A DNA stretch of 64,000 bases from Tepidisphaeraceae bacterium (GTDB lineage: Bacteria > Planctomycetota > Phycisphaerae > Tepidisphaerales > Tepidisphaeraceae), in assembly GCA_035998445.1 (NCBI GenBank), contig DASYHQ010000032.1, positions 62,001 to 126,000 of the forward strand, given 5' to 3'. Under the pieces are notes generated by a model, which worked only from the letters and a program-made list of their open reading frames with translations, was not told the DNA's origin and did no database searches. Numbering within the stretch: position 1 is the stretch's first letter; the number at the start of each line of letters is the position of its first letter. Of this stretch, positions 1-64,000 are shown in pieces. Made by a program: the position numbers and the translations under genes.

Positions 1-1
1 G

Positions 2-1360
2 TACCTGCTCGGCATGCACCTGCACGGCGGGGCGTGGGCGGGCATGTATTTCTCGCAGTTCATGAGCCTGGCCTACGCGGTGCTGATGGTGATCGCCGTC
101 TACGGTGTAGCGCGCATGTTCGCTTCGCGCGCGGGCGCCACCTTGGCCGCTGCGGCGGCGGCGAGCTTGCCGTGGATCGCGATGCTGGGGTCGGTGGGGT
201 ACGTGGAGACGGCGTTGCTATTGTACGTCGCGCTGGCGGTGGGATGGACGATCGTCGCCGTTGGATCGCTCGCGGATGAAAGCCGCAATCGCCTCTGGAT
301 GGCGGCCCTGATCACCGGCGTGACCGCGGGTCTCGCGTGCGGCGTGAAGCTGACGGCCGGGCCGATGCTGCTGGCGCCCGTGCCGCTTGCGGTCGTGCTG
401 GCCGCCTTGGCATTCCGTAAACCGGTCGGTAGAGCGTTCGGATCGGCGGTGATGATGGGTGTGGTGGCGATGGTGATCTTGTCGCCTTGGCTATTCCGCA
501 ATCTCGCGTGGTCCGGCAACCCGTTCTTCCCGAACGCCATCAGCGTGTTCGGCGCCGGTGATTTTTCGCCCGGCCAGGTCGAGCGTTACGCCGCCGCCCA
601 TGCCGCCGTGCCGAACGGGCAGGGGCCAATCACCGCCATCGCGCATCAAGTGGTGGTGCAGTGGCAGTACGGTTACGCGCTCGTGCCATTGGCAATTGTT
701 GGACTAGCCCTTGCCGGCCGCGCGCGGGCGCAGGTGGCCTGCGTTATCGGGATAGTGTTGATCGTGCAGCTGGCGTTCTGGATCGGCTTCACACACCGAA
801 TCGGGCGGTTCTTCGTGCCCGCCATACCGCTGATGGCCATCGCCGTCGCTTTGGTCGAACGTCAACGAGCGGCACGCTGGATCGCGGCGATCACGATCGC
901 ATTGGCTGCGCTGCTCGGCTGGCTCGGCGCGTTCGAATCGGGTGGCGGAATGCATACGCGCCTCGCGCGGTTCGCGGAGATCGGTCGGCAGGGAGTGTTC
1001 GCAATGGAAGACGTGAGTTTCCTTCAGCCGATGGAACTGCAGCGAATTTACGACGCCGGTGGTGTCGTGCATTTCGTTGGCGACGCTCAGACGTTCCTGC
1101 ACAAAGCGAGGTCGTCTCAGGTGCCGTACCGCACGATCTTCAACGTTCGCGCGGACGCTGATGACCCGATCACCGCCTGGACGGGGCGGCCGCTATCGGA
1201 ACTGCCAGAGGGGGAATGGGTGCTGATTGACCCGGCCGAGATCCAGCGGCTGTCATCCACGTATCGCCACGTGCCGAGCATCCCGCCGACTTATCCGGGG
1301 CCGCGGGATCGGCCTTACATGCTGAACCGTCACGGGCACATGATCGTGCCGGAGCGGTAG
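2..1360 (+). CDS. GT39-like multi-pass membrane glycosyltransferase, 5' partial
   Basis: The reading frame is open from base 2, so the gene begins upstream of the window and the first visible ATG at 14 need not be the start. About 452 codons are visible. The N-terminal two thirds is a run of hydrophobic segments separated by short Arg-rich loops. It ends in a roughly 130-residue soluble domain containing HFVGDAQ and WVLIDPAEIQRL. This layout fits dolichyl-phosphate-mannose mannosyltransferase-like (GT39/ArnT clan) proteins, which move sugars from lipid carriers to acceptors outside the membrane. The catalytic first loop is missing here, so the family call rests on topology. A similar protein is encoded at 3984-5684. 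Confidence 0.6.
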   Translation, partial: YLLGMHLHGGAWAGMYFSQFMSLAYAVLMVIAVYGVARMFASRAGATLAAAAAASLPWIAMLGSVGYVETALLLYVALAVGWTIVAVGSLADESRNRLWMAALITGVTAGLACGVKLTAGPMLLAPVPLAVVLAALAFRKPVGRAFGSAVMMGVVAMVILSPWLFRNLAWSGNPFFPNAISVFGAGDFSPGQVERYAAAHAAVPNGQGPITAIAHQVVVQWQYGYALVPLAIVGLALAGRARAQVACVIGIVLIVQLAFWIGFTHRIGRFFVPAIPLMAIAVALVERQRAARWIAAITIALAALLGWLGAFESGGGMHTRLARFAEIGRQGVFAMEDVSFLQPMELQRIYDAGGVVHFVGDAQTFLHKARSSQVPYRTIFNVRADADDPITAWTGRPLSELPEGEWVLIDPAEIQRLSSTYRHVPSIPPTYPGPRDRPYMLNRHGHMIVPER

Positions 1361-1396
1361 TTGGAACAACTGCCAATAGCACGCCAAGCGCGAATT

Positions 1397-1489
1397 GTCA
1401 TCCCGAAGCGCAGCGAGGGATCTCGAGAGGCCGCGAATCGCTCGGCTGTTCGAGATCCCTCAGGTCGCCAAGGCTCCCATCGGGATGAC
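1397..1489. repeat. Imperfect inverted repeat between convergent genes
   Basis: The outer arms GTCATCCCGA (1397-1406) and TCGGGATGAC (1480-1489) are exact inverted copies. The inner arms GAGGGATCTCG (1415-1425) and CGAGATCCCTC (1451-1461) are too. The left half resembles the GTCATCCCGAGCG...GAGGGATCT interspersed repeats I know from many bacterial genomes. It sits between two convergent genes and could fold as a long hairpin that ends transcription from both sides. Only one copy is in the window, so dispersal is inferred. Confidence 0.6.
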
Positions 1490-1498
1490 ACCGGATAC

Positions 1499-2971
1499 CT
1501 ACGCGGGTGCGTTCAGCTTTTCCGCCAGCACGCGCTTCAACACCTTGCCCGTGGGCGACTTTGGCAGTTCGGCGACCACGAACACTTCCTTCGGGAGCTT
1601 CCACTGTGCCAAGCCCTGTGAACGAGCGGCGTCGCGGACCTGCTCCGCCGTCACGGTTTGGCCTTCCTTGGCAACCACGAACGCCACCGGCACCTCGCCA
1701 CGCATGTCGTCCTTCTTGCCGATCGCCGCGGCCTCGGCGACGGTGGGAAGCGTCATGATGGCGTCTTCCAATTCGCGCGGGAACAGCTTCTCGCCGGCCA
1801 CGATGATCAGTTCCTTCTTGCGACCGGTGATGTGCAGGTAACCGTCGCTGTCAACCTTCCCGAGATCGCCGCTCTTGAAAAACCCATCGGCCGTCAGCGC
1901 GGCGGCGGTGGCTTCGGCGTTGTTCAGGTAGCCGTTCATCACCGGTGGGCCCTTGATCCAGACCTCACCAGGCTCGTCGCCGGTCGTGGGCTGGTTGTCG
2001 TCATTCATGATGCGCACTTCGACGCCGGGAATCGGCTTGCCGACCGAACCCGGCTTGGCGGCGTGCGGCACGTTGACGGCGATCGGGCCGCAGGTCTCGG
2101 TCAGGCCGTAGCCTTCCAGAATCTGCTTGTTGAACTTCGCCGCAAACGCCTCGCGAATGGCCGCCGGCAGCGGCTCGCCACCGCTCAGCGGGGCGTACAG
2201 ACTTTCGACGTCGGCGGGGCCCGCTTCCTTCAGCCGGCAGAGCGCGCCGTACATGCTAGGCACCGCTGCCATCACCGAAATCTTGTGGTCGCGAATCGCG
2301 TTGATCGTCGCCACCGGACTGAACCGGGCGATGTAGACCATGCTGGCGCCCAGGCGGATTGGCGCGATCATCGTCGCAAGCATACCGGTGCTGTGAAACA
2401 GCGGAATGATGCCCAAGAACTTGTGCTGCCCCTTCAACTGCGCGTGTTCGATCGCGGCATCCACGTCCCCCTGCAGCGTGGCGTGGCTCAGCATCACGCC
2501 CTTGGGCAGGCCGCTGGTGCCGCTGGTATAGAGGATCGTCGCGACGTCGCTCGGCAATTGCTGTGGGAACTTCGGCGCGCCCAGCGCACCGGCGGGGGGC
2601 GTGGGCAGCGCGGTGATGTCGACGATCTTCAGTGGCGCGTCCTTCAACTTCGCGGCCAGCAGCGGCATCGTGACGATCGTGTCGACGCCACTGTCGGCGA
2701 TGCAGTGGGCGATCTCGCGCTCGCCAAGCAGAAAGTTCAACGGGACGGCCGTCTTGCCTGCCAGCAGCGTTCCGTAGAAACTGGCGACGAAGCCGGCGGA
2801 GGCCGGCAGCAGGATCCCGACGCGCGGTTTGGTGGTCTGCTGGGCCAGGTACATGCTCAGCCCCGTCACCGCGGCCGCCAGTTGTTGCCACGTCATCGAG
2901 CCACGGTCGTCCGTGATCGCGATGTCCGTCGGTTGCTTAGCGGCCTGGGCGAATAGGGATTCGACGAGCAT
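1499..2971 (-). CDS. Long-chain fatty-acid--CoA ligase (AMP-binding)
   Basis: A 490-residue acyl-adenylate-forming enzyme that activates a carboxylic acid with ATP and joins it to CoA. Visible family motifs are the P-loop YTSGTSGLPKG, the GYGLTETCG motif, the hinge SGDLGKVDSDGYLHITGRKK and the C-terminal catalytic lysine in SPTGKVLKR. The ATG at 2971 is chosen because an AGGA ribosome site lies just upstream and the aligned domain (LVESLFAQAA) begins there. The frame can be extended to 3094, but the extra 41 residues are Arg/Thr-rich and unlike the family. It is divergent from the SPOR lipoprotein gene. Chain-length preference cannot be read from the sequence. Confidence 0.9.
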   Translation of the reverse strand: MLVESLFAQAAKQPTDIAITDDRGSMTWQQLAAAVTGLSMYLAQQTTKPRVGILLPASAGFVASFYGTLLAGKTAVPLNFLLGEREIAHCIADSGVDTIVTMPLLAAKLKDAPLKIVDITALPTPPAGALGAPKFPQQLPSDVATILYTSGTSGLPKGVMLSHATLQGDVDAAIEHAQLKGQHKFLGIIPLFHSTGMLATMIAPIRLGASMVYIARFSPVATINAIRDHKISVMAAVPSMYGALCRLKEAGPADVESLYAPLSGGEPLPAAIREAFAAKFNKQILEGYGLTETCGPIAVNVPHAAKPGSVGKPIPGVEVRIMNDDNQPTTGDEPGEVWIKGPPVMNGYLNNAEATAAALTADGFFKSGDLGKVDSDGYLHITGRKKELIIVAGEKLFPRELEDAIMTLPTVAEAAAIGKKDDMRGEVPVAFVVAKEGQTVTAEQVRDAARSQGLAQWKLPKEVFVVAELPKSPTGKVLKRVLAEKLNAPA

Positions 2972-3119
2972 GATTGATCCTTTGTCAGTGGTTTTGTCGT
3001 CAGTTGTCCGGCGTTCGCGGTCGGTCGTTGTTGATGCCGTGACTTTCGCACGACCCGCAACGAACGATCGACCACGGACGACGGACCGAACCACAACAAT
3101 CTATCCCAACGAGGCACGG

Positions 3120-3929
3120 ATGCGAAACGGGCGAGCGACTATAACTAGCGGCATATTTTTAACGGCCTTGGTGATCGGTGGCTGCACGCCACCCGCCAAG
3201 AACCCCAAGGCGGGGCCGGCGCCACTGCAACGGGCAAACACGGCGCTGGCGGCGAAGGATTACGCTGCCGTTACCGCGGCGGCGGACGAGCAGATCGCGG
3301 CGAAGGAGAACACGTCGAAATCGCTGGCGCAGGCGTACTACCTGAAGGGCCGCGCGGTCGAATCGCGGCCGAAGCCCGTCCCCTCGGCCGCCAGTGCTGA
3401 TCTCGCCGCCGCCCGCGCGTTGTACGAACAGGCGCTGGCGCAGAAGCCACCGGAGCCGGAGGAATCGAAGATACGGTCCGCGTTGGCGAACGTCGCCTAT
3501 TTCCAGGACGACTACACGACGGCCCTGGGCAACTGGAACGCCGCTGCGAAGAACCTGCCGACGCAGGAGGACCGCGCCTGGGCGATGTACCGCATCGGCC
3601 TGAGCCAGCAACGGCTGGGACGGTTCGATCAGGCCAACAACACGTTCGAACAGGTCCAGCGAACGTATCCCAACAGCGAGCAGGCCCGCCGGGCGGCGGA
3701 GCGTGCCGGTAACAAGGCGTTCCGCGTTCAGGTGGCCACTTTTGCTACGCCGACACCGGCCGACCAGGTGATCCAGAAACTTCGCGCGCGCGGGCTGTCG
3801 CCGACGCGCCAGTCGGACCTGCAAGGTCGCAGCGTGGTCGTCATTCCCGAATTGCCGACTTACCAGGCCGCCAAAGACGTGCGGGCGAAGGTCGTCAGCG
3901 ATTTCCCGGATGCGCTGATCCTGCCGTAG
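3120..3929 (+). CDS. Lipoprotein with TPR-like repeats and C-terminal SPOR domain
   Basis: 269 residues. The N-terminus MRNGRATITSGIFLTALVIGGC is a lipoprotein signal with lipobox IGGC. Residues about 30-190 are Ala-rich helices with TPR spacing, for example ALANVAYFQDDYTTALGNW. The last 70 residues (FRVQVATFATPTPADQVIQKL onward) match the SPOR fold, which binds denuded glycan strands of peptidoglycan at division sites. The likely role is an envelope-anchored cell-wall or division accessory protein. The ATG at 3120 is chosen because it starts the signal peptide; the frame runs open further upstream into the divergent ligase gene. Confidence 0.8.
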   Translation: MRNGRATITSGIFLTALVIGGCTPPAKNPKAGPAPLQRANTALAAKDYAAVTAAADEQIAAKENTSKSLAQAYYLKGRAVESRPKPVPSAASADLAAARALYEQALAQKPPEPEESKIRSALANVAYFQDDYTTALGNWNAAAKNLPTQEDRAWAMYRIGLSQQRLGRFDQANNTFEQVQRTYPNSEQARRAAERAGNKAFRVQVATFATPTPADQVIQKLRARGLSPTRQSDLQGRSVVVIPELPTYQAAKDVRAKVVSDFPDALILP

Positions 3930-3983
3930 CGCGCAATCAACAAACGCATCACACGGCAAGCGTTCGTGCCTGCCCCTACGAGG

Positions 3984-5684
3984 TCATTCCGCGACCATGG
4001 CTGACGCCTGCGTCGCCGGGATGCTCGTGGGCTTTGTGGCGACTGGTGGCCGGAAAACTTTGAACGGCACGGCCGGCGACATCGGTAGTTCCGTCCAACC
4101 GTACTTTGCTGGCCAGTTGTGGCGCTTGCGCCAGACCAGCAGGTAGTCGACGTTTAGGCGATCGAGGTCGTCGAGGATGGCTGTGTCCGGTTGGCTTGGT
4201 TTGGGTTCACCGTAGTAGTGCCAGCCGCGCAGGTAGGATAGGTAGAGCGTCTCGCCCCAGCGGCCGTCCGACGCCACCGTTGCGCCGGTGGGCAGCGTAT
4301 CGCGCAACCGGTCGGCCAGTTCCACGGTCGATCGGCCGGTGCCTCGCGACTTCTCCAGACTGTCCCACGGATTCCCGATGAACGTCGCCCCGACCACTGC
4401 CGCGGCGATGCCGCGCCGCCACCAACCGCTCAGCAGCCCACGAGCTGCGGCGCGTCCGATGAGGTAGGCGACCATCAGCAGCATCAGGAGTCCTACCGGC
4501 GCGAGGAATCGCCGTTCGATGTGCAACACCAGGTAGCCGCACGGGTATAGCAGGAACGCCGTGGCCAGGATGAATCCCGGCCGCCGCGGTCGCAGGTCGG
4601 CCCGCGACAGGACCAGCAACCCGCCCAGCAGCAGGATCGGGTAACACCACGGCGTCATCCATTCGATTTGCTTCATCAGCGCATCGAAGTTGCGGCTGAC
4701 GTTGCGCTGCATCCACTGCCGATTCTCCGCCGACTCAAACGGGCTCCAACGCGGCACCAGATCAACGTGATACGTGATGTCGTCCCACACGCTGACGGCC
4801 GTCTCGTTCGGAGGCGGCAGGAAGCCGGCGAAGTGCATCACCTGGCCCGGTGAGTTCGGCGCGTCGATCCGCAGGTTGTAGCGACCGGTGCTGCCGGTGG
4901 TGACATAGCCGAACTTTCGGGTGAGCACCGTGCTCCAGGCGCCAACGATCACGATAAACGCGAGCAGCGAGATCGCGCTCGAACGGAGGATCGCGCCCCG
5001 CGGGCTGGCCGGACCGCTGCGGATCAACTCGATTAACCGGACCAGGAGGAAGTGGGCGATCACAAATGGCAGCGCGTACGCCTTGGCGAGGTAGGCGATG
5101 CCGGCCCACATACCGATCCGCAGCGCACGCGTCCATCGCCATGGTTGTGATGGATCGGTGAGCGCCGCGAGGTAATGTAGGATCGCACACGCCACGAGCA
5201 GGTCTGGCGTGGTCACTTGGTACGCCGCATCGGCCACGAGCGGAATGGCTGCGGCGCAGATCAGAAGGTTGACGTTGCGCGGGACGGCTGCGTTGCGCGC
5301 AATCCGCCACATGCCGTAGATCGTCGCGCCACCGATCAGCAGGCCGAGGATCTTCGTCGCCAGCAGTGGTTCCACCCGCACCAGCAGGAACGGCACGAGC
5401 AGCCAACTGTAAAGTGGGCTCCAGTACGCATTGACCGCATCGGCGAAACGGCCGGTGGCATACTGATGCGCGACGGACAGGTACCCGACGCCGTCGGGGT
5501 TCATCTGATAGCGAAACGCGCCGATGTAGTGCAGCGCGAACCACAGGTATGCAACTGCCACCAGTACCGGCCCCGCGATTGCGAGGAACCGTGCGGCCGT
5601 CGTGCGCCACCGGCGCTGCGCAGGCCCAACGGCCGGCGTGGGGCCGGCGCGTTGCACGTCATCGCCTGCGTCGTCATCCGTCAC
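3984..5684 (-). CDS. GT39-like multi-pass membrane glycosyltransferase
   Basis: 566 residues. A first membrane segment at about 33-55 is followed by an extracytoplasmic loop with MNPDGVGYLSVA, matching the position where ArnT/PMT-like enzymes carry a catalytic acidic residue. About ten more hydrophobic segments follow, then a soluble C-terminal part with GATVASDGRWGETLYLS. Such enzymes transfer a sugar from a polyprenyl-phosphate donor to an exported acceptor. The start is a GTG preceded by GGGAG. It lies 57 bp downstream of the TIM-barrel gene on the same strand and may be the last gene of that transcript, although no functional link is evident. It is convergent with the SPOR gene. Confidence 0.65.
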   Translation of the reverse strand: MTDDDAGDDVQRAGPTPAVGPAQRRWRTTAARFLAIAGPVLVAVAYLWFALHYIGAFRYQMNPDGVGYLSVAHQYATGRFADAVNAYWSPLYSWLLVPFLLVRVEPLLATKILGLLIGGATIYGMWRIARNAAVPRNVNLLICAAAIPLVADAAYQVTTPDLLVACAILHYLAALTDPSQPWRWTRALRIGMWAGIAYLAKAYALPFVIAHFLLVRLIELIRSGPASPRGAILRSSAISLLAFIVIVGAWSTVLTRKFGYVTTGSTGRYNLRIDAPNSPGQVMHFAGFLPPPNETAVSVWDDITYHVDLVPRWSPFESAENRQWMQRNVSRNFDALMKQIEWMTPWCYPILLLGGLLVLSRADLRPRRPGFILATAFLLYPCGYLVLHIERRFLAPVGLLMLLMVAYLIGRAAARGLLSGWWRRGIAAAVVGATFIGNPWDSLEKSRGTGRSTVELADRLRDTLPTGATVASDGRWGETLYLSYLRGWHYYGEPKPSQPDTAILDDLDRLNVDYLLVWRKRHNWPAKYGWTELPMSPAVPFKVFRPPVATKPTSIPATQASAMVAE

Positions 5685-5741
5685 GTGTGCTCCCGCAAGG
5701 CCGGGAGTTTATCACGTGCGCGTGCGATGGCAGAACGCACG

Positions 5742-6581
5742 TCACTTTTTCACGCCGAAGCGAACCGCTTTGAAATGCCGCATCTGTTCGGCGATCGCAC
5801 CTTCGACCGGCAGGCGTTCGACGCTGGACGCGCCGTAGAAGCCGTGTACGCCCCGCGTTCGCTGCAGCACGTAGGCGGCGTCATCGGGCGTGGCGATCGG
5901 GCCGCCATGACAGAGGATGATGACGTCGTCGCGGACGGCCTTCGATGCGTCGGCGATCGCCTGCACCTCGCGCACGCAGTCGTCCAGCGTCTTGGCGGTC
6001 TGCGCGCCGATCGAGCCCTTGGTCGTCAGGCCCATGTGCGCCACGATCACGTCGGCCCCGGCAGTCGTCATGCGTTCGGCCTCGCTGACGTCGAAGGCGT
6101 AGGGTGACGTGAACAGGTCCAGCTTGTGGGCGGCGTTGATCATCGCCACTTCCAGGTCGTAGCCCATGCCCGACTCTTCGAGGTTGGCGCGGAACACGCC
6201 GTCGCACAGGCCGACGGTGGGGAAGTTCTGCACGCCGGAGAAGCCGCTCTCCTTCACCTGTTTCAGGAATACCGGCATGAGGCGCGTGGGATCGGTGCCG
6301 CACACGCCCGCGAGCACCGGCGTGTCGTTCACCACCGTCAGCACGTCGCCCGCCATCTGCATGACGATCGCGTTGGCGTCACCGTAAGGCATGCAACCCG
6401 CGAGCGACCCGCGGCCGTTCATGCGAAATCGGCCGGAATTGTAGATGATCAGCAGGTCGACCCCGCCCACTTCCTGAAACTTGGCGCTGATGCCGTTGCC
6501 CGCGCCACCCCCGACGATCGGCACGCCACTGGCGATGTTCTTGCGCAGCCGGTCGAGCAATTGTTGCCGTGTGAAAGCCAT
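5742..6581 (-). CDS. PEP-hydrolase-like TIM-barrel protein (Tm-1 C-terminal half homologue)
   Basis: 279 residues. The sequence fits the phosphoenolpyruvate hydrolase-like TIM-barrel family: an N-terminal [17 protein letters not shown] strand-loop, the [18 protein letters not shown] region, [13 protein letters not shown], and [17 protein letters not shown] near the end. No reaction is firmly established for the family. In plants the same domain is fused behind a UPF0261 domain in the tobamovirus-resistance protein Tm-1. Here the UPF0261 partner is the separate gene at 8340-9569 in the same operon. The ATG at 6581 is used because the conserved domain starts there. It follows the isomerase by 5 bp. 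Confidence 0.85.
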
Positions 6582-6586
6582 AGTCG

Positions 6587-7357
6587 TTATCCGTTTGCCG
6601 CGCCGGACCAGCCGTGCGCCTTGATGAAATTCATAGAAATGTCGCACGCCTCACCGCAGCCGACGCCCGCCGACTCTTCGTCGACGATCAGCCAGTGCTG
6701 GAAATCGATCCGCTGCAACGCCGTGACCACGCCCCCCAGCGCCAACTTGCCCTGGCCCAGCGGGCAGAACTTGCCGGCGTCGTTCAGGTCCTTCAGGTGC
6801 ACGTTGTTGATGTGCGACCGCATCGCCTCAATCGCGGCGTCCAGATCGACAATGCCACACGCGGCGGCGTGGGCGCTGTCGAACGTTAAGCCGCACACCG
6901 CGGGGTCCAGCTTGTCGCACAGTCGCAGGATTTCCTCCTGCGTTCCCATCATCGACCCAGTGTGATTGTGAAACGAAAAGCCGATGCCGCGGTCGGCGTA
7001 CAGCTTCCCGGCTTCCGTAAGTTGGCGGGCGATGCTGTCGTACGTATGCCCTTTGTCGGCCTGCGGACAGAAGCAGTAACAGACGTGCTCGCCACCGGCG
7101 GCGGTGACGAACCGCATCACCGAGTCGTTCACCTCCGGCCAGGTCGCCGGGTCGGAGTTCGGGTGGAATACGACGCCGCCGCGGCCGAGCGCCCGGGCGC
7201 CGACGCCAAGCTGGTCCAGCATGCTCGCGTCGAAGTGCCACGCGCGCAGCTGATTGGTCTTAAACTGTATGCCACCGAAGCCGCACTGCGCGGCGCACCG
7301 AATCAACTCGGCGGCGCCATCGATGCCGTCGGTGTTGCGGGAAATGCCGATCTTCAT
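6587..7357 (-). CDS. Sugar phosphate isomerase/epimerase (AP endonuclease 2-like TIM barrel)
   Basis: 256 residues in the xylose isomerase-like TIM-barrel superfamily. Features include the N-terminal [18 protein letters not shown], the metal-ligand strand [13 protein letters not shown], the [10 protein letters not shown] strand and the [12 protein letters not shown] strand, which supply the His/Asp/Glu metal ligands typical of these enzymes. Members isomerise or epimerise sugars and often pair with Gfo/Idh dehydrogenases, as here. The start ATG at 7357 overlaps the stop of the oxidoreductase by four bases, indicating translational coupling. The substrate is unknown. Confidence 0.85.
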
Positions 7358-8343
7358 TGTTGGAACTCCACCTTCACGGGCTTGCCATCTTGGGCCGAGG
7401 TCCACATGGCCTCGAAGATCGCGATCGTGTGGCAGGCCTGACGAATGTTCGCCTCGGGCTCGCGCTTATCGCGTACGGCGTTCACGAACTCGATCAACTC
7501 GCCGGCGAAACCCTGTTGGATGTCGGAATGGTCGGAACCCGTGGTGAACGATGGGCTGTGGCCGTCGAACGGCTTGCCCTTTAGCGTGGCGGTCATGTCG
7601 ATCGAGTTCTCAACGTGAATGACGACGCTGCCGCTGCCGCAGATGTAGACCGCTTCCTCGGGGTGCGAGGGGCAGTTCGTGAATACCTGGTGGCTGATGG
7701 CGCCGCCCTCGTGCTGCATGGCGACGGACCACGCGTACTTGCCGTCACGGTTGACCGCGGTGGTGGTGACGGTGTGCACCTTGCCCCAGAGGAAGACGCC
7801 GAGGTCCAACGTGTGGCAGGTCCAGTCGAGCATGTGGCCGCGCATCTGCTCTGCGGGAATCGCGCCGGATCCGCTCGATCGCACGATGTTCAACGCCGCC
7901 CGCTGGCCGAACTGTGGACTTTCGATCAGTTGCTTCGTCTTCACGTACGCCGGCGCGAACCGTTTCTTGTACGCCGTCATGCAGATGCGGCCGGTGCGCT
8001 GCTGGGTCTCCAGCATGCGCAACGCGTCAGTTAGCGACGGGGCGGTCGGCTTTTCGGTGTAGACGTCGACACCGGCCTCCATCACCTCCACCGCAACCGC
8101 AGCGTGCCCCGCGGGGCCGGTGCAGACGATCGCGGCGTCGGGCCGCTCCTCGCGCAGCATTTCCTGCACGTTCGTGTAGGCCTTGGGAATGCGATGTTGT
8201 GCCGCGACGCTTTGCACGGCCTCGGCGTTCAAATCGCAGGTGGCGACGATCTTCGTGTTCGCCAGGCGGTACAGGCTGGGGTAAATATTGCCCCGCGCGT
8301 GACGGCCGGCGCCCACGAGGCATATCTTGATTTCTCGACTCAT
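7354..8343 (-). CDS. Gfo/Idh/MocA family oxidoreductase
   Basis: 329 residues. The N-terminal Rossmann fold carries the dinucleotide loop CLVGAGRHARGN and the second-strand acid in VATCDLN. The signature EKPTAPSLTDA contains the conserved EKP lysine that contacts substrate and cofactor. The C-terminal beta-sheet domain includes the LDWTCHTLDLGVFLWG helix with a catalytic-type histidine. These enzymes oxidise or reduce sugar hydroxyls with NAD(P). It overlaps the UPF0261 gene upstream and the isomerase downstream by ATGA junctions, so it is one step of a coupled pathway. Confidence 0.9.
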   Translation of the reverse strand: MSREIKICLVGAGRHARGNIYPSLYRLANTKIVATCDLNAEAVQSVAAQHRIPKAYTNVQEMLREERPDAAIVCTGPAGHAAVAVEVMEAGVDVYTEKPTAPSLTDALRMLETQQRTGRICMTAYKKRFAPAYVKTKQLIESPQFGQRAALNIVRSSGSGAIPAEQMRGHMLDWTCHTLDLGVFLWGKVHTVTTTAVNRDGKYAWSVAMQHEGGAISHQVFTNCPSHPEEAVYICGSGSVVIHVENSIDMTATLKGKPFDGHSPSFTTGSDHSDIQQGFAGELIEFVNAVRDKREPEANIRQACHTIAIFEAMWTSAQDGKPVKVEFQQ

Positions 8344-9569
8344 TTCACTTGCTCCTTCGCTTGTCTCAGTTCCATCATCAGGCCGACAGCCCGCTCGGCG
8401 AACGCGGCATCGTTGATGTTGTTGTCCAGTTCGATCACGGGAATGTTCGGCCGGACGTGCTGCTTGATCGCATCGAACATCGCCTGGTCGGCCGCCCGGT
8501 CGCAGAAGAGTTGGCCGTCACCGTCCAGGATGGACACGCCGCGTAACGGCAGCAGGAAGGCCACCGGCCCGGTAGACGCGTTGGCCTTCTCGGCGAAGAT
8601 GCGGCCCATCTCGCGGTTCTCATCCACCGTGGTGCGCATCAGCGTGACCGACGGATTCCACTCGTACAGCAACCGGTCGTTGTACTTCTGCGGCACGGTG
8701 GCCCGCGGGCCGAAGTTGCACATGTCGACGCAGCCGGGCACGATCAGGTGGGGAATGCCGCGCCGGCCGGGGGCGCTCAGGCGATCGCGACCGGCGTCGA
8801 AGATGCCGCCGCAGATGGTGTCGGCCCACTCGGTCGTGGTGATGTCGAGCACGGAATCAATCAGGCCCTCGTCCACCAGCGACTCCATCGTCCGGCCACC
8901 GGTGCCGGTGGCGTGGAAGACAAGCACTTCGAAGCCAGCGTTGTCCAGCAGCTTGGAACAGGCGTTCACGCATTCGGTTGTGTTGCCGAACATGCTCGCG
9001 GCGATGATCGGACGGTCCTCAGTCGCGGCGACCGGCTTGGCGTTCACCATGCCCGTGATGGCTGCGGCGGCCTGGGCGATCATCATGCGCGAGATGCGAT
9101 TGACGCCCGCGACGTCGACGATCGACGGGATCAGCGTGATGTCCTTGCTGCCCACGTACGACGAGGTGTCGCCGGAGGCGATCGTCGAGAGGCAGACCTT
9201 CGGCACGCCCAGCGGCAGCGCCCGCATGGCAGCGGTGACGACGCTGCTGCCGCCCGTGCCGCCCATGCCGATGATGCCGTCCAACCGACCCTCACCGTGC
9301 AGCCGTTTGGCGACGGCCGCGGCCCCCTGCGACATCGCTTTCATCGCGGCGCCACGGTCCTTGTTCTGCCGTAAGTTCGACAGGTCGGCCCCGCCTGCGG
9401 TGGCGACGTCGGACGCGGCGACGTCGACGCGGAAGGGCGCATCGGCCGGCATCACCCCCGTGTCCACCGCGATCACGTTCAGCCCCGCATCCAGCAACCG
9501 CTGGCGCAGCAGGGCGTACTCATGCCCCTTCGTGTCGAACGCGCCGATCATGACGACATTGCGTGACAT
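8340..9569 (-). CDS. UPF0261 / Tm-1-like ATP-binding domain protein
   Basis: 409 residues covering the whole UPF0261 family length. Motifs are MIGAFDTKGHEYALLR at the N-terminus, the glycine-rich GIIGMGGTGGSSVVTAAM, VCLSTIASGDTSSYVG, and PGCVDMCNFGPRATVP in the C-terminal half. The family is known as the N-terminal half of plant Tm-1, where it binds ATP; its bacterial function is undetermined. It has a strong GAGGAGG ribosome site 5-11 bases before the ATG. It is the first enzyme gene of the operon, 41 bp after the XRE-cupin regulator, and is coupled to the Gfo/Idh gene by a 4-base overlap. Confidence 0.92.
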   Translation of the reverse strand: MSRNVVMIGAFDTKGHEYALLRQRLLDAGLNVIAVDTGVMPADAPFRVDVAASDVATAGGADLSNLRQNKDRGAAMKAMSQGAAAVAKRLHGEGRLDGIIGMGGTGGSSVVTAAMRALPLGVPKVCLSTIASGDTSSYVGSKDITLIPSIVDVAGVNRISRMMIAQAAAAITGMVNAKPVAATEDRPIIAASMFGNTTECVNACSKLLDNAGFEVLVFHATGTGGRTMESLVDEGLIDSVLDITTTEWADTICGGIFDAGRDRLSAPGRRGIPHLIVPGCVDMCNFGPRATVPQKYNDRLLYEWNPSVTLMRTTVDENREMGRIFAEKANASTGPVAFLLPLRGVSILDGDGQLFCDRAADQAMFDAIKQHVRPNIPVIELDNNINDAAFAERAVGLMMELRQAKEQVK

Positions 9570-9610
9570 GGCCTTCCTCCTCTATTCGGCTTCCTCGCTC
9601 GCGCGTTGCG

Positions 9611-10234
9611 TCAACCGACGGTCGCGCGCCTCTTCGATACCAGCTTCCGGGGTGCGCTTGCGGGCGCGATGTGGACGCGGCGGGCCTGCGACGGTTCGAC
9701 GAAGACCGCCAGGAACCGCACGACCTTCGTCAGCGGTTCCAGTTGGTGCGGCTGCCAGGCGTCGAAGTACAGGCCGTCGCCGGGGCCCAGTGTGAACTGC
9801 CGCTCGCCGACGCGGTAGTTCATGCGGCCGGTCAGCACGTAGATGAACTCCTCACCGTCATGCTTCATTACCGCCGGCGCGGCCTTGCCGCGTTGCGCTT
9901 CAAAGATCAACGGCTGCATGAGCTTCTCGCTCCGCTGTGGCGCAAACGCGCGGAAGCGGTAGCCCTGTTCGCTGGTGACCAACTGTTCGGAGGCGTTGGC
10001 GGATGCCGGCACGAACACCGGACCGTCGGCGGATTCTTCGGCGAGCAGTTGAGACACGCTGACGCCCAGCGCTGCTGCCAACCGCGCGAGCGTGGCGACG
10101 GCGGGCATGACCTTGCCGGTCTCGATCTTGGAAATCAGGCTCTCGGTGCAGTCGCATCGCTCGGCCGTCTGCTTCAGGGTCCAACCCAGGCGGCGGCGAA
10201 GTCGGCGGATGCGTTCTCCGGGATTCATCGACAT
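9611..10234 (-). CDS. XRE-family regulator with C-terminal cupin
   Basis: 207 residues. The N-terminal helix-turn-helix (GERIRRLRRRLGWTLKQTAERC, then SLISKIETGKVMPAVATLARLA) is of the lambda-repressor type. Residues about 105-175 form a cupin (HDGEEFIYVLTGRMNYRVG, LGPGDGLYFDAWQPHQ) that normally senses a small ligand. A longer frame to 10270 would place the promoter-proximal palindromes inside the gene, so ATG 10234 (or 10228) is preferred. It is the first gene of the operon that contains both Tm-1-like halves and is the obvious candidate for their regulator and for autoregulation through the sites at 10255-10280. Confidence 0.88.
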   Translation of the reverse strand: MSMNPGERIRRLRRRLGWTLKQTAERCDCTESLISKIETGKVMPAVATLARLAAALGVSVSQLLAEESADGPVFVPASANASEQLVTSEQGYRFRAFAPQRSEKLMQPLIFEAQRGKAAPAVMKHDGEEFIYVLTGRMNYRVGERQFTLGPGDGLYFDAWQPHQLEPLTKVVRFLAVFVEPSQARRVHIAPASAPRKLVSKRRATVG

Positions 10235-10254
10235 GCGTGCGGCTACTCTAACGA

Positions 10255-10280
10255 CTTGAATGGCATTCAAGCAACTTGAA
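10255..10280. promoter_or_regulatory. Triple half-site operator candidate of the XRE-cupin regulator
   Basis: Three alternating half-sites are visible: CTTGAA (10255-10260), TTCAAG (10266-10271) and CTTGAA (10275-10280). The first two lie in an odd palindrome, CTTGAATG-G-CATTCAAG. The last two form TTCAAG-CAA-CTTGAA. They lie 21-46 bases upstream of the regulator start, where an autoregulatory operator or overlapping promoter is expected. Binding by the adjacent regulator is inferred. Confidence 0.6.
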
Positions 10281-10607
10281 CGCAGTTGATGGACGCGGAT
10301 GCATGTAGTTGGCTATTGCGCGGTCGAAGTGACGCTCAGCCAGTACCGGAGTCTGCCGTGCATTTGGCCGGCATTCACCGCAAGGCGCGTTGCCGCGACG
10401 GCAACAGTGACAGAAGCACAATGACGGTTCCGGCCGAGAAAGAAGGGGGAACGGGCAATAATGCAGAGTTAAGCAAGCTGGGCCTGTCGCAATATCTTGG
10501 GATGCTGGCGAAGGAGGGCGGTCTAGGTTAAGCTGCATCACACTTATTGTTCGCCGTCGTGCCAAGTCATATATCTCAAAGGGCCGGGAAAAGTCGTCTT
10601 CAACTGC
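10281..10607. other. Non-coding stretch upstream of the response regulator
   Basis: About 330 bases without a convincing gene. An 81-codon plus-strand frame (10286-10531) has no domain, no recognisable ribosome site and an unnatural composition. A 143-codon minus-strand frame runs into the regulatory repeats. No strong promoter, terminator or repeat was seen apart from the operator at its left edge. Confidence 0.5.
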
Positions 10608-11123
10608 GTGAAAATGTTTCCGAACCTCTGGTTCTACGGCGACGTATTCTGGCCTGTGGATATTCCCTTGCAAGATCAATCACCTACTGATCCCGCACCC
10701 CATTCCACCCACAACCCCGCCGGCGAGCCGGTGGCGGCCGTCGGGCAGGATGGGCGGGGCGTCGTGCAGATCCTGTTGGTCGAGGACCACGAGGACACCG
10801 GCCGACTGATCGCCCGGCTGCTGAAGGGCTCGGGGTACGAGGTTGACCACGCGACCGACATCGCGTCGGCACTCGATCTGTTCCGCAAGAAGTCGTTCCA
10901 GCTCGTCATCTCCGATCTCGGCCTGCCGGATGGCAGCGGCCTTGAGCTCATGCGGCAGATCCGCGCCATCCATCAGCAGGTGCCCGGCATCTGCATGAGC
11001 GGCTATGGCACCGATGGTGACCTCGCCGACAGTCGCGAGGCCGGTTTCAACGAGCACCTGGTGAAGCCGGTGGACCTGAAGATCTTGGAAGCCACGATCA
11101 GCCGGATCTCGGGGGGTCGGTAG
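10608..11123 (+). CDS. Single-domain response regulator (REC)
   Basis: 171 residues from the GTG at 10608, with an in-frame ATG at 10614 as an alternative. The receiver domain occupies about residues 53-170: ILLVEDHEDTGRL supplies the acidic pair, VISDLGLPDG the phospho-accepting aspartate (about D103 from the GTG), CMSGYG the switch Ser/Thr region and LVKPVD the conserved lysine. There is no output domain, so it probably acts by protein contact or in a phosphorelay. The first 50 residues look unstructured. No partner kinase is adjacent; the hybrid kinase at 26668 is 15 kb away. Confidence 0.85.
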   Translation: MKMFPNLWFYGDVFWPVDIPLQDQSPTDPAPHSTHNPAGEPVAAVGQDGRGVVQILLVEDHEDTGRLIARLLKGSGYEVDHATDIASALDLFRKKSFQLVISDLGLPDGSGLELMRQIRAIHQQVPGICMSGYGTDGDLADSREAGFNEHLVKPVDLKILEATISRISGGR

Positions 11124-11211
11124 GTTTCGGTTTCTCCCTTCCTGGTTAATACAACCTGGTTTCGTTCATCGATTTTGAAAGAGGGACGTCGGGGCTCTGA
11201 TGGAGCACTAG

Positions 11212-11403
11212 GGGCCCGAAATACGTTCTGAAATCGGGCCATCGAAGCGGCCAGCCCGGCGAGGGCTGGCGCGGGGTATCGTTGCAGGTTGACGAGGTAG
11301 CCGTTAATCTCGTTGCGCTGGTCTGGGAAGCGGATCGGCACAGGTAAGGGATGCCGCGCACGACGGTGCGCGACGGCTGACCGTTGCAATAACCGAGGAT
11401 TTC
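11212..11403 (+). other. Hairpin-rich leader upstream of atpG
   Basis: Three exact inverted repeats follow one another: GGCCCGA/TCGGGCC (11214-11220 and 11234-11240), CCAGCCC-GGCGA-GGGCTGG (11251-11269) and CGCGCAC-GACG-GTGCGCG (11355-11372). The last ends about 30 bases before the atpG start. The first could terminate the response-regulator transcript, although no T-run follows it. The rest may form a structured 5' leader. No known riboswitch class was recognised. Confidence 0.4.
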
Positions 11404-12387
11404 ATGCCCAAGGCTCGTGCGATCGTGAAGCGCCGCAAGGCGGTGCGGAACATCAAGAAGATCACCAAGACGATGCAGATGATCGCGACGGCGAAGTTTC
11501 AGAAGGCCCTGAAGCGCGCCGTCGGCACGAAGCCCTACACGCGCAAGGTGCGCGAGCTGGTGGCCGAACTGGCCGCCACCATGGACATGTCGCAGGTCAG
11601 CCACCCGCTGCTGCGCAGGGTGGACGCCACCACGCAGACGAACCGCGTCGCATTGGTGGTCATCACCAGCAACCGCGGGCTCGCCGGGGCGTACAACGGC
11701 AGCGTGCTGCGGACGGCCAACCGGTTCATCATCGAGCAGAGCGCCGCCGGCAAGACGATCGACCTGTACGCGGCCGGCAAGAAGGGCGTGAGCTTCTTCA
11801 ACTTCCAGAAGCGCCCGATCACGCAGCGGTTCGACCAGTTTGCCGATTCGCCTAAGTACTCTGACGTGCAGGCGGTCGGCCGGCAGTTTATTGAGCAGTT
11901 TACCGCCGGCACGCTGGACGCGGTTTACGTCGCCTACATGAACTTCATCAGCACGGGCTCGCAGAAGCCCGAGGTGATGCAGCTGCTGCCCCTGGCCGGC
12001 GTCACCGAGGCCGCCGAGCACATCGCTCAACAGTCGGCCGAGAAGGAAGCTCAATTACAGGCCGGCGTCATGGATGCCACCCGCAGCGGCACCGATGTGA
12101 AGGCCGAGGCGCACGTGAAGGGCACCACCGAATACGAGTTCCTGCCGGATGCCGCTACGCTGTTGAACGAGCTGTTGCCGCTAACGGTTCAGACCGCTTT
12201 GTTCCAAGCCTTCCTCGACGCCACCAGCAGCGAGAACGTCGCCCGCATGGTCGCCATGAAGAGTGCGACGGACAACGCCGACAAGATGGCCAAGGCCCTC
12301 AGCATGCAGTACAACCGCGCCCGTCAGGCCGCGATCACGACGGAGCTGTCGGAAATCCTGGGCGGTGTGGAAGCCATGAAGGGCTAG
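11404..12387 (+). CDS. atpG: ATP synthase F1 gamma subunit
   Basis: 327 residues. The gamma subunit is the rotating central shaft of F1-ATPase. Family features are the N-terminal coiled-coil helix (RNIKKITKTMQMIATAKFQKA), the Rossmann-like core with VVITSNRGLAGAYN, and the C-terminal helix with SENVARMVAMKSATDNA and YNRARQAAITTELSEI. It is about 40 residues longer than the E. coli subunit, mainly through an Ala/Glu-rich insertion at about 200-240. It is alone: neither atpA, atpD, atpH nor atpC is next to it, unlike the usual atp operon. A hairpin terminator follows immediately. Confidence 0.95.
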   Translation: MPKARAIVKRRKAVRNIKKITKTMQMIATAKFQKALKRAVGTKPYTRKVRELVAELAATMDMSQVSHPLLRRVDATTQTNRVALVVITSNRGLAGAYNGSVLRTANRFIIEQSAAGKTIDLYAAGKKGVSFFNFQKRPITQRFDQFADSPKYSDVQAVGRQFIEQFTAGTLDAVYVAYMNFISTGSQKPEVMQLLPLAGVTEAAEHIAQQSAEKEAQLQAGVMDATRSGTDVKAEAHVKGTTEYEFLPDAATLLNELLPLTVQTALFQAFLDATSSENVARMVAMKSATDNADKMAKALSMQYNRARQAAITTELSEILGGVEAMKG

Positions 12388-12419
12388 TTTGCCGCACTCC
12401 CGGTAACCCAATTCACGTG

Positions 12420-12450
12420 AAAAGGCCCTGCTCTAAGAGCAGGGCCTTTT
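12420..12450. terminator. Bidirectional intrinsic terminator after atpG
   Basis: A perfect stem GGCCCTGCTC (12424-12433) / GAGCAGGGCC (12437-12446) with a 3-base loop is flanked by AAAA on the left and TTTT on the right. It lies between atpG and the convergent SPW gene, so it can stop transcription from both sides. Confidence 0.88.
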
Positions 12451-12479
12451 CATTTCATGTTCGATCCAGTGCTGGTAGC

Positions 12480-12884
12480 TTACGCATGGTGCGCGCTTCC
12501 GGGGCTGTTGTACTTCGTCTGATGCATCTCATCGAACGTGCGGCGGTTCGGGTCGGTCATCACCGCCGCGCCGATCTCAAGCAAACCGAAGAGCAGGTGC
12601 GGCAGGTAGACCAGCTCGTCGAAATTGAACAGCCACGGCGATGCCGCCAGGAAAAGGCCACTGGCGATGTCGAGCGCCAGATGGCCGCGCATGGGCAGCA
12701 GGCGGGCGATGCTCAGTTCGTAGTCAGTGATCGCGCTGTACAGGATCGCGCCGACGCCGATCACGACCGGCACCCACGTTTCAGCGCCGTCGTTGGCGAA
12801 ACCGAGGATCCAGGGCGAGATGATGAGCAGGAGCGCTACGCCGTAATCGAGAAAACCATGTATGCGGGTAGGAATGAAACGCAT
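12480..12884 (-). CDS. SPW repeat membrane protein
   Basis: 134 residues with four hydrophobic segments and two copies of the SPW signature: ISPWILGF near residue 25 and ASPWLFNF near residue 85. This is the duplicated SPW repeat family of small integral membrane proteins, whose function is not established. The ATG at 12884 begins RFIPTRIHGFLDYG, which is where the family starts; an upstream extension adds 15 Arg-rich residues. No Shine-Dalgarno is obvious. It is convergent with atpG. Confidence 0.85.
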   Translation of the reverse strand: MRFIPTRIHGFLDYGVALLLIISPWILGFANDGAETWVPVVIGVGAILYSAITDYELSIARLLPMRGHLALDIASGLFLAASPWLFNFDELVYLPHLLFGLLEIGAAVMTDPNRRTFDEMHQTKYNSPGSAHHA

Positions 12885-13055
12885 GGGGACACCCAGAGAG
12901 TAAGGACACCCATCTACCCGCCGCCGCACTCGCGGCGATACGGGTGATGATCACTCTCCTGGATTCGCAATGTGCGTGCCTTGTTCGGGCCAGTGCCCGA
13001 AAACCCCGAGCCACGGCTTCGCAATCCCTTGTGCGGGGAGGCCGGTGCCGGTCCT

Positions 13056-14369
13056 CTACCTCACCGGGTTCATCAGTAACCCGGTGGCCAGCTTGGGGTA
13101 GAAGTAGGTGCTCTTCTGCGGCATCACCTCGTTGTGCTTGCCAAGTTCTTCCAGGGCGTGCAACGGCGTGGGTTGAAGCAGCAGCGCGACCTGGTATTTC
13201 TTGCCGTCCGTCTGCTTCGGGATCTCGTCGGCGTAGGCCGTATAGCCTTTGGCTGGTGCTTGGCCGTTGTTGAACTTCGGCTGCAGCACTTCGTCCAGCA
13301 GGTACCGCTGTAAGATCGCCACATCCAGCCGCCGCCAAGCGTCGCTGTGATTCGGCTCGAACGGCTTCAGCACGTCCAGGTTGCGCAGCTTCAACGTGAA
13401 CAATCGCCGACTGGTGCCATCGTACAACGCGAACGTGTGCGGGGCGTCCTTGGCCATCTGATCGGCGAAGTCGCCCAGATGATCGGGCGGCACCGCCACC
13501 TCGCTGCACTCGAAGTGCTCGCTGACGGTGAAGCAGAACTGCTCGGCGTCGAAGCCGCTCAGCCCGCCGATCATGCGATGCGTCGGCAGCACGATCAGGC
13601 CGTCGTCCTGCATGCCGACCAGCACGAACATGCAGTAGTTGGCCGGATGGTTGGCCGGCAATGGCTGGCCACCGTTGGCGGCGATCTGGTCCTTCTGATA
13701 CTGCAGCGCCATCGTGTAGCGGTGATGCCCGTCGGCGATGTAGATCGGCTTGCGGCCGAGCAAATCGATCACTTGGTTTTCCACCTCGGCGTCGATCACG
13801 CTCCACAGGTCGTTCTTCACCCCGTCCAGCGTCGCCGTCGCTTCCGGGCGGCCCAGGTTGCGGTAGAGCAGGTTCGTCACCTCGTGCCGTGGGTCGGAGT
13901 ACAGCCCGAAGATCGGCGACAACTGCAAGCCCGTGGCAGTGGTCAGCTTTAGACGATCGATGATCGCCTCCGGGTACGTCTGTTCGTGCGGCACCACATG
14001 CCCTTCACCGAACGGTGACAGCCGCACGAGCGTGATGAACCCGCGCCGGTGAAACGTGCGCCCGTTGTGCTGGTACGACTGCGTGTATGGGTACGTCGCC
14101 TGTCGGCGGTCGCGCACGAGAATGCCGTCGCCCATCCACTGCTGCAGCGTCGCGTTGGCGCCGACGTACGCCTCGTCCGGCCCAACTGACTTGGCCGGCA
14201 GGTGCGGCAAGTCGATCGACACGATGTTGTTCGGGTGCGACGCCATCAACTGCGCCTTGCGCTCGTCGGCGATCACGTCGTACGGCGGGGCGATCAGGTC
14301 GGACAGATTGCGGTCCCTCGTCACCTTCGACGAATAACGCAGCGCAGCGAAGGGGCGAATGTCGGCCAT
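13056..14369 (-). CDS. DUF1015 family protein
   Basis: 437 residues matching the full length of DUF1015 proteins. Visible markers are the N-terminal IRPFAALRY, LIAPPYDVIADE, the GRKPIYIADGHHRYTMAL segment and QPKFNNGQAP near the C-terminus. The family is widespread, often near serine-biosynthesis genes, and has no confirmed reaction; the GHHRY motif suggests a metal or phosphate site. Nothing nearby indicates a pathway. The ATG at 14369 starts the conserved domain. Confidence 0.85.
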   Translation of the reverse strand: MADIRPFAALRYSSKVTRDRNLSDLIAPPYDVIADERKAQLMASHPNNIVSIDLPHLPAKSVGPDEAYVGANATLQQWMGDGILVRDRRQATYPYTQSYQHNGRTFHRRGFITLVRLSPFGEGHVVPHEQTYPEAIIDRLKLTTATGLQLSPIFGLYSDPRHEVTNLLYRNLGRPEATATLDGVKNDLWSVIDAEVENQVIDLLGRKPIYIADGHHRYTMALQYQKDQIAANGGQPLPANHPANYCMFVLVGMQDDGLIVLPTHRMIGGLSGFDAEQFCFTVSEHFECSEVAVPPDHLGDFADQMAKDAPHTFALYDGTSRRLFTLKLRNLDVLKPFEPNHSDAWRRLDVAILQRYLLDEVLQPKFNNGQAPAKGYTAYADEIPKQTDGKKYQVALLLQPTPLHALEELGKHNEVMPQKSTYFYPKLATGLLMNPVR

Positions 14370-14540
14370 AGATTGCAGAATACAGCGCGGGCTCAACCGC
14401 GACTAGTCACGCTTACGCGCCGAGTAAGCGCACGCCTTACGGTCGAGCCCGGCAGATGCGGCGAAATAGCACCGACGGCCAGCGCTCAACGAGCACTGCG
14501 CGAGTACGCGAACCAGTGCGCATTTTCGGGGTTATCCTTT

Positions 14541-14569
14541 TTGACGGGTCTAACGCGATGTATTATGTA
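14541..14569 (+). promoter_or_regulatory. Weak promoter candidate for the secreted propeller-like gene
   Basis: TTGACG at 14541-14546 is a good -35 match, followed after 17 bases by the poor -10 TATGTA (14564-14569); TATTAT at 14561 is a better hexamer but only 14 bases away. It sits about 50 bases before the start codon at 14621. Confidence 0.3.
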
Positions 14570-14620
14570 GGGACCCTGGTAAGGCCGATCGCATTTCTGA
14601 TTATAGATCTGGGGAGTTCC

Positions 14621-16903
14621 ATGCTGTTGAAGTCATCCATTCGTATCGCCACCGCCGCGTGCATCGCGGCCGCCGTCCTGGTCCAGCCCGCGCTCGGTCA
14701 GGCAACCTCGTACGAACCCAGCCAGCAGGTGGAAGTGCGCGAGGGCGATACGTGGTCAAAGGCGACGGTCCTCGCGCGCGAAGGGCGCAGGTATGCCATC
14801 CGTTACGACGACGGCACCGAGGAGTGGGTGACGGCCGACCGCGTGCGCCTGCCCGGCGCCGCCGGCGCACCTGCCGCCGCGGGCAAGGCACCGTTGAACG
14901 ATGACGGGTCGGACGTCGACCTGAACGAGAAGCCCTCACCCAATGCCGCGGGCGCGCCCCTGAACGATGACGGGTCCGACGCCGATCCCACCGCCAAGCC
15001 CGCGCGGAAAGCGCCTGCCGCCCCGGAGTTCAAGCCGGGCGTCGGCATGAAGGTGCAGACCAAGTGGGGCGGCGCGTGGCGCGATTCGGTGGTGAAGAAG
15101 CGCGCCGTCAACGGATGGGTGCTGATCAACTACGCGCCCGGCTCGTCCATCGAGTGGGTAGAGCCCTGGCGCATCCGCAAGGTGGGCGACGATGCGGACG
15201 ACATTCCGTATGCGCGTCCGAACAACATGCTTCACAAGATGGAGGCCCCGCCGCGCGAAGCGCCCGGCCCCAAGCCCGATGCCGATGCGCCGTTTGGGCA
15301 GCGGAACAATGCCGACCGGACCGACCCCTTTGCGCCCAAGGCCTACGACAAGCCCGTCACCGAGGCCAATACCGATACCGTGCAGGACCTGCTGGCGACC
15401 GGTGGGCAGCCCACGCTGGCCACGTTCGACGGGGTGCCGGCGACGCAGAAGCTGTCGAACCGATCGCACATCCTGCGCGGCAAGGGCGATCGCAACAGCG
15501 TGACGCCCGACCGGCTCATCTTTGCTGGCAACGTGGCGCTGCTGAGTTACACCGGCGGCGGCGGCGGCAACATCAGGTCGTTCCAGATCGAGCGCGTCGA
15601 CCTCGCCACCGGCAACAATCTGGGCGCCGTCGATTTCGACCCGCTCTCCAACCCCATCGCCATCGCGCCCAGTGGCAAGCGCGTGCTGGGCGTGGCCCAC
15701 GGCTTCTTCGGCGGCACCCGCAACCGCGTCGACTTGTTCGACACGGCTGCCAGTGGCCCACCGAAGCACATGGTCAGCTTCGTCCCCTACGGCGACGACA
15801 AGAACGCCAACGACGTCGACTTCGCCGCCTTCGTGGACGACGAGCACGTGCTGACCTTCAGCAGCGGTGGCGTGCTCACGCTGTGGAACGCCCCCAAGGC
15901 AGCCGCGGTATGGCGCATGAACGGGATGCGCGGTTCCGTGCCGGCCGTCAGTCCCGGTGGCAAGCAGGTCGCGCTAATGACGGCCGAGGGCCTGAACATC
16001 ATCGACGCGCTCAGCGGCGACGCGCTGGCGACGGTCGAAGGATCGCGACCGGTCAGCTCGCTCGTCTTCACGCCCGACGGCAAGCGCGTGGTCGGCGCGA
16101 CCGGCGCGATGATCAGCCAGTGGGACCTTGCCACCGGCCAGCTCACCGGCGACATCGGTGTGGCGATGGGCACCGGTGGCCTCGCCGGCGTCGGGCCAAA
16201 CTACGTGCTGCTGGGCAACGGCGACTTGCTCGACCTCGAACGCAAGCAGACCGTCTGGCAATACACCGAGGGTGGCAAGACCGCCGGCCATGGCGGGCGC
16301 GCCTGGACGGTCGTGAAGGATGGCAACCGCTCGGTCCTCGTCAGCGCCGACCTCCCGCACCCCGCCGCCGCCAAGGCCGCAGCGGCGATGGGCGATACCG
16401 GGCTTGTCGTGAAGCCGGGGGAGATCGTAAGCCTGGAAGTAGCAATCGAAGGCACCGAGGAACAGCGCCAGAAGATCGCCGCCGCCATCACTGAACAGCT
16501 GAAGCGCAGCGGCATCGAGGTCGCCGAGGGTCGGCCCGTCAAGCTCGTCGCGCGCACGGAGCAGGGGGACACGAGGACGCAGACCTACGAGCGCCGCAAC
16601 TTCGGCGGCTTCGGCCCGCCCTCGCGCGAGACCGAGACGGTCAGCGTGACCGAGAAGATCACGCGCGTCTTCTTCGAGTCCAACGGCAAGGTGCTGTGGG
16701 AGAACCGCACGGTCAGCGGCACGCCGTGGCACGTGCAGAGCAAGGAAGGTCAGTCGATCGGCCAGGCCGTGCAGGCCGCCAGCCAGTTCAACCTGGCCTT
16801 TCTCGAAAGCGTCCGCGTCCCCGCGTACGTCGCCCGCCCGCAGGAGATCGTCTCCGTGGGCAAGTCCCGCTGGTCGATGGGGGGCGTGCGGGACGAGAAG
16901 TGA
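14621..16903 (+). CDS. Secreted protein with two SH3-like repeats and WD40-like propeller
   Basis: 760 residues. A Sec signal peptide (KSSIRIATAACIAAAVLVQPALG) is followed by two Tudor/SH3-like modules: VEVREGDTWSKATVLAREG ending in EEWVTADRVRLPG, and MKVQTKWGGAWRDSVV ending in SIEWVEPWRIRKVG. They are joined by a linker with the duplicated motif PLNDDGSD. Residues about 300-590 look like WD40-type blades (FTPDGKRVVGATGAMISQWDL, GVLTLWNAPKAAAVWRM). The C-terminal 150 residues (VKPGEIVSLEVAIEGTEEQ onward) are mixed alpha/beta. The ATG at 14621 follows GGGGAG. The role is unknown, possibly an extracytoplasmic scaffold. Confidence 0.7.
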   Translation: MLLKSSIRIATAACIAAAVLVQPALGQATSYEPSQQVEVREGDTWSKATVLAREGRRYAIRYDDGTEEWVTADRVRLPGAAGAPAAAGKAPLNDDGSDVDLNEKPSPNAAGAPLNDDGSDADPTAKPARKAPAAPEFKPGVGMKVQTKWGGAWRDSVVKKRAVNGWVLINYAPGSSIEWVEPWRIRKVGDDADDIPYARPNNMLHKMEAPPREAPGPKPDADAPFGQRNNADRTDPFAPKAYDKPVTEANTDTVQDLLATGGQPTLATFDGVPATQKLSNRSHILRGKGDRNSVTPDRLIFAGNVALLSYTGGGGGNIRSFQIERVDLATGNNLGAVDFDPLSNPIAIAPSGKRVLGVAHGFFGGTRNRVDLFDTAASGPPKHMVSFVPYGDDKNANDVDFAAFVDDEHVLTFSSGGVLTLWNAPKAAAVWRMNGMRGSVPAVSPGGKQVALMTAEGLNIIDALSGDALATVEGSRPVSSLVFTPDGKRVVGATGAMISQWDLATGQLTGDIGVAMGTGGLAGVGPNYVLLGNGDLLDLERKQTVWQYTEGGKTAGHGGRAWTVVKDGNRSVLVSADLPHPAAAKAAAAMGDTGLVVKPGEIVSLEVAIEGTEEQRQKIAAAITEQLKRSGIEVAEGRPVKLVARTEQGDTRTQTYERRNFGGFGPPSRETETVSVTEKITRVFFESNGKVLWENRTVSGTPWHVQSKEGQSIGQAVQAASQFNLAFLESVRVPAYVARPQEIVSVGKSRWSMGGVRDEK

Positions 16904-17026
16904 GCCGCCGACGTCGCGCCATCCAAATGCCCTTTCCGTAGGACCCTCGGCGTCGCCAGTACCCTTGCGGCCGCGCCCGTTGTACACTCGCGTTGCGAGA
17001 TCCAAGTCACCTCGGAGGCCAACCGC

Positions 17027-19003
<1,977 letters not shown>

Positions 19004-19065
19004 ACGGAAGCCCGTCGAACGAATGACGGACTACCGAACTCCGCCGACGACCGAAATCGGACCGA

Positions 19066-19099
19066 CGTCTGGCGTGCCCACTTGATCGAGCACGCCAGA
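19066..19099. terminator. Hairpin between convergent acs and beta-helix gene
   Basis: An exact 11-base inverted repeat, GTCTGGCGTGC (19066-19076) and GCACGCCAGAC (19089-19099), has a 12-base loop. It lies centrally between two convergent stop codons. There is no clear T-run, so termination activity is likely but not certain. Confidence 0.55.
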
Positions 19100-19118
19100 C
19101 CGAAAACGTGTGCGGCGG

Positions 19119-20798
19119 TCAGTTTGCGACCTTCGCCGGGCCACGCTGCAGGCGACGTTGCAGTTGGTCCTCGTAGAGCGATTGCGGCTGGAGCGTGGCG
19201 CCTTTGCCGATGCCCTCGATCCGGTCTTTGTGGGTACCGTCGACGTTGTGCGCGGTCGTGCGCTCGCCCTGGGTGCCGATGACGAAGACGGCGTCGGTTT
19301 GGTCCTTAATGTCGATGACGTGGTCGTGCTCCTTGTGGCTGCCGGTGCCGCGGAGGTTCCAGAAGACCGTCTGATCGGTGGATTTACCGTGTGCGGGGCC
19401 GCCCCAGTCGTATCGCGTGCCTGCGTAGAAGTACTCGCCGTTCATGTGCAGGTTGTCCAGCAGGTTGGCGACGCTTAAGTGCATGTGGAAGTCGCTGCGC
19501 GAGCGGGATTCGCTGCGATGGACGACGTTGCCGGTCGTCATCATGCTCTTGAAGTCGTAGACGTAGCGCAGCTCTTCGCCGAAGCAATCCTGAATCAGGT
19601 TGTCGCTCCCCTCCAGCACGTAGCCGTACCCGTTGCCACCGCCACCGCGATACTGGGCCTGGCGCAGATCGCAACCGATCACGCTGACGTTGCGCGTAAA
19701 GCCGAGCGCAAACGCGTTGGAGACAAGGTGGTGCGGCCCCCGGTTCACCGGCGGACGGTAGGTATGCACGTTGCGAATCCAGCCGTTGACGACGTGGTTC
19801 ATTTGAACGGCGAACGAATTGTGCACGTCATGGGCCGATTTCCCCTCCGTCTGGTAGTCGTTGAAGCCCCAACCGTCGGTGCCGGGATGCTCGCGCATGC
19901 CAATCGACAGGTTCTCGATGCCCACCTCTTCCAGGTGTGGCGGCACGCGGTATACACGGGCGTTGTCGCGCCGCTTCATCCAATAGCGTACCGGGATGTC
20001 CAGGTCGATCGTGCGGGAAGCGACGTCGCGGCTCGTGATCTGCCGGTAGAACGCGATGCCGTCGCGCGGCGCCAATTTTCCGACCCAGTGCTCGACGAGC
20101 CAGTCCCACGCGGCCTCGCGCACGAAGGCCTCGGTAGTGTCGGTGCGCAGCACGATCCAGTCGCCGACGTTTAGACCGTCGACGCTCGCAAGCCGGATCT
20201 GCGTTGCCCGGTTCTGCACGTCGGCGGCGACGGGGATCGCGTCACCCTCTTGGTCCCGGTACCAATTGGTCTCAAACCGTTTGGGCCGCGGGTCCGGGCG
20301 AAGGCGAACGACGCGCTGGTTGCGCATGACCGGCTCATCGTTGAAGAGAAACGTCTTGTCCGGCCCTGCGCCACGAAGAACCAGATGGCTGGCTGAGATA
20401 CGCAGCGCAGCGTCGACGCCTTTCTTGGGGGGCTTGACCCGGTAGGTGCCCGCGGGCAGGTAGACGATGCCGCCACCTCGCTTCGTGACGTGGTCGATCG
20501 CCTGCTGAATGGCTGCGGTGCTGTCGGCGCCGCCGGTCGGGTCGGCGTTGAACGGCGCCGCGATGACGTTCACCGTCTCGCCGCGCGGCTGGTCAGGAAT
20601 GGGACGTTCCCCTTTGTGATAGCCCGCGTACGAGAAGTCGTGCAGGAAGTGGCCCTCCGCCGTTTGATGATCCGGCGTCCAGTCGCCCGGGTAGAGCCGG
20701 CTTCGCCACGTGCTATCTTCCTGCGCCGAGGCCGGCAGTGCGCTTGCCACCAACAGCGCCATCACGCCCACGAACCGAAACGCTGGTCTTCGGATCAC
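19119..20798 (-). CDS. Secreted pectate-lyase-superfamily (right-handed beta-helix) protein
   Basis: 559 residues. The signal peptide IRRPAFRFVGVMALLVASALPASA ends near residue 26. The segment NVIAAPFNADPTGGADSTAAIQQAI matches the N-terminal turn of the pectate-lyase-3 superfamily. Next come KRGGGIVYLPAGTYRVKPP, then repeated strand-turn units (ENLSIGMREHPGTDGWG, GWIRNVHTYRPP, NVSVIGCDLRQAQYRGG, NLIQDCFGEELRYVYD) typical of a parallel beta-helix. It is likely an exported polysaccharide lyase or hydrolase; the substrate is not evident. The start is a GTG with GGAGG six bases before it. Confidence 0.82.
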   Translation of the reverse strand: MIRRPAFRFVGVMALLVASALPASAQEDSTWRSRLYPGDWTPDHQTAEGHFLHDFSYAGYHKGERPIPDQPRGETVNVIAAPFNADPTGGADSTAAIQQAIDHVTKRGGGIVYLPAGTYRVKPPKKGVDAALRISASHLVLRGAGPDKTFLFNDEPVMRNQRVVRLRPDPRPKRFETNWYRDQEGDAIPVAADVQNRATQIRLASVDGLNVGDWIVLRTDTTEAFVREAAWDWLVEHWVGKLAPRDGIAFYRQITSRDVASRTIDLDIPVRYWMKRRDNARVYRVPPHLEEVGIENLSIGMREHPGTDGWGFNDYQTEGKSAHDVHNSFAVQMNHVVNGWIRNVHTYRPPVNRGPHHLVSNAFALGFTRNVSVIGCDLRQAQYRGGGGNGYGYVLEGSDNLIQDCFGEELRYVYDFKSMMTTGNVVHRSESRSRSDFHMHLSVANLLDNLHMNGEYFYAGTRYDWGGPAHGKSTDQTVFWNLRGTGSHKEHDHVIDIKDQTDAVFVIGTQGERTTAHNVDGTHKDRIEGIGKGATLQPQSLYEDQLQRRLQRGPAKVAN

Positions 20799-20914
20799 CT
20801 GTTCCTCCGTGAAACTGAAATAACCAATATTAGCCTTCGCTATCTAATTGTAACGCTTTGATTGATGGTGTGCATCGAATGAAGGTAAATCAGTGGCGGG
20901 TGAAAATTTAGCGG

Positions 20915-21500
20915 GTGGCGATGCTGAGCCACAAACCACGTTCAGCGGCGGGCGGCCTGGCCGACAGCAGCAATGCCATGCTGAAGCGCCTCAACGACAC
21001 GCCGGAGTGCAAGAAGGCGTTCAAGGACGTCTTCGGCGTCGACGAGATCGAATTGGAACCCGTGACCAAAGCGCTGGCGACGTTCCAGCGGACGGTCGTT
21101 TCCAGTCGAAGCCGGTTTGACCAGTTCATCGCCGGCAACAAGGATGCGCTTGAAGACAACACCATGCGCGGCCTGCACCGTTCCGCACGACCGCCAACTG
21201 CCACAACGGCCCGAACTTCACCGACAACCAGCCTCACGACATCGGCCTGAGCTACTACGGCCGTAAGCTACAGGATTTGGGGCGATACGAGGTCGCGAAA
21301 CGCCCGGAGGACCTCGGTGTGTTCCGCACCCCGTCGCTGCGCAACGTTGGCCGCTCCAGTCCGTATATGCACAACGGTCTGTTCGAGATGGACGGCCTGC
21401 TGAATCTGTACAACGCCGGCATGCCCAACCTGCGCCCGCGCCCCGAACAGGCCAACGACCCGTTGTTGCCGCCGACGGCGCTCGGCGTCCCAGCACTGGG
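20915..21500 (+). pseudogene. Decayed di-haem cytochrome c peroxidase (MauG/CcpA-like) remnant
   Basis: Two pieces of one protein lie in different frames. The first (to about 21170) has LEPVTKALATFQRTVVSSRSRFDQFIAGNKDA. After a frame change near 21175-21185 the second reads CHNGPNFTDNQPHDIGLSYYG, then RPEDLGVFRTPSLRNVGRSSPYMHNG. These are characteristic of the C-terminal half of periplasmic di-haem peroxidases. The haem motif CxxCH is damaged (TANCH, first cysteine lost), and the N-terminal haem domain and signal peptide are absent. The 3' end runs out before the dabA stop. Confidence 0.8.
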
Positions 21501-21573
21501 CCATCAGAGTGATACGCGCCCAAGCGCGGCGCGGACAATGAAGCGCCGTCGCATGCGCAGCTTGTTGCTTCCT

Positions 21574-23955
21574 TCACGTCGCCACGGCTTCCCAACCTTG
21601 CCTCGGTACAAAGCGGAACGCATCGGGCGAGGCGGGATCCAACGCGAACAGTCGCACCCAACCGTTCTCCACCAGATGGCGTACCGACGGCGCGGCAGCG
21701 AGGACGGCCTCGATGCGCGGCCGCGGGGCTTCAACAACTACCTGCAACCGAAGTGGCTCGTGGTACCACGAACCGTCGGCCGCGTGTACCGACTGCTTGG
21801 CCAGCCCGGTGCGTAAGTCACCGCCGTTTCCGAGTACGACGCCGAGCGAGCCGACGCGGTTGTGCAGGGCTTTGTCTCCTGCGCCGAAGGTGTCGTTGTC
21901 GACGGTGGAGGCGAAGTACTGGAGGTTGATCCAGGACGCGACCACCATCGGGGCCGATAGGATGAGCGTGAGGATCGACGCGTCGGCATCCGCAGCGGCG
22001 TCGTACTCGTGCAGGAACGCGCGGCCGCCAAGGTTCACGTCGCGCGACCGCTGGCGCGAGGCGACGATAAACGCGGCGTTGCGCGCCAGCGCCCATTCTG
22101 GGCGCACCTCCGACCAGTCCCGTGACCGCTGACGCAGCCGGTTGAACAAACCGCCTTTGTTATCGGCCTTGTTGAAGCCCGCATTCATCCCGAGCGCTGG
22201 CGCGCGTTCAAGCCGGGTCGCGGCGCCAGCCCCGACGAGCCACTGCCGCAGGGCATCGACGTCGGCAACGTGCGTCGCGGGCAGGCGGTCGAGATCGAGC
22301 AGTGTGACCTCGTCCACCGACGTATCGTGCAGCGCGGGCACGAAGACGGTGTCCGCCGGTACGGCTGCGCCACGGCTGTTCACGGCTGTTCGCACTCCAG
22401 GATCGTTCAGCAGCGCCGCGGCGACGCGCGCGTTGATCGCGCCACCATGCCCACCGCACGCGCCACAGTCGAGACCGGCCGCGTGCGGATTGTTGGCGCT
22501 GACGCTGCCGTGGCCGCAGAGCAGGATGAGTCGCGCGTAGCGATCGGTGAAGCCCATGTTCTTCAGGATGCCGGCCGCCATCTCCACCCTTGTGTCCGGC
22601 GCGACGCCGGTACCGTCGGTTCCCGGTTCCAGCACGAGGGGTGCGGTCGTCTCATCGTTGGCTGGCGTGGGCGTCGCGGTAAGTGCGTCGGCGCTTAGCT
22701 TCAACCCGTAACCCAAGCCAAGCAGCTCCACGAACGCGAAGGCCCCGGCCGGCGCGGTCTGCACGTACGCCGTCGCGCCGTTCAACGCGGCTGGCGATAC
22801 CGCTGCCCGTGGTCGCAGCGCGACCGACGGAGAGAGCAGCACGGGACAGCGGGGGCTGGACAGGCCGTCGGTCTGCCAGTCGAGGCTGACGCCGAAGAAG
22901 CCGGCGAAGCCGCGCGTTTCAATCGCGTCGGACTGCGCCTCAAGGTGCCGCCGAAGCGGCTCGGAACGCACGTCGATGCAGAATACCCCCTGCACCGCCG
23001 GCCGCGCGCCGGTGACCGCGGCGGGAGCGCGCAGCGAGCCGATGAGGTGGTTAGCGTATCGGTCCTCCAAGGCTTCCTGCAGCACCAATTGAACCGCTTC
23101 ATCCTCCTGCGGTCGGGCGGCGGCGCTGAGCTCGACGGTGCTGGCACCGGCAAGTTCCACCACGCCCGCATCGCAGCAGAGCAGGATCGCGAGCAGGTCG
23201 CCGACCTCGCCCAGATCGCCGTTGCCCGCCTGCCAAGCCGATCGGCGGAAGTACGACGCGAAGCCGAACAGCCCGCCCAGCAGCCGGTAAAAGTAAGCCA
23301 CACGCTGACTCGCGGGCACGTCGACGCGCGCCAGCATTAATTGAATGGCGGCGGCGGGCGTAGCTGGCAGGGCATCGGCGAAGGCGCGGAAGCCGTGCAG
23401 GCCCATGATCTCCAACGACCGGTCGATCCGAGCTGACTCTCGCCAGGAGACGTACAGGCTGCGGTCGTCTTGCGGGTTCCACATCGCGTCGCCGGCGGTG
23501 ATGTGGACTGCGCACGACCGCGCCACCCAGCGCCGCATCGTCTCGTGCCATTCCGTGCCGTGCACGAGATCGTGCCGCTCGGCGAACGTAAGGAACGGCT
23601 GCGCCGTGCGGTACGCCTCGGGCGACGGTACGCCAGCGAGCACCGACTCGGCCAACGACGCCGGCTGGCCCAACCGCTTGGCGGCAGCCTGCAGTTCGGC
23701 GGCGTTCAACTCGCCCAGCGCCCATTTGGCGCGGTAGAAGTCGAAACCGGGCAGCACGCGCGCGCCCAGCCCGTCGCCCACCGTAGCCGCAGCGGCGTCG
23801 ATGGGTTGTTCGACGAAACCTAGGAACGGGTTGACCGCGACGTAGTTGCGCAAGTCCCACAGAGGCGGGATGCGATTGCAGGTGACCAGCACGTCGGCGG
23901 CGATGGTGGACGCATCGTGCGAAGATGCGGCGAGCGTGTTATTGGTGCTAAGCAT
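21574..23955 (-). CDS. dabA: Inorganic carbon transporter subunit DabA (DUF2309/UPF0753)
   Basis: 793 residues. DabA is the cytoplasmic beta-carbonic-anhydrase-like subunit of the DAC complex, which uses a cation gradient through DabB to hydrate CO2 directionally to bicarbonate. The zinc-site signature is intact: C326 and D328 in FCIDVRSE, H482 in LLCGHGS and C497 in GLDCGACGGHGG. The 15-residue H-to-C spacing matches the characterised Halothiobacillus protein. The N-terminal RIPPLWDLRNYVAVNPFLGF is also typical. Its start overlaps the end of dabB by 8 bases, so the two are one operon. Confidence 0.93.
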   Translation of the reverse strand: MLSTNNTLAASSHDASTIAADVLVTCNRIPPLWDLRNYVAVNPFLGFVEQPIDAAAATVGDGLGARVLPGFDFYRAKWALGELNAAELQAAAKRLGQPASLAESVLAGVPSPEAYRTAQPFLTFAERHDLVHGTEWHETMRRWVARSCAVHITAGDAMWNPQDDRSLYVSWRESARIDRSLEIMGLHGFRAFADALPATPAAAIQLMLARVDVPASQRVAYFYRLLGGLFGFASYFRRSAWQAGNGDLGEVGDLLAILLCCDAGVVELAGASTVELSAAARPQEDEAVQLVLQEALEDRYANHLIGSLRAPAAVTGARPAVQGVFCIDVRSEPLRRHLEAQSDAIETRGFAGFFGVSLDWQTDGLSSPRCPVLLSPSVALRPRAAVSPAALNGATAYVQTAPAGAFAFVELLGLGYGLKLSADALTATPTPANDETTAPLVLEPGTDGTGVAPDTRVEMAAGILKNMGFTDRYARLILLCGHGSVSANNPHAAGLDCGACGGHGGAINARVAAALLNDPGVRTAVNSRGAAVPADTVFVPALHDTSVDEVTLLDLDRLPATHVADVDALRQWLVGAGAATRLERAPALGMNAGFNKADNKGGLFNRLRQRSRDWSEVRPEWALARNAAFIVASRQRSRDVNLGGRAFLHEYDAAADADASILTLILSAPMVVASWINLQYFASTVDNDTFGAGDKALHNRVGSLGVVLGNGGDLRTGLAKQSVHAADGSWYHEPLRLQVVVEAPRPRIEAVLAAAPSVRHLVENGWVRLFALDPASPDAFRFVPRQGWEAVAT

Positions 23956-25537
23956 GATGCTTTCCCTTCGGATGCTTCCAGATCGATGCGACGATTCGGT
24001 CGGCGACCGCGCCGAAGTAGAACCCGTGCAGGGCGTGAACGCGGAACGCGCGTCCCCCGGCGCTGCGGCCCAACACCGGCAGCATGGCGTGAATTACCGT
24101 GAGGAACACCATCGTTGTGACGAGGACGAGCGCGGCTATCCAGGTCGAGACGCTGTGCACCGGTTGAAGGTCACCAAGCACCGGAGCGAGGAACGTGCCC
24201 GCGATGCGGTACAAACCAAATGCCGCAATGGTGGCAAGGATGATGACCGAGACACCAGTGATGCCGCGGCCTAACGCAGCGTGATCGGCAATCGGCTTGG
24301 CGAACAAGGCCGCCCACACCTGGCCCATGGCCAGTGCCACGACCGCCGCCAGTGCCATCTCACCCGGCGAGTGCAGTGGGGAGAATCCCGTGATCCACGT
24401 TGCCAGCCAGATCGCCGGCAGGGCGACCAGCATGCCGATTGCCACGCGAGCCACCGTACGGCCCGGCGCTACCGGCTGTGCGGCGCGGCCCAGGATCGCA
24501 GGAACGTCGCCGGCCCGCAGGAAGGCCCACGCCTTGTAGCACCCGTGCCCGATGATGTGCAGCGCCGCCGCTGGGAATGCTGCCAGGCCGCATTGCACCA
24601 TCATGAAGCCCATCTGGTTGACGGTGGACCAGGCAAGCGAGCGCTTCACTTTTACCTGTGCCCACATTGCCAGCGTGCCAACGGTCACCGTTAGCGACCC
24701 GGCCACCACCAGTGACAGCAGTACCGCGGGCACCTCGACCAACAGCGGGGCGAATCGCAGCAGTAACACGCCGCCCGCGTTGATGATGCCCGCATGCATG
24801 AGCGCGGAGACGGGCGTGGGGGCCTCCATCGTCTCGGGCAACCAACTGTGGAACGGGAACTGAGCAGATTTGGTCAACGCCGCCAGCACAACCGAGAGCG
24901 CCACACCCACCGTGGCCGCGCTGGCGGGCTGACCTGTGGTGGCGGCAAGCAGCGCGTGCAGGTCGAGCGTGTCCCAGTGCGACCAGACGAGCAGCACCAT
25001 CCAAAGCAGTGCTGCATCACCTATACGGCTGATGAGGAACTTCTTGCGGGCGGCGCGAATTGCTTCAGGGCGGTCCTCGTAGTGCGTGAGCAACTGGTGC
25101 AGCGCGACGCTCGTCAGCGACCACGCCGTCACGAGCAGCAGCAGGTTCGTCGACAGCATGAGCAGGAACGCCGCGACGACCGCGAACGCCATCCAGCCGA
25201 GGAAACGGGCCTGCCGGGGGTCGCCGTCCATGTAGCGAATGGAGAAGCGGAACGTCACCGCACCCACCGCCGCCACGAGCAGCGAGAGCGCGGCGCTCAG
25301 GCGGTCGACCGTGATGCCGGCAGCCCGAAGCGGCTGTGGCGATACGATCTGCCACACCAGCGCCACCGCAGACAGGCCGGCGGCGGCCATGAGCAACATC
25401 TGGCATGCGCGTGCCCAAGTTGGCAAGGTACTCGCGTGTTTAGCTTCGGGGGTTGCCATGGACGCCTGCAGTAGCCCGGCCGGGGCCAGCGGCACTGGAG
25501 TGCCGAGATAAATCGCTTGGTCTGAAGCCGTCTTCAT
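23948..25537 (-). CDS. dabB: DabB-type membrane subunit (NuoL/MrpA-like)
   Basis: 529 residues with about 13 hydrophobic segments. It belongs to the proton-conducting transporter family shared with NADH dehydrogenase subunit L. Diagnostic segments are SLTSVALHQLLTHYEDRPEAIRAARKKFLISRIGDAAL, a SAQFPFHSWLPETMEAPTPVSALMHAG loop with the conserved acid and histidine, and LAWSTVNQMGFMMVQ. Together with DabA it should couple ion flow to CO2 hydration. The ATG at 25537 has AGGTGATC upstream. It is the first gene of the operon, divergent from a winged-helix regulator. Confidence 0.9.
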   Translation of the reverse strand: MKTASDQAIYLGTPVPLAPAGLLQASMATPEAKHASTLPTWARACQMLLMAAAGLSAVALVWQIVSPQPLRAAGITVDRLSAALSLLVAAVGAVTFRFSIRYMDGDPRQARFLGWMAFAVVAAFLLMLSTNLLLLVTAWSLTSVALHQLLTHYEDRPEAIRAARKKFLISRIGDAALLWMVLLVWSHWDTLDLHALLAATTGQPASAATVGVALSVVLAALTKSAQFPFHSWLPETMEAPTPVSALMHAGIINAGGVLLLRFAPLLVEVPAVLLSLVVAGSLTVTVGTLAMWAQVKVKRSLAWSTVNQMGFMMVQCGLAAFPAAALHIIGHGCYKAWAFLRAGDVPAILGRAAQPVAPGRTVARVAIGMLVALPAIWLATWITGFSPLHSPGEMALAAVVALAMGQVWAALFAKPIADHAALGRGITGVSVIILATIAAFGLYRIAGTFLAPVLGDLQPVHSVSTWIAALVLVTTMVFLTVIHAMLPVLGRSAGGRAFRVHALHGFYFGAVADRIVASIWKHPKGKHHA

Positions 25538-25575
25538 GCGATGATCACCTGTACGAAAAATCACGAACTGAAAAA

Positions 25576-25608
25576 TACGAAGTTTGATTTGCGAAGTATT
25601 CTTCGTAC
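25576..25608. promoter_or_regulatory. Repeated CGAAG operator candidate between dabB and its divergent regulator
   Basis: TACGAAG (25576-25582) pairs with CTTCGTA (25601-25607). Within this, CGAAG-TATT-CTTCG (25592-25605) is a tight palindrome. CGAAGT is also repeated directly at 25578 and 25592, and another GTACGAA lies at 25551-25557. The AT-rich 98-base region separates the two divergent starts, so one site cluster could control both. Confidence 0.6.
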
Positions 25609-25635
25609 GTTAATGCTGTCGCAGGTGGTTGTCAA

Positions 25636-26055
25636 ATGATGAAATTGAAACGTCCGAGTCGTCCAGTGCGAACGAGTTCCGCGCCCGCATCGTGGGCCGG
25701 TGCGCCCGGTGCAAAATCAGGTGGCCAAAGTGGCCCCGGCCACGCGGGAGGACGCCCCCCGTGGACCTTTCTCACGAACCACTCGCACGTGCTAATCTGC
25801 CTATGGCGGCACCCGGAGGCGCGGTTGCGTGATGTGGCAGAGTGGGTGGGCATTACCGAGCGTGCGGTGCAGGCGATTGTCGCCGACCTGGAGGCGGGGG
25901 GCGTGCTCACGCGGGTGCGTCAGGGGCGCCGAAATCACTATCAAATCCACGATCACGTCCCGCTGCGCCACCCGGTTGAGGCGCGACGGAACGTCGCCGC
26001 TCTGCTGGCGATGGTTGGATTGGAAGCCGCGGGCGACGCAGGCGTTTCCCGGTGA
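25636..26055 (+). CDS. Winged helix-turn-helix transcriptional regulator
   Basis: 139 residues. A Pro/Gly-rich N-terminal 40 residues precede a winged helix: WTFLTNHSHVLICLWRHPEARLRDVAEWVGITERAVQAIVADLEAGGVLTRV forms the helices and RQGRRNHYQIHD the wing. This resembles MarR/ArsR-type regulators that have no separate ligand domain. The start ATG at 25636 has AGGTGG upstream. It is divergent from dabB, so it is the candidate regulator of inorganic carbon uptake. What it senses cannot be seen. Confidence 0.8.
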   Translation: MMKLKRPSRPVRTSSAPASWAGAPGAKSGGQSGPGHAGGRPPWTFLTNHSHVLICLWRHPEARLRDVAEWVGITERAVQAIVADLEAGGVLTRVRQGRRNHYQIHDHVPLRHPVEARRNVAALLAMVGLEAAGDAGVSR

Positions 26056-26667
26056 TCGACAGCCTGCGGTGACCGTTCCGCTACTGGTGCCGAACAACCC
26101 CGCGCGGACACGTCATGTTCAACGATGCTTTAGCCTCAGATGGACCCGGCGGGCCAACTCCCTCAACGCGGACTACCGTTTGCCCGCGAAGGAAATCGGC
26201 CCGCTGCTGGCTCGACTGGGCTCCGATGGCGAGATGCTGTGGCAGGTGCTTCGCAGCTTCGAAGATTTCATAATGCTGATGCGGACATGGCTGCGCGGCT
26301 CGAACACGTGGGTGAGCCTGGTGCGGGGAAACCTTTTGCGCAATGGCCAAGGAACTGTAGAAGCGCAGCAAGACGTTCCACGAAACGGTGCTAGGTCACG
26401 AGAGCCTGAGCGGCGACAACTTTGGCCAATCGGTTCCAGAATGAGCGGTGGAGCGAATCGATCGCGAAGATCGAGAAAAGAGACGTACCGATGACCGCAA
26501 TGCCGTGGCAACTTTGGTGGTGGCGATCACGGTGCGGTCCATCCGGATGTTCCCGCCACGTTCCCGCCCTACGCGTTCTGCCCTGCTCGCCGTAGAATCC
26601 CGAGGAGGTAAGGGTGCGTGGTCATCGTGACTGGCCGCTGCGTCGGATCCGAATCGCCTGAGGTGGA
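26056..26667. other. 612-base stretch without a convincing gene
   Basis: Several short frames cross this region but none shows a domain, a ribosome site or coding composition over its length. Two short stretches read like protein (NADYRLPAKEIGPLLARLG in one frame, KTFHETVLGHESLS in another), which may be remnants of a lost gene. No family was recognised. The last 15 bases hold the GAGGTGG ribosome site of the next gene. Confidence 0.5.
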
Positions 26668-29115
26668 ATGAGTTCGTCTGAAACCAGTGGAGATCCCGAA
26701 AACAGGCTGGACCGCGGCGCGCTCGAGACGGAGCGGAGCCTGCTGGCCGACGTGTTCAAGCGATCGCCATCGTTCATGGCCGTGCTGCGCGGCCCGCAGC
26801 ATGTCTTCGAGCTCGCGAACGACCGTTACTACGAGCTGATCGGGCACCGTCAGGTGCTAGGCCAGTCCGTTCATGACGCGTTGCCGGAGATTGCCGGCCA
26901 AGGCTTCTTCGAGTTGCTGGATGGTGTGTACGCGACGGGCGAGCCGTTCGTCGGGCGCGACATGCGGGTGATGGTGCAGCGCACGCCCGGACACGCGCTG
27001 GAGGAACGGCATATCGAGTTTGTCTACCAGGCGCTTCGGGCGGCCGACGGGGCGGTCAACGGTGTCTTCGTGCACGGGATCGACCTAACCGAGCACAAGC
27101 GGGCGGAGACGGAAGTGCTCGCCAGTGAGCAGCGCTACCGTGGGCTGTTCGAGTCGATCGACCAAGGCCTATGCGTCGTACAGGTTATATTCGACGCGGA
27201 CAGCCGAGCCCACGACTACCGCTTCCTTGAGACGAACACGATGTTCGAGCAGCACACGGGCCTGAAGAACGCCGTCGGGCGGACCGCGCGCGAACTCGTC
27301 CCATCGCTTGAGGAGCGTTGGTTTGAGATGTACGGGCGCGTGGCAACCACCGGCGAGCCCATGCGGTTCGTCCAGGCTTCCGACCCCATGGGACGCTGGT
27401 TCGACGTCTACGCATTCCGGACCGGCCCGGTCCAGGATCGTAAGGTCGCGATCCTCTTCAAGGACGTGACTCAGGGCAAACGGGCGGAAGCGGCACAGCG
27501 GCAGAGCGAGGAACGGCTGCGGCTGGCGCTGGCCATTGCCGGCATGGGAACGTTCGACATCGACCTGCTGACCGACGACGTGATCGTGAACGAGGCCGGG
27601 CGGGCCATCTATGGCTGGCCAGACCAGGAGCCACTGACGTTCGCGAAGGTGCAGGGCCACTTTCACCCCGACGACCGAGCGATGGTGATGGAAAGCGTCG
27701 CGGCCGCCATGGACCCCAACGGCCCCGGCGAGTTCGCGGTCGAACAGCGCATCGTCCGCACCGATGGCGCGGTCCGATGGATCCGCGTTCGCGGGCGAGT
27801 CACGTTCGCGTCACCGAAGGGTGCGGGCCATCTCCGGCCGATCCGCTGCATCGGCACGTATCTGGACGTAACGGATCAGAAAGAAGCCGAGCACCAGCGG
27901 GAACAGCTGTTGAGTGCCGAGCGCGGGGCGCGGTTCGAGGCGGAGCGGGCGGGGCGCATGAAGGACGAGTTTCTCGCGACGCTCAGCCACGAGCTGCGCA
28001 CGCCGTTGAACGCGATCCTGGGATGGTCCAGCCTGCTGAGCAACAGACCTGGGGTACGCGACGATGACGATCTGCGGGCGGGCCTGGAAACGATCGAGCG
28101 CAACGCTCGGGCGCAAGCGCAGATCATCGAAGACCTGCTGGACATGAGCAGCATCATTAGCGGCAAGGTGCGCCTGGACGTGCAGCGCGTCGACCTGGCG
28201 GTGCTGCTGCAGCACGGGATCGAAACGGTCCGGCCGGCAGCCGAGGTGAAGAACGTAACACTGAGCGCGGTGCTCGACCCCTCCGTCGGGCCTGTCTCCG
28301 GTGATCCGAACCGCCTGCAGCAGGTGTTCTGGAACCTGCTGAACAACGCGGTGAAGTTCACGTCGCGAGGTGGCCGCGTGCAGGTGGCGCTCGAGCATGC
28401 CAGTTCGCACGTCGAGGTGAGCGTGGTCGACACCGGGCAGGGGATCAGCGCGCAGTTCCTGCCGCACGTGTTCGACCGATTCCGCCAAGCCGATGCCTCG
28501 ACGACTCGCCAGCACGGGGGGCTTGGCTTGGGCCTGTCGATCGTCAAACAGCTGGTCGAACTGCACGGCGGCAGCGTGCGTGCAAAGAGCGACGGCGTCG
28601 GTCTGGGCGCGACGATCGTGGTGGCGTTGCCGCTGGCGAGCGTTCAGTCTGATCCGTCACCCAAGCCGGCCCTCGAACACCCGGCGGTCAGTTTGCACAC
28701 CGAGATGCACCGTCAGGCGTGTCTGCAGTTGGAAGGTGTTCGCGTGCTGGTGGTCGATGATGAGGCCGATGGTCGCACGGTCGTACGTCGCTTGCTTGAA
28801 GAATGTGGGGCCATCGTCCGCACCGCGTCGTCGGCCGGTGAGGCGTTCGACTTCTATCGGTCCGAGGCGCCTGACGTGCTGGTGAGCGACATCGGCATGC
28901 CGAAAGAGGACGGATATTCGCTGATACGCCGCATACGCGCGCTCGATCCAACGCAGGGTGGAAAAGTGCCCGCGGTCGCGCTGACCGCGTACGCGCGGCC
29001 AGAGGACCGCATACGCGCCGTGCAGGCGGGCTTCCAGATGCACGTCGTCAAACCGGTTGAGCCCGCGGAGTTAATCACGATGGTAGCCAGCCTCGTCGGG
29101 CGCGTCGGCAGTTAG
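26668..29115 (+). CDS. PAS-domain hybrid sensor histidine kinase
   Basis: 815 residues with no membrane segment. Three PAS-like modules occupy about residues 25-145, 150-270 and 280-410. The second and third are read from spacing and motifs such as HFHPDDRAMV and IRCIGTYLDVTDQKEAE. HisKA follows with ATLSHELRTPLNAILGW (phospho-acceptor H441). HATPase_c has FWNLLNNAVKFT, VVDTGQGIS and GLGLGLSIVKQLVELHGG. A C-terminal receiver has VLVVDDEADGRTVVR and VSDIGMPKEDG with aspartate D741. It is a cytoplasmic sensor of unknown signal with an internal phosphotransfer step. GAGGTGG precedes the start. No dedicated response regulator is adjacent. Confidence 0.92.
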   Translation: MSSSETSGDPENRLDRGALETERSLLADVFKRSPSFMAVLRGPQHVFELANDRYYELIGHRQVLGQSVHDALPEIAGQGFFELLDGVYATGEPFVGRDMRVMVQRTPGHALEERHIEFVYQALRAADGAVNGVFVHGIDLTEHKRAETEVLASEQRYRGLFESIDQGLCVVQVIFDADSRAHDYRFLETNTMFEQHTGLKNAVGRTARELVPSLEERWFEMYGRVATTGEPMRFVQASDPMGRWFDVYAFRTGPVQDRKVAILFKDVTQGKRAEAAQRQSEERLRLALAIAGMGTFDIDLLTDDVIVNEAGRAIYGWPDQEPLTFAKVQGHFHPDDRAMVMESVAAAMDPNGPGEFAVEQRIVRTDGAVRWIRVRGRVTFASPKGAGHLRPIRCIGTYLDVTDQKEAEHQREQLLSAERGARFEAERAGRMKDEFLATLSHELRTPLNAILGWSSLLSNRPGVRDDDDLRAGLETIERNARAQAQIIEDLLDMSSIISGKVRLDVQRVDLAVLLQHGIETVRPAAEVKNVTLSAVLDPSVGPVSGDPNRLQQVFWNLLNNAVKFTSRGGRVQVALEHASSHVEVSVVDTGQGISAQFLPHVFDRFRQADASTTRQHGGLGLGLSIVKQLVELHGGSVRAKSDGVGLGATIVVALPLASVQSDPSPKPALEHPAVSLHTEMHRQACLQLEGVRVLVVDDEADGRTVVRRLLEECGAIVRTASSAGEAFDFYRSEAPDVLVSDIGMPKEDGYSLIRRIRALDPTQGGKVPAVALTAYARPEDRIRAVQAGFQMHVVKPVEPAELITMVASLVGRVGS

Positions 29116-29137
29116 GTGCATCGCGAATGGTCGCGTG

Positions 29138-30382
29138 CTACTTTCGACGGGTTGGTAAGGACGGCTTTCTTGGTGTTGTTGTAACGCGCTCGTTGCGACG
29201 GACTGAATTGGCTTTCTCCATCGCACCGCGGCGGCAGGCAGTGGGGGTTCGGCCGGTGAAATGTGCGAAGACCGTCGCCAGCCGCTTGGGGCTGCCGAAG
29301 CCGGTGCGGCGGGCGATCTCGTAGATGGGCAGATCGGTGTCGGTCAGCAGTCGCTGGACGTGTTCGACGCGGGTGCGGCGAATCTCGTCTAATGGCGAGC
29401 GGCCCAGCAAGCGGTGGAACTTCATCTGCAACGCGCGCCGGGAGATGGTCAGGCGTTGCATCAACTCGCTGACGGTGATGCAGCCGCCGGCATCGCGAAT
29501 AATACGGATCGCGCCGGCGACGTCGTCGTCGTCGACGGCGATGATGTCCGACGACTGTCGCGTGACCACGCGCGTCGGTGGGAGCAACGTGGCCGCTTCG
29601 GTGGCGTTTCGCTCCATCATCCGTTGCAGGCAGAGCGCCGCCTGTCGGCCGATCTGCTCGGCCGGCAACTGCACGCTTGACAGTGGGGGCCACGCTGCCA
29701 GGCACAGCGCCTCGTCATCGTCCACCCCCACGATCGCCACCTGCTCAGGCACGGCCAGCCCGGCGATTCGGCACGTCTCGGCCAGTTGCATGGCGCAGGC
29801 ATCGTGGCAGGTCAGGATTGCGACGGGTTTGGGCATTTCGCGGAGCCACTTCGCCAAGCCACCATCGTCGAACGCCTTCAGGCTGCGCGGGAACGTGTTC
29901 GCGGACGGTCGGGCGGCGTGATAAACCGCCACCTTCATGCCGTGCAATCGCACCTTTTCACAAAACCCCCGTTCGCGATCGACGCTGTATAGCATGTCGG
30001 CGTAACCGAGGTAGGCGAAGTGTCGGAATCGACGTTCGATGAAGTGCTGGGCCGCCATGGCGCCCACGGCTGCGTCATCGGCGCTTACGACGCGCAGCCG
30101 ATCTGACCCGTCACCAGTGGCCTTCACGATGTTGGAGAGGGAGACGACGTTCGGGCAAACATGGGTCAACGCGGTTCGGAAGCTTTCGCTGGGGACGTAT
30201 CCGATGACGCCGTCTACGCTCCACTCGCGCAGCAGGGGGATGATGTCCGGCACGGGCGGGCCCAGGTGCAGGTGCCAACCGGCCGTGTGCGCATGCAGGC
30301 TGGCGCCCCGGATCGCCGCGCGAGAGAATCCCCAATCCAATCGCGCGAGCAATGCGACCGATTTCGCGCCTCGTTGCAGCAC
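29138..30382 (-). CDS. XylR-type regulator: LacI-like sugar-binding domain plus AraC helix-turn-helix
   Basis: 414 residues from a GTG at 30382. Residues about 1-270 resemble a periplasmic-binding-protein fold (SVALLARLDWGFSRAAIRG, VDGVIGYVPSE, HFAYLGYADML, VAILTCHDACAMQLAE, VAIVGVDDDEALCLAAWPPLSSVQLP). The last 110 residues hold an AraC domain (ITVSELMQRLTISRRALQMKFHRLLGRSPLDEIRRTRVEH and YEIARRTGFGSPKRLATVFAHFTGRTP). The frame extends to an ATG at 30520, only 13 bp from the divergent start and across the palindrome at 30424-30448, so the shorter form is preferred. It probably controls the divergent carbohydrate genes. Confidence 0.85.
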   Translation of the reverse strand: MLQRGAKSVALLARLDWGFSRAAIRGASLHAHTAGWHLHLGPPVPDIIPLLREWSVDGVIGYVPSESFRTALTHVCPNVVSLSNIVKATGDGSDRLRVVSADDAAVGAMAAQHFIERRFRHFAYLGYADMLYSVDRERGFCEKVRLHGMKVAVYHAARPSANTFPRSLKAFDDGGLAKWLREMPKPVAILTCHDACAMQLAETCRIAGLAVPEQVAIVGVDDDEALCLAAWPPLSSVQLPAEQIGRQAALCLQRMMERNATEAATLLPPTRVVTRQSSDIIAVDDDDVAGAIRIIRDAGGCITVSELMQRLTISRRALQMKFHRLLGRSPLDEIRRTRVEHVQRLLTDTDLPIYEIARRTGFGSPKRLATVFAHFTGRTPTACRRGAMEKANSVRRNERVTTTPRKPSLPTRRK

Positions 30383-30423
30383 CGTCCCATCATCGATCCG
30401 CCTGAGCCGGCCCGCAAGCCGCG

Positions 30424-30448
30424 GCGCAAAACGGAACCACTTTTGCGC
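30424..30448. promoter_or_regulatory. Palindromic operator candidate between XylR-type regulator and divergent operon
   Basis: Exact arms GCGCAAAA (30424-30431) and TTTTGCGC (30441-30448) are separated by 9 bases, so half-site centres are 17 bases apart. It lies in the divergent intergenic region, which is where a shared operator would be. Confidence 0.55.
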
Positions 30449-30533
30449 ATAGCGTGCCCCACGGCTACGGATGGATGTTGTATCCTTGATGGCGCGGACC
30501 CTGATCCCCTTTCGCACCATCGATGGACGACCT

Positions 30534-32657
30534 ATGCCAACTGCGTTGCCACCTGACTACTCCGACCGTGTCTACGCAGGCGTGCTCGGAAAGCTGATCG
30601 GCGTCTACCTCGGCCGGCCTATTGAAGGGTGGTCGTACCGTGACGTGCTGAGCAAGATCGGGTTGGTCAATTATTACGTGCACGACCGCCGGGGCGTCGA
30701 GCTGATCGTCACTGACGACGACATCTCCGGCACCTTCGCGTTCCTTCGTGCGCTGGACGACCACCCCCATGCGGGACGTCAGCTAACGGCCGAGCAGGTT
30801 GGGCAGACGTGGCTGAACTACATCATCGATAACAAGACCATCCTGTGGTGGGGCGGGATGGGGCTCAGCACGGAACACACCGCGTTCATCCGACTTCAGG
30901 ATGGAATCGCCGCCCCGCGCAGCGGCAGCGCCGAACTGAACGGGCGCTTGGTGGCCGAGCAGATCGGCGCGCAGATTTTCATCGATGGTTGGGCGATGGT
31001 GGCCCCGGGTGACCCGGATCTGGCCGTCTCGCTCGCTCGCCGGGCCGCTTCGGTGTCGCACGATGGTGAAGCGATTCTGGCCGCCCAAGTGGTTGCGGCG
31101 ATGGAGGCGCAAGCGTTCGTCGAACGCGATCTGAACAAGTTGTTCGACGTGGGCGTGAGCTACATCCCGAAAACCTCCATCATCTACCGCGTTATTGACG
31201 ATTTGCGCGCGTTCCGCGCCAAGACCGATGACTGGCAGCGGGCCATGACGGAAGTGGTAGAGCCAAACTACGGTTACGACAAGTACGGCGGTAACTGCCA
31301 CGTAGTGCCGAACCACGCACTGATCGCGTTGGCGCTTCTGTGGGGCGACGATGACTTTCAGAAGTCGTTGATGATCGCCAACACCTGCGGCTGGGACACC
31401 GACTGCAACAGCGGCAACGTCGGGTGCCTCATGGGCATCAAGAACGGGCTGGCGGGCATCGAGGCAGGGCCGGACTGGCGAGGGCCGGTTGCCGAGCGGC
31501 TATATCTACCCACTGCCGACGCCGGTGGATGCATGACCGACGCCGCGAACGTGGCGCTTGCCGTGGAAAACGCGGGACGACGACTCGCGGGCCGTGCACC
31601 GCGGGAGCCTAAGGACGGCGCGCGCTTCCACTTCAGCTTCCCTGGTAGCGTGCAGGGTTTCGTGCCCGACAAACGATGGGATGCGCACGGGACGACGACC
31701 GTTTCGAACGATGCCGGGCGGCTGGCGATCACGTACCACAAGCTGGCGCTTGGCCGCGTTGCCCGAGCCACGACGGCGACGTTCTCTCCACCGGAAAAGC
31801 TGAAGGTCGCCGACGCCTACAAGCTGATCTGTTCTCCAACGCTGAATCCGGGCCAGCGGATGACCTCAACGGTGCAGGCGGATCCGCAGAACGATCGGCC
31901 GGCGCTTCTGCAACTGTTCTTGCGGCATTACGACGGCGCCGACGCGCTCGTCCAAGTGGCCGGGCCATCGGTCGAGTTGATGCCGGGCGATACGCATGAC
32001 ATGGCGTGGACCATTCCGCAAACAGGTGGGCAGCCGATTGCGGAAGTCGGATTTGAGATTCGCGCAACCGGTGGGGCCAGCGGGGCGGTTTACGTGGATC
32101 GCCTACACTGGACAGGCGCCCCGACCGTCACTCTGACGCGCCCGCAGGATGGTGGGACAGCGTGGACTCGCGCCTGGGCCGAGGGCGTTAGCTCGGCCGG
32201 CTACTGGGTCCCAGACTACCAATACCGTGTGACGCAGAACCGCGGCCGTGGACTGCACATGTACGGCACGCGCGACTGGACCGATTACACCGTCGCGACC
32301 ACCGTTCTGCCCGTGCTGGCCACTGCCGTCGGCTTGGCCGCGCGGGTGCAGGGGATGCGGCGGTACTACGCGTTGCTGCTCACGACAAATGCCGACCGCC
32401 GGGTCGTTCAACTGGTGAAAATGCGGGATGTTCAGACCGTGCTGTCCGAGGCCCCGGCTGACTGGGCGCTCGGTGAACGCGGCTACGCGATGAGCCTGAC
32501 CGTCCAAGGCACCAAGATCACGGGCACGCTCGACGGCCAACAGGTCCTGACGGCGACCGACGCGGTCGAACCACTGAAGGGCGGCGGCATTGCCATCGTG
32601 ATCGAAGAGGGCCGAGCGCACGCGGGACCGATCGAAGTCACCGCGTTATCTCAATAA
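30534..32657 (+). CDS. ADP-ribosylglycohydrolase-family protein with C-terminal beta-sandwich domains
   Basis: 707 residues. Residues about 1-340 match the ADP-ribosylglycohydrolase (DraG) fold: YAGVLGKLIGVYLGRPIEGW, VTDDDISGTFA with the di-metal Asp cluster, SVSHDGEAILAAQ and NTCGWDTDCNSGNVGCLMG, which supplies the second Asp set. The rest holds two beta-rich regions; the last (about 540-707) looks like a concanavalin-type lectin fold with YALLLTTNADRRVVQLVKM. Members of this size in sugar loci may cleave N- or O-glycosidic bonds other than ADP-ribose. The ATG at 30534 starts the domain. Its stop overlaps the next start by one base (TAATG). Confidence 0.82.
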   Translation: MPTALPPDYSDRVYAGVLGKLIGVYLGRPIEGWSYRDVLSKIGLVNYYVHDRRGVELIVTDDDISGTFAFLRALDDHPHAGRQLTAEQVGQTWLNYIIDNKTILWWGGMGLSTEHTAFIRLQDGIAAPRSGSAELNGRLVAEQIGAQIFIDGWAMVAPGDPDLAVSLARRAASVSHDGEAILAAQVVAAMEAQAFVERDLNKLFDVGVSYIPKTSIIYRVIDDLRAFRAKTDDWQRAMTEVVEPNYGYDKYGGNCHVVPNHALIALALLWGDDDFQKSLMIANTCGWDTDCNSGNVGCLMGIKNGLAGIEAGPDWRGPVAERLYLPTADAGGCMTDAANVALAVENAGRRLAGRAPREPKDGARFHFSFPGSVQGFVPDKRWDAHGTTTVSNDAGRLAITYHKLALGRVARATTATFSPPEKLKVADAYKLICSPTLNPGQRMTSTVQADPQNDRPALLQLFLRHYDGADALVQVAGPSVELMPGDTHDMAWTIPQTGGQPIAEVGFEIRATGGASGAVYVDRLHWTGAPTVTLTRPQDGGTAWTRAWAEGVSSAGYWVPDYQYRVTQNRGRGLHMYGTRDWTDYTVATTVLPVLATAVGLAARVQGMRRYYALLLTTNADRRVVQLVKMRDVQTVLSEAPADWALGERGYAMSLTVQGTKITGTLDGQQVLTATDAVEPLKGGGIAIVIEEGRAHAGPIEVTALSQ

Positions 32658-33148
32658 TGTCACTCAACCGCGCAGGATCGGTAGGAGTGAGAACTTTAGT
32701 AGCGGCCGGAACGATGACGACTTTGTTCGTCGCCGTTGACGCGCACGCGCAAATGGCGGACATCGTACTGAAGTTAGAGGGCGCTTCAGGCCCAGACTAT
32801 CGGCTGAAGGACTTCACCCACTACAACGCCCGCAGCACCGTGAATTCGGATCGAAACGTCTACGGCCGGTTGTACGTTCCGGACAACTACAACGCGAGCC
32901 ACAGCTATCCGCTGGTCACGTTCCTACACGGCGATGGTGAGGCGGCGAACCGCAATGCGGCCGACGAACGCAACATCTCACAGGTGGACACGAACATCTA
33001 TAACTTGCTGCGCAACGCGCGCAGCCGGGGGTTTATGGTCTACGTTCCGCAGTCACCCGGCACGTTCTGGGGCGATGAGCAGATGTTCATGTCCGAGTTT
33101 TCGACCTGCCCGTTCCGGGCTCGCGTGACACAGCGGGTCGATTTATAA
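32657..33148 (+). CDS. Truncated secreted alpha/beta-hydrolase (esterase-like)
   Basis: 163 residues. The signal peptide ends near AVDAHAQ. It is followed by the start of a PHB-depolymerase/phospholipase-type esterase: NVYGRLYVPDNYNASHSYPLVTFLHGDGEAANRNA, with the oxyanion strand LVTFLHG, then GFMVYVPQSPGTFWGDE. The frame stops soon after this. The nucleophile elbow GxSxG, the acid and the histidine are all missing, so a catalytically active product is unlikely. Only 9 bp separate it from the next gene. It may be a deletion remnant that still sits within a live operon. Confidence 0.7.
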   Translation: MSLNRAGSVGVRTLVAAGTMTTLFVAVDAHAQMADIVLKLEGASGPDYRLKDFTHYNARSTVNSDRNVYGRLYVPDNYNASHSYPLVTFLHGDGEAANRNAADERNISQVDTNIYNLLRNARSRGFMVYVPQSPGTFWGDEQMFMSEFSTCPFRARVTQRVDL

Positions 33149-33157
33149 CATTGGGCT

Positions 33158-34714
33158 ATGAACTCACTTGCGAAGGTCTGGCAGCCAGTCGAGGTCTCTG
33201 CAACCGCCAAAGCTGATTTCGTGAATCCATATACCGATGTCACCGTCTGGATCGAGTGGCAGCAGGTGGGCGGCAACGGCACGCCGTTGCGTCGTCCGGC
33301 GTACTGGGACGGGGGAAACACGTGGCGCGTGCGTTTCGCGCCGCCAACAGCGGGGCAGTGGGTCGGGAAGTGGTTCTCTCAGCCGGCTGATGAAGGGCTG
33401 GTGGACGAGGCCACGATTGATGCGACGCCGTACGACTCGGCAGAACCCTTGCTGAATCGTGGTCTGCTGAGAATGTCGTCCGGTGGGCGCAGCGTCATCC
33501 ACGCCGATGGTACATCGTGGCTGATGGTCGCCGACACGGCTTGGGCACTGCCTTGGCGGGCGACGGAGGCGCAGGCTGAAGCATACGCCGCCGACCGTCG
33601 GTCTAAGGGTTTCAACGCGGCCCTGCTGATGACCGTTCAACCTGACATGAAGGCCGTCGGGCCGCGCGACCGCACCGCGCTCGACGGCTTCGACGTCGGG
33701 TTCGAGGACTTGTCCGACGGTCACCTGAACCAGATGAACGTCAGCTACTTTCAGAACCTCGACCGGCTGATGGCGATCCTGCTGCGCCACGGAATCGTGC
33801 CGGTGTATCAGCCGGTGTTTCACGGCTACGGTTGGAAGGGACTCGACACTGCGGGTCGGGTCGTGGGGCCGGCTGAGTACGCGCGCTACTGTCGGTACCT
33901 CGTGGCGCGCTATGGAGCCAGCCCGGCGATCTGGCTGATTGGCGCTGATGGGCATGGCACCGAACCGGGCGTGTCGGCGGGCGGTCGCGAGGTGGAGCAG
34001 TGGGACTGCTACCGCCAGCCGACCGGCATGCATTACGCGCCGATGCACCATGCGAACATCAACCAGGGCGAGCGCTGGCTCGACTTTCAGTGGTGCCAGA
34101 CGGGCCACCTTGGTGAACACCTGCCCGAGCGCGTCGCCGAGATGACGCGCAACCTTCCCACAAAGGCCGTTGCCAACGGAGAACCGACTTACGAGCGCAT
34201 CGGCCATCCTGATCGCGGCGTCGGCTGGTGGCAGGGACACGAGGCATGGGCCAACCTGTGCGCCGGCGGCACGATGGGCGTGGTCTACGGCGCCGGCAGC
34301 CTCTGGCAGTGGCGGCTCACGCGCGACGAAGCGCACGCCGGCTGGTGCTGTGCCGAGCACGCCGACTGGCGTGACGCGCTGGCGTTCGAAGGGTCGAACT
34401 ATGTCGGTATCGTCGGCAAGATCTTCGCAGGTCTGCCCTGCGCAGACATGCGAGAGGATTTCATCACGACGCTGCCCGCCGGCCGTGCGCTGGTGGTGCC
34501 GGGACGGCTGCTGGTGAAGTATCAGGAGTTCGGTGACGGCTTCGCGGTGCTGTTCGAGGACGTGCCGCGCAACTACCGCGTTCACGACCCGCGTACCGGC
34601 GAAGTGATCGGCCGAGGTCAACTCGGCACTGGTGCGCGTCCTCGCGTCGAGCTTGGCCGCGATCGCCAGCCGCGGGTTGTGGTGTTCTGTGATGAGTTTG
34701 CGGAATCTGATTGA
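33158..34714 (+). CDS. DUF5060/DUF4038-like glycoside hydrolase
   Basis: 518 residues without a signal peptide. The N-terminal 100 residues are a beta-sandwich (KADFVNPYTDVTVWIEW, WRVRFAPPTAGQWVGKW) like DUF5060. The body from about residue 110 (SVIHADGTSWLMVADTAWALPWRATEAQAEAYAADRRSKGFNAALL) matches the DUF4038 TIM barrel of apiosidase-like enzymes. It continues with AIWLIGADGHGTE, NGEPTYERIGHPD and GVVYGAGSLWQW, which carry candidate acidic catalytic residues. A short C-terminal beta domain follows. The context of a XylR-type regulator and an ADP-ribosylglycohydrolase-like protein suggests breakdown of an imported glycan fragment. Confidence 0.78.
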   Translation: MNSLAKVWQPVEVSATAKADFVNPYTDVTVWIEWQQVGGNGTPLRRPAYWDGGNTWRVRFAPPTAGQWVGKWFSQPADEGLVDEATIDATPYDSAEPLLNRGLLRMSSGGRSVIHADGTSWLMVADTAWALPWRATEAQAEAYAADRRSKGFNAALLMTVQPDMKAVGPRDRTALDGFDVGFEDLSDGHLNQMNVSYFQNLDRLMAILLRHGIVPVYQPVFHGYGWKGLDTAGRVVGPAEYARYCRYLVARYGASPAIWLIGADGHGTEPGVSAGGREVEQWDCYRQPTGMHYAPMHHANINQGERWLDFQWCQTGHLGEHLPERVAEMTRNLPTKAVANGEPTYERIGHPDRGVGWWQGHEAWANLCAGGTMGVVYGAGSLWQWRLTRDEAHAGWCCAEHADWRDALAFEGSNYVGIVGKIFAGLPCADMREDFITTLPAGRALVVPGRLLVKYQEFGDGFAVLFEDVPRNYRVHDPRTGEVIGRGQLGTGARPRVELGRDRQPRVVVFCDEFAESD

Positions 34715-34763
34715 ATCTCATCGAAGTAAGTAAGGGCCAGTTGCCAGCCGATCAAAACTCACC

Positions 34764-34782
34764 TGCGGGCGACGAGCCCGCA
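34764..34782. terminator. Hairpin between convergent glycosidase and ROK genes
   Basis: TGCGGGC-GACGA-GCCCGCA is a perfect 7-base stem with a 5-base loop directly beside the ROK stop codon. Read on the minus strand it is followed by AGGTGAGTTTTG, a weak T-rich tail. Confidence 0.5.
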
Positions 34783-34783
34783 A

Positions 34784-35944
34784 TCAAGAGGGCTCCTCGG
34801 ACTCCGTGGCGTTTCCGCCGAAGACGTCGGCCAATGCGAGCCACGCCGCATTCTCCGCTGATTGAAAGTCAAACTGGTCGGCGAACTCAATCGAAACCTG
34901 CTGCCGCAGCCCCGGCAGGATGCGCGGCGGCAGTTCACGCCGCAGGACGTACACCAATACTTCGTAGCGGGCCAGTGGGCTGCTGATCACAAGCGTCTTG
35001 GGGCGGATGAAATTCACGGCGTTGGCCAAGCCGGTCACCAGATGATCAAGCACGTGGTCCATCGCTGCGCGGTCCAGCTTCGGGGCGGCCAGCACCTCGC
35101 TTAGTCGGCGGTCACTCTTGGCACCGAAGCGGGCCAGTTGGCGCGTGCTGACGATGCGCTCCAAGCATCCTTCCTGCCCGCAGTAGCACCGGTCTGTGGC
35201 AACGGCCAAGCGTGTGTGCCCTAGCTCGTTCGCCGCGCTCACGCTGCCCCGGTGCGGCTTACCGTCGATCAAGAGCGACGCGCCCAGCCGCCCGTCATCC
35301 AGGCCCACCAGAAGCACGTCACCGCTGGGTCCGCCGTGCGTCAACAGCCAACGAAGGGCCAGCGCGTGCATGTCGTTGTGAAGGACGATCGGCGTGTCAC
35401 CGGCCGCGTCGTAAAGCGGATCGAGTGGCACGGTGGTCGCTGACGATCGCAGCGACGAGCTGAACAGCAGTGCCCGCGCCTGGGGGTCAACCACGCCCGT
35501 AAAGCTGATGCCGATCGAGAAGACCGACGGGTCAACCTGGGCGCGAAGCACCGTCGCAGCGGTCTGGATCAACCGCGAATCGCGCGTCACTCGCTCGACA
35601 TGTTCCGATCCGCAGGCAACGCCTCTGGCGTTGACCCGTGCAAGGCGAACAACTCCCGGTGCAATCGATAAACCCAGGAACGTTCGGCTTGCAGAGTCGA
35701 TCTCGACCGGCACCTGCGGACGACCACGATCCGTGGTCGGTGGCGGAGCGGCATCGCGCACCAGCCCGCGGTCGATCAATGATGCGACTGCTTGACCCGT
35801 GAGCGTTGGGTGGACGCGGGTGAGCTGATGGATCTCCCGCCGACCGATGGGACCGCGCCGCCAGATGAGCGACGCGAACTGACGTTCGCGCTCGCCCATG
35901 GGTTCCACCGGCCGATGAGTATCATGCTGCATCTTCATTGCCAT
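34784..35944 (-). CDS. ROK-family transcriptional repressor
   Basis: 386 residues. An N-terminal winged helix (RQFASLIWRRGPIGRREIHQLTRVHPTLTGQAVASLIDRGLVRD) is followed by an ASKHA-type ROK domain with the DNMHAL-like active-site segment VLHNDMHALALRW and the zinc-binding CYCGQEGCLERIVS motif. ROK repressors such as NagC bind sugars or sugar phosphates and release DNA. It is divergent from the NagB-LmbE fusion gene, so an amino-sugar ligand is likely. The longer frame begins with TTG; ATG 35944 fits better with the promoter at 35991-36019. A hairpin follows the stop. Confidence 0.9.
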   Translation of the reverse strand: MAMKMQHDTHRPVEPMGERERQFASLIWRRGPIGRREIHQLTRVHPTLTGQAVASLIDRGLVRDAAPPPTTDRGRPQVPVEIDSASRTFLGLSIAPGVVRLARVNARGVACGSEHVERVTRDSRLIQTAATVLRAQVDPSVFSIGISFTGVVDPQARALLFSSSLRSSATTVPLDPLYDAAGDTPIVLHNDMHALALRWLLTHGGPSGDVLLVGLDDGRLGASLLIDGKPHRGSVSAANELGHTRLAVATDRCYCGQEGCLERIVSTRQLARFGAKSDRRLSEVLAAPKLDRAAMDHVLDHLVTGLANAVNFIRPKTLVISSPLARYEVLVYVLRRELPPRILPGLRQQVSIEFADQFDFQSAENAAWLALADVFGGNATESEEPS

Positions 35945-35989
35945 CGTCTCACAGGCCGAACGCAAAGCCAGTGAAGTTTATGCTTGCCA

Positions 35990-36019
35990 TATAATACAAC
36001 ACGATGTATTTATTGTCTA
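35990..36019. promoter_or_regulatory. Overlapping divergent promoters of the ROK and nagB genes
   Basis: On the minus strand, TAGACA (36019-36014) and TATTAT (35996-35991) are separated by 17 bases, one mismatch each from consensus; this would drive the ROK gene with a leader of about 40 bases. On the plus strand, TATAAT (35990-35995) overlaps the same -10 and would start transcription near 36002 for nagB, although no good -35 is seen. Use of one would block the other. Confidence 0.6.
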
Positions 36020-36021
36020 TC

Positions 36022-37950
36022 ATGACTTCAGCCCATCGATCGCCGCAGCATTCCAAGCTACCGCATCGCGTCTTCAAGTCCGCGCACGACGCGAGTCGAT
36101 CGGTGGCAGCGGAGATCGCGGCGCTCATTCGCGAGACGAACGCCTCCGGCCGCCCGTGCGTGCTTGGGCTTGCGACCGGCAGCACGCCAACGGGCGTCTA
36201 CGGGGAGTTGATCCGCATGCACGTCGAAGAGGGGCTGTCGTTTCGGAACGTGATTACGTTCAACCTCGACGAGTACTACCCGATGCAGCCGGGCGCGGTG
36301 CAGAGTTACGTGCGGTTCATGCACGAGCACCTGTTCGACCACATCGACGTTCCGCCGGCATACATCAACCTTCCGGATGGTACTCTGGCGATCGAGAAGG
36401 TGCCGGCGTTCTGCGACGCGTATGAAGCCAAGATCGAGGCAGCGGGCGGGATCGACCTGCAGATCTTGGGCATCGGTCGCAGTGGGCACATCGGCTTCAA
36501 CGAGCCCGGCAGTTCCGACGACAGCCGCACGCGCATCATCACGCTCGACAAGCTGACACGTCTTGATGCGGCCGGTGACTTCTTCGGTGAACAATACGTG
36601 CCGCGCCGCGCGATCACGATGGGTGTCGGCACCATTCTGCGGGCCCGGCGCGTCATTATGCTGGCTTTCGGTGAAGGCAAGGCCGGCGTGATCGCCAAAG
36701 CAATGGAAGGCCCGGTAACGCCGGCGGTCTCGGCGAGCTTCCTGCAGCGGCACCCGAATACGCTCGTGGTGCTCGATGACGCATCCAGCGCCAAATTGGC
36801 CTGTTACGCGCAGCCATGGACGTGTGGCCCGGTGAAGTGGGACGACCCGGAACTGGTGAAAAAGGCCGTCATCGCGCTGGCATTAGAGACCCGCAAGCCG
36901 ATCCTGCACCTGACGGAGGAAGATTACAACGAAGGGGGCCTTCAAGACCTGCTGGCGCAGAAGGGTCGCGCCTACGATACGAACCTCAATGTCTTTCGCG
37001 CGCTGACCGCCACCGTCACCGGTTGGCCGGGCGGTAAGCCGGACCACGCCAAGCGACCCGGCGACATATCGCGGCCGGGTGATGACATCTTCCCCAAGCG
37101 CTGCCTGATCTTCAGCCCGCACCCCGACGATGACGTGATCAGCATGGGCGGCACCCTGATCCGGCTCGTGGACCACGGGCATGACGTGCACGTGGCCTAC
37201 CAGACCAGCGGCAACATCGCCGTCTTCGATGCCGACGCGCTGCGCTTCGCCGACTTCGCGCGCGACTTCGCGCACCTCATCGGAGTGGGCACGGCACAAA
37301 CCGATGCGATTGAGCAGCACATCGAAGAGTTCCTGCGCAACAAGCAGCCCGGACAGCTGGACAGCAAGGAGATCGCTGCGATCAAAGGCTTGATTCGGCG
37401 GGGTGAGGCACGGGCGGGCTGCCGTGAGTGCGGCGTGCCGATGGCCAACCTGCATTTCCTGGACATGCCGTTCTATGAGACCGGCGCCGTGAAGAAGAAG
37501 CCGATCGGCGAGCCGGACGTGCAACTGATCGTCGATCTGCTCGAGCAGTTGAAGCCGCACCAGATCTATGCCGCCGGCGACCTGTCCGACCCGCACGGCA
37601 CGCACCGCGTGTGTCTGGACGCGATCGTGCGTGCGATCGCCCGCATCAAGCACCAGCCCTGGTTCGGAGACTGCCAGGTGTGGCTCTACCGCGGGGCGTG
37701 GCAGGAGTGGGAACCGGAACGTGTGGATATGGCGGTGCCGCTGTCGCCTGAGGAGGTCGAGCGGAAGCGGCTGGCGATCTTCCGACATCAGAGTCAAAAG
37801 GACCGGGCTATGTTTCCCGGGGCCGATCCGCGCGAGTTCTGGCAGCGAGCCGAAGACCGCAACCGCGAGACGGCGGTGCTGTACGACCGGCTGGGCTTGG
37901 CGCAATACGCGGCGATGGAAGGCTTCGTTCGTTGGACGGGGGCCAAATGA
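36022..37950 (+). CDS. nagB: Glucosamine-6-phosphate deaminase fused to LmbE/PIG-L deacetylase
   Basis: 642 residues. Residues about 15-265 are NagB: LGLATGSTPTGVYGEL binds phosphate, ITFNLDEYYPM holds the catalytic acids, and LQILGIGRSGHIGFNEPGSS the catalytic histidine. Residues about 350-620 are LmbE/PIG-L: LIFSPHPDDDVISMGGTLIRL and the distal SDPHGTHRVCLDAI give the zinc ligands. NagB converts glucosamine-6-P to fructose-6-P and ammonia; LmbE enzymes remove N-acetyl groups. The fusion could deacetylate and deaminate an amino-sugar phosphate. ATG 36022 is preferred over 36004, which would be almost leaderless. The stop overlaps the next ATG. Confidence 0.9.
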   Translation: MTSAHRSPQHSKLPHRVFKSAHDASRSVAAEIAALIRETNASGRPCVLGLATGSTPTGVYGELIRMHVEEGLSFRNVITFNLDEYYPMQPGAVQSYVRFMHEHLFDHIDVPPAYINLPDGTLAIEKVPAFCDAYEAKIEAAGGIDLQILGIGRSGHIGFNEPGSSDDSRTRIITLDKLTRLDAAGDFFGEQYVPRRAITMGVGTILRARRVIMLAFGEGKAGVIAKAMEGPVTPAVSASFLQRHPNTLVVLDDASSAKLACYAQPWTCGPVKWDDPELVKKAVIALALETRKPILHLTEEDYNEGGLQDLLAQKGRAYDTNLNVFRALTATVTGWPGGKPDHAKRPGDISRPGDDIFPKRCLIFSPHPDDDVISMGGTLIRLVDHGHDVHVAYQTSGNIAVFDADALRFADFARDFAHLIGVGTAQTDAIEQHIEEFLRNKQPGQLDSKEIAAIKGLIRRGEARAGCRECGVPMANLHFLDMPFYETGAVKKKPIGEPDVQLIVDLLEQLKPHQIYAAGDLSDPHGTHRVCLDAIVRAIARIKHQPWFGDCQVWLYRGAWQEWEPERVDMAVPLSPEEVERKRLAIFRHQSQKDRAMFPGADPREFWQRAEDRNRETAVLYDRLGLAQYAAMEGFVRWTGAK

Positions 37951-38774
37951 GGCAGTGGTCCACCCCAGCCACCGATCGCGCCGTCATCCTCGCACGCGGG
38001 CTGGGTACGCGTATGCGCAAGCAGGATAACAGCAGCACGCTCGACGACCGCCAATCCAAGGTGGCCGACAGCGGGGTGAAGGCGCTCATCCCGATCAAAC
38101 GTCCATTCCTGGATTACATCCTCAGCGTCCTCGCCGAGGCCGGCTTCAAGCGGATCTGTCTCGTAATTGGGCCCGAGCATGACGATCTGCGTCGCTACTA
38201 CGGGCAGGAACTGAAGACGGATCGGTTATCGATTGACTTCGCCGTGCAGGAACAACCCCTGGGCACGGCCAACGCCGTGGCGGCGGTGGAAGCGTGGAGC
38301 GGCGGTGAACCGTTCGTGATGCTCAACAGTGACAATTACTATCCGCTGATCGCGCTGGCCGCGCTGCGACAATCGCCCGCGCCGGCCGTGGCACTGTTCG
38401 AGCGCACGGCCATGCTGAAGGGCAGCAACATCCCGCCCGAGCGCATCCAATCCTTCGCGGTAGGGCAGCACCAGAGCGGGCGCCTGCTGCGCATCGTGGA
38501 GAAGCCGTCGGACGCGGTGCTGCGCGCGTTCGGTGCCGACGTCTACCTGTCGATGAACCTGTGGCTTTTCGACGCGTGCATTTTCGACGCCTGCCGAGCT
38601 ATCCCCAAGAGCACGCGCGGCGAGTACGAGATCACCGATGCGGTGCAGTGGTGTATCGACCATGACGCAGAATTTACGGCCTGCCTCGTCAACGCGCCCG
38701 TGCTGGACCTCTCAAGCCGGGCAGACATCGGCCCGGTAACCGATCGGCTCGAAGGCGTGGAGGTGTGCCTGTGA
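37947..38774 (+). CDS. Sugar-phosphate nucleotidyltransferase
   Basis: 275 residues in the NTP-transferase family. The nucleotide loop is VILARGLGTRMRK, with Arg where most members have Ala (LAAGLGTRM). The base and sugar contacts are read from VQEQPLGTANAVAA, VMLNSDNYYP in place of the usual GD metal site, and VEKPSD. It would join a sugar-1-phosphate to a nucleotide to give NDP-sugar and pyrophosphate. An ATGA overlap with the NagB-LmbE gene and a GTGA overlap with the GHMP kinase show translational coupling, and suggest that the kinase supplies its sugar-1-phosphate. Confidence 0.82.
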   Translation: MRQWSTPATDRAVILARGLGTRMRKQDNSSTLDDRQSKVADSGVKALIPIKRPFLDYILSVLAEAGFKRICLVIGPEHDDLRRYYGQELKTDRLSIDFAVQEQPLGTANAVAAVEAWSGGEPFVMLNSDNYYPLIALAALRQSPAPAVALFERTAMLKGSNIPPERIQSFAVGQHQSGRLLRIVEKPSDAVLRAFGADVYLSMNLWLFDACIFDACRAIPKSTRGEYEITDAVQWCIDHDAEFTACLVNAPVLDLSSRADIGPVTDRLEGVEVCL

Positions 38775-40123
38775 CCGCACCGCTCGCCACTTCGACCGTA
38801 GGCGCAACGTTGGACGCGCTCCTGCGAAGTGATTTCGCCATCGAACGATTAACGCGCGCGGGAATGAGCGCCCCGGAGGCCGTTGCAAAGGCGGATCGCT
38901 TTGCGAGCGCCGCTATGGCGTTGATCGCAGCGGGCCAACCACGTGATGCCGCGGCCGTGGCGGTGTTTGTTCCGGGTCGCATTGAAGTCTTGGGAAAGCA
39001 CACCGATTACTGCGGTGGGCGGTCGCTGGTCTGCACGGTGGAACGCGGCATGTGTTTCGTTGCGATTCCGCGCTTTGACAACGCTATCCGATTCGCTGCG
39101 ATAGACTTGAACGATACGGCGGTAACGGCCCTCGATCCCGCACTTCAGCCGGCAGTCGGACATTGGTCAAACTATCCTGCTACGGTAGCCCGCCGAGTGG
39201 CACGCAATTTTGCCACCGCCACAACGGGCGCGGACATAGCGATGAGCAGCGATTTGCCGCCCGCCTCTGGACTGTCCAGTTCCAGCGCGATGATCGTCGG
39301 TTGCTTCCTCGTGCTGGCACGGATCAACGGCTTATCGCAGAATCCGACTCTGCAGCGCAACATCAAAACGCGCGAAGACTTGGCGGGATACTTGGGCTGC
39401 ATCGAAAATGGTGAGAGCTTCCGCGACTTCGCAGGCGACCGCGGCGTCGGAACGTTCGGTGGCAGTCAAGATCACACCGCCATCCTCTGCAGCAAACCCG
39501 GCAAGCTCAGCGTGTACTCATTCTGTCCGGTGTCGCACGAGCGTGATGTCGACCTGCCGACCAGTCTCAACTTCCTGATCGCCGACACGGGCATTGTCGC
39601 CGAAAAAACCGGTGCTGCGCTGGAGAAGTACAACCGCGTTTCGCTTCGTGCGCGTCGGCTGGTTGGGCTTTGGAACGAATCGCGCGCGGGATCGGCGCGA
39701 TGCCTACGCGAGGCGGTTACCGCTACCCCTCAGGCGGCGGCTGAGTTGCAAGAGCTCGCCCGTCGCGCTGCCGTGGATATGGATCTGGTGGAGCGTCTGG
39801 AGCAATTTTTGGTCGAATCGGCCCGGTTGATTCCCGCTGCCGCTGACGCGATCGCACGCAATGAACTTGACGCATTGGGCCCTGTTGTCGACGAAAGCCA
39901 GCATCTGGCCGAGACGCAACTGCAAAATCAGGTTCAGGAGACGATCGAATTACAGCGGCTATTGCGAGAGACAGGCGCAGTTGCCGCCAGCGCATTCGGC
40001 GCGGGGTTTGGCGGAAGCGTCTGGGGACTTTTCCGCGAGAGCGACGTCGGCGCCGCTCGTGAGCGGTTGAAAGATCATCGCACGTTCATCACCCGGCCCG
40101 GTTGCGCCGCCTTCGAGCTGTAG
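38771..40123 (+). CDS. Galactokinase-like GHMP kinase
   Basis: 450 residues. GHMP motif 1 is PGRIEVLGKHTDYCGG, motif 2 LPPASGLSSSSAM (ATP loop) and motif 3 AFGAGFGGSVWGL. The fold and length fit galactokinases, which make sugar-1-phosphate. The signature Glu of GEHTDY, which contacts the sugar O6 in true galactokinases, is Lys here, so the substrate may not be galactose. The GTG at 38771 is chosen because GGAGG at 38759-38763 lies at the right distance and the start overlaps the previous stop (GTGA). It forms a likely kinase-pyrophosphorylase pair with the preceding gene. Confidence 0.82.
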   Translation: MTAPLATSTVGATLDALLRSDFAIERLTRAGMSAPEAVAKADRFASAAMALIAAGQPRDAAAVAVFVPGRIEVLGKHTDYCGGRSLVCTVERGMCFVAIPRFDNAIRFAAIDLNDTAVTALDPALQPAVGHWSNYPATVARRVARNFATATTGADIAMSSDLPPASGLSSSSAMIVGCFLVLARINGLSQNPTLQRNIKTREDLAGYLGCIENGESFRDFAGDRGVGTFGGSQDHTAILCSKPGKLSVYSFCPVSHERDVDLPTSLNFLIADTGIVAEKTGAALEKYNRVSLRARRLVGLWNESRAGSARCLREAVTATPQAAAELQELARRAAVDMDLVERLEQFLVESARLIPAAADAIARNELDALGPVVDESQHLAETQLQNQVQETIELQRLLRETGAVAASAFGAGFGGSVWGLFRESDVGAARERLKDHRTFITRPGCAAFEL

Positions 40124-40193
40124 CCGTTCACCAGATACAGAAAGTGTGCAGCTTCCCGATGGGCAACGTGCTGTCATCGGATCGACTACGGGT

Positions 40194-42248
40194 TCAAAGT
40201 TTCGGCAGTACGATCAGTGGTGGGGTGCCGTCGGGGTCTGACGACGGCTCGATGGATATCGCGGTGGTCGGTTCGGGGGAGACCGTGCGCACGTCTTCCA
40301 GGTTCTGGTGATCCACAACCATTCCGTCGTCGAGCACGTCACGCGGTTGCGTGCGCAGCTTGTGAAACAGCCGACGCAGATCGCCGATGCCGCCAATCGT
40401 GAACCAGACGGTGGTCAGCAGGCCGATCCCGATCGGCAGGTAGATGTTGTTCACCACCACCCAGCGCCACCAGGCACGGTCGCTCCATGGGCTGACGAGG
40501 TTGATCGCGGTGACGATGATGAACGCGGCGAACAGTGTCATCGTCCACGTGAACAATGCGCCGGACAGGAACCGATCGCCGCGGCTGAAGTTCTCGTCGA
40601 TCCCCAGCAGCAGGCGCTTCCAGTTGGCCAGTGGCTTGTCCTCCAGCGGCCGTTGGGTTTCATCCTCCCGAACCGAGTAGGGGCCGCGGTGCAGCATGCG
40701 CTGCATGTTGAACGGCTGACTGCAGGTCGACAGCGACACGACGATGAACACCGCGATCGCCGCCAGCATCGAGATGAACATCATCGTGGTGCCGTTCAAC
40801 GGCCAGCCGGGCACCAGCATCGGAACGAGGATGCCCGCGACAGCCAGGCCCGACCCGACGATCATCGCCGACCACGCGCCCGCCGTCGTTGCGCGGCGCC
40901 AATAGAGGCCACCGATGATCACCGCGCCGCTTCCGCCCAGGAAGATCGCTCCGGTGATGTTGAAGAACATGAAGACGTAATCGGTCTGCGGAAAGACCAG
41001 CCCGAAGGTGAAGGCGAAGATCGCCACACCGATGATCGCCAGGCGCAGCAGCAGCAGGTGTTGCCGTGGGCGCAGCGGCGTCTTGCGGAAGGGCAGGATG
41101 ACGTCCTGCACGAAGATGCTGCCCCAGGAATGCAGGTAGGTCGCATCGGTCGAGACCATGAGGAACAGCATGATCAGCGCGAAGCATCCCTTGATGCCCC
41201 ACGGCAGGAACTCGCCGATCGCCACGGGCACGGTCATCTGGGTCGCGATCTGTTGCCCCTCAGCCGTTCCGATGGCGGCGAGTTTCGCCTGTGCGGTTGC
41301 CGCCGAGCCGGCAAAGTCGGGGTGATGCATGAACGTGATGGCGGCCAGCCCCAGCAGCGTGAACATCAGCCCCTGCGAGAACGTGCGCCAGCCACCGATG
41401 ATCTTGCCCATCTTGGCCTCGTGCGCGTTCAACGCCGACGCGTTGTAGCCCGAGTTGCCCTGCCAACTCATGTAGGTGTAGACCGAGCTGAAAATGCTGA
41501 TCAGAACGTACCAGATGTTAAAGTCGCTGATCTTGTGCGTGTCGAACGGGTTCAAGATCGACTTACCTGGCTCGCGCTGTGTGGCCGCCTCGAACATCTG
41601 GTTCATGCTGAAGACGTACAGCACCGCAAACGCGACGACCAAGAACAACACGCCGCACACGAGGCCCTGCAGGAAGTCCGTCACCATGACCTGCAGTTGC
41701 CCGCCGTTTAATACGAAGTACAGTCCGATGGAGAGGAAGACTGCCATCAGGATGGCCAGCATGGGCACTGCAAATCCGGCGACGTCGACCGACGTTGGCA
41801 AGCCACAGAAGTGAATGAAGAACCGTGCACCCACGATGGGGAAGATGCCGTAGTTGACGACGCCTGCGATGAACGCCAGCGCCCCCATGAAGATGCGGAG
41901 CCGCCGCGAATAGCGGACTTCAAAGAACTGGGCCATCGTCATCGCGCGCGTCTCGCGAAAGCGATAGATGACGAAGCCGAAGAGCGCGATCAGCAGCCCG
42001 ACCGGCGCCGCCAGTTGGCTCCACCAGTGCACCGCGGTGCCGGCTTGGTAGAACATCTCGAAGGCACCGATCGCCGTGATCAACCCCATCGCCGCCATAC
42101 CGTCGGCGACGCTGACGAGGTATCGGCCGGCGCTGCGTCCCGCGGCCAAGAAGTCGCTGACGCCGCGCATGTACCGCCGCACGTAGCCCGCCACCATGAT
42201 CAGCAACAGCAGCGGGACGACGAGGATGACCCAATCGATCGTGGACAT
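40194..42248 (-). CDS. Sodium:solute symporter (SSS family)
   Basis: 684 residues, with 13 or more hydrophobic segments. The N-terminal half has the SSS pattern: DFLAAGRSAGRYLVSVADGMAAMGLITAIG, AMTMAQFFEVRYSRRLR and YTYMSWQGNSGYNASALNA. LMVSTDATYLHSWGSIFVQDVI fits the distal sodium-site helix. A soluble C-terminal tail of about 50 residues ends in EPSSDPDGTPP. It should import a sugar or organic solute with sodium. It lies downstream of the PEP-CTERM and GntR-LacI genes on the same strand, 130 bp away, and is convergent with the GHMP kinase. Confidence 0.85.
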   Translation of the reverse strand: MSTIDWVILVVPLLLLIMVAGYVRRYMRGVSDFLAAGRSAGRYLVSVADGMAAMGLITAIGAFEMFYQAGTAVHWWSQLAAPVGLLIALFGFVIYRFRETRAMTMAQFFEVRYSRRLRIFMGALAFIAGVVNYGIFPIVGARFFIHFCGLPTSVDVAGFAVPMLAILMAVFLSIGLYFVLNGGQLQVMVTDFLQGLVCGVLFLVVAFAVLYVFSMNQMFEAATQREPGKSILNPFDTHKISDFNIWYVLISIFSSVYTYMSWQGNSGYNASALNAHEAKMGKIIGGWRTFSQGLMFTLLGLAAITFMHHPDFAGSAATAQAKLAAIGTAEGQQIATQMTVPVAIGEFLPWGIKGCFALIMLFLMVSTDATYLHSWGSIFVQDVILPFRKTPLRPRQHLLLLRLAIIGVAIFAFTFGLVFPQTDYVFMFFNITGAIFLGGSGAVIIGGLYWRRATTAGAWSAMIVGSGLAVAGILVPMLVPGWPLNGTTMMFISMLAAIAVFIVVSLSTCSQPFNMQRMLHRGPYSVREDETQRPLEDKPLANWKRLLLGIDENFSRGDRFLSGALFTWTMTLFAAFIIVTAINLVSPWSDRAWWRWVVVNNIYLPIGIGLLTTVWFTIGGIGDLRRLFHKLRTQPRDVLDDGMVVDHQNLEDVRTVSPEPTTAISIEPSSDPDGTPPLIVLPKL

Positions 42249-42378
42249 GACGAACCTGCAACTTGTTCAACGCATCATGCGCACGCACGCCGCAACCCGA
42301 CTGGGGTAGCGGCGCGCGTGGTGTAGCGTTAGGGCCCACCGGCAAAAGCGGCAGCGATATCAGAATTCGCCAGGCGCG

Positions 42379-43068
42379 TTAGCGAGCCCGGTGGCCACGG
42401 CGGAGCAGGCCGGCGGCGGCGACGCCCATCAGGCCCAGCGCTGCCGGCTCGGGTACCACCGCGAGCGTGTACGCCCCTTCAGAGATGTAGTCACCCGAAC
42501 CGTCGGTCGAGTAGAACGCGGGCGTGAACGACGCCGGGAACAGCAGGCCGGTATAGCCGCCCGTCGAGGCGTCGGCCTGAGTGGCCGTCAACGGAATGGC
42601 GATCTCCTGCATGGTGGTTTCAGTGAAGTACGGCGCGGCGGCGTAAGTGGCGCCCGCAACGGTGCCGCCCGAGTTGAAACTGGCCGCCGTCTGCGTGAAC
42701 GGGAAATCGTTCTGGAAGCCAGCATTCGATCCGATGGGGTTGCCGAAGATGCTGAACCCCGTCGATGCATTGTTGTCGCTGTCAATTCCGATGAACGTTC
42801 CCGCGCCGCTCTGCGGGTTTACCGGTGTGGCGAACGTCAGCAGGATGTACAAGTTCGTCGCGTCGTTCGCCAGCTTCACGCTCGCGAGGTCGATCGGCAC
42901 CCCAGAGTTGACGCTCGTGCTCGAGTACACGGGCACGTCGGCCCAATCGCTGAAGTCGCCGTCGGATGAGATCGTCTTGTAGAAACCGGCCGAGGCCGGC
43001 AGGGTGGCGCATAGCAGCAGTCCGGCCCCGAGACACAGGACGCGTCCGACATTCATCGTGCTCGACAT
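42379..43068 (-). CDS. PEP-CTERM sorting domain protein with sugar-binding-like domain
   Basis: 229 residues. The signal peptide (VGRVLCLGAGLLLCATLPASAG) ends near residue 28. The body (ISSDGDFSDWADVPVY, NLYILLTFATPV, FIGIDSDNNASTGF) resembles CBM9/DOMON-like beta-sandwiches. The C-terminus, VPEPAALGLMGVAAAGLLRR, is a textbook PEP-CTERM signal: the VPEP motif, a hydrophobic helix and basic residues, recognised by exosortase for envelope attachment. GGGAGAG precedes the ATG. It lies 65 bp after the GntR-LacI regulator. A related domain seems to occur in the GH114-like protein at 45363. Confidence 0.87.
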   Translation of the reverse strand: MSSTMNVGRVLCLGAGLLLCATLPASAGFYKTISSDGDFSDWADVPVYSSTSVNSGVPIDLASVKLANDATNLYILLTFATPVNPQSGAGTFIGIDSDNNASTGFSIFGNPIGSNAGFQNDFPFTQTAASFNSGGTVAGATYAAAPYFTETTMQEIAIPLTATQADASTGGYTGLLFPASFTPAFYSTDGSGDYISEGAYTLAVVPEPAALGLMGVAAAGLLRRGHRAR

Positions 43069-43133
43069 ACATTCTCTCCCTGAAAATGTGCGGAAGCCGC
43101 GATCGCGCGGCCCACGCGAGTGAAGTGCGGTTG

Positions 43134-44228
43134 TTAGCGTTCCACTAAAGTTGGCTTCAATTGAATCTGCGAGAAGAACGGCGTCGCACCAGGCAACGTC
43201 GGTTCGATCGCGTGAAACGCGGCCTGACGGCCGACCTCGTCGAACGGCATGGCGACCGCAGGCAGTGGCTCAGTGGTGCGGTCGGCCAGCGTGTTGTCGA
43301 TGCTGATGAACGCGATGCCCTCTGGCACGGCGTTACCGGATTCCTTGGCGGCGGCCATCGCACCGATCGCCTTCGAATCGCTCGCGCCAACGACGCCGTC
43401 GACCGCCACGCCGGCCATGAGCAACTGGCGCATCATTGCACGGCCGGCCTCGCTGTCGACGATGTGCGACCCCTCGATCGCCAGCGCCTTGTCGAACGCG
43501 ATGCCCGCCTCGGCCAATGCCCGCTTGTAACCTGAAAGGCGGGCGCCAAAGCCCCAGTATGCATCCACCGGCCCGTTCAGCAGCGCGACGCGCCGGCGAC
43601 CGTGGTCCAGCATGTACTTCGTCGCGAGATAGCCGGCGTGTTCCTGATCGATGAAGACACAATTGCCGTCGTCAACCGGTTCGTTGATCGACCATACCGT
43701 CCAGCCAAGCCTTCCCAGTTCGTTGCGCAGCGCCGGGCTGAACGACGGCTCGATCATGAGGGCCGGCCCGGCTTCGGTGGTATCCAGAAAGCGGCGCGTG
43801 TCGGTGTCAATTTCGCCGGCGTTGGCGCTGCGCAGCACGAGCGCTTGCCCAGCGGTGCCGAGCGCAGATTGGATGCCGCGCATCATGCGAAGCAGTACCT
43901 CGCGGGCATCGCCACCCAAGCTGGCGGTATGACTGGAGACGAAGACCGGCACTTGCGTCGCAGCCTGTCGAGCGACTTCGTTCAGGATGGGTCGCGGCCC
44001 GATTCGTCGTTCGGCCACAAACGTGCCTTTGCCCTGCTTCCGGTAGACATAGCCATCGCGAACGAGGTCCTGCAGCGAACGCACCAGTGTCGGGCGCGAC
44101 ACCCTGAATCGTTGCACGAGTTCCGCTTCCGATGGCACCACCGTGCCCGCAGCCCAGCGACCGTTCTCAATTTCTTCGATCAGGCTACGTTTCACCCGCT
44201 CGTATTTAGGCAGTTCCACTGTGGGCAT
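43134..44228 (-). CDS. GntR-LacI (AraR-like) transcriptional regulator
   Basis: 364 residues. An N-terminal GntR winged helix (YERVKRSLIEEIENGRWAAGTVVPSEAELVQRFRVSRPTLVRSLQDLVRDGYVYRKQGKGTFVAE) is joined to a LacI-type sugar-binding domain (ALMIEPSFSPALR, YLATKYMLDHGRRRVALLNG, GVVGASDSKAIGAMAAA, IAFISIDNTLADRTTEPLPAV). The same architecture occurs in the arabinose repressor AraR. It probably regulates the PEP-CTERM and symporter genes downstream and itself through the half-site array at 44239-44269. The inducer is likely a sugar. Confidence 0.9.
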   Translation of the reverse strand: MPTVELPKYERVKRSLIEEIENGRWAAGTVVPSEAELVQRFRVSRPTLVRSLQDLVRDGYVYRKQGKGTFVAERRIGPRPILNEVARQAATQVPVFVSSHTASLGGDAREVLLRMMRGIQSALGTAGQALVLRSANAGEIDTDTRRFLDTTEAGPALMIEPSFSPALRNELGRLGWTVWSINEPVDDGNCVFIDQEHAGYLATKYMLDHGRRRVALLNGPVDAYWGFGARLSGYKRALAEAGIAFDKALAIEGSHIVDSEAGRAMMRQLLMAGVAVDGVVGASDSKAIGAMAAAKESGNAVPEGIAFISIDNTLADRTTEPLPAVAMPFDEVGRQAAFHAIEPTLPGATPFFSQIQLKPTLVER

Positions 44229-44238
44229 TTTGAAACTT

Positions 44239-44276
44239 TACAAGTGCGTAGTTGTATTAGCAAGTACAATCTTGTG
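44239..44276. promoter_or_regulatory. Alternating TACAA/TTGTA operator array of the GntR-LacI regulator
   Basis: TACAA (44239-44243), TTGTA (44252-44256) and TACAA (44265-44269) alternate in orientation with exactly 8 bases between each, giving a 13-base period. A degenerate TTGTG (44272-44276) follows. AraR operators of Bacillus use the same TTGTA/TACAA half-sites, but with a shorter spacer. The array starts 11 bases upstream of the regulator start codon. Confidence 0.62.
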
Positions 44277-44381
44277 ATTCTAAATGTTTATCGAAGTGCC
44301 GTCATAGCATGCTTGTCTTAAGATTTAGCCGTTGAAGCCCAAAAAATGGTCGGTCTCGGCTAATCCTTGAGGTCGACACTC

Positions 44382-44403
44382 GGAAAAGATTAGGGAAAAG
44401 ATT
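44382..44403 (+). repeat. Tandem GGAAAAGATT repeat upstream of the pseudopilin gene
   Basis: GGAAAAGATT occurs at 44382-44391 and again at 44394-44403, 12 bases apart, and is immediately followed by a TTGACA that begins within the second copy. It could be an activator site. No acceptable -10 lies 16-18 bases after the TTGACA. Confidence 0.4.
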
Positions 44404-44470
44404 TGACACTTGGCTTATCAAGGTGCACACTCACTTGTCAACCTGCCGCCTTGTTCTTCGGAGATTCAAC

Positions 44471-45292
44471 ATGTCACGCAAGACGCGTCTCGGCTTCACG
44501 CTGGTCGAACTGCTGGTCGTTATCGGGATCATCGCGCTGCTGATCAGTATGCTGTTGCCGGCGCTCAACGGTGCCAGGCGCTCGGCGGCCATGGTGAAAT
44601 GTGCATCAAACATGCGGCAGATCGGACTGGCCCTACAGCAATATGGCCTGCGCGACGGCGACCGCAATCCCGCGTCGTACTACAACCCTCAGTCGTACGA
44701 CTTGAACCGCAACGGCTCGGTTGAAGCCGGCGAGATTGGGCTGGTCGTCTACTGGCACCAGCGCATCCTTATCGACAAACTCGTGCCTGGCTTCGAAAGC
44801 CCGCAGGGAAGCGTGTTCCTCTGCCCGACGGACGAGGATCCGTTTCGCCCCTTCACATTTGCGACCGAGGTTGACCTGTTCAACACGAGTTACGGCATTA
44901 ACAACTTCATGACGATCTACGACGGCGCCCCTTGGTCGCCTACCGGGTACGGCGTCGACGACATCAGTGGTCATTCGTGGCCAAAGCGGTCGCAGGTGCG
45001 CAACAGCTCAACGAAACTGCTGGTCGGTGAAGTGCACAGCACGATCTTGTTCAGCCCGTGGTCTCCCAACACATTCACGGCTGCCAATAGCGACCAGGTC
45101 GAGTGGCCGCGCCACGGTAAGTCGGGAAGCAGGGGCCGGCTAAACGTGCTGTTCGCGGACGGTCACGTGACCGCGGTTGAGCAGGGCAAGGACATCGCCG
45201 GTTTGACCACCAACGACATCACTGGTCTCGATTTCGGATTCGGCCCGCAGGTCACTGCCAAGGCTGAACTGCAGTGGTACGTGAACAAGTAG
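44471..45292 (+). CDS. Pseudopilin-like secreted protein with type IV prepilin signal
   Basis: 273 residues. The leader [31 protein letters not shown] is a classical prepilin peptidase site with E5 of the mature protein. The body is a globular domain with [18 protein letters not shown] and the C-terminal [15 protein letters not shown]. These features match the abundant planctomycete pseudopilin-like proteins whose function is not established. The ATG at 44471 follows GGAG and begins the leader; the longer frame adds unrelated residues. It lies 70 bp upstream of the GH114-like gene on the same strand. Confidence 0.88.
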
Positions 45293-45362
45293 CCGTCGTC
45301 GCCCTCGTCCGCCGTCGATCATCTTCCGACACACGGCCCACCGCCTCCAAGGAGCATCAACC

Positions 45363-47255
45363 ATGCGCTTCCGCAGCTTCGCCGCCAATATCACCACCGG
45401 CCTCATTCTGACCCTTACCGCATCATCGTTGGCCGAATTGCATGCCGATCCAAAGGGCGATACGAACGACCCCACCCGTGATGTGACGTCAATCGAGACG
45501 ACCGAATCGGACGGCCGTCTCACCGTCAAGGTTACTGCAACCGGTGAGGGCGACTTCGGCACCTACCTGATCTTCTTCGACACCGACACGAAGGCCACCA
45601 CAGGCTTCCAGCCACCGGCCGAGCCGAAGTTTGGGTTCGAGATGCTCGTGAGCGGCGACCAGTTGCTCTCGCACAATGGTGACACGCGCGACGTGTGGGC
45701 TTGGGAGCCCGTGTCGGCGGTACAGCGACAGGTCGATGGAAACACGCTCGTCGTGACGATGGACTCGAGTTCGCTCCGGAGCAAGTCTGTAGATCTGGCC
45801 GTCTGGGCGATGAGCGCCGATTGGATGAACCGCCTGGACAAGGCCCCCGATACCAAGCCGATCCGCGTGACGCTGAACCCGAACGCAGCCCCCGCGACCA
45901 AGCCCACAGCCGAGATGGCGGCGCCGAAGGAGAATCGGCACTTGTCGGCACGCGCACGCGTGAAGGCTGCGGCCAGCTACTACTGCTACTACGGCTCGGG
46001 CAAGGTCGAGGAACTGTCACACTACGACGTGGTGGTGCTCCACTCGCCGCAGATGAAGCCGGCCGACATCAAACGGCTGAACGACGCCGGCGTCGTCACG
46101 GTCGGCTATATCAGCGTGGGAGAATCGGAACCGCCCAAGCCGCTAGAGGGCGATGGCACCGGGCCCGGCGGGTTCGCCAGCTTCTACTTCGATAAGGATA
46201 GCGACAACAAGCCGGACATGAACCCGATCTGGCTCAGCTACTATACGAACGCGAACGACCCCAAGTGGCGCGAGGACCGCGTCCGAGAGGCCCGCCGTCT
46301 GGTGAACGAAGATGGCTACCACGGCATCTTCCTCGACACGATCGACACCGCGATGGCCAATCCGGAAACTGCCCCTGGCATGGTGCAGCTCGTGCAGGAA
46401 TTGCGGGCGGCGCTGCCGGATGCGCCGATCGTGCTGAACCAGGGCTTCCCGCTCCTGCCTCTGCTGGCGCCGATCGCCGACGCGCTGATGCTGGAGAGCT
46501 ATACTGCCACGTACGACTTCGACAGCAAAACGTACATGATGAACTACCCGCAGTCGATCGATCACCACCTCTCGCGCACCCAGCGCGAGATCCTGCCCGT
46601 GCTCGAGAAGCACCCGCTGAAGGTGTTCGTGCTCGACTACGCGCCTGAGCACGAGGTCGAGCGCATCCAAGAGGCTGCCAACCGCGCCGCGACGTTCGGC
46701 TTCCTATTCGCGGCGGCGCCGATCAGCCTCGATTCGGTGTATGCCAACAATATCGTGGGCAAGCCCGACCGGAAGTGGCTCAAGAAGATGACGACCCCGG
46801 AACTGCTGGCGCTCAAGCTGTCGCAGACGGCCAACGGGTTCCCGGTCGGTACGTCGATCAAGCCGTCCAGCGCATATGCGGGTTACAAGATCGATCCGAT
46901 CGTCGATGGCGTGACGGATCGCACGACGCTGCATTGGTCAAAGGCCGCTTGGGCCTCGGCCGAAGATGAGGAGCCGGCTTGGATCGAATTTCAACTGCCC
47001 GAGCCACGCAAGGGCGGCGCGCTGCACATCGATTGGGAACCGTCGCACCCTTCCCGCGCCTTCACGGTGCAAGTGAAGCAGGGAGCCGATTCGACTTGGC
47101 GCGATACAAAGCGTACGACCGAAAACGACGCACGGGTGACAAAGGTCGAGTTGCCGAGCGAGCCGTACCAAGCGATCCGCATTCATCAGGAGCCGGGCGA
47201 AGGCAGCACCAACCGTCCCAATCTGATGTGGATTGCGCAGGTCTTCCTGAACTAG
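45363..47255 (+). CDS. Secreted GH114-like endo-galactosaminidase with flanking binding domains
   Basis: 630 residues. An N-terminal signal (ANITTGLILTLTASSLAELHA) is followed by a DOMON/CBM9-like module at about 40-165 (GTYLIFFDTDTKATTGFQPP). The catalytic TIM barrel at about 195-470 has YYGSGKVEELSHYDVVVLHS, VVTVGYISVGESEP, EDGYHGIFLDTIDTAM and DALMLESYTATYDF, matching endo-alpha-1,4-polygalactosaminidase-like proteins. A C-terminal F5/8-like module (VDGVTDRTTLHW, AIRIHQEPGEG) may bind glycans. AAGGAG precedes the ATG. It probably cleaves a galactosamine-containing exopolysaccharide. Confidence 0.82.
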   Translation: MRFRSFAANITTGLILTLTASSLAELHADPKGDTNDPTRDVTSIETTESDGRLTVKVTATGEGDFGTYLIFFDTDTKATTGFQPPAEPKFGFEMLVSGDQLLSHNGDTRDVWAWEPVSAVQRQVDGNTLVVTMDSSSLRSKSVDLAVWAMSADWMNRLDKAPDTKPIRVTLNPNAAPATKPTAEMAAPKENRHLSARARVKAAASYYCYYGSGKVEELSHYDVVVLHSPQMKPADIKRLNDAGVVTVGYISVGESEPPKPLEGDGTGPGGFASFYFDKDSDNKPDMNPIWLSYYTNANDPKWREDRVREARRLVNEDGYHGIFLDTIDTAMANPETAPGMVQLVQELRAALPDAPIVLNQGFPLLPLLAPIADALMLESYTATYDFDSKTYMMNYPQSIDHHLSRTQREILPVLEKHPLKVFVLDYAPEHEVERIQEAANRAATFGFLFAAAPISLDSVYANNIVGKPDRKWLKKMTTPELLALKLSQTANGFPVGTSIKPSSAYAGYKIDPIVDGVTDRTTLHWSKAAWASAEDEEPAWIEFQLPEPRKGGALHIDWEPSHPSRAFTVQVKQGADSTWRDTKRTTENDARVTKVELPSEPYQAIRIHQEPGEGSTNRPNLMWIAQVFLN

Positions 47256-47316
47256 TCGTCCGACAGCGCTAAAGTAGATAGCAGTTCGACCCACACTCGG
47301 CGGGAGCAAGGTTTCC

Positions 47317-48510
47317 ATGATACGCATCGCAGCAATTGGTTTGGGCGTTCGCGCCGCGTCGATGTTGTCGACGTTCATGCACGAAGATGCGACCGTCGCG
47401 CTCGCCGCCGTTGCCGATCCGGCTCCGGAAATGGTTCGGCAACAACTTAAGGGTCAGAAGGTGCCGTTCGACGGCACGCGGTTCTTCGATACCGCAGATG
47501 AGTTGCTTGAACACGCCGACGAGTTCGATGGCATCGTGATCGGAACGCGCTGCAACCTCCATACACCGCTCGCGATCAAGGTGGCGCCGACGGGGCTGCC
47601 GCTGTACCTCGAGAAGCCGGTGGGCATCGATTCCGAACAGCTTCAATCGCTGCATGACGCGTTCGTCGGCCGCGAGACGAGCGTGGTCGTCTCGTTTCCG
47701 CTGCGCATCACGCCGTTGATGACTCGGGTGATGAACATCGTCCATTCCGGCCGACTGGGCATTGTGAACCAGGTGCAGGCGTTCAACTACGTGCCGTACG
47801 GCGGCGTCTACTTTGGCAAGTGGTACCGCGACTACGACGTCACCGGTGGCCTATGGCTGCAGAAGGCGACGCACGACTTCGATTACATCAACCGCCTCGT
47901 GGGCGCCGCCCCGGTCGCCGTGGCCACGATGGGCACACGGCGCATTTACGGTGGGCACATGCCCGCCAACCTGCGCTGCTCGGCGTGCGACCGCGTCGAT
48001 GCCTGCCCGGAAAGCCCGAAGAACATCAGTGCTCGTGGTGATGACGGCGGCATGGGCCGCGACGATCACGAATGCGCCTTCAGCGACTCGATCCGCCACC
48101 ACGACGCGGCCTCGGCGCTCATTTCGTACGCCAACGGCGTGCACGCGTCGTACGCGCACAACTTCGTCACGCGTCGATCGGCCGGCTGGCGCGGCGCGCG
48201 CATCACGGGCTACAAGGCGACGCTCGAGTTCGAGTGGCACACGGAGACGATCCGCGTCACCGAACATCACGACAGCGCCGTCGACACGATCAAGGTCGAA
48301 GTCCCAAGCGGTCACCACGGCGGCGACACCGTGCTGGCGCAAAACTTCCTGGACGTGATCAAGGGCCGCGACGTCTCACACGCCACCCTCGCCGATGGCA
48401 TCCTCAGCGCCGCCATGTGCGTTGCCGCCCGGACGAGCGAGGAGCGCGGGACATTCGAACGCGTCGTGCTCCCTGCGAGCCGAAACCTGGCCAGTCCGAT
48501 CACCGCATAG
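47317..48510 (+). CDS. Gfo/Idh/MocA family oxidoreductase
   Basis: 397 residues. The Rossmann domain begins IRIAAIGLGVRAASM, a relaxed version of the GxGxxG loop. EKPVGIDSEQ gives the conserved EKP, and GGLWLQKATHDFDYINRLVG is the helix with the usual catalytic histidine. A middle insertion, LRCSACDRVDACPESP, contains three cysteines and may bind a metal. The GGGAG ribosome site lies upstream. It is 61 bp after the GH114-like gene and may act on the released sugar. Confidence 0.88.
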   Translation: MIRIAAIGLGVRAASMLSTFMHEDATVALAAVADPAPEMVRQQLKGQKVPFDGTRFFDTADELLEHADEFDGIVIGTRCNLHTPLAIKVAPTGLPLYLEKPVGIDSEQLQSLHDAFVGRETSVVVSFPLRITPLMTRVMNIVHSGRLGIVNQVQAFNYVPYGGVYFGKWYRDYDVTGGLWLQKATHDFDYINRLVGAAPVAVATMGTRRIYGGHMPANLRCSACDRVDACPESPKNISARGDDGGMGRDDHECAFSDSIRHHDAASALISYANGVHASYAHNFVTRRSAGWRGARITGYKATLEFEWHTETIRVTEHHDSAVDTIKVEVPSGHHGGDTVLAQNFLDVIKGRDVSHATLADGILSAAMCVAARTSEERGTFERVVLPASRNLASPITA

Positions 48511-48730
48511 AAGTGGCGGGCTGAAGAGCCAGACCTTCTGCGTGGTCATGCGGCCGCGCAGCGCCGGTCGTCTACTCAAGAGGATCGCTTGCAACCCATC
48601 GCGAAGCCCAATCTCCGCGCACGGAAACTAGGAAATTGCCACCCGCTGATGAGCAGGAAAATCTCGTCAAATTGGTGGGTGTTTCGAAACGGCGTTCAGA
48701 ATGAAAGCCCTTGGCGAGTCGTAACTTCAG
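48511..48730. other. Intergenic stretch before tRNA-Ala
   Basis: About 220 bases with no convincing frame, hairpin or repeat. Short frames crossing it overlap the tRNA and have no domain content. Confidence 0.45.
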
Positions 48731-48801
48731 TGGAGCTATGGGGATTTGAACCCCAAATTCAACCATGCCATGGTCGCGTGATCCCATTTCACTATAGCCC
48801 C
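48731..48801 (-). tRNA. tRNA-Ala (anticodon GGC)
   Basis: The minus strand folds into a complete cloverleaf. The acceptor stem GGGGCTA/TAGCTCC contains the G3-U70 pair that identifies alanine tRNA. The D arm is GTGA/TCAC. The anticodon arm CGACC-ATGGCAT-GGTTG has anticodon GGC. The T arm is TGGGG-TTCAAAT-CCCCA, with discriminator A. The 3' CCA is not encoded. Length is 71 nt. Confidence 0.95.
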
Positions 48802-48910
48802 GGGATTCTGCTGCCACGCCGTTGCCGGTGTGGAGCACATACTTTATAGCGGATGACCGGCAAGTCAAGCCGTGTTCATGCATCATCAGCAGTAGCGGGC
48901 TCCGCCGCGG

Positions 48911-49885
48911 CTACATCGGGCGGTTGACGACGAAGTCGGCCATCACGTCCATCGTCTGCAGCGCATCGGTTCGCGGCAGAATGGCAACCGTGTTGCGGGC
49001 CTTGTCGACTAATTGGCGGGCGCGGTTGACGGCGAAGTTGATCGAGTTGGACGGCAGGATCAGGTTGCGGATCTGCTCAGCCTTGTCGGGGTCGTTCCCG
49101 GTCAGCAGGGAGCGCAACAGGGAACGGTGCTCGGCCGGCGCGGTGCGCATGAAGTGGATCAACGGCAGCGTCATCTTGCCCTTGGCGACGTCGATGCCGA
49201 GCGTCTTCCCGACCACGCCGGTGTCGCCGACGATGTCCAAGACATCGTCCTGAATCTGGAACGCCATGCCGAGGGACAGGCCGTACGTCTCGAGCGCGGC
49301 GGTGTGCTCGGCGGGCGCGTTGTTGATCCACGCGCCCAAGTGACAGCAGGCGGCGCACAGACTGGCGGTCTTGCGGGTAATGATGCGGAGGTAGGTGTCC
49401 TCGTCCAGATCGTAGTTGCCGCGATTGTCGATCTGCAGCAGTTCGCCCTCCGCCAGTTGGTTCGTCGTGCGGCCGATCAGGCGGCTGGCGTACTGGCTTT
49501 GCAGGCTGCTGCAGAGGTGGAAGCTGTGACTGATCAGGAAGTCGCCCAGCAGCACTGCAGCCTCATTGCCGCGCAGGTGGTTGATGGTGGCGCCCTTGCG
49601 GCGAAGCTCGGCTTCGTCCAACACGTCGTCGTGGACCAGCGTGGCCATGTGAACCATCTCGACGACAGTCGCGAGGGTCGTGTGGGCGTCGGTCAGCCCA
49701 CCAGTTGCCTTGCCGGCCAGCAGCACGAGCGACGGCCGCAACATCTTCCCACGAAAACGGCTGACGTGCTTCACGAGCGTGTTCACGCAGCGCAGGTCGC
49801 TGGAGAGCTCGTCGTGAAAGCGTTGTTCGACCGCCTTCAGGTGTGGGCCGATGGATTCGGTGATGCTAGCCAAGGCGTCGGTCAT
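48911..49885 (-). CDS. Polyprenyl diphosphate synthase
   Basis: 324 residues, trans-isoprenyl diphosphate synthase. It elongates allylic diphosphates with isopentenyl diphosphate to the side chain of menaquinone. The first Asp-rich motif is LVHDDVLDEAELRRKGATIN and the second FQIQDDVLDIVGD. KMLRPSLVLLAGKATGG near the N-terminus binds diphosphate, and GKTLGIDVAKGKMTLPLIH is also conserved. It is not next to the other menaquinone genes (54691-58908) but in the same region. Chain length cannot be set from the sequence. It is close to, and divergent from, the cysteine desulfurase. Confidence 0.93.
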   Translation of the reverse strand: MTDALASITESIGPHLKAVEQRFHDELSSDLRCVNTLVKHVSRFRGKMLRPSLVLLAGKATGGLTDAHTTLATVVEMVHMATLVHDDVLDEAELRRKGATINHLRGNEAAVLLGDFLISHSFHLCSSLQSQYASRLIGRTTNQLAEGELLQIDNRGNYDLDEDTYLRIITRKTASLCAACCHLGAWINNAPAEHTAALETYGLSLGMAFQIQDDVLDIVGDTGVVGKTLGIDVAKGKMTLPLIHFMRTAPAEHRSLLRSLLTGNDPDKAEQIRNLILPSNSINFAVNRARQLVDKARNTVAILPRTDALQTMDVMADFVVNRPM

Positions 49886-50018
49886 GCGTCCTCCCGATAG
49901 TCGAGTATAAGGCAGACCGCGCGACGTTGCGATTCGCTGCGATAGTTTTTGAAAGGACTGAAATTGCCGACGGTTACGGCGTAACGCCAGTAAGCCAAAC
50001 GGCGTACAATCGGACGCG

Positions 50019-51170
50019 ATGCTACAGGTCTATCTCGATAACAACGCCACCACGCGGCCCGCGCCGGAAGCGATCGACGCGATGCTGCCTTTCCTACGCG
50101 AAGGCTACGGTAACCCATCCAGTGTTCACCGCTTTGGGCAATTGGCCCGGCAGGCGGTCGACCAGGCGCGAGGCCAGGTCGCGAAGCTTATCGGCGCAAC
50201 CGATGCGTCGCTCCTGTTTACCGGCGGTGGCACAGAATCCATAAACACTGCAGTGCGCGGCGTGCTGCGATCGCGCGCACCGCGCAACCGTGTCGTCATC
50301 AGTGCCGTCGAACATTCCGCGACGCGGGAACTGTGCCAGCAACTGGCGAAGGAAGGTGCGGAGATCGTCACGATCGCGGTCGCGCGCGATGGTTCACTGG
50401 ACTTGGATGAGTTGCGCAGCGCCATCACCGAGCAGACGGCCATCGTCTCCATTATGTGGGCCAACAATGAGACTGGCGTCATCTTTCCGGTGAAGGAGAT
50501 CGCCGAGATCTGCCGGGCTGCGAAGGTGGCGTTTCATTGCGACGCGACGCAGGCCATCGGTAAGGTGCCTGTGGACGTGATGGACGCCGGCGTCGATCTG
50601 ATGAGCTTCGCGTCGCACAAGTTCCACGGCCCCAAGGGAATCGGCGCGTTGTATGTGCGAAAGGGCCTGCGCGTCGCGCCGTTGCTGATCGGCGGGCCAC
50701 AGGAACGAGGGCGGCGGGGCGGCACGGAGAACGTGCCGGGCATCGTCGGAATGGGCGTGGCTGCGGAAGTGGCGCAGACTGCGATGGAGGAGATGCCACG
50801 GGTGGCGACGCTGCGCGACCGGCTGGAACGAGAAGTGCTGGCGAGCATTGCAGAGTCAGCGGTGAACGGCCGCATTGACCTGCGCGTGCCGAACACGACG
50901 AACATCGGCTTCCACCGGCTTGAAGCGGAGGCCATCCTGCTGTTGCTGAGCGAACAGGGCATCTACGCCAGCGCGGGCTCGGCCTGCAGCAGTGGAAGCC
51001 TGGAACCATCGCCAGTGTTGCTGGCGATGGGTATTGATCCAAGGTACGCCCACGGGTCGATCCGCTTCAGCCTATCGAAGTTCACGACGGACGAGGAGAT
51101 CGATCGCACGCTGGCGGTGTTGCCAGAGGTCATCGGCCGACTCCGGCGGGTACTGCCCGTCGCGGTATGA
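50019..51170 (+). CDS. Cysteine desulfurase (NifS/IscS family)
   Basis: 383 residues. This PLP enzyme removes sulfur from cysteine for Fe-S clusters and thio-modifications. Seen are YLDNNATTRPAPEAIDAM, EHSATRELCQQL with the PLP-stacking His, SIMWANNETGVI, HCDATQAIGKVP, the PLP lysine K201 in SFASHKFHGPKG, and the sulfur-carrying C323 in SAGSACSSGS. The short active-site loop places it in group I (NifS/IscS). No iscU or other Fe-S gene is adjacent. Radical-SAM MqnE nearby is one consumer of Fe-S clusters. Confidence 0.94.
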   Translation: MLQVYLDNNATTRPAPEAIDAMLPFLREGYGNPSSVHRFGQLARQAVDQARGQVAKLIGATDASLLFTGGGTESINTAVRGVLRSRAPRNRVVISAVEHSATRELCQQLAKEGAEIVTIAVARDGSLDLDELRSAITEQTAIVSIMWANNETGVIFPVKEIAEICRAAKVAFHCDATQAIGKVPVDVMDAGVDLMSFASHKFHGPKGIGALYVRKGLRVAPLLIGGPQERGRRGGTENVPGIVGMGVAAEVAQTAMEEMPRVATLRDRLEREVLASIAESAVNGRIDLRVPNTTNIGFHRLEAEAILLLLSEQGIYASAGSACSSGSLEPSPVLLAMGIDPRYAHGSIRFSLSKFTTDEEIDRTLAVLPEVIGRLRRVLPVAV

Positions 51171-51233
51171 CGCTGACACGCGGTACGGCAATTCTTGCCA
51201 TTTCACCCTGACCCCCCGACACTCCTGCCGACC

Positions 51234-52259
51234 ATGTTGAACGCTTTTGGTGGACCTGAACTGGTGGGGACGTTGCTGCTGATCGGCGCGGCGATGCTGA
51301 TCTACGCGGTGGCGTGGTCGGCGATCGACCTGGTGACCGATGATGCGGTTTCGCCCGGCTGGCTCGCGGTCGGCAGTTCGCTACCGCTAGCGGCGGTGGC
51401 GTGGGCGGGGGCGCTGTTGGGGCAGGCGGACTTCGTAATGGCGGTGGTGCTCGGAACGTCGATCGCGGGGCTGGCGATCATTGTCGGCACGGTGCTCACG
51501 GGGCCTTCGGAACTGGAACTACCGCCGTCGTCGCGTGCGTGGCCGTTACTGCTGCCGGTGGTATTGCTCTTGTTGATGATGGGCTTCGGCGCCCGCATTG
51601 GCCTACAGGAGGCCGCGATGCTCGCGGTGCTGGGGGCGGCGGTGGGAGCCGTGTGGCGCGCAGGTGACGCGTCGCCTACGTTGTTGACCGATGCGGACGT
51701 CGTCCCCGTCACCACCGCCCGCAGGCGGCTGGATGTTCTCGTTGTACTGCAGGCACTGCTCACGCTGCTGCTGGCCGTGGTGGCGGGGTGGCTGGCGGTG
51801 CGCGGGGCGCTCGACCTGTCTGCCGCCAGACGCGGGCTATCGCCGGGCGTCGTGGGCATTACGCTGATCTCGGCGATGCTGATGCTCCCCAGCGTGGGGA
51901 AGGCGACGTTCCTGAGCCAGACAAACCGCGCGGGCATCGCGATCGGCGCGCAGGTGGGTGCGGTACTGATCGCGCTCACGTTCATTCTGCCGGTCGCCGT
52001 CGTCGTCTGGTACGTGCGAACGGTAGCGCTGACCGATGCGGGCGCTGTCGATCCCTTCGAGATGGACAGGGTCGTGGCCATGCCGTTTGCGATCGGTTTT
52101 TGGCGGGTCGAGACGACCGTTCTGCTGGCGCTCGCGCTCCCGTTGCTACCCGTGGCTGCGCGACGGTGGAAGCCGGGCCGCACGGAAGGGCTCGTGTTGA
52201 TCTGCGGGTACGTCTATTACCTTCTACTGATCACGCGCGCAAGCAATCGCTGGCATTAA
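51234..52259 (+). CDS. Degenerate cation/Ca2+ exchanger-like membrane protein
   Basis: 341 residues with about ten hydrophobic segments in two halves separated by a hydrophilic loop near residue 145. The segment WLAVGSSLPLAAVAWAGALLGQADFVMAVVLGTSIAG closely follows the alpha-repeat of CaCA antiporters (VALGTSAPE...GNVLGSNI), but the key SxPE acid is Leu and the GN pair is lost. The second repeat (VGITLISAMLMLPSVGKA) is weaker still. Transport by the usual mechanism is therefore doubtful. The ATG at 51234 starts the first helix. The family call is by my reading of the pattern only. Confidence 0.5.
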   Translation: MLNAFGGPELVGTLLLIGAAMLIYAVAWSAIDLVTDDAVSPGWLAVGSSLPLAAVAWAGALLGQADFVMAVVLGTSIAGLAIIVGTVLTGPSELELPPSSRAWPLLLPVVLLLLMMGFGARIGLQEAAMLAVLGAAVGAVWRAGDASPTLLTDADVVPVTTARRRLDVLVVLQALLTLLLAVVAGWLAVRGALDLSAARRGLSPGVVGITLISAMLMLPSVGKATFLSQTNRAGIAIGAQVGAVLIALTFILPVAVVVWYVRTVALTDAGAVDPFEMDRVVAMPFAIGFWRVETTVLLALALPLLPVAARRWKPGRTEGLVLICGYVYYLLLITRASNRWH

Positions 52260-52336
52260 ACCGGTGTGGTACATTGATCGTCCTCCGGAACGAATGGATC
52301 GTTCTTGGTTTATCAGATAATGCGGAAAGGCAGCAC

Positions 52337-52996
52337 ATGGCACGGGTCGCGTTGATCGTTTGGGGCGGATGGGACGGACACCAACCGAAGCAGGTCGCCG
52401 AGATTTTCGAGCGCGTCCTGAAGCAGGATGGCTTCACAGTCGAAATGTCGGACACGCTCGACGCGTTTAAGAACGTCGGCAGCATGAACGACCTTAGGCT
52501 GATCGTGCCGGTCTGGACGATGGGTAAGCTTGCCAACGAGCAGGGCGAGCCGGTCTTTAAGGCCGTGCGTGAAAACGGCGTGGGCATCGCCGGTTGCCAT
52601 GGTGGCATGTGTGACTCGTTCCGCGAGAACACCGAGTGGCAGTTCATGACCGGTGGCCAGTGGGTCAGCCACCCCGGCAACGACGGCACCAAGTACCGCG
52701 TGAAGGTGCTGAACACCGGCAACGAAATCACGCAGGGCATCGGGGACTTCGACGTCTCCAGCGAACAATACTACATGCACGTCGACCCGGCGGCGCGCGT
52801 GCTGGCGACCACGGAAATGCCCGTGGCGGACGGCCCGCACGTGCCGAACGGGAAGTTCGACATGCCGGTCGTCTGGACGAAGTACTACGGCAAGGGCAAG
52901 GTCTTCTACAACTCGCTAGGCCATCAAGCGAACATCGTCGAGGCCGAGCCCTGCCTCACCCTCATGCGGCGTGGCTTCAACTGGGCCGCGAAGTAG
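52337..52996 (+). CDS. ThuA-domain protein
   Basis: 219 residues covering a single ThuA domain, a class I glutamine-amidotransferase-like fold first named from trehalose utilisation. Markers are ALIVWGGWDGHQPKQVAEIF, VGIAGCHGGMCDSFRENTEWQFMTGGQWVSHPG, VLATTEMPVADGPH and VVWTKYYGKGKVFYNSLGHQ. The function is unproven; it often travels with Gfo/Idh enzymes. A GGAAAGG ribosome site precedes the ATG at 52337, and the longer frame upstream overlaps the exchanger-like gene and is not used. Confidence 0.88.
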   Translation: MARVALIVWGGWDGHQPKQVAEIFERVLKQDGFTVEMSDTLDAFKNVGSMNDLRLIVPVWTMGKLANEQGEPVFKAVRENGVGIAGCHGGMCDSFRENTEWQFMTGGQWVSHPGNDGTKYRVKVLNTGNEITQGIGDFDVSSEQYYMHVDPAARVLATTEMPVADGPHVPNGKFDMPVVWTKYYGKGKVFYNSLGHQANIVEAEPCLTLMRRGFNWAAK

Positions 52997-53022
52997 CGCG
53001 GCGGCTACTCGCGTGAGGCTAC

Positions 53023-53910
53023 ATGACCGATGCACCAGCACCAGCACGATCGCGCCGACCCTGGCGACGGGGACGAAAGATCGCGCTGGCGCTGTTGACC
53101 GTTTACGCCCTCACCATGTTGTTCGGATGCCCCGCCGATCGGTTGTTGCTCTATCCTCGGCCGTCGGCGGAGTCGGTCTTCGATGCCTCGCCGCGTATGG
53201 TTGATTTCAACGGCGGCACGCTTGAGGTTTTCGTTGCGCGCTCGCCGGGCACCACGCGCAGCGAACCCGTTGCGTTCATGCTGGAGTTCACCGGCAACGC
53301 CACGCGCGCCGAAGACATCGCCGGTTGGGTCGCCTCGCGCTGGGGCGAGCGACCTGTGGAAACGTGGGTGATGAACTACCCCGGCTATGGTCGCAGCACG
53401 GGCGACGCGCGCCTGGCAGCCCTGGGGCCGGCGGCGCTGGCGACGTATGACGAACTGGCCAAGCTGGCCGCGGGCCGACCGATCGTGCTGGCTGGCAACA
53501 GCATGGGCAGCGCGGTGGCGCTACACGTCGCCACCCAGCGCCCGGTCGCCGGCTTAATCTTGCAGAATCCACCTCCACTGCGGCAGATCGTCCTGCGCGA
53601 CCACGGCTGGTGGAACCTGTGGCTGCTCGCCGGCCCGGTCGCTCTGAGCATCCCCGCTAGCCTCGATTCCGTCGCCCAAGCTCGCCAGGTGACGGTCCCT
53701 GCGATCTTCATCATGTCCGATTCAGATGAACTCGTTCGCCCCGCGCTGCAGCGGAAGATCCTCGAGGCTTACGCCGGTCCTCGACGCGTGATCACACTGG
53801 TTGGCAAAGGTCACAACGATTCCTTGGACCGACCGATGGAACTGAGAGAATTTGGTGAAGCATTAGACTGGCTCCTGTCCCGATCAATCGCGCCCGAACA
53901 ACAAGAATAG
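53023..53910 (+). CDS. Membrane-anchored alpha/beta-hydrolase
   Basis: 295 residues. An Arg-rich N-terminus and one hydrophobic segment (IALALLTVYALTMLFG, about 22-37) anchor or export it. The fold shows VMNYPGYGRSTGD, the nucleophile elbow GNSMGS with Ser160, the acid in IMSDSDELV and the histidine in VGKGHNDS, so the triad is complete. It resembles the BEM46/YfhR-like group of unknown substrate. It is 27 bp downstream of the ThuA gene and may share its transcript. Confidence 0.85.
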   Translation: MTDAPAPARSRRPWRRGRKIALALLTVYALTMLFGCPADRLLLYPRPSAESVFDASPRMVDFNGGTLEVFVARSPGTTRSEPVAFMLEFTGNATRAEDIAGWVASRWGERPVETWVMNYPGYGRSTGDARLAALGPAALATYDELAKLAAGRPIVLAGNSMGSAVALHVATQRPVAGLILQNPPPLRQIVLRDHGWWNLWLLAGPVALSIPASLDSVAQARQVTVPAIFIMSDSDELVRPALQRKILEAYAGPRRVITLVGKGHNDSLDRPMELREFGEALDWLLSRSIAPEQQE

Positions 53911-53966
53911 CGCACATCCGTCAGCGGAGCGCGCGCCTTAGCGATCGATACTTCCACCCCGGAAAC

Positions 53967-54605
53967 ATGCCTCCCAAGATCATCATTTTCGATCTCGGCC
54001 GCGTCTTGATCCGCATTTGCGATAGCTGGCAACATGCCTGTGCGGTCGCAGGCATCTCAGCGCCCACGGGTGAAATGGATTCGACGCGCGATGCCGCCTT
54101 GCTGAACTTGGTGAAACTGAACGAGGTCGATGCTATCGATCATCAGCAGTTCTGCGATCGGGTCGCGCCGCTGTTGGACCTGACGCCGTCGCAGATCGCG
54201 CGACTGTCGGACGCATACTTGCTCGGCCCGTACCCTGGCGTGCGCGAGCTGCTCGCACAGTTGAGGTCCGCTGGCCACATGACCGCGTGCCTCAGCAACA
54301 CGAACACCAACCATTGGCGGCTGATGAACGACGTCGCGAATCCCAACGCGCTGCCTCTGGATCAACTCGACTACCGCTTCGCAAGCCAGCTGATGAGACT
54401 GCGGAAGCCCGACGACGCGATCTATGCGGCTGTCGAACAGGAAACGGGCTGCCGCGGCGATGAGATCGTGTTCTTCGACGACCTCCCCCACAACGTGGCG
54501 GCCGCCCAGCGGCGGGGCTGGCGAGCGTTTCAGATCGCGATCGATTCGGACCCCATCCAGCAGGTGCGAACGCACCTCCGAATAATCGGCCTGCTCGCCA
54601 CGTGA
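53967..54605 (+). CDS. HAD-superfamily phosphatase (YihX-like)
   Basis: 212 residues. Motif I is IIFDLGRVLIRI with nucleophile D9; the glycine at +2, instead of the usual acid, is common in the YihX-like group. The helical cap spans about 20-90. Motif II is ACLSNTNTNHW, motif III the lysine in LRKPDDAIY, and motif IV EIVFFDDLPHNVAAA. Such enzymes dephosphorylate sugar phosphates such as alpha-glucose-1-phosphate. The substrate is not evident from the neighbours. Confidence 0.87.
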   Translation: MPPKIIIFDLGRVLIRICDSWQHACAVAGISAPTGEMDSTRDAALLNLVKLNEVDAIDHQQFCDRVAPLLDLTPSQIARLSDAYLLGPYPGVRELLAQLRSAGHMTACLSNTNTNHWRLMNDVANPNALPLDQLDYRFASQLMRLRKPDDAIYAAVEQETGCRGDEIVFFDDLPHNVAAAQRRGWRAFQIAIDSDPIQQVRTHLRIIGLLAT

Positions 54606-54690
54606 ACTAGGCCGCTGGCCCGAGCGGTATTTGCCGGAGACTTCACCGGCCGGAGGCTCGGGTCACGCAGGAGCAACCGAACGCTCGAGA

Positions 54691-55827
54691 TCAATAAACC
54701 ATCGCGAGCGCATCCGCGTTTTCGCGGACGATCGGGTGGTAGAGCGTGTCGCGTTCCACGGGCACCCGGCCGGCCTCGCGGATGAGGCGTTGGATGTCCG
54801 AAACGTGCAGTTCCTGGTGCGTCGTACCGCGGTCGCCTTCGCGTTTGGTGATGTCATACCAGACCACGGTTCCGTCGAGGTCGTCGCAGCCCCAGTCGAG
54901 CGCGATCTGCGACAGGCCGATGCCCTGCATGATCCAAAATGCCTTCACGTGCGGGATGTTGTTCAACATCAGCCGTGAGATGGCTAGCGTCTTCAGGTCC
55001 ATCAGCCCGGTCGGCCCGGCCAGGTGCCCTAATTCGCTTTGATCAGGGATAAAGCTCAGCGGCACCATGCAATTGAAAAAAGCAGGTGACGAAATTTGCG
55101 ACTCTGCCTGTAGTTCGCGCAACTTGATCAGATGCCCCACGCGCTCGGCCGGCGTCTCAACATGGCCATAGAGCATCGTGGCATTCGTGTAGATGCCAAG
55201 GCTGTGGGCAATGCGGTGCACCTCGAACCATTTGTCGGCCCGCACCTTGCCCTTGAAGACCTCATCGTGCACGCGATCGTCGAAGATCTCCGCGCCGCCG
55301 CCCGGCATGCTGCCGAGGCCGGCTTCGCGCAGGGCGGTCAGCACCTCGGCGACCGTCATGCGCGCGATGCGGGACAGGTGGATGATCTCGATGGCCGTGA
55401 ACGCCTTCACGTGCAGTTCCGGGCAGGCGGCGCGGATGCCGCGGAGCATGTCGGTGTAGTAATCGAACTTCAGCCAAGGGTGCAGCCCGCCGACGACATG
55501 AACTTCCGTCGCCCCGGCGTCGCGCGCCTTCACCGCGGTGGCGACGACCTGTTCGACGGGCATCTCGTACGCGCCCTCTTCCCCGCGTTTGCGGTAGAAG
55601 CTGCAGAACTTGCAGGAGAGCGCGCAGACGTTCGTGTAATTGATATGGCGGTTGCGGTTGTAGTACGCCTTATCGCCATGCAACCGCTCGCGCACCACGT
55701 TCGCCAGCCGGCCGATGCCATGAAGATCGCGTGACGCATAGAGCGCCAGCCCATCCTCCAGCGACAGCACTTCGCCAGCGAGGACCTTGTCGCGGATGGG
55801 GATGAGCAGGGGGTCGGCGACGTTCAT
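54691..55827 (-). CDS. mqnE: Aminodeoxyfutalosine synthase
   Basis: 378 residues, radical-SAM enzyme of the futalosine route to menaquinone; it joins a chorismate-derived enol ether to the adenosyl radical. The cluster motif is CALSCKFC, with C68, C72 and C75. Family segments are AYYNRNRHINYTNVC, EVHVVGGLHPWLKFDYYTDMLRGI, LGSMPGGGAEIFDD, NATMLYGHVETPAERVGHL and FWIMQGIGLSQIALDWGCDDLDGTV. The last three distinguish MqnE from MqnC and the F420 enzymes. It lies 91 bp downstream of the prenyltransferase on the same strand. Confidence 0.95.
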   Translation of the reverse strand: MNVADPLLIPIRDKVLAGEVLSLEDGLALYASRDLHGIGRLANVVRERLHGDKAYYNRNRHINYTNVCALSCKFCSFYRKRGEEGAYEMPVEQVVATAVKARDAGATEVHVVGGLHPWLKFDYYTDMLRGIRAACPELHVKAFTAIEIIHLSRIARMTVAEVLTALREAGLGSMPGGGAEIFDDRVHDEVFKGKVRADKWFEVHRIAHSLGIYTNATMLYGHVETPAERVGHLIKLRELQAESQISSPAFFNCMVPLSFIPDQSELGHLAGPTGLMDLKTLAISRLMLNNIPHVKAFWIMQGIGLSQIALDWGCDDLDGTVVWYDITKREGDRGTTHQELHVSDIQRLIREAGRVPVERDTLYHPIVRENADALAMVY

Positions 55828-55917
55828 GCTGCTACAAGTATAGGGGCTGGGGCCATCTCCTTCGAGGAGCGGACAGGATTTTGAAAGCTCAGAATCAGGA
55901 AAGATAAGCGCTGCGAG

Positions 55918-56847
55918 CTACGGATTGGCTACGAAGACGTCGATTATTCCGAGTACGCCCACCAGCACGCTAATGACACCGTTAACGGTGAAGAAGGCCA
56001 CGTTTAGCTTTGACAGATCTCCGCCGCGGACCAGCAGGTGTTCGAGCGTTAGCAACGCGATCGCGATCGAGACGCCCACTGCAAATACCACGCCGAACTC
56101 GGGCGTCGTCCACGCGAGCATGACGAACATCACCGCCGACACCACATGCGTCAGCCGGGCGACCCAAAGGGCGCCACTAATGCCCAGCTTAGACGGCACC
56201 GAATGCAGGCCTTGGGCCACGTCGACCGCGTAGTCCTGGCAGGCGTAGATGATGTCGAAACCGGCCGTCCAAGCCAACACCGCAGCGGCCATCCAGAGCG
56301 GTGGGGCGTCGATCGTTCCCTTTACCGCCAGCCAGGCGCACACGGGGGCCAGGGCCAGCGCAACACCGAGGTAATAGTGGCACAGGCGCGTGACGCGCTT
56401 CATGAACGGGTAGCCGCAGAGGTAGATCAGCACCGGCACCGACAGCAGCATTGGCCACGCGTTGCCGTACAGCCACCAGAAGCCGCCCGTCGCCATCACG
56501 AACGCCGCCGAGCTTGCCAGCAGCGTTGCGCGGACGAAGTGGCTCGACAGTGCGCCATTCGGAATGGCACGATTAGCTGTTCGCGGGTTGAGCGCGTCCA
56601 GTTTCGCGTCAAACAACCGGTTGGCCGCCATGGCGACCGTTCGGGCAAAGATCATGCAAAGGATGACCAGCAGCACGTGCCCCAGCCCCAGCCCATCGGG
56701 CGTGCGGTGGGCGGCCAGCACCGTGGCCAGCAGGGCGAAGGGCATCGCGAAGATCGAGTGCGACAGCTTGATGTCGCGCGCGAAGGTCGCCAGTCGATCA
56801 ACGAAGGAGAGCGGGGAAGCGGCAAGGGTCGAATTATCGATGCGCAC
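55918..56847 (-). CDS. UbiA-family prenyltransferase (MqnP-like)
   Basis: 309 residues with eight or nine membrane helices. The first Asp-rich motif is ANRLFDAKLDALNPRTANR, the NRxxDxxxDxxNPRT form typical of the menaquinone-route enzymes found with futalosine genes. The second is WTAGFDIIYACQDYAVDVAQG. It attaches the polyprenyl tail to a naphthoate ring. Its position beside mqnE and near menG supports this role. The start is uncertain: GTG 56847 is chosen because the frame above it contains a palindrome and starts with TTG. It diverges from a small gene at 56892. Confidence 0.87.
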   Translation of the reverse strand: MRIDNSTLAASPLSFVDRLATFARDIKLSHSIFAMPFALLATVLAAHRTPDGLGLGHVLLVILCMIFARTVAMAANRLFDAKLDALNPRTANRAIPNGALSSHFVRATLLASSAAFVMATGGFWWLYGNAWPMLLSVPVLIYLCGYPFMKRVTRLCHYYLGVALALAPVCAWLAVKGTIDAPPLWMAAAVLAWTAGFDIIYACQDYAVDVAQGLHSVPSKLGISGALWVARLTHVVSAVMFVMLAWTTPEFGVVFAVGVSIAIALLTLEHLLVRGGDLSKLNVAFFTVNGVISVLVGVLGIIDVFVANP

Positions 56848-56865
56848 GACGTATTCTAGCGTGCC

Positions 56866-56883
56866 CGCGGGAAAGTTCCCGCG
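56866..56883. promoter_or_regulatory. Perfect palindrome upstream of the UbiA-like gene
   Basis: CGCGGGAA-AG-TTCCCGCG is an exact 8-base inverted repeat with a 2-base centre. It lies between the divergent starts of the prenyltransferase (56847) and a 64-residue protein (56892). It is a candidate operator. It also bears on the start choice, since a TTG start at 56889 would make it coding. Confidence 0.5.
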
Positions 56884-56891
56884 TTTCAATT

Positions 56892-57086
56892 ATGATCAGA
56901 ATTCGCGAAATAGACGACCGCGACTTGCGCGAGCGCATCCGCCAGGCGCTAGCCGACCGCCGCGGCATGTCGGCGGCGGCCATTCCTGACTGGTACGAGC
57001 TGGACGACCACGACTTCGTCGACCTCCTGAACGACCTGAAGGAAGCGGAGAACCCGACGCGACCGGACGACGACTATCGGGATTGA
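56892..57086 (+). CDS. Small acidic conserved-looking protein
   Basis: 64 residues, highly charged: IRIREIDDRDLRERIRQAL, then WYELDDHDFVDLLNDLKEAE and a DDDYRD tail. It is predicted helical, with no cysteines and no signal. I do not recognise a family. It looks real because composition and third-position GC fit coding sequence and it fills the gap between two minus-strand genes. It overlaps the convergent aminotransferase gene by 13 bases. Confidence 0.55.
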   Translation: MIRIREIDDRDLRERIRQALADRRGMSAAAIPDWYELDDHDFVDLLNDLKEAENPTRPDDDYRD

Positions 57087-57997
57087 GCGGCAGCGTTCCG
57101 GGCTGACGCTCCCAGCTCGTACCCCGTCAGTTGTACTGTTGCGACCATCGTTTCCGATCGCACGCGCTCCTGATAGGCCCGGTGCAGTCGCAGCGTCACG
57201 TTACCGCAACGCCCTAGCCCGACCGGCTGCTGGTCCCACTGAGATACCCACGATAGTTCCCGCGTGGTGCTGGTGATGAACAGCTCGTCGGCTCGCAAGG
57301 CCTCAGTGACGGTCAACGGCTGTTCCTGCACCTCGATGTCCAACGACGCAGCGATCTGCAGCAGCACGTGCCGCGTGATGCCCGGCAACACCTTCGGGCC
57401 GACCGGGTGCGTGACGAGCGCGCCACCGATGACCGCGAACAGATTGCTGGCGCTGCACTCGGTGACGACGTCGTCCTCGATGAATGCCGCTTCATCAAAC
57501 CCGGCCGCGGCGGCCTTATTCTTGGCCAGCACGTTGGGCAATAGGGCGATCGACTTGATCCAACAGCGCTTCCAGCGTTCGTCGGCGGCGCTCATGAGCT
57601 TCACGCCGGCCGCCGTGCCAAGCTCGGGCACCGAGGGCAGGGTGCGGGTGTAGAACAGCAGCGTGGGCTGAATGTGGGCGGGGTAAAGATGGTTCCGCGG
57701 CGCCACGCCGCGCGTCAGTTGCATGTAGACCATGCCATCCCGCACACCGGTTTGCGGCAGGAAGGTTAGGACATGCTCGGCCAGTTCACCGACCGTCATC
57801 GGCAGCTCGATCTCGATGCCCGCGGCGCTCTTCTGCAGGCGTTGGAGGTGCTCGGTCATCGTGAAGGGCTGGCCGTCATATAGCCGGACCACTTCGTACA
57901 CCCCATCCGCGAACTGGAAGCCGCGATCCTCGACGCTGAGCTTCGCGTCGGCCATCGGGGTGACGTTGCCGTTGATCCAGATGATTTCCTGATTCAT
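57074..57997 (-). CDS. Class IV aminotransferase (D-amino-acid/branched-chain type)
   Basis: 307 residues, fold-type IV PLP enzyme. Visible are WINGNVTPMADAKLSVEDRGFQFADGVYEVVRLYDG, RGVAPRNHLYP, the PLP lysine K148 in RCWIKSIALLPNVLAKNKA, the glutamate in EDDVVTECSASNLFAV, and LPGITRHVLL. The LPNVLAK and DGVYE patterns favour D-alanine-type transaminase over branched-chain. That enzyme interconverts D-amino acids and 2-oxo acids for cell-wall precursors. The ATG at 57997 begins the domain; a 37-residue extension overlapping menG is rejected. Confidence 0.85.
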   Translation of the reverse strand: MNQEIIWINGNVTPMADAKLSVEDRGFQFADGVYEVVRLYDGQPFTMTEHLQRLQKSAAGIEIELPMTVGELAEHVLTFLPQTGVRDGMVYMQLTRGVAPRNHLYPAHIQPTLLFYTRTLPSVPELGTAAGVKLMSAADERWKRCWIKSIALLPNVLAKNKAAAAGFDEAAFIEDDVVTECSASNLFAVIGGALVTHPVGPKVLPGITRHVLLQIAASLDIEVQEQPLTVTEALRADELFITSTTRELSWVSQWDQQPVGLGRCGNVTLRLHRAYQERVRSETMVATVQLTGYELGASARNAAAQSR

Positions 57998-58092
57998 GTT
58001 CTTGGGCTCCAGTGATCGTGCCAGTGTAGCGAGCCTGCCGCCAGTTCTGAAAATCGCGATTGGCGGCCGCTCCCCTATAATCGGCCAATTCG

Positions 58093-58908
58093 ATGGCCAA
58101 CCCTTCACCCGCCTGGGACGACAACCTGCTGCAGAACCCCCACACCGTCGCCGACAAGCGCCGGCGGGTGCAGCAGATGTTCGCCGCGATCGCGCCGAAA
58201 TACGACTTCAACAACCGCCTGCACTCGTTCGGCCGCGATCAGGCGTGGCGACGGAAGGCGGTGGAACTAGCGGGCGTTAAGCTTGGAGATCGTGTTGTTG
58301 ACATCGCATGTGGCACTGGCGATCTAACCTTGGCATTCTTCAATGCCTTGACATGTAGAGACCCGTGGGGCGACGTGCTACCAAAGCGAGAAGAGCTGAT
58401 TGGCATCGATTTCACGTACGAAATGCTTCCCGTAGCAGTAGGAAAGTCATCTCCCGAGGTGAAGCGTGAATTCGAAGTAGAGCGGCTAAGATCTGTCGCT
58501 CAGTACATCAACGGCGACGCCCAAGCCCTCCCGCTGCCGGATGCCTCCGCCGACGTCGTCTCCATCGCCTTCGGCATCCGTAACGTGCAGGACGTAAACG
58601 CGGCGTTGCGCGAATTTCATCGCGTACTGCGCCCGGGCGGGCGGGTGATCATCCTGGAATTCTCGCGACCGCGGAATCGGGTGATTCGGTTCTTTAACGA
58701 CCTGTACTGCGCCAGGATCATGCCCCACACCGCGACGTGGATCAGTGGCGACAAGAGCGGGGCGTACAAGTACCTGCCGATGTCGGTCCAGTCGTTCATC
58801 GATCGCGACGAAATGGTCGCGAAGATCCGCGACGTCGGCTTTACGCAGGTCGAACAGTTCCCGATGACCTTCGGCGTCTGCGTCTGCTACCGGGGCGTGA
58901 AGACGTAG
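58093..58908 (+). CDS. menG: Demethylmenaquinone methyltransferase (MenG/UbiE)
   Basis: 271 residues, class I SAM-dependent methyltransferase performing the last step of menaquinone synthesis. Motifs are VQQMFAAIAPKYDFNNRLHSFGRDQAWRRKAV, the SAM loop VVDIACGTGDLTLAF, IGIDFTYEMLPVA, LPLPDASADVVSIAFGIRNVQD, HRVLRPGGRVIILEFSRP and YKYLPMSVQSF. Bases 58261-58500 have about 52% GC against 65-70% in the flanking lines, and carry two short extra segments (CRDPWGDVLPKREE and GKSSPEVKREFEVERL). The block stays in frame and includes the SAM loop, so the gene looks functional but mosaic. Confidence 0.94.
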   Translation: MANPSPAWDDNLLQNPHTVADKRRRVQQMFAAIAPKYDFNNRLHSFGRDQAWRRKAVELAGVKLGDRVVDIACGTGDLTLAFFNALTCRDPWGDVLPKREELIGIDFTYEMLPVAVGKSSPEVKREFEVERLRSVAQYINGDAQALPLPDASADVVSIAFGIRNVQDVNAALREFHRVLRPGGRVIILEFSRPRNRVIRFFNDLYCARIMPHTATWISGDKSGAYKYLPMSVQSFIDRDEMVAKIRDVGFTQVEQFPMTFGVCVCYRGVKT

Positions 58909-58945
58909 GTCTCGTTGCCGAGCTTTGAAAAGTCGAACCGCACGA

Positions 58946-59503
58946 TCAGTTGCCGGAGTCGAACTTGATCACGCCGCGCTGGCGCTTTACGGCGATCACG
59001 CGGTCCTTGAGCGAATCGAAGATCGGGCGCGCGTTGGGCAGCCCTTTGATCTCCAGTCGCGGCGTCGACTTGTCGTCCGACACCACCACGATGTTCCCCA
59101 CATTCAGCATGCGGTCGGCAAGCGTCTGGTAGTAGCTGATGTCGTCCACGTGCCACAGTTCCAGCGTGTCGACGTGCTTGTTAATAATGCCATGCTCGTA
59201 GTCGATGCGGTAGCTGGTGATGCGATACCGCTGGGTACGCGTGAAGAGCAACGGCACAAAAGGCAGCGCCAAGCCCAGCACGATGCAAGTGATCGTTACC
59301 AACGCGCCGGGAAACTGGCCGTTCAAGATCCAGAGCAGCACCGGCGTCAACAGCAACGCCAGCCCGACGACCGCCATCGCGATGGCGATGCCCACCTCGC
59401 CGCGCAGCACGGGCCGGCCATCGAAGTAGACGACCTCGTGATCGTTCGGGGCGGTATAGGCGCCGGGACCAGCAGCAGGGGTGGACGGGTTGGCTTGCGT
59501 CAT
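58946..59503 (-). CDS. Bacterial PH-domain (DUF304/bPH2) membrane protein
   Basis: 185 residues. A Pro/Ala-rich N-terminus and GRPVLRGEVG precede two membrane segments (GIAIAMAVVGLALLLTPVLLWIL and VTITCIVLGLALPFVPLLF). The C-terminal half is a bPH2-type domain: QRYRITSYRIDYEHGIINKHVDTLELWHVDDISYYQTL, then VGNIVVVSDDKSTPRLEIKGLPNARPIFDSLKDRV. The family is membrane-associated and of unclear function. The ATG at 59503 is preferred to a frame extension. It is convergent with menG. Confidence 0.85.
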   Translation of the reverse strand: MTQANPSTPAAGPGAYTAPNDHEVVYFDGRPVLRGEVGIAIAMAVVGLALLLTPVLLWILNGQFPGALVTITCIVLGLALPFVPLLFTRTQRYRITSYRIDYEHGIINKHVDTLELWHVDDISYYQTLADRMLNVGNIVVVSDDKSTPRLEIKGLPNARPIFDSLKDRVIAVKRQRGVIKFDSGN

Positions 59504-59673
59504 GTTGCGTAGTGTAACTCGCCGCGGCCAATTGTGGGAAGGCGAGTGCAAGTGTGCCACAGGCGGCGTACCCGGCCGTGCGCTTCCGTCAGGTCGACGC
59601 CCCAGAACACGTGCCGACCACCCGCCGGTGGCACCCGGTCATCCCGTTGGATGGATTAGGATCAGATTTGCGG

Positions 59674-60318
59674 CTACCGCGAGCCCCACAGGCCCCCGGG
59701 GTTCTTGCCTGGCGCCTTCACGGCCCGCGGGTCGACCAGTTCACCCACGCTGAGTTTGAAGGCAGGTGAAAGGACCGGCCCGTGCACGCCGTAGCCCAGC
59801 GTGCGCAGCTGACGCGCGGTGAGCTGGTTGCAGTTGTTGAACAGGCTGTAGTGCTGGTGGTCGCGCCGCCAGGTGATCTTGGTCAGATCGTTGTAGACGG
59901 GCTTACCCTCGGCGCGGTCGTATCGGTGGTTCATCTCCACCAGCACCTGGTCAACGCGCTGCCGCGAGGCGGATAGCCGCCGCATCTTCTTCGGGAAGTA
60001 GATGAGCGTGGGCGAATCCTCACCCGGCGGCACTCGGAGGTACTGCCTACCGATGCCGGAACCACAACTGAACAGCAATGCGCCAACCGCATCGAACGGG
60101 CCATCACGGTTCAGGGCGGCGTAGCCGAAGTCACCGAACGCGTACTCGACGTACAGCCCGTCGTCGTCAACCGGCAGAATGAGGCTGGAGTGAACGCCGT
60201 AGTCGGTGAGGTAAACGTCGACGGGGTCCGCCGCACGTTGCGCCGGGGGCGTGACGTTGGCGCAACCCACGGCGAGACTGAGGACCAAGCCCGCGACTAA
60301 TTTTGCGAGAACGTTCAC
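59674..60318 (-). CDS. DUF2459-like lipoprotein
   Basis: 214 residues from a GTG at 60318. The signal LAKLVAGLVLSLAVGCANV carries lipobox LAVGC. The domain has VYLTDYGVHSSLILPVDDDGLYVEYAFGDFGY and HYSLFNNCNQLTARQLRTLGYGV. The NNCNxxTARxL pattern with an upstream histidine suggests a papain-like Cys/His site as in DUF2459 proteins. The longer frame to 60396 adds residues before the signal and is rejected. The function is unknown. Confidence 0.72.
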   Translation of the reverse strand: MNVLAKLVAGLVLSLAVGCANVTPPAQRAADPVDVYLTDYGVHSSLILPVDDDGLYVEYAFGDFGYAALNRDGPFDAVGALLFSCGSGIGRQYLRVPPGEDSPTLIYFPKKMRRLSASRQRVDQVLVEMNHRYDRAEGKPVYNDLTKITWRRDHQHYSLFNNCNQLTARQLRTLGYGVHGPVLSPAFKLSVGELVDPRAVKAPGKNPGGLWGSR

Positions 60319-60430
60319 GTCGTCGTATCCACGGTCAGGCGTGCGATCGTCGACCTGCCCGTGGCCGACGTGGCGGCGAACATACCCGCTGTGCACAACC
60401 TTGTCATGCGGTGGCCGGCGCTTGCAGCAA

Positions 60431-60889
60431 CTATTTCTTCGAAGCGGGCGCGGCCTTGCGGTTGAACAGCAGGCGGTCGACCGAAAACGCGCCCGGTCCG
60501 ACCGTCGTCAGCACCAGCGCGAGCCCCAACATGATGTAGTTGGCGTGGAACGGGCGGTTCATCGCATCCGGATCCTTCCAGACGCCCAGCGCGATAATGA
60601 TGCTGATGAGCATCAGGCAGCACAGCCCGGCGCCCACGCGGCCGAGGAAGCCAACCACCAACATCGCGCCCGCGAGCACCTCGACCACCGGCAATGCCGT
60701 CAGATATGCGTTCCCGAGCGCCGCCGGCATCCACGAAGGCAGCAGACCAGCCGACTTACTGGCGAACGCTTCGATCCCCGGCCCCGTGATCTTGTTATAT
60801 CCCGCGATGACAAAGTAGACGCCCAGCGACGCCCGCGCAAGCAGCAACGAAGCGTTCATCGCAAACAAACTGGCAAGCGGATTATTCAT
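60431..60889 (-). CDS. DoxX-family membrane protein
   Basis: 152 residues with four membrane helices. The DoxX pattern is seen in LARASLGVYFVIAGYNKITGPGIEAF, LPVVEVLAGAMLVVGFLGRVGAGLCCLML and NYIMLGLALVLTTVGPGAFSVDRLLF. DoxX-like proteins accompany various redox systems and have no single known reaction. ATG 60889 is used rather than the upstream GTG. It ends in a short basic tail. Confidence 0.87.
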   Translation of the reverse strand: MNNPLASLFAMNASLLLARASLGVYFVIAGYNKITGPGIEAFASKSAGLLPSWMPAALGNAYLTALPVVEVLAGAMLVVGFLGRVGAGLCCLMLISIIIALGVWKDPDAMNRPFHANYIMLGLALVLTTVGPGAFSVDRLLFNRKAAPASKK

Positions 60890-60930
60890 AAGTCGCAACA
60901 CCGAAACTGGATTCTAGTAAACTTGCCGGG

Positions 60931-60950
60931 CTGGCCGCTTCAGCGGCCAG
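60931..60950. terminator. Hairpin downstream of proC
   Basis: CTGGCCGC-TTCA-GCGGCCAG is a perfect 8-base stem with a tetraloop, 65 bases past the proC stop on the minus strand. There is no clear T-run on either side, so its function as a terminator is uncertain. Confidence 0.35.
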
Positions 60951-61014
60951 TTCTTAGGGGATCCGGACACGAAGGAACCCCACGCTCACATTCGCTCTAT
61001 CGGTCAACGACAGG

Positions 61015-61833
61015 TCAGACTGCAAGTTCTTTCGCGCGCTTCGCAGCCGCTTTCACGGCGCTAACAATTGCTTCCTCGAACCCAGCGGCCTGCAGTGCCG
61101 TGATGGCCGCATGCGTCGTGCCGTTCGGGCTCGTCACGCGTCGACGCAGCTCGGCCGCGGAGACGCCGGGCTGCGCAACGAGCATCTTGCCCGCGCCCAG
61201 CGCCGTCTTGGCCGCCAGCGAGCGGGCCTGCGGCTCGGTCAGGCCAAGCTCGACGCCCGCCCGGGTCATCTGTTCGACCATGAAGAAGAAGTACGCCGGC
61301 CCCGACCCACTGACGGCCGTGACGGCGTCGATCTTGTCCTCGGGCACCTCGATCACGTCCGCACACGATTCCAGCAATCGCCGGGTGGCCAGCACATCGG
61401 CGTCCGTCGCAAACGCCCCGCGGGCCAGCCCGACGGCTCCCTCACCGACGGCCATCGGTGTGTTGGGCATCGTGCGAATGGCCCGCCAGTTGGCGGCTGC
61501 TCCCAACTGCGATTCGATGAACCGCGTGGTGATGCCCGCGGCTACCGAGACGTAGATCGCATCGTGGTGCGCCGCCGGCGCGATCTCGCGCAACACTTCA
61601 CCCAGTTTGGCAGGCTTCACACAAAGCAGCACGACGCGCGACTGCGCCGCCACCTGCCGGTTGTCGCTTGTCGTCGCGAGGCCCCCGAGCCGCTTGGCGA
61701 ACTCGCCGAGCCGGTCGGCGTTGTGGTTCGACGCGATGATCTGTTCTCCATGCAGCACCCCAGCACTTAGCACGCCCGCGGCGATCGCCTCGGCCATGTT
61801 TCCGGCGCCGATAATTCCAAGTTCAAAGGTCAT
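61015..61833 (-). CDS. proC: Pyrroline-5-carboxylate reductase
   Basis: 272 residues. It reduces pyrroline-5-carboxylate to proline with NAD(P)H. Seen are the Rossmann loop LGIIGAGNMAEAIAAGV, VVLLCVKPAKLGEVLREI, IRTMPNTPMAVGEGAVGLA, and the C-terminal dimerisation part VTAVSGSGPAYFFFMVEQM and RRRVTSPNGTTHAAI, which carry the substrate-binding and catalytic residues. The ATG at 61833 starts the domain. No other proline gene is adjacent. Confidence 0.96.
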   Translation of the reverse strand: MTFELGIIGAGNMAEAIAAGVLSAGVLHGEQIIASNHNADRLGEFAKRLGGLATTSDNRQVAAQSRVVLLCVKPAKLGEVLREIAPAAHHDAIYVSVAAGITTRFIESQLGAAANWRAIRTMPNTPMAVGEGAVGLARGAFATDADVLATRRLLESCADVIEVPEDKIDAVTAVSGSGPAYFFFMVEQMTRAGVELGLTEPQARSLAAKTALGAGKMLVAQPGVSAAELRRRVTSPNGTTHAAITALQAAGFEEAIVSAVKAAAKRAKELAV

Positions 61834-61915
61834 GAGTGGTTTGATTGTACACCAACATAGCCCTGGCTTGGCCGGGGGTCTTCTTCGACCGAGACAAAGC
61901 CCGAACGGACCGTCG

Positions 61916-62851
61916 TCACGCCCGCGCTTCGCGCTGGTCATGGATGATCTTATCCGTCACGCCATTGATCTCGGCACCGATCAGCAGCACGAGCGAGTCG
62001 AGGTAAAAGACCATTAGCAGGATCACAACGCCGCCCACGGTTTTGTAGGTCTTGTCGTAGTTGCCGAACTCGGTGAGGTAGATGCGCAAGCCCATCGCCA
62101 GCAGAATCCAAACGGCCACACAGAAGATCGATCCTGGCGTGAAGAACCGAAACGAATGCTTCACGTTCGGCCCGTAGTGGTAGACGATCGCAGTGATCGA
62201 GAAGACCAGGAAGAACGACAGGCCGTAGCGGATGAAGTCCGAGCTAATGTCGATGAAGAGGAGCCAGCTGGGGCCAAGGTTTAGCCGGGCGAGCCAACCG
62301 GTCTCATAGTTCCGCAGGTAACCCAAAACAACTGATCCGACCGGCACGAGAACCAGCACCATGATGACCATGGACGCCGTCGCCAGCGTAAGGGCCAGCG
62401 CAAGGACGCGCTGCCGCACGAGGCTGCGCGAGGTCGTCGCCTGGTAGGCGGCGTCGAGCGCGGAGATCGTCATGTTCATTCCACCCGTGGCGGTCCAGAG
62501 CGTGATGAGCAGACCGATGCTGAGGAAGCTGACCTTCTCGGTCTTGTTGTCGTTCAGCACTTCCCTCACGATTTCGACGATTGGCGCAGCCGCCTGTTCG
62601 CCGGGCACAGACTCGTTGATGTAACTGATGAGTGTCGTGCGCGCTGTACCTCGGGCGTCGTCGCTCATCACCAGCGGCACGAGCGACAGCAGGAAGATCA
62701 GAAACGGGAAGATCGAAAACAGCCACGAGTACGCCATCGCCGAGGCCAGCGTGAGCAGGTTGTCGTTGTTTACCTCATTCCAGACGCGCTTCGCAAACGC
62801 GATGAAACCGTAACGTCGAAGGGCGGGGATGGCGGTGCGGAGCGATGGCAT
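61916..62851 (-). CDS. YihY/BrkB-family membrane protein
   Basis: 311 residues with six membrane segments. Family markers are NDNLLTLASAMAYSWLFSIFPFLIFLLSLVPL, FLSIGLLITLWTATGGMNMTISALDAAYQ and YHYGPNVKHSFRFFTPGSIF, with WILLAMGLRIYLTEFGNYDKTYKTVGGVVILLMVFYL at the end. The family was once called ribonuclease BN and is now considered a membrane protein of unknown role. The ATG at 62851 is preferred to an upstream frame that would run into the ftsK terminator. Confidence 0.9.
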   Translation of the reverse strand: MPSLRTAIPALRRYGFIAFAKRVWNEVNNDNLLTLASAMAYSWLFSIFPFLIFLLSLVPLVMSDDARGTARTTLISYINESVPGEQAAAPIVEIVREVLNDNKTEKVSFLSIGLLITLWTATGGMNMTISALDAAYQATTSRSLVRQRVLALALTLATASMVIMVLVLVPVGSVVLGYLRNYETGWLARLNLGPSWLLFIDISSDFIRYGLSFFLVFSITAIVYHYGPNVKHSFRFFTPGSIFCVAVWILLAMGLRIYLTEFGNYDKTYKTVGGVVILLMVFYLDSLVLLIGAEINGVTDKIIHDQREARA

Positions 62852-62873
62852 GCGTTTAAGTGGAGCGTCGAAG

Positions 62874-62917
62874 AAAATATCAAGCGTGCGGTCAGCAATA
62901 CGCTGGCCGCACGCTTG
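62874..62917 (-). terminator. Intrinsic terminator of ftsK
   Basis: CAAGCGTGCGGTCAGC (62881-62896) and GCTGGCCGCACGCTTG (62902-62917) form a 16-base stem with one G-T pair and a 5-base loop. On the minus strand the hairpin is followed by ATATTTTCTTC, a good T-rich tail. It separates ftsK from the YihY gene downstream. Confidence 0.85.
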
Positions 62918-62945
62918 GAAAAGCCTCGCAAGGAACAAGCAAAAC

Positions 62946-64000
62946 TTAGACCGTCATGCCGCTTTCCTCGTCCGCCTGCTGTTGGGCCTTGGCGGCCTCG
63001 TACTCTTCCAGCGTGATGGTCGCCTCACGGGCCTGGCTACCCTTGTAGTCGCCCACGAGCCCCGCGGCGGCCATCTGCTCGATCAGGCGGCTGGCTCGGC
63101 TGTAGCCGATCGTCAAACGACGCTGCAGCAAGCTGACGCTGCCACGCTTCGTCTCCAGCACGATGCGGACGGCGTCCTCGAACAGCTCGTCGCGCTCCAT
63201 GTCGCCGTCCTCGCCCAGGGTGGCCTTGATCTGCACCAGCTCCGGCTCGTACTGCGCCGCCGCCATGCTCTTGACCAGCTTCACGCTGTCGCGGATTTCC
63301 TTGTCGTCAATATACGTGCCCTGGCCACGCATGGGTTTGCTTGCGCCCGGTGGCAGGAACAGCATGTCGCCCTGGCCCAGCAGCAGTTCGGCACCGTTCT
63401 GGTCCAGCACGATTCGGCTGTCCATCTTGCTGGCGACGCGGAACGCGATCTTGCTCGGCATGTTCGACTTGATCAGGCCCGTTACCACCGTCGCCTGCGG
63501 CCGCTGGGTCGCCAGCACGAGGTGAATGCCGACCGCGCGGGCCTTCTGGGCCAAGCGCACGATAAAGCTTTCGACTTCCTTGCCGCTGGTCATCATCAGG
63601 TCGGCCAGCTCGTCGATGATGATCACGATGTACGGCAGTTTCTTCGGGATCTTCGCTTCCTCTTCCTCGTTGGAAGGCTCGAAGCGCTCCTTCAGCTCGT
63701 CCAGCGTCAGCTTGTTGTAGTCCTTGATGTTCCGGACGCCCGCTTCGGACAGGATCTCGTAGCGCTCGTCCATCTTCTCGCAGGCCCAGTCCAACACGCT
63801 CGTCGCCCGGCCGGTCTCGTTGATGACCGGGCACATGAGGTGCGGGATGTCCTTGAACGGCGCCATTTCGACGACCTTCGGGTCGACCAGGATCAGCTTC
63901 ACGGTGTCCGGCCGTTGAAGGTACATGATCGACATGATGATCGTGTTGATGCAGACCGACTTACCGGAGCCGGTCGTGCCGGCGATCAGGCAGTGGGGCA
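62946..64000 (-). CDS. ftsK: FtsK/SpoIIIE DNA translocase, 5' partial
   Basis: About 351 C-terminal codons; the frame is open to the window edge. FtsK pumps DNA through the division septum and aligns dif sites. The Walker A loop AGTTGSGKSVCIN lies at the very edge. It is followed by LVDPKVVEMAPFKDIPHL, the Walker B strand YIVIIIDELADLMM, HLVLATQRPQATVVTGLIK and GQGDMLFLPPGASKPMRGQGTYI. The C-terminal gamma winged helix (RRLTIGYSRASRLIEQMAAAGLVGDYKG) reads the KOPS sequence. The N-terminal membrane part is outside the window. A strong terminator follows. Confidence 0.96.
   Translation of the reverse strand, partial: PHCLIAGTTGSGKSVCINTIIMSIMYLQRPDTVKLILVDPKVVEMAPFKDIPHLMCPVINETGRATSVLDWACEKMDERYEILSEAGVRNIKDYNKLTLDELKERFEPSNEEEEAKIPKKLPYIVIIIDELADLMMTSGKEVESFIVRLAQKARAVGIHLVLATQRPQATVVTGLIKSNMPSKIAFRVASKMDSRIVLDQNGAELLLGQGDMLFLPPGASKPMRGQGTYIDDKEIRDSVKLVKSMAAAQYEPELVQIKATLGEDGDMERDELFEDAVRIVLETKRGSVSLLQRRLTIGYSRASRLIEQMAAAGLVGDYKGSQAREATITLEEYEAAKAQQQADEESGMTV

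Follow-up and report, generated by a model that had tools for sequence, protein, structure and literature searches.

In the 64,000-nucleotide stretch of DNA that we have analysed (the window), a menG gene carries an abrupt internal block in which synonymous codon choice turns away from GC, and the same segment of the gene dips in several relatives that, like it, have two variable loops there. We give an even chance to the reading that the site is prone to indels, and that substitution is faster there and GC bias is lost locally.

The menG gene and its product

The features under discussion are these.

58093..58908, + strand: menG/ubiE-type demethylmenaquinone methyltransferase gene, 271 aa (NF001244, TIGR01934, PDB 4obw, predicted model)
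58264..58500, + strand: low-GC3 block, codons 58-136 (segment scan; GC3s 0.47 against 0.87 outside)
58300..58326, + strand: SAM motif I, DIACGTGDL, residues 70-78 (conserved columns D70, G74, T75)
58351..58386, + strand: variable loop 1, residues about 87-98 (alignment gap), between the motif I helix and strand beta2
58456..58488, + strand: variable loop 2, residues about 122-132 (alignment gap), before strand beta3 (QYINGDA)

The product scores 222.2 bits with NCBIfam NF001244 (cut-off 216), which places it in the MenG/UbiE family, and 219.8 with TIGR01934 (cut-off 158.35), and it matches PDB 4obw, a COQ5-type methylase, with an E value of 5e-24. Residues D70, G74, T75 and D106 are invariant across 46 MenG sequences. 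SAM motif I is present, and the predicted structure, with a pLDDT of 92.9, is built of strands and helices as in an alpha/beta methyltransferase and indicates the class I methyltransferase fold. Loop 1 is modelled as a small hairpin, with strands at 88-90 and 93-95, whereas the model of loop 2 has a disordered turn (pLDDT below 50 at 120-123) followed by a helix; from the topology of the fold, both loops would be distant from the SAM site. The relatives of the gene are in the Phycisphaerae, and the host is a planctomycete. Upstream, at 54691-58108, there are a radical-SAM gene resembling MqnE/MqnC of the futalosine pathway, a UbiA-like prenyltransferase gene and an aminotransferase-like gene, all named by eye.

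The low-GC3 block

An unconstrained segment scan of menG gives codons 58-136 as its best segment with a log-likelihood ratio of 22.7, and the maximum for 60 shuffled sets of the same codons is 8.0. This bears out the initial annotation, which had described a sharp block of about 52% GC at 58261-58500: these codons (57-136) have a GC content of 0.517 and GC3 of 0.487, against 0.667 and 0.911 for the part of the gene upstream and 0.625 and 0.867 downstream. It had also stated that the reading frame is intact and that the block includes the SAM loop and two extra segments, as indeed it does (residues 70-78, about 87-98 and about 122-132), and the shift in codon choice that it reported is seen in the GC3s values listed above. 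GC1, GC2 and GC3 are 0.65, 0.42 and 0.48 in the block and 0.61, 0.42 and 0.88 outside it; as neither GC1 nor GC2 is lowered, the drop in GC is synonymous. In motif I the amino acids are conserved and spelled in low-GC3 codons, GC3 being 0.47 for the motif I segment and 0.56 for the beta2 segment, both of which hold conserved codons. The edges of the block are abrupt and fall within conserved motifs. We looked for repeats inside the block and found none of note.

We scanned about 1450 genes of the same genome (2.33 Mb of a draft in 64 contigs, with genes from our own caller), and few of them have so strong a clean dip in their interior as menG. When genes are ranked by score for dips enclosed by GC-rich flanks, menG comes sixth, and of the five genes above it only alaS was judged to be conserved with a sound start; the other four, judged by eye from their translations, are two open reading frames apparently started too early, one giant repeat-like protein and one unidentified short open reading frame. 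A GC content of 51.7% or less is found in 40 of 20,814 overlapping intragenic 240-bp segments of the same 2.33 Mb. The lowest-GC stretch of the window is at 44161-44400 (0.43); it overlaps a regulator-like gene at its start, together with the intergenic DNA that precedes a prepilin-like gene, and looks like ordinary promoter DNA.

Recurrence at one site in menG

The block had been thought special to the lineage of the window, and this is not so. When the gene (L070) is compared with about 79 relatives, the five strongest dips all lie on one segment, as follows (codons, by segment scan).

L005: 63-137 (GC3 0.33 against 0.88)
L070: 58-136
L006: 66-141
L079: 62-151
L007: 81-140

Both loops are present in all five. 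A tree built from the flanks requires at least four changes to account for the dip and eleven to account for the loops. The strongest dip in a gene with short loops or none covers 15 codons near loop 2 (L096), and there is none comparable to the five. Around and between the loops the conserved codons are also affected: their GC3 is down by about 0.2-0.67 in L070, L079, L005 and L006, and the depression is gone about 30 codons upstream and 10-20 codons downstream. In L071, L080 and L074 the loops are present yet their conserved neighbours dip little, so the link between dip and loop is not one to one, and across all menG genes insert length is weakly associated with the dip (best p 0.01, uncorrected); phylogenetically independent pairs are few. 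The initial annotation had held that a dip present in all close relatives would speak against replacement; it is present in several loop-bearing relatives but not in all relatives. A GC3 rise of similar size at this site is absent from every menG gene compared.

The loops of L007 and L086 both contain in-frame heptamer-like repeats, with units ATGCAAA and ATCAACN in L086 and of CAGAATT type in L007, and these resemble short tandem heptamers of intergenic DNA. A literature search on in-frame insertion of heptamer repeats yielded nothing usable.

Divergence beside the loops

Rates were compared in pairs selected for being close, with L071 in two of them and third positions partly saturated. In four of five loop-bearing pairs identity is lower in the block than in the flanks, by 0.14-0.29 for amino acids and by 0.11-0.26 for third positions.

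L005/L006: amino acids 0.84 to 0.55, third positions 0.65 to 0.39
L073/L078: amino acids 0.82 to 0.68, third positions 0.66 to 0.49
L071/L079: amino acids 0.82 to 0.55, third positions 0.53 to 0.29
L071/L074: amino acids 0.79 to 0.62, third positions 0.55 to 0.44

The fifth pair, L082/L084, has no acceleration in the block. Identity drops in the block also for the mixed pair L076/L083, in which one member has a long loop, and in five pairs with short loops or none the amino acids stay level (-0.01 to +0.06) and third positions change by -0.07 to +0.06. Substitution is thus raised at conserved sites beside indels in most loop-bearing pairs and is not raised where indels are lacking, a result that imports would give likewise. 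There is no transversion excess in the block, transitions and transversions being in similar proportions in block and flanks at distances near saturation.

Other genes of the order

The alaS genes of the same order have long, dissimilar and fast-evolving inserts, all at a single site that has the RTLDRGI helix on one side and FKLHDTYGFPID on the other. The bearers are about nine genomes (L214/L230, L220, L223, L224 and L226-L229), each with a GC3 dip; the alaS gene of the window's own genome (L214/L230) lies outside the window, on contig C32 at 51376-54378. In each of the seven bearers that were measured by motif, GC3 of the insert is lower by 0.22-0.38 than that of the remaining gene. In the insert flanks the mean drop is 0.13, and in genes lacking an insert it is 0.01 (p 0.0009, kinship ignored). 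The alaS distance profile agrees, with L226 and L229 misfiled in it (their inserts align elsewhere). The inserts may be one fast-evolving domain, several of them sharing by eye a helix-strand-strand-helix pattern.

In leuS the effect is marginal (p 0.11 and 0.048) and the generality of the association of dips with inserts is therefore not established; the leuS dip of the window's genome is not at a length-variable site. Nearly all genomes of the order have a leuS gene (L251-L274) that is split at profile position 142/143 by some 70 additional residues, and in the genome of the window this shared insert is without a marked dip in GC3. A dnaE-like gene of the same genome, also outside the window (contig C18, 516580-516735), has a low-GC3 insert encoding HGRDAHAT, which looks like a repeat-derived peptide.

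A wider reading, which we offer tentatively and at somewhat less than an even chance, is that housekeeping genes of this order have fixed sites of fast loop or domain turnover, each with a halo of scrambled synonymous codons due to recurrent local mutagenesis bound to the site or to a recombination cold spot, in the interior of essential genes.

A local process or import

For menG itself a local process would run as follows. The two loops would have been gained, lost and rewritten repeatedly within the planctomycete order, and the DNA around them, including conserved codons about 30 upstream and 10-20 downstream, would substitute faster and shed its GC-rich synonymous bias towards flat codon usage, while selection would retain the conserved amino acids. 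The process might be error-prone repair or replication drawn to the indel-prone site, or it might be a local loss of homologous recombination, and hence of GC-biased gene conversion, beside heterologous loops. The cause of the dip may well be local, with either of these two options at work.

Much of what is observed would be expected from import by recombination and equally from a mutational or recombinational process that acts locally. The initial annotation took the block to be a replacement from a lower-GC donor, and the form of this that we consider is recurrent intragenic replacement, in which homologous recombination anchored in the flanking conserved motifs swaps the loop segment between species, the donor here being a lower-GC relative not yet sampled. 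We think it less likely than the local process but take it seriously, because sampling of the order is sparse and so short a block cannot give a decisive tree. The foreign composition and the extra divergence that it calls for are both there. The abrupt edges in conserved motifs are as expected, the conserved block columns are over-diverged relative to the flank prediction in L070, L079, L005 and L006 (with a mean residual of -0.042 for the window's gene), and L005 and L006, 84% identical in their flanks, are in the block no closer to each other than to other families. However, no donor was found among 26 genomes of this thinly sampled order or 67 loci from genome contigs, and the best matches of the block are ordinary members of the family (L071 at 63% and L075 at 59%). 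Flanks and block were compared by phylogeny, as the initial annotation had proposed, and the AU test does not reject for the block the clade seen in the flank tree (p 0.84, a weak test on 58 columns). Strong changes at the site are only downward in GC3, with GC1 and GC2 unaltered, the dip is recurrent, and the fixed-site pattern in alaS would demand many separate imports.

With regard to codon usage, which the initial annotation had also proposed to compare, the block does differ from the host but is flatter than the codons of lower-GC kin. Four-fold sites in the dips are near flat (A.21, C.29, G.26, T.25), and over the dips in general a flat model outperforms host usage and, for the most part, the usage of lower-GC kin. 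The window's block has a score of -95.2 with the flat model, of -137.0 with host usage, and of -102 to -112 with the three tables from lower-GC kin. For a few alaS dips a kin codon table fits as well as the flat model or better. The codons of the block speak against a donor like the lower-GC kin tested, not against all donors. We prefer the local process because there are fixed sites in two genes, GC3 is only ever lowered, GC1 and GC2 are spared, the codons are flat and no donor was found in this thinly sampled order.

Relaxed selection alone, with codons of unconstrained loops drifting to neutral composition, is improbable. The loops themselves are variable and low in GC3, but the conserved codons of motif I and beta2 dip as well, and GC3 in the dip (0.47, and 0.33 in L005) falls below the GC content of 0.60 of intergenic DNA in the window's genome. 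As conserved codons outside the loops are depressed in GC3, relaxed selection is at most part of the cause. More improbable still is a selected cluster of rare codons whose effect would be to slow translation near the loops and so help the protein to fold co-translationally: position-specific conservation of such clusters is reported to be widespread (PMC5438181), and mean relative adaptiveness is 0.55 in the block against 0.85 outside, but usage is flat with the rarest codons not favoured, most relatives have the same fold without the dip, and its extent varies between genes.

An RNA element is set aside, with no Rfam match in 57800-59200 and folding of the block no better than that of shuffled sequences (z +0.79), and so is templated mutagenesis from a copy elsewhere in the genome, the sole match being a partial one of 44 bp to menG bases outside the block.

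Comparison with known systems

An intragenic dip in GC is usually read as horizontal transfer. Several lineages have this dip at one and the same site, and in alaS dips accompany the inserts, so that transfer would be over-called from composition alone. Should the local process be real, these genes offer a natural test of how indels, or the loss of recombination next to them, shape bacterial GC content over 100-200 bp.

McDonald et al. (2011) found that substitutions cluster over hundreds of bases around indels in bacteria and eukaryotes, and an error-prone polymerase signature, an excess of transversions, is reported around E. coli indels (PMC3114760). The faster substitution in menG is alike, and the repeat-bearing loops of L007 and L086 would fit the repeat-driven version of that effect. 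In contrast to it, our case is one of deep divergence, in which GC3 and codon bias are lost locally where housekeeping genes have a fixed site of this kind, and the menG block lacks the transversion excess.

Lassalle et al. (2015) showed that bacterial GC content tracks recombination, through GC-biased gene conversion (PMC4450053), and a non-recombining stretch beside heterologous loops should likewise lose GC. Their comparison is of genes and intergenes, whereas ours is of the composition of 200-bp stretches inside a gene. Position-specific rare-codon clusters (PMC5438181) resemble the menG case in having synonymous rare codons at a homologous position, but differ in that menG usage is flat, without enrichment of the rarest codons, and tied to the presence of loops. 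The likeness to mosaic genes formed by intragenic homologous recombination is in the compositional block with its edges in conserved motifs; the menG block differs in that neither a donor nor a supported phylogenetic conflict was found among the genomes compared, and in recurring at one site.
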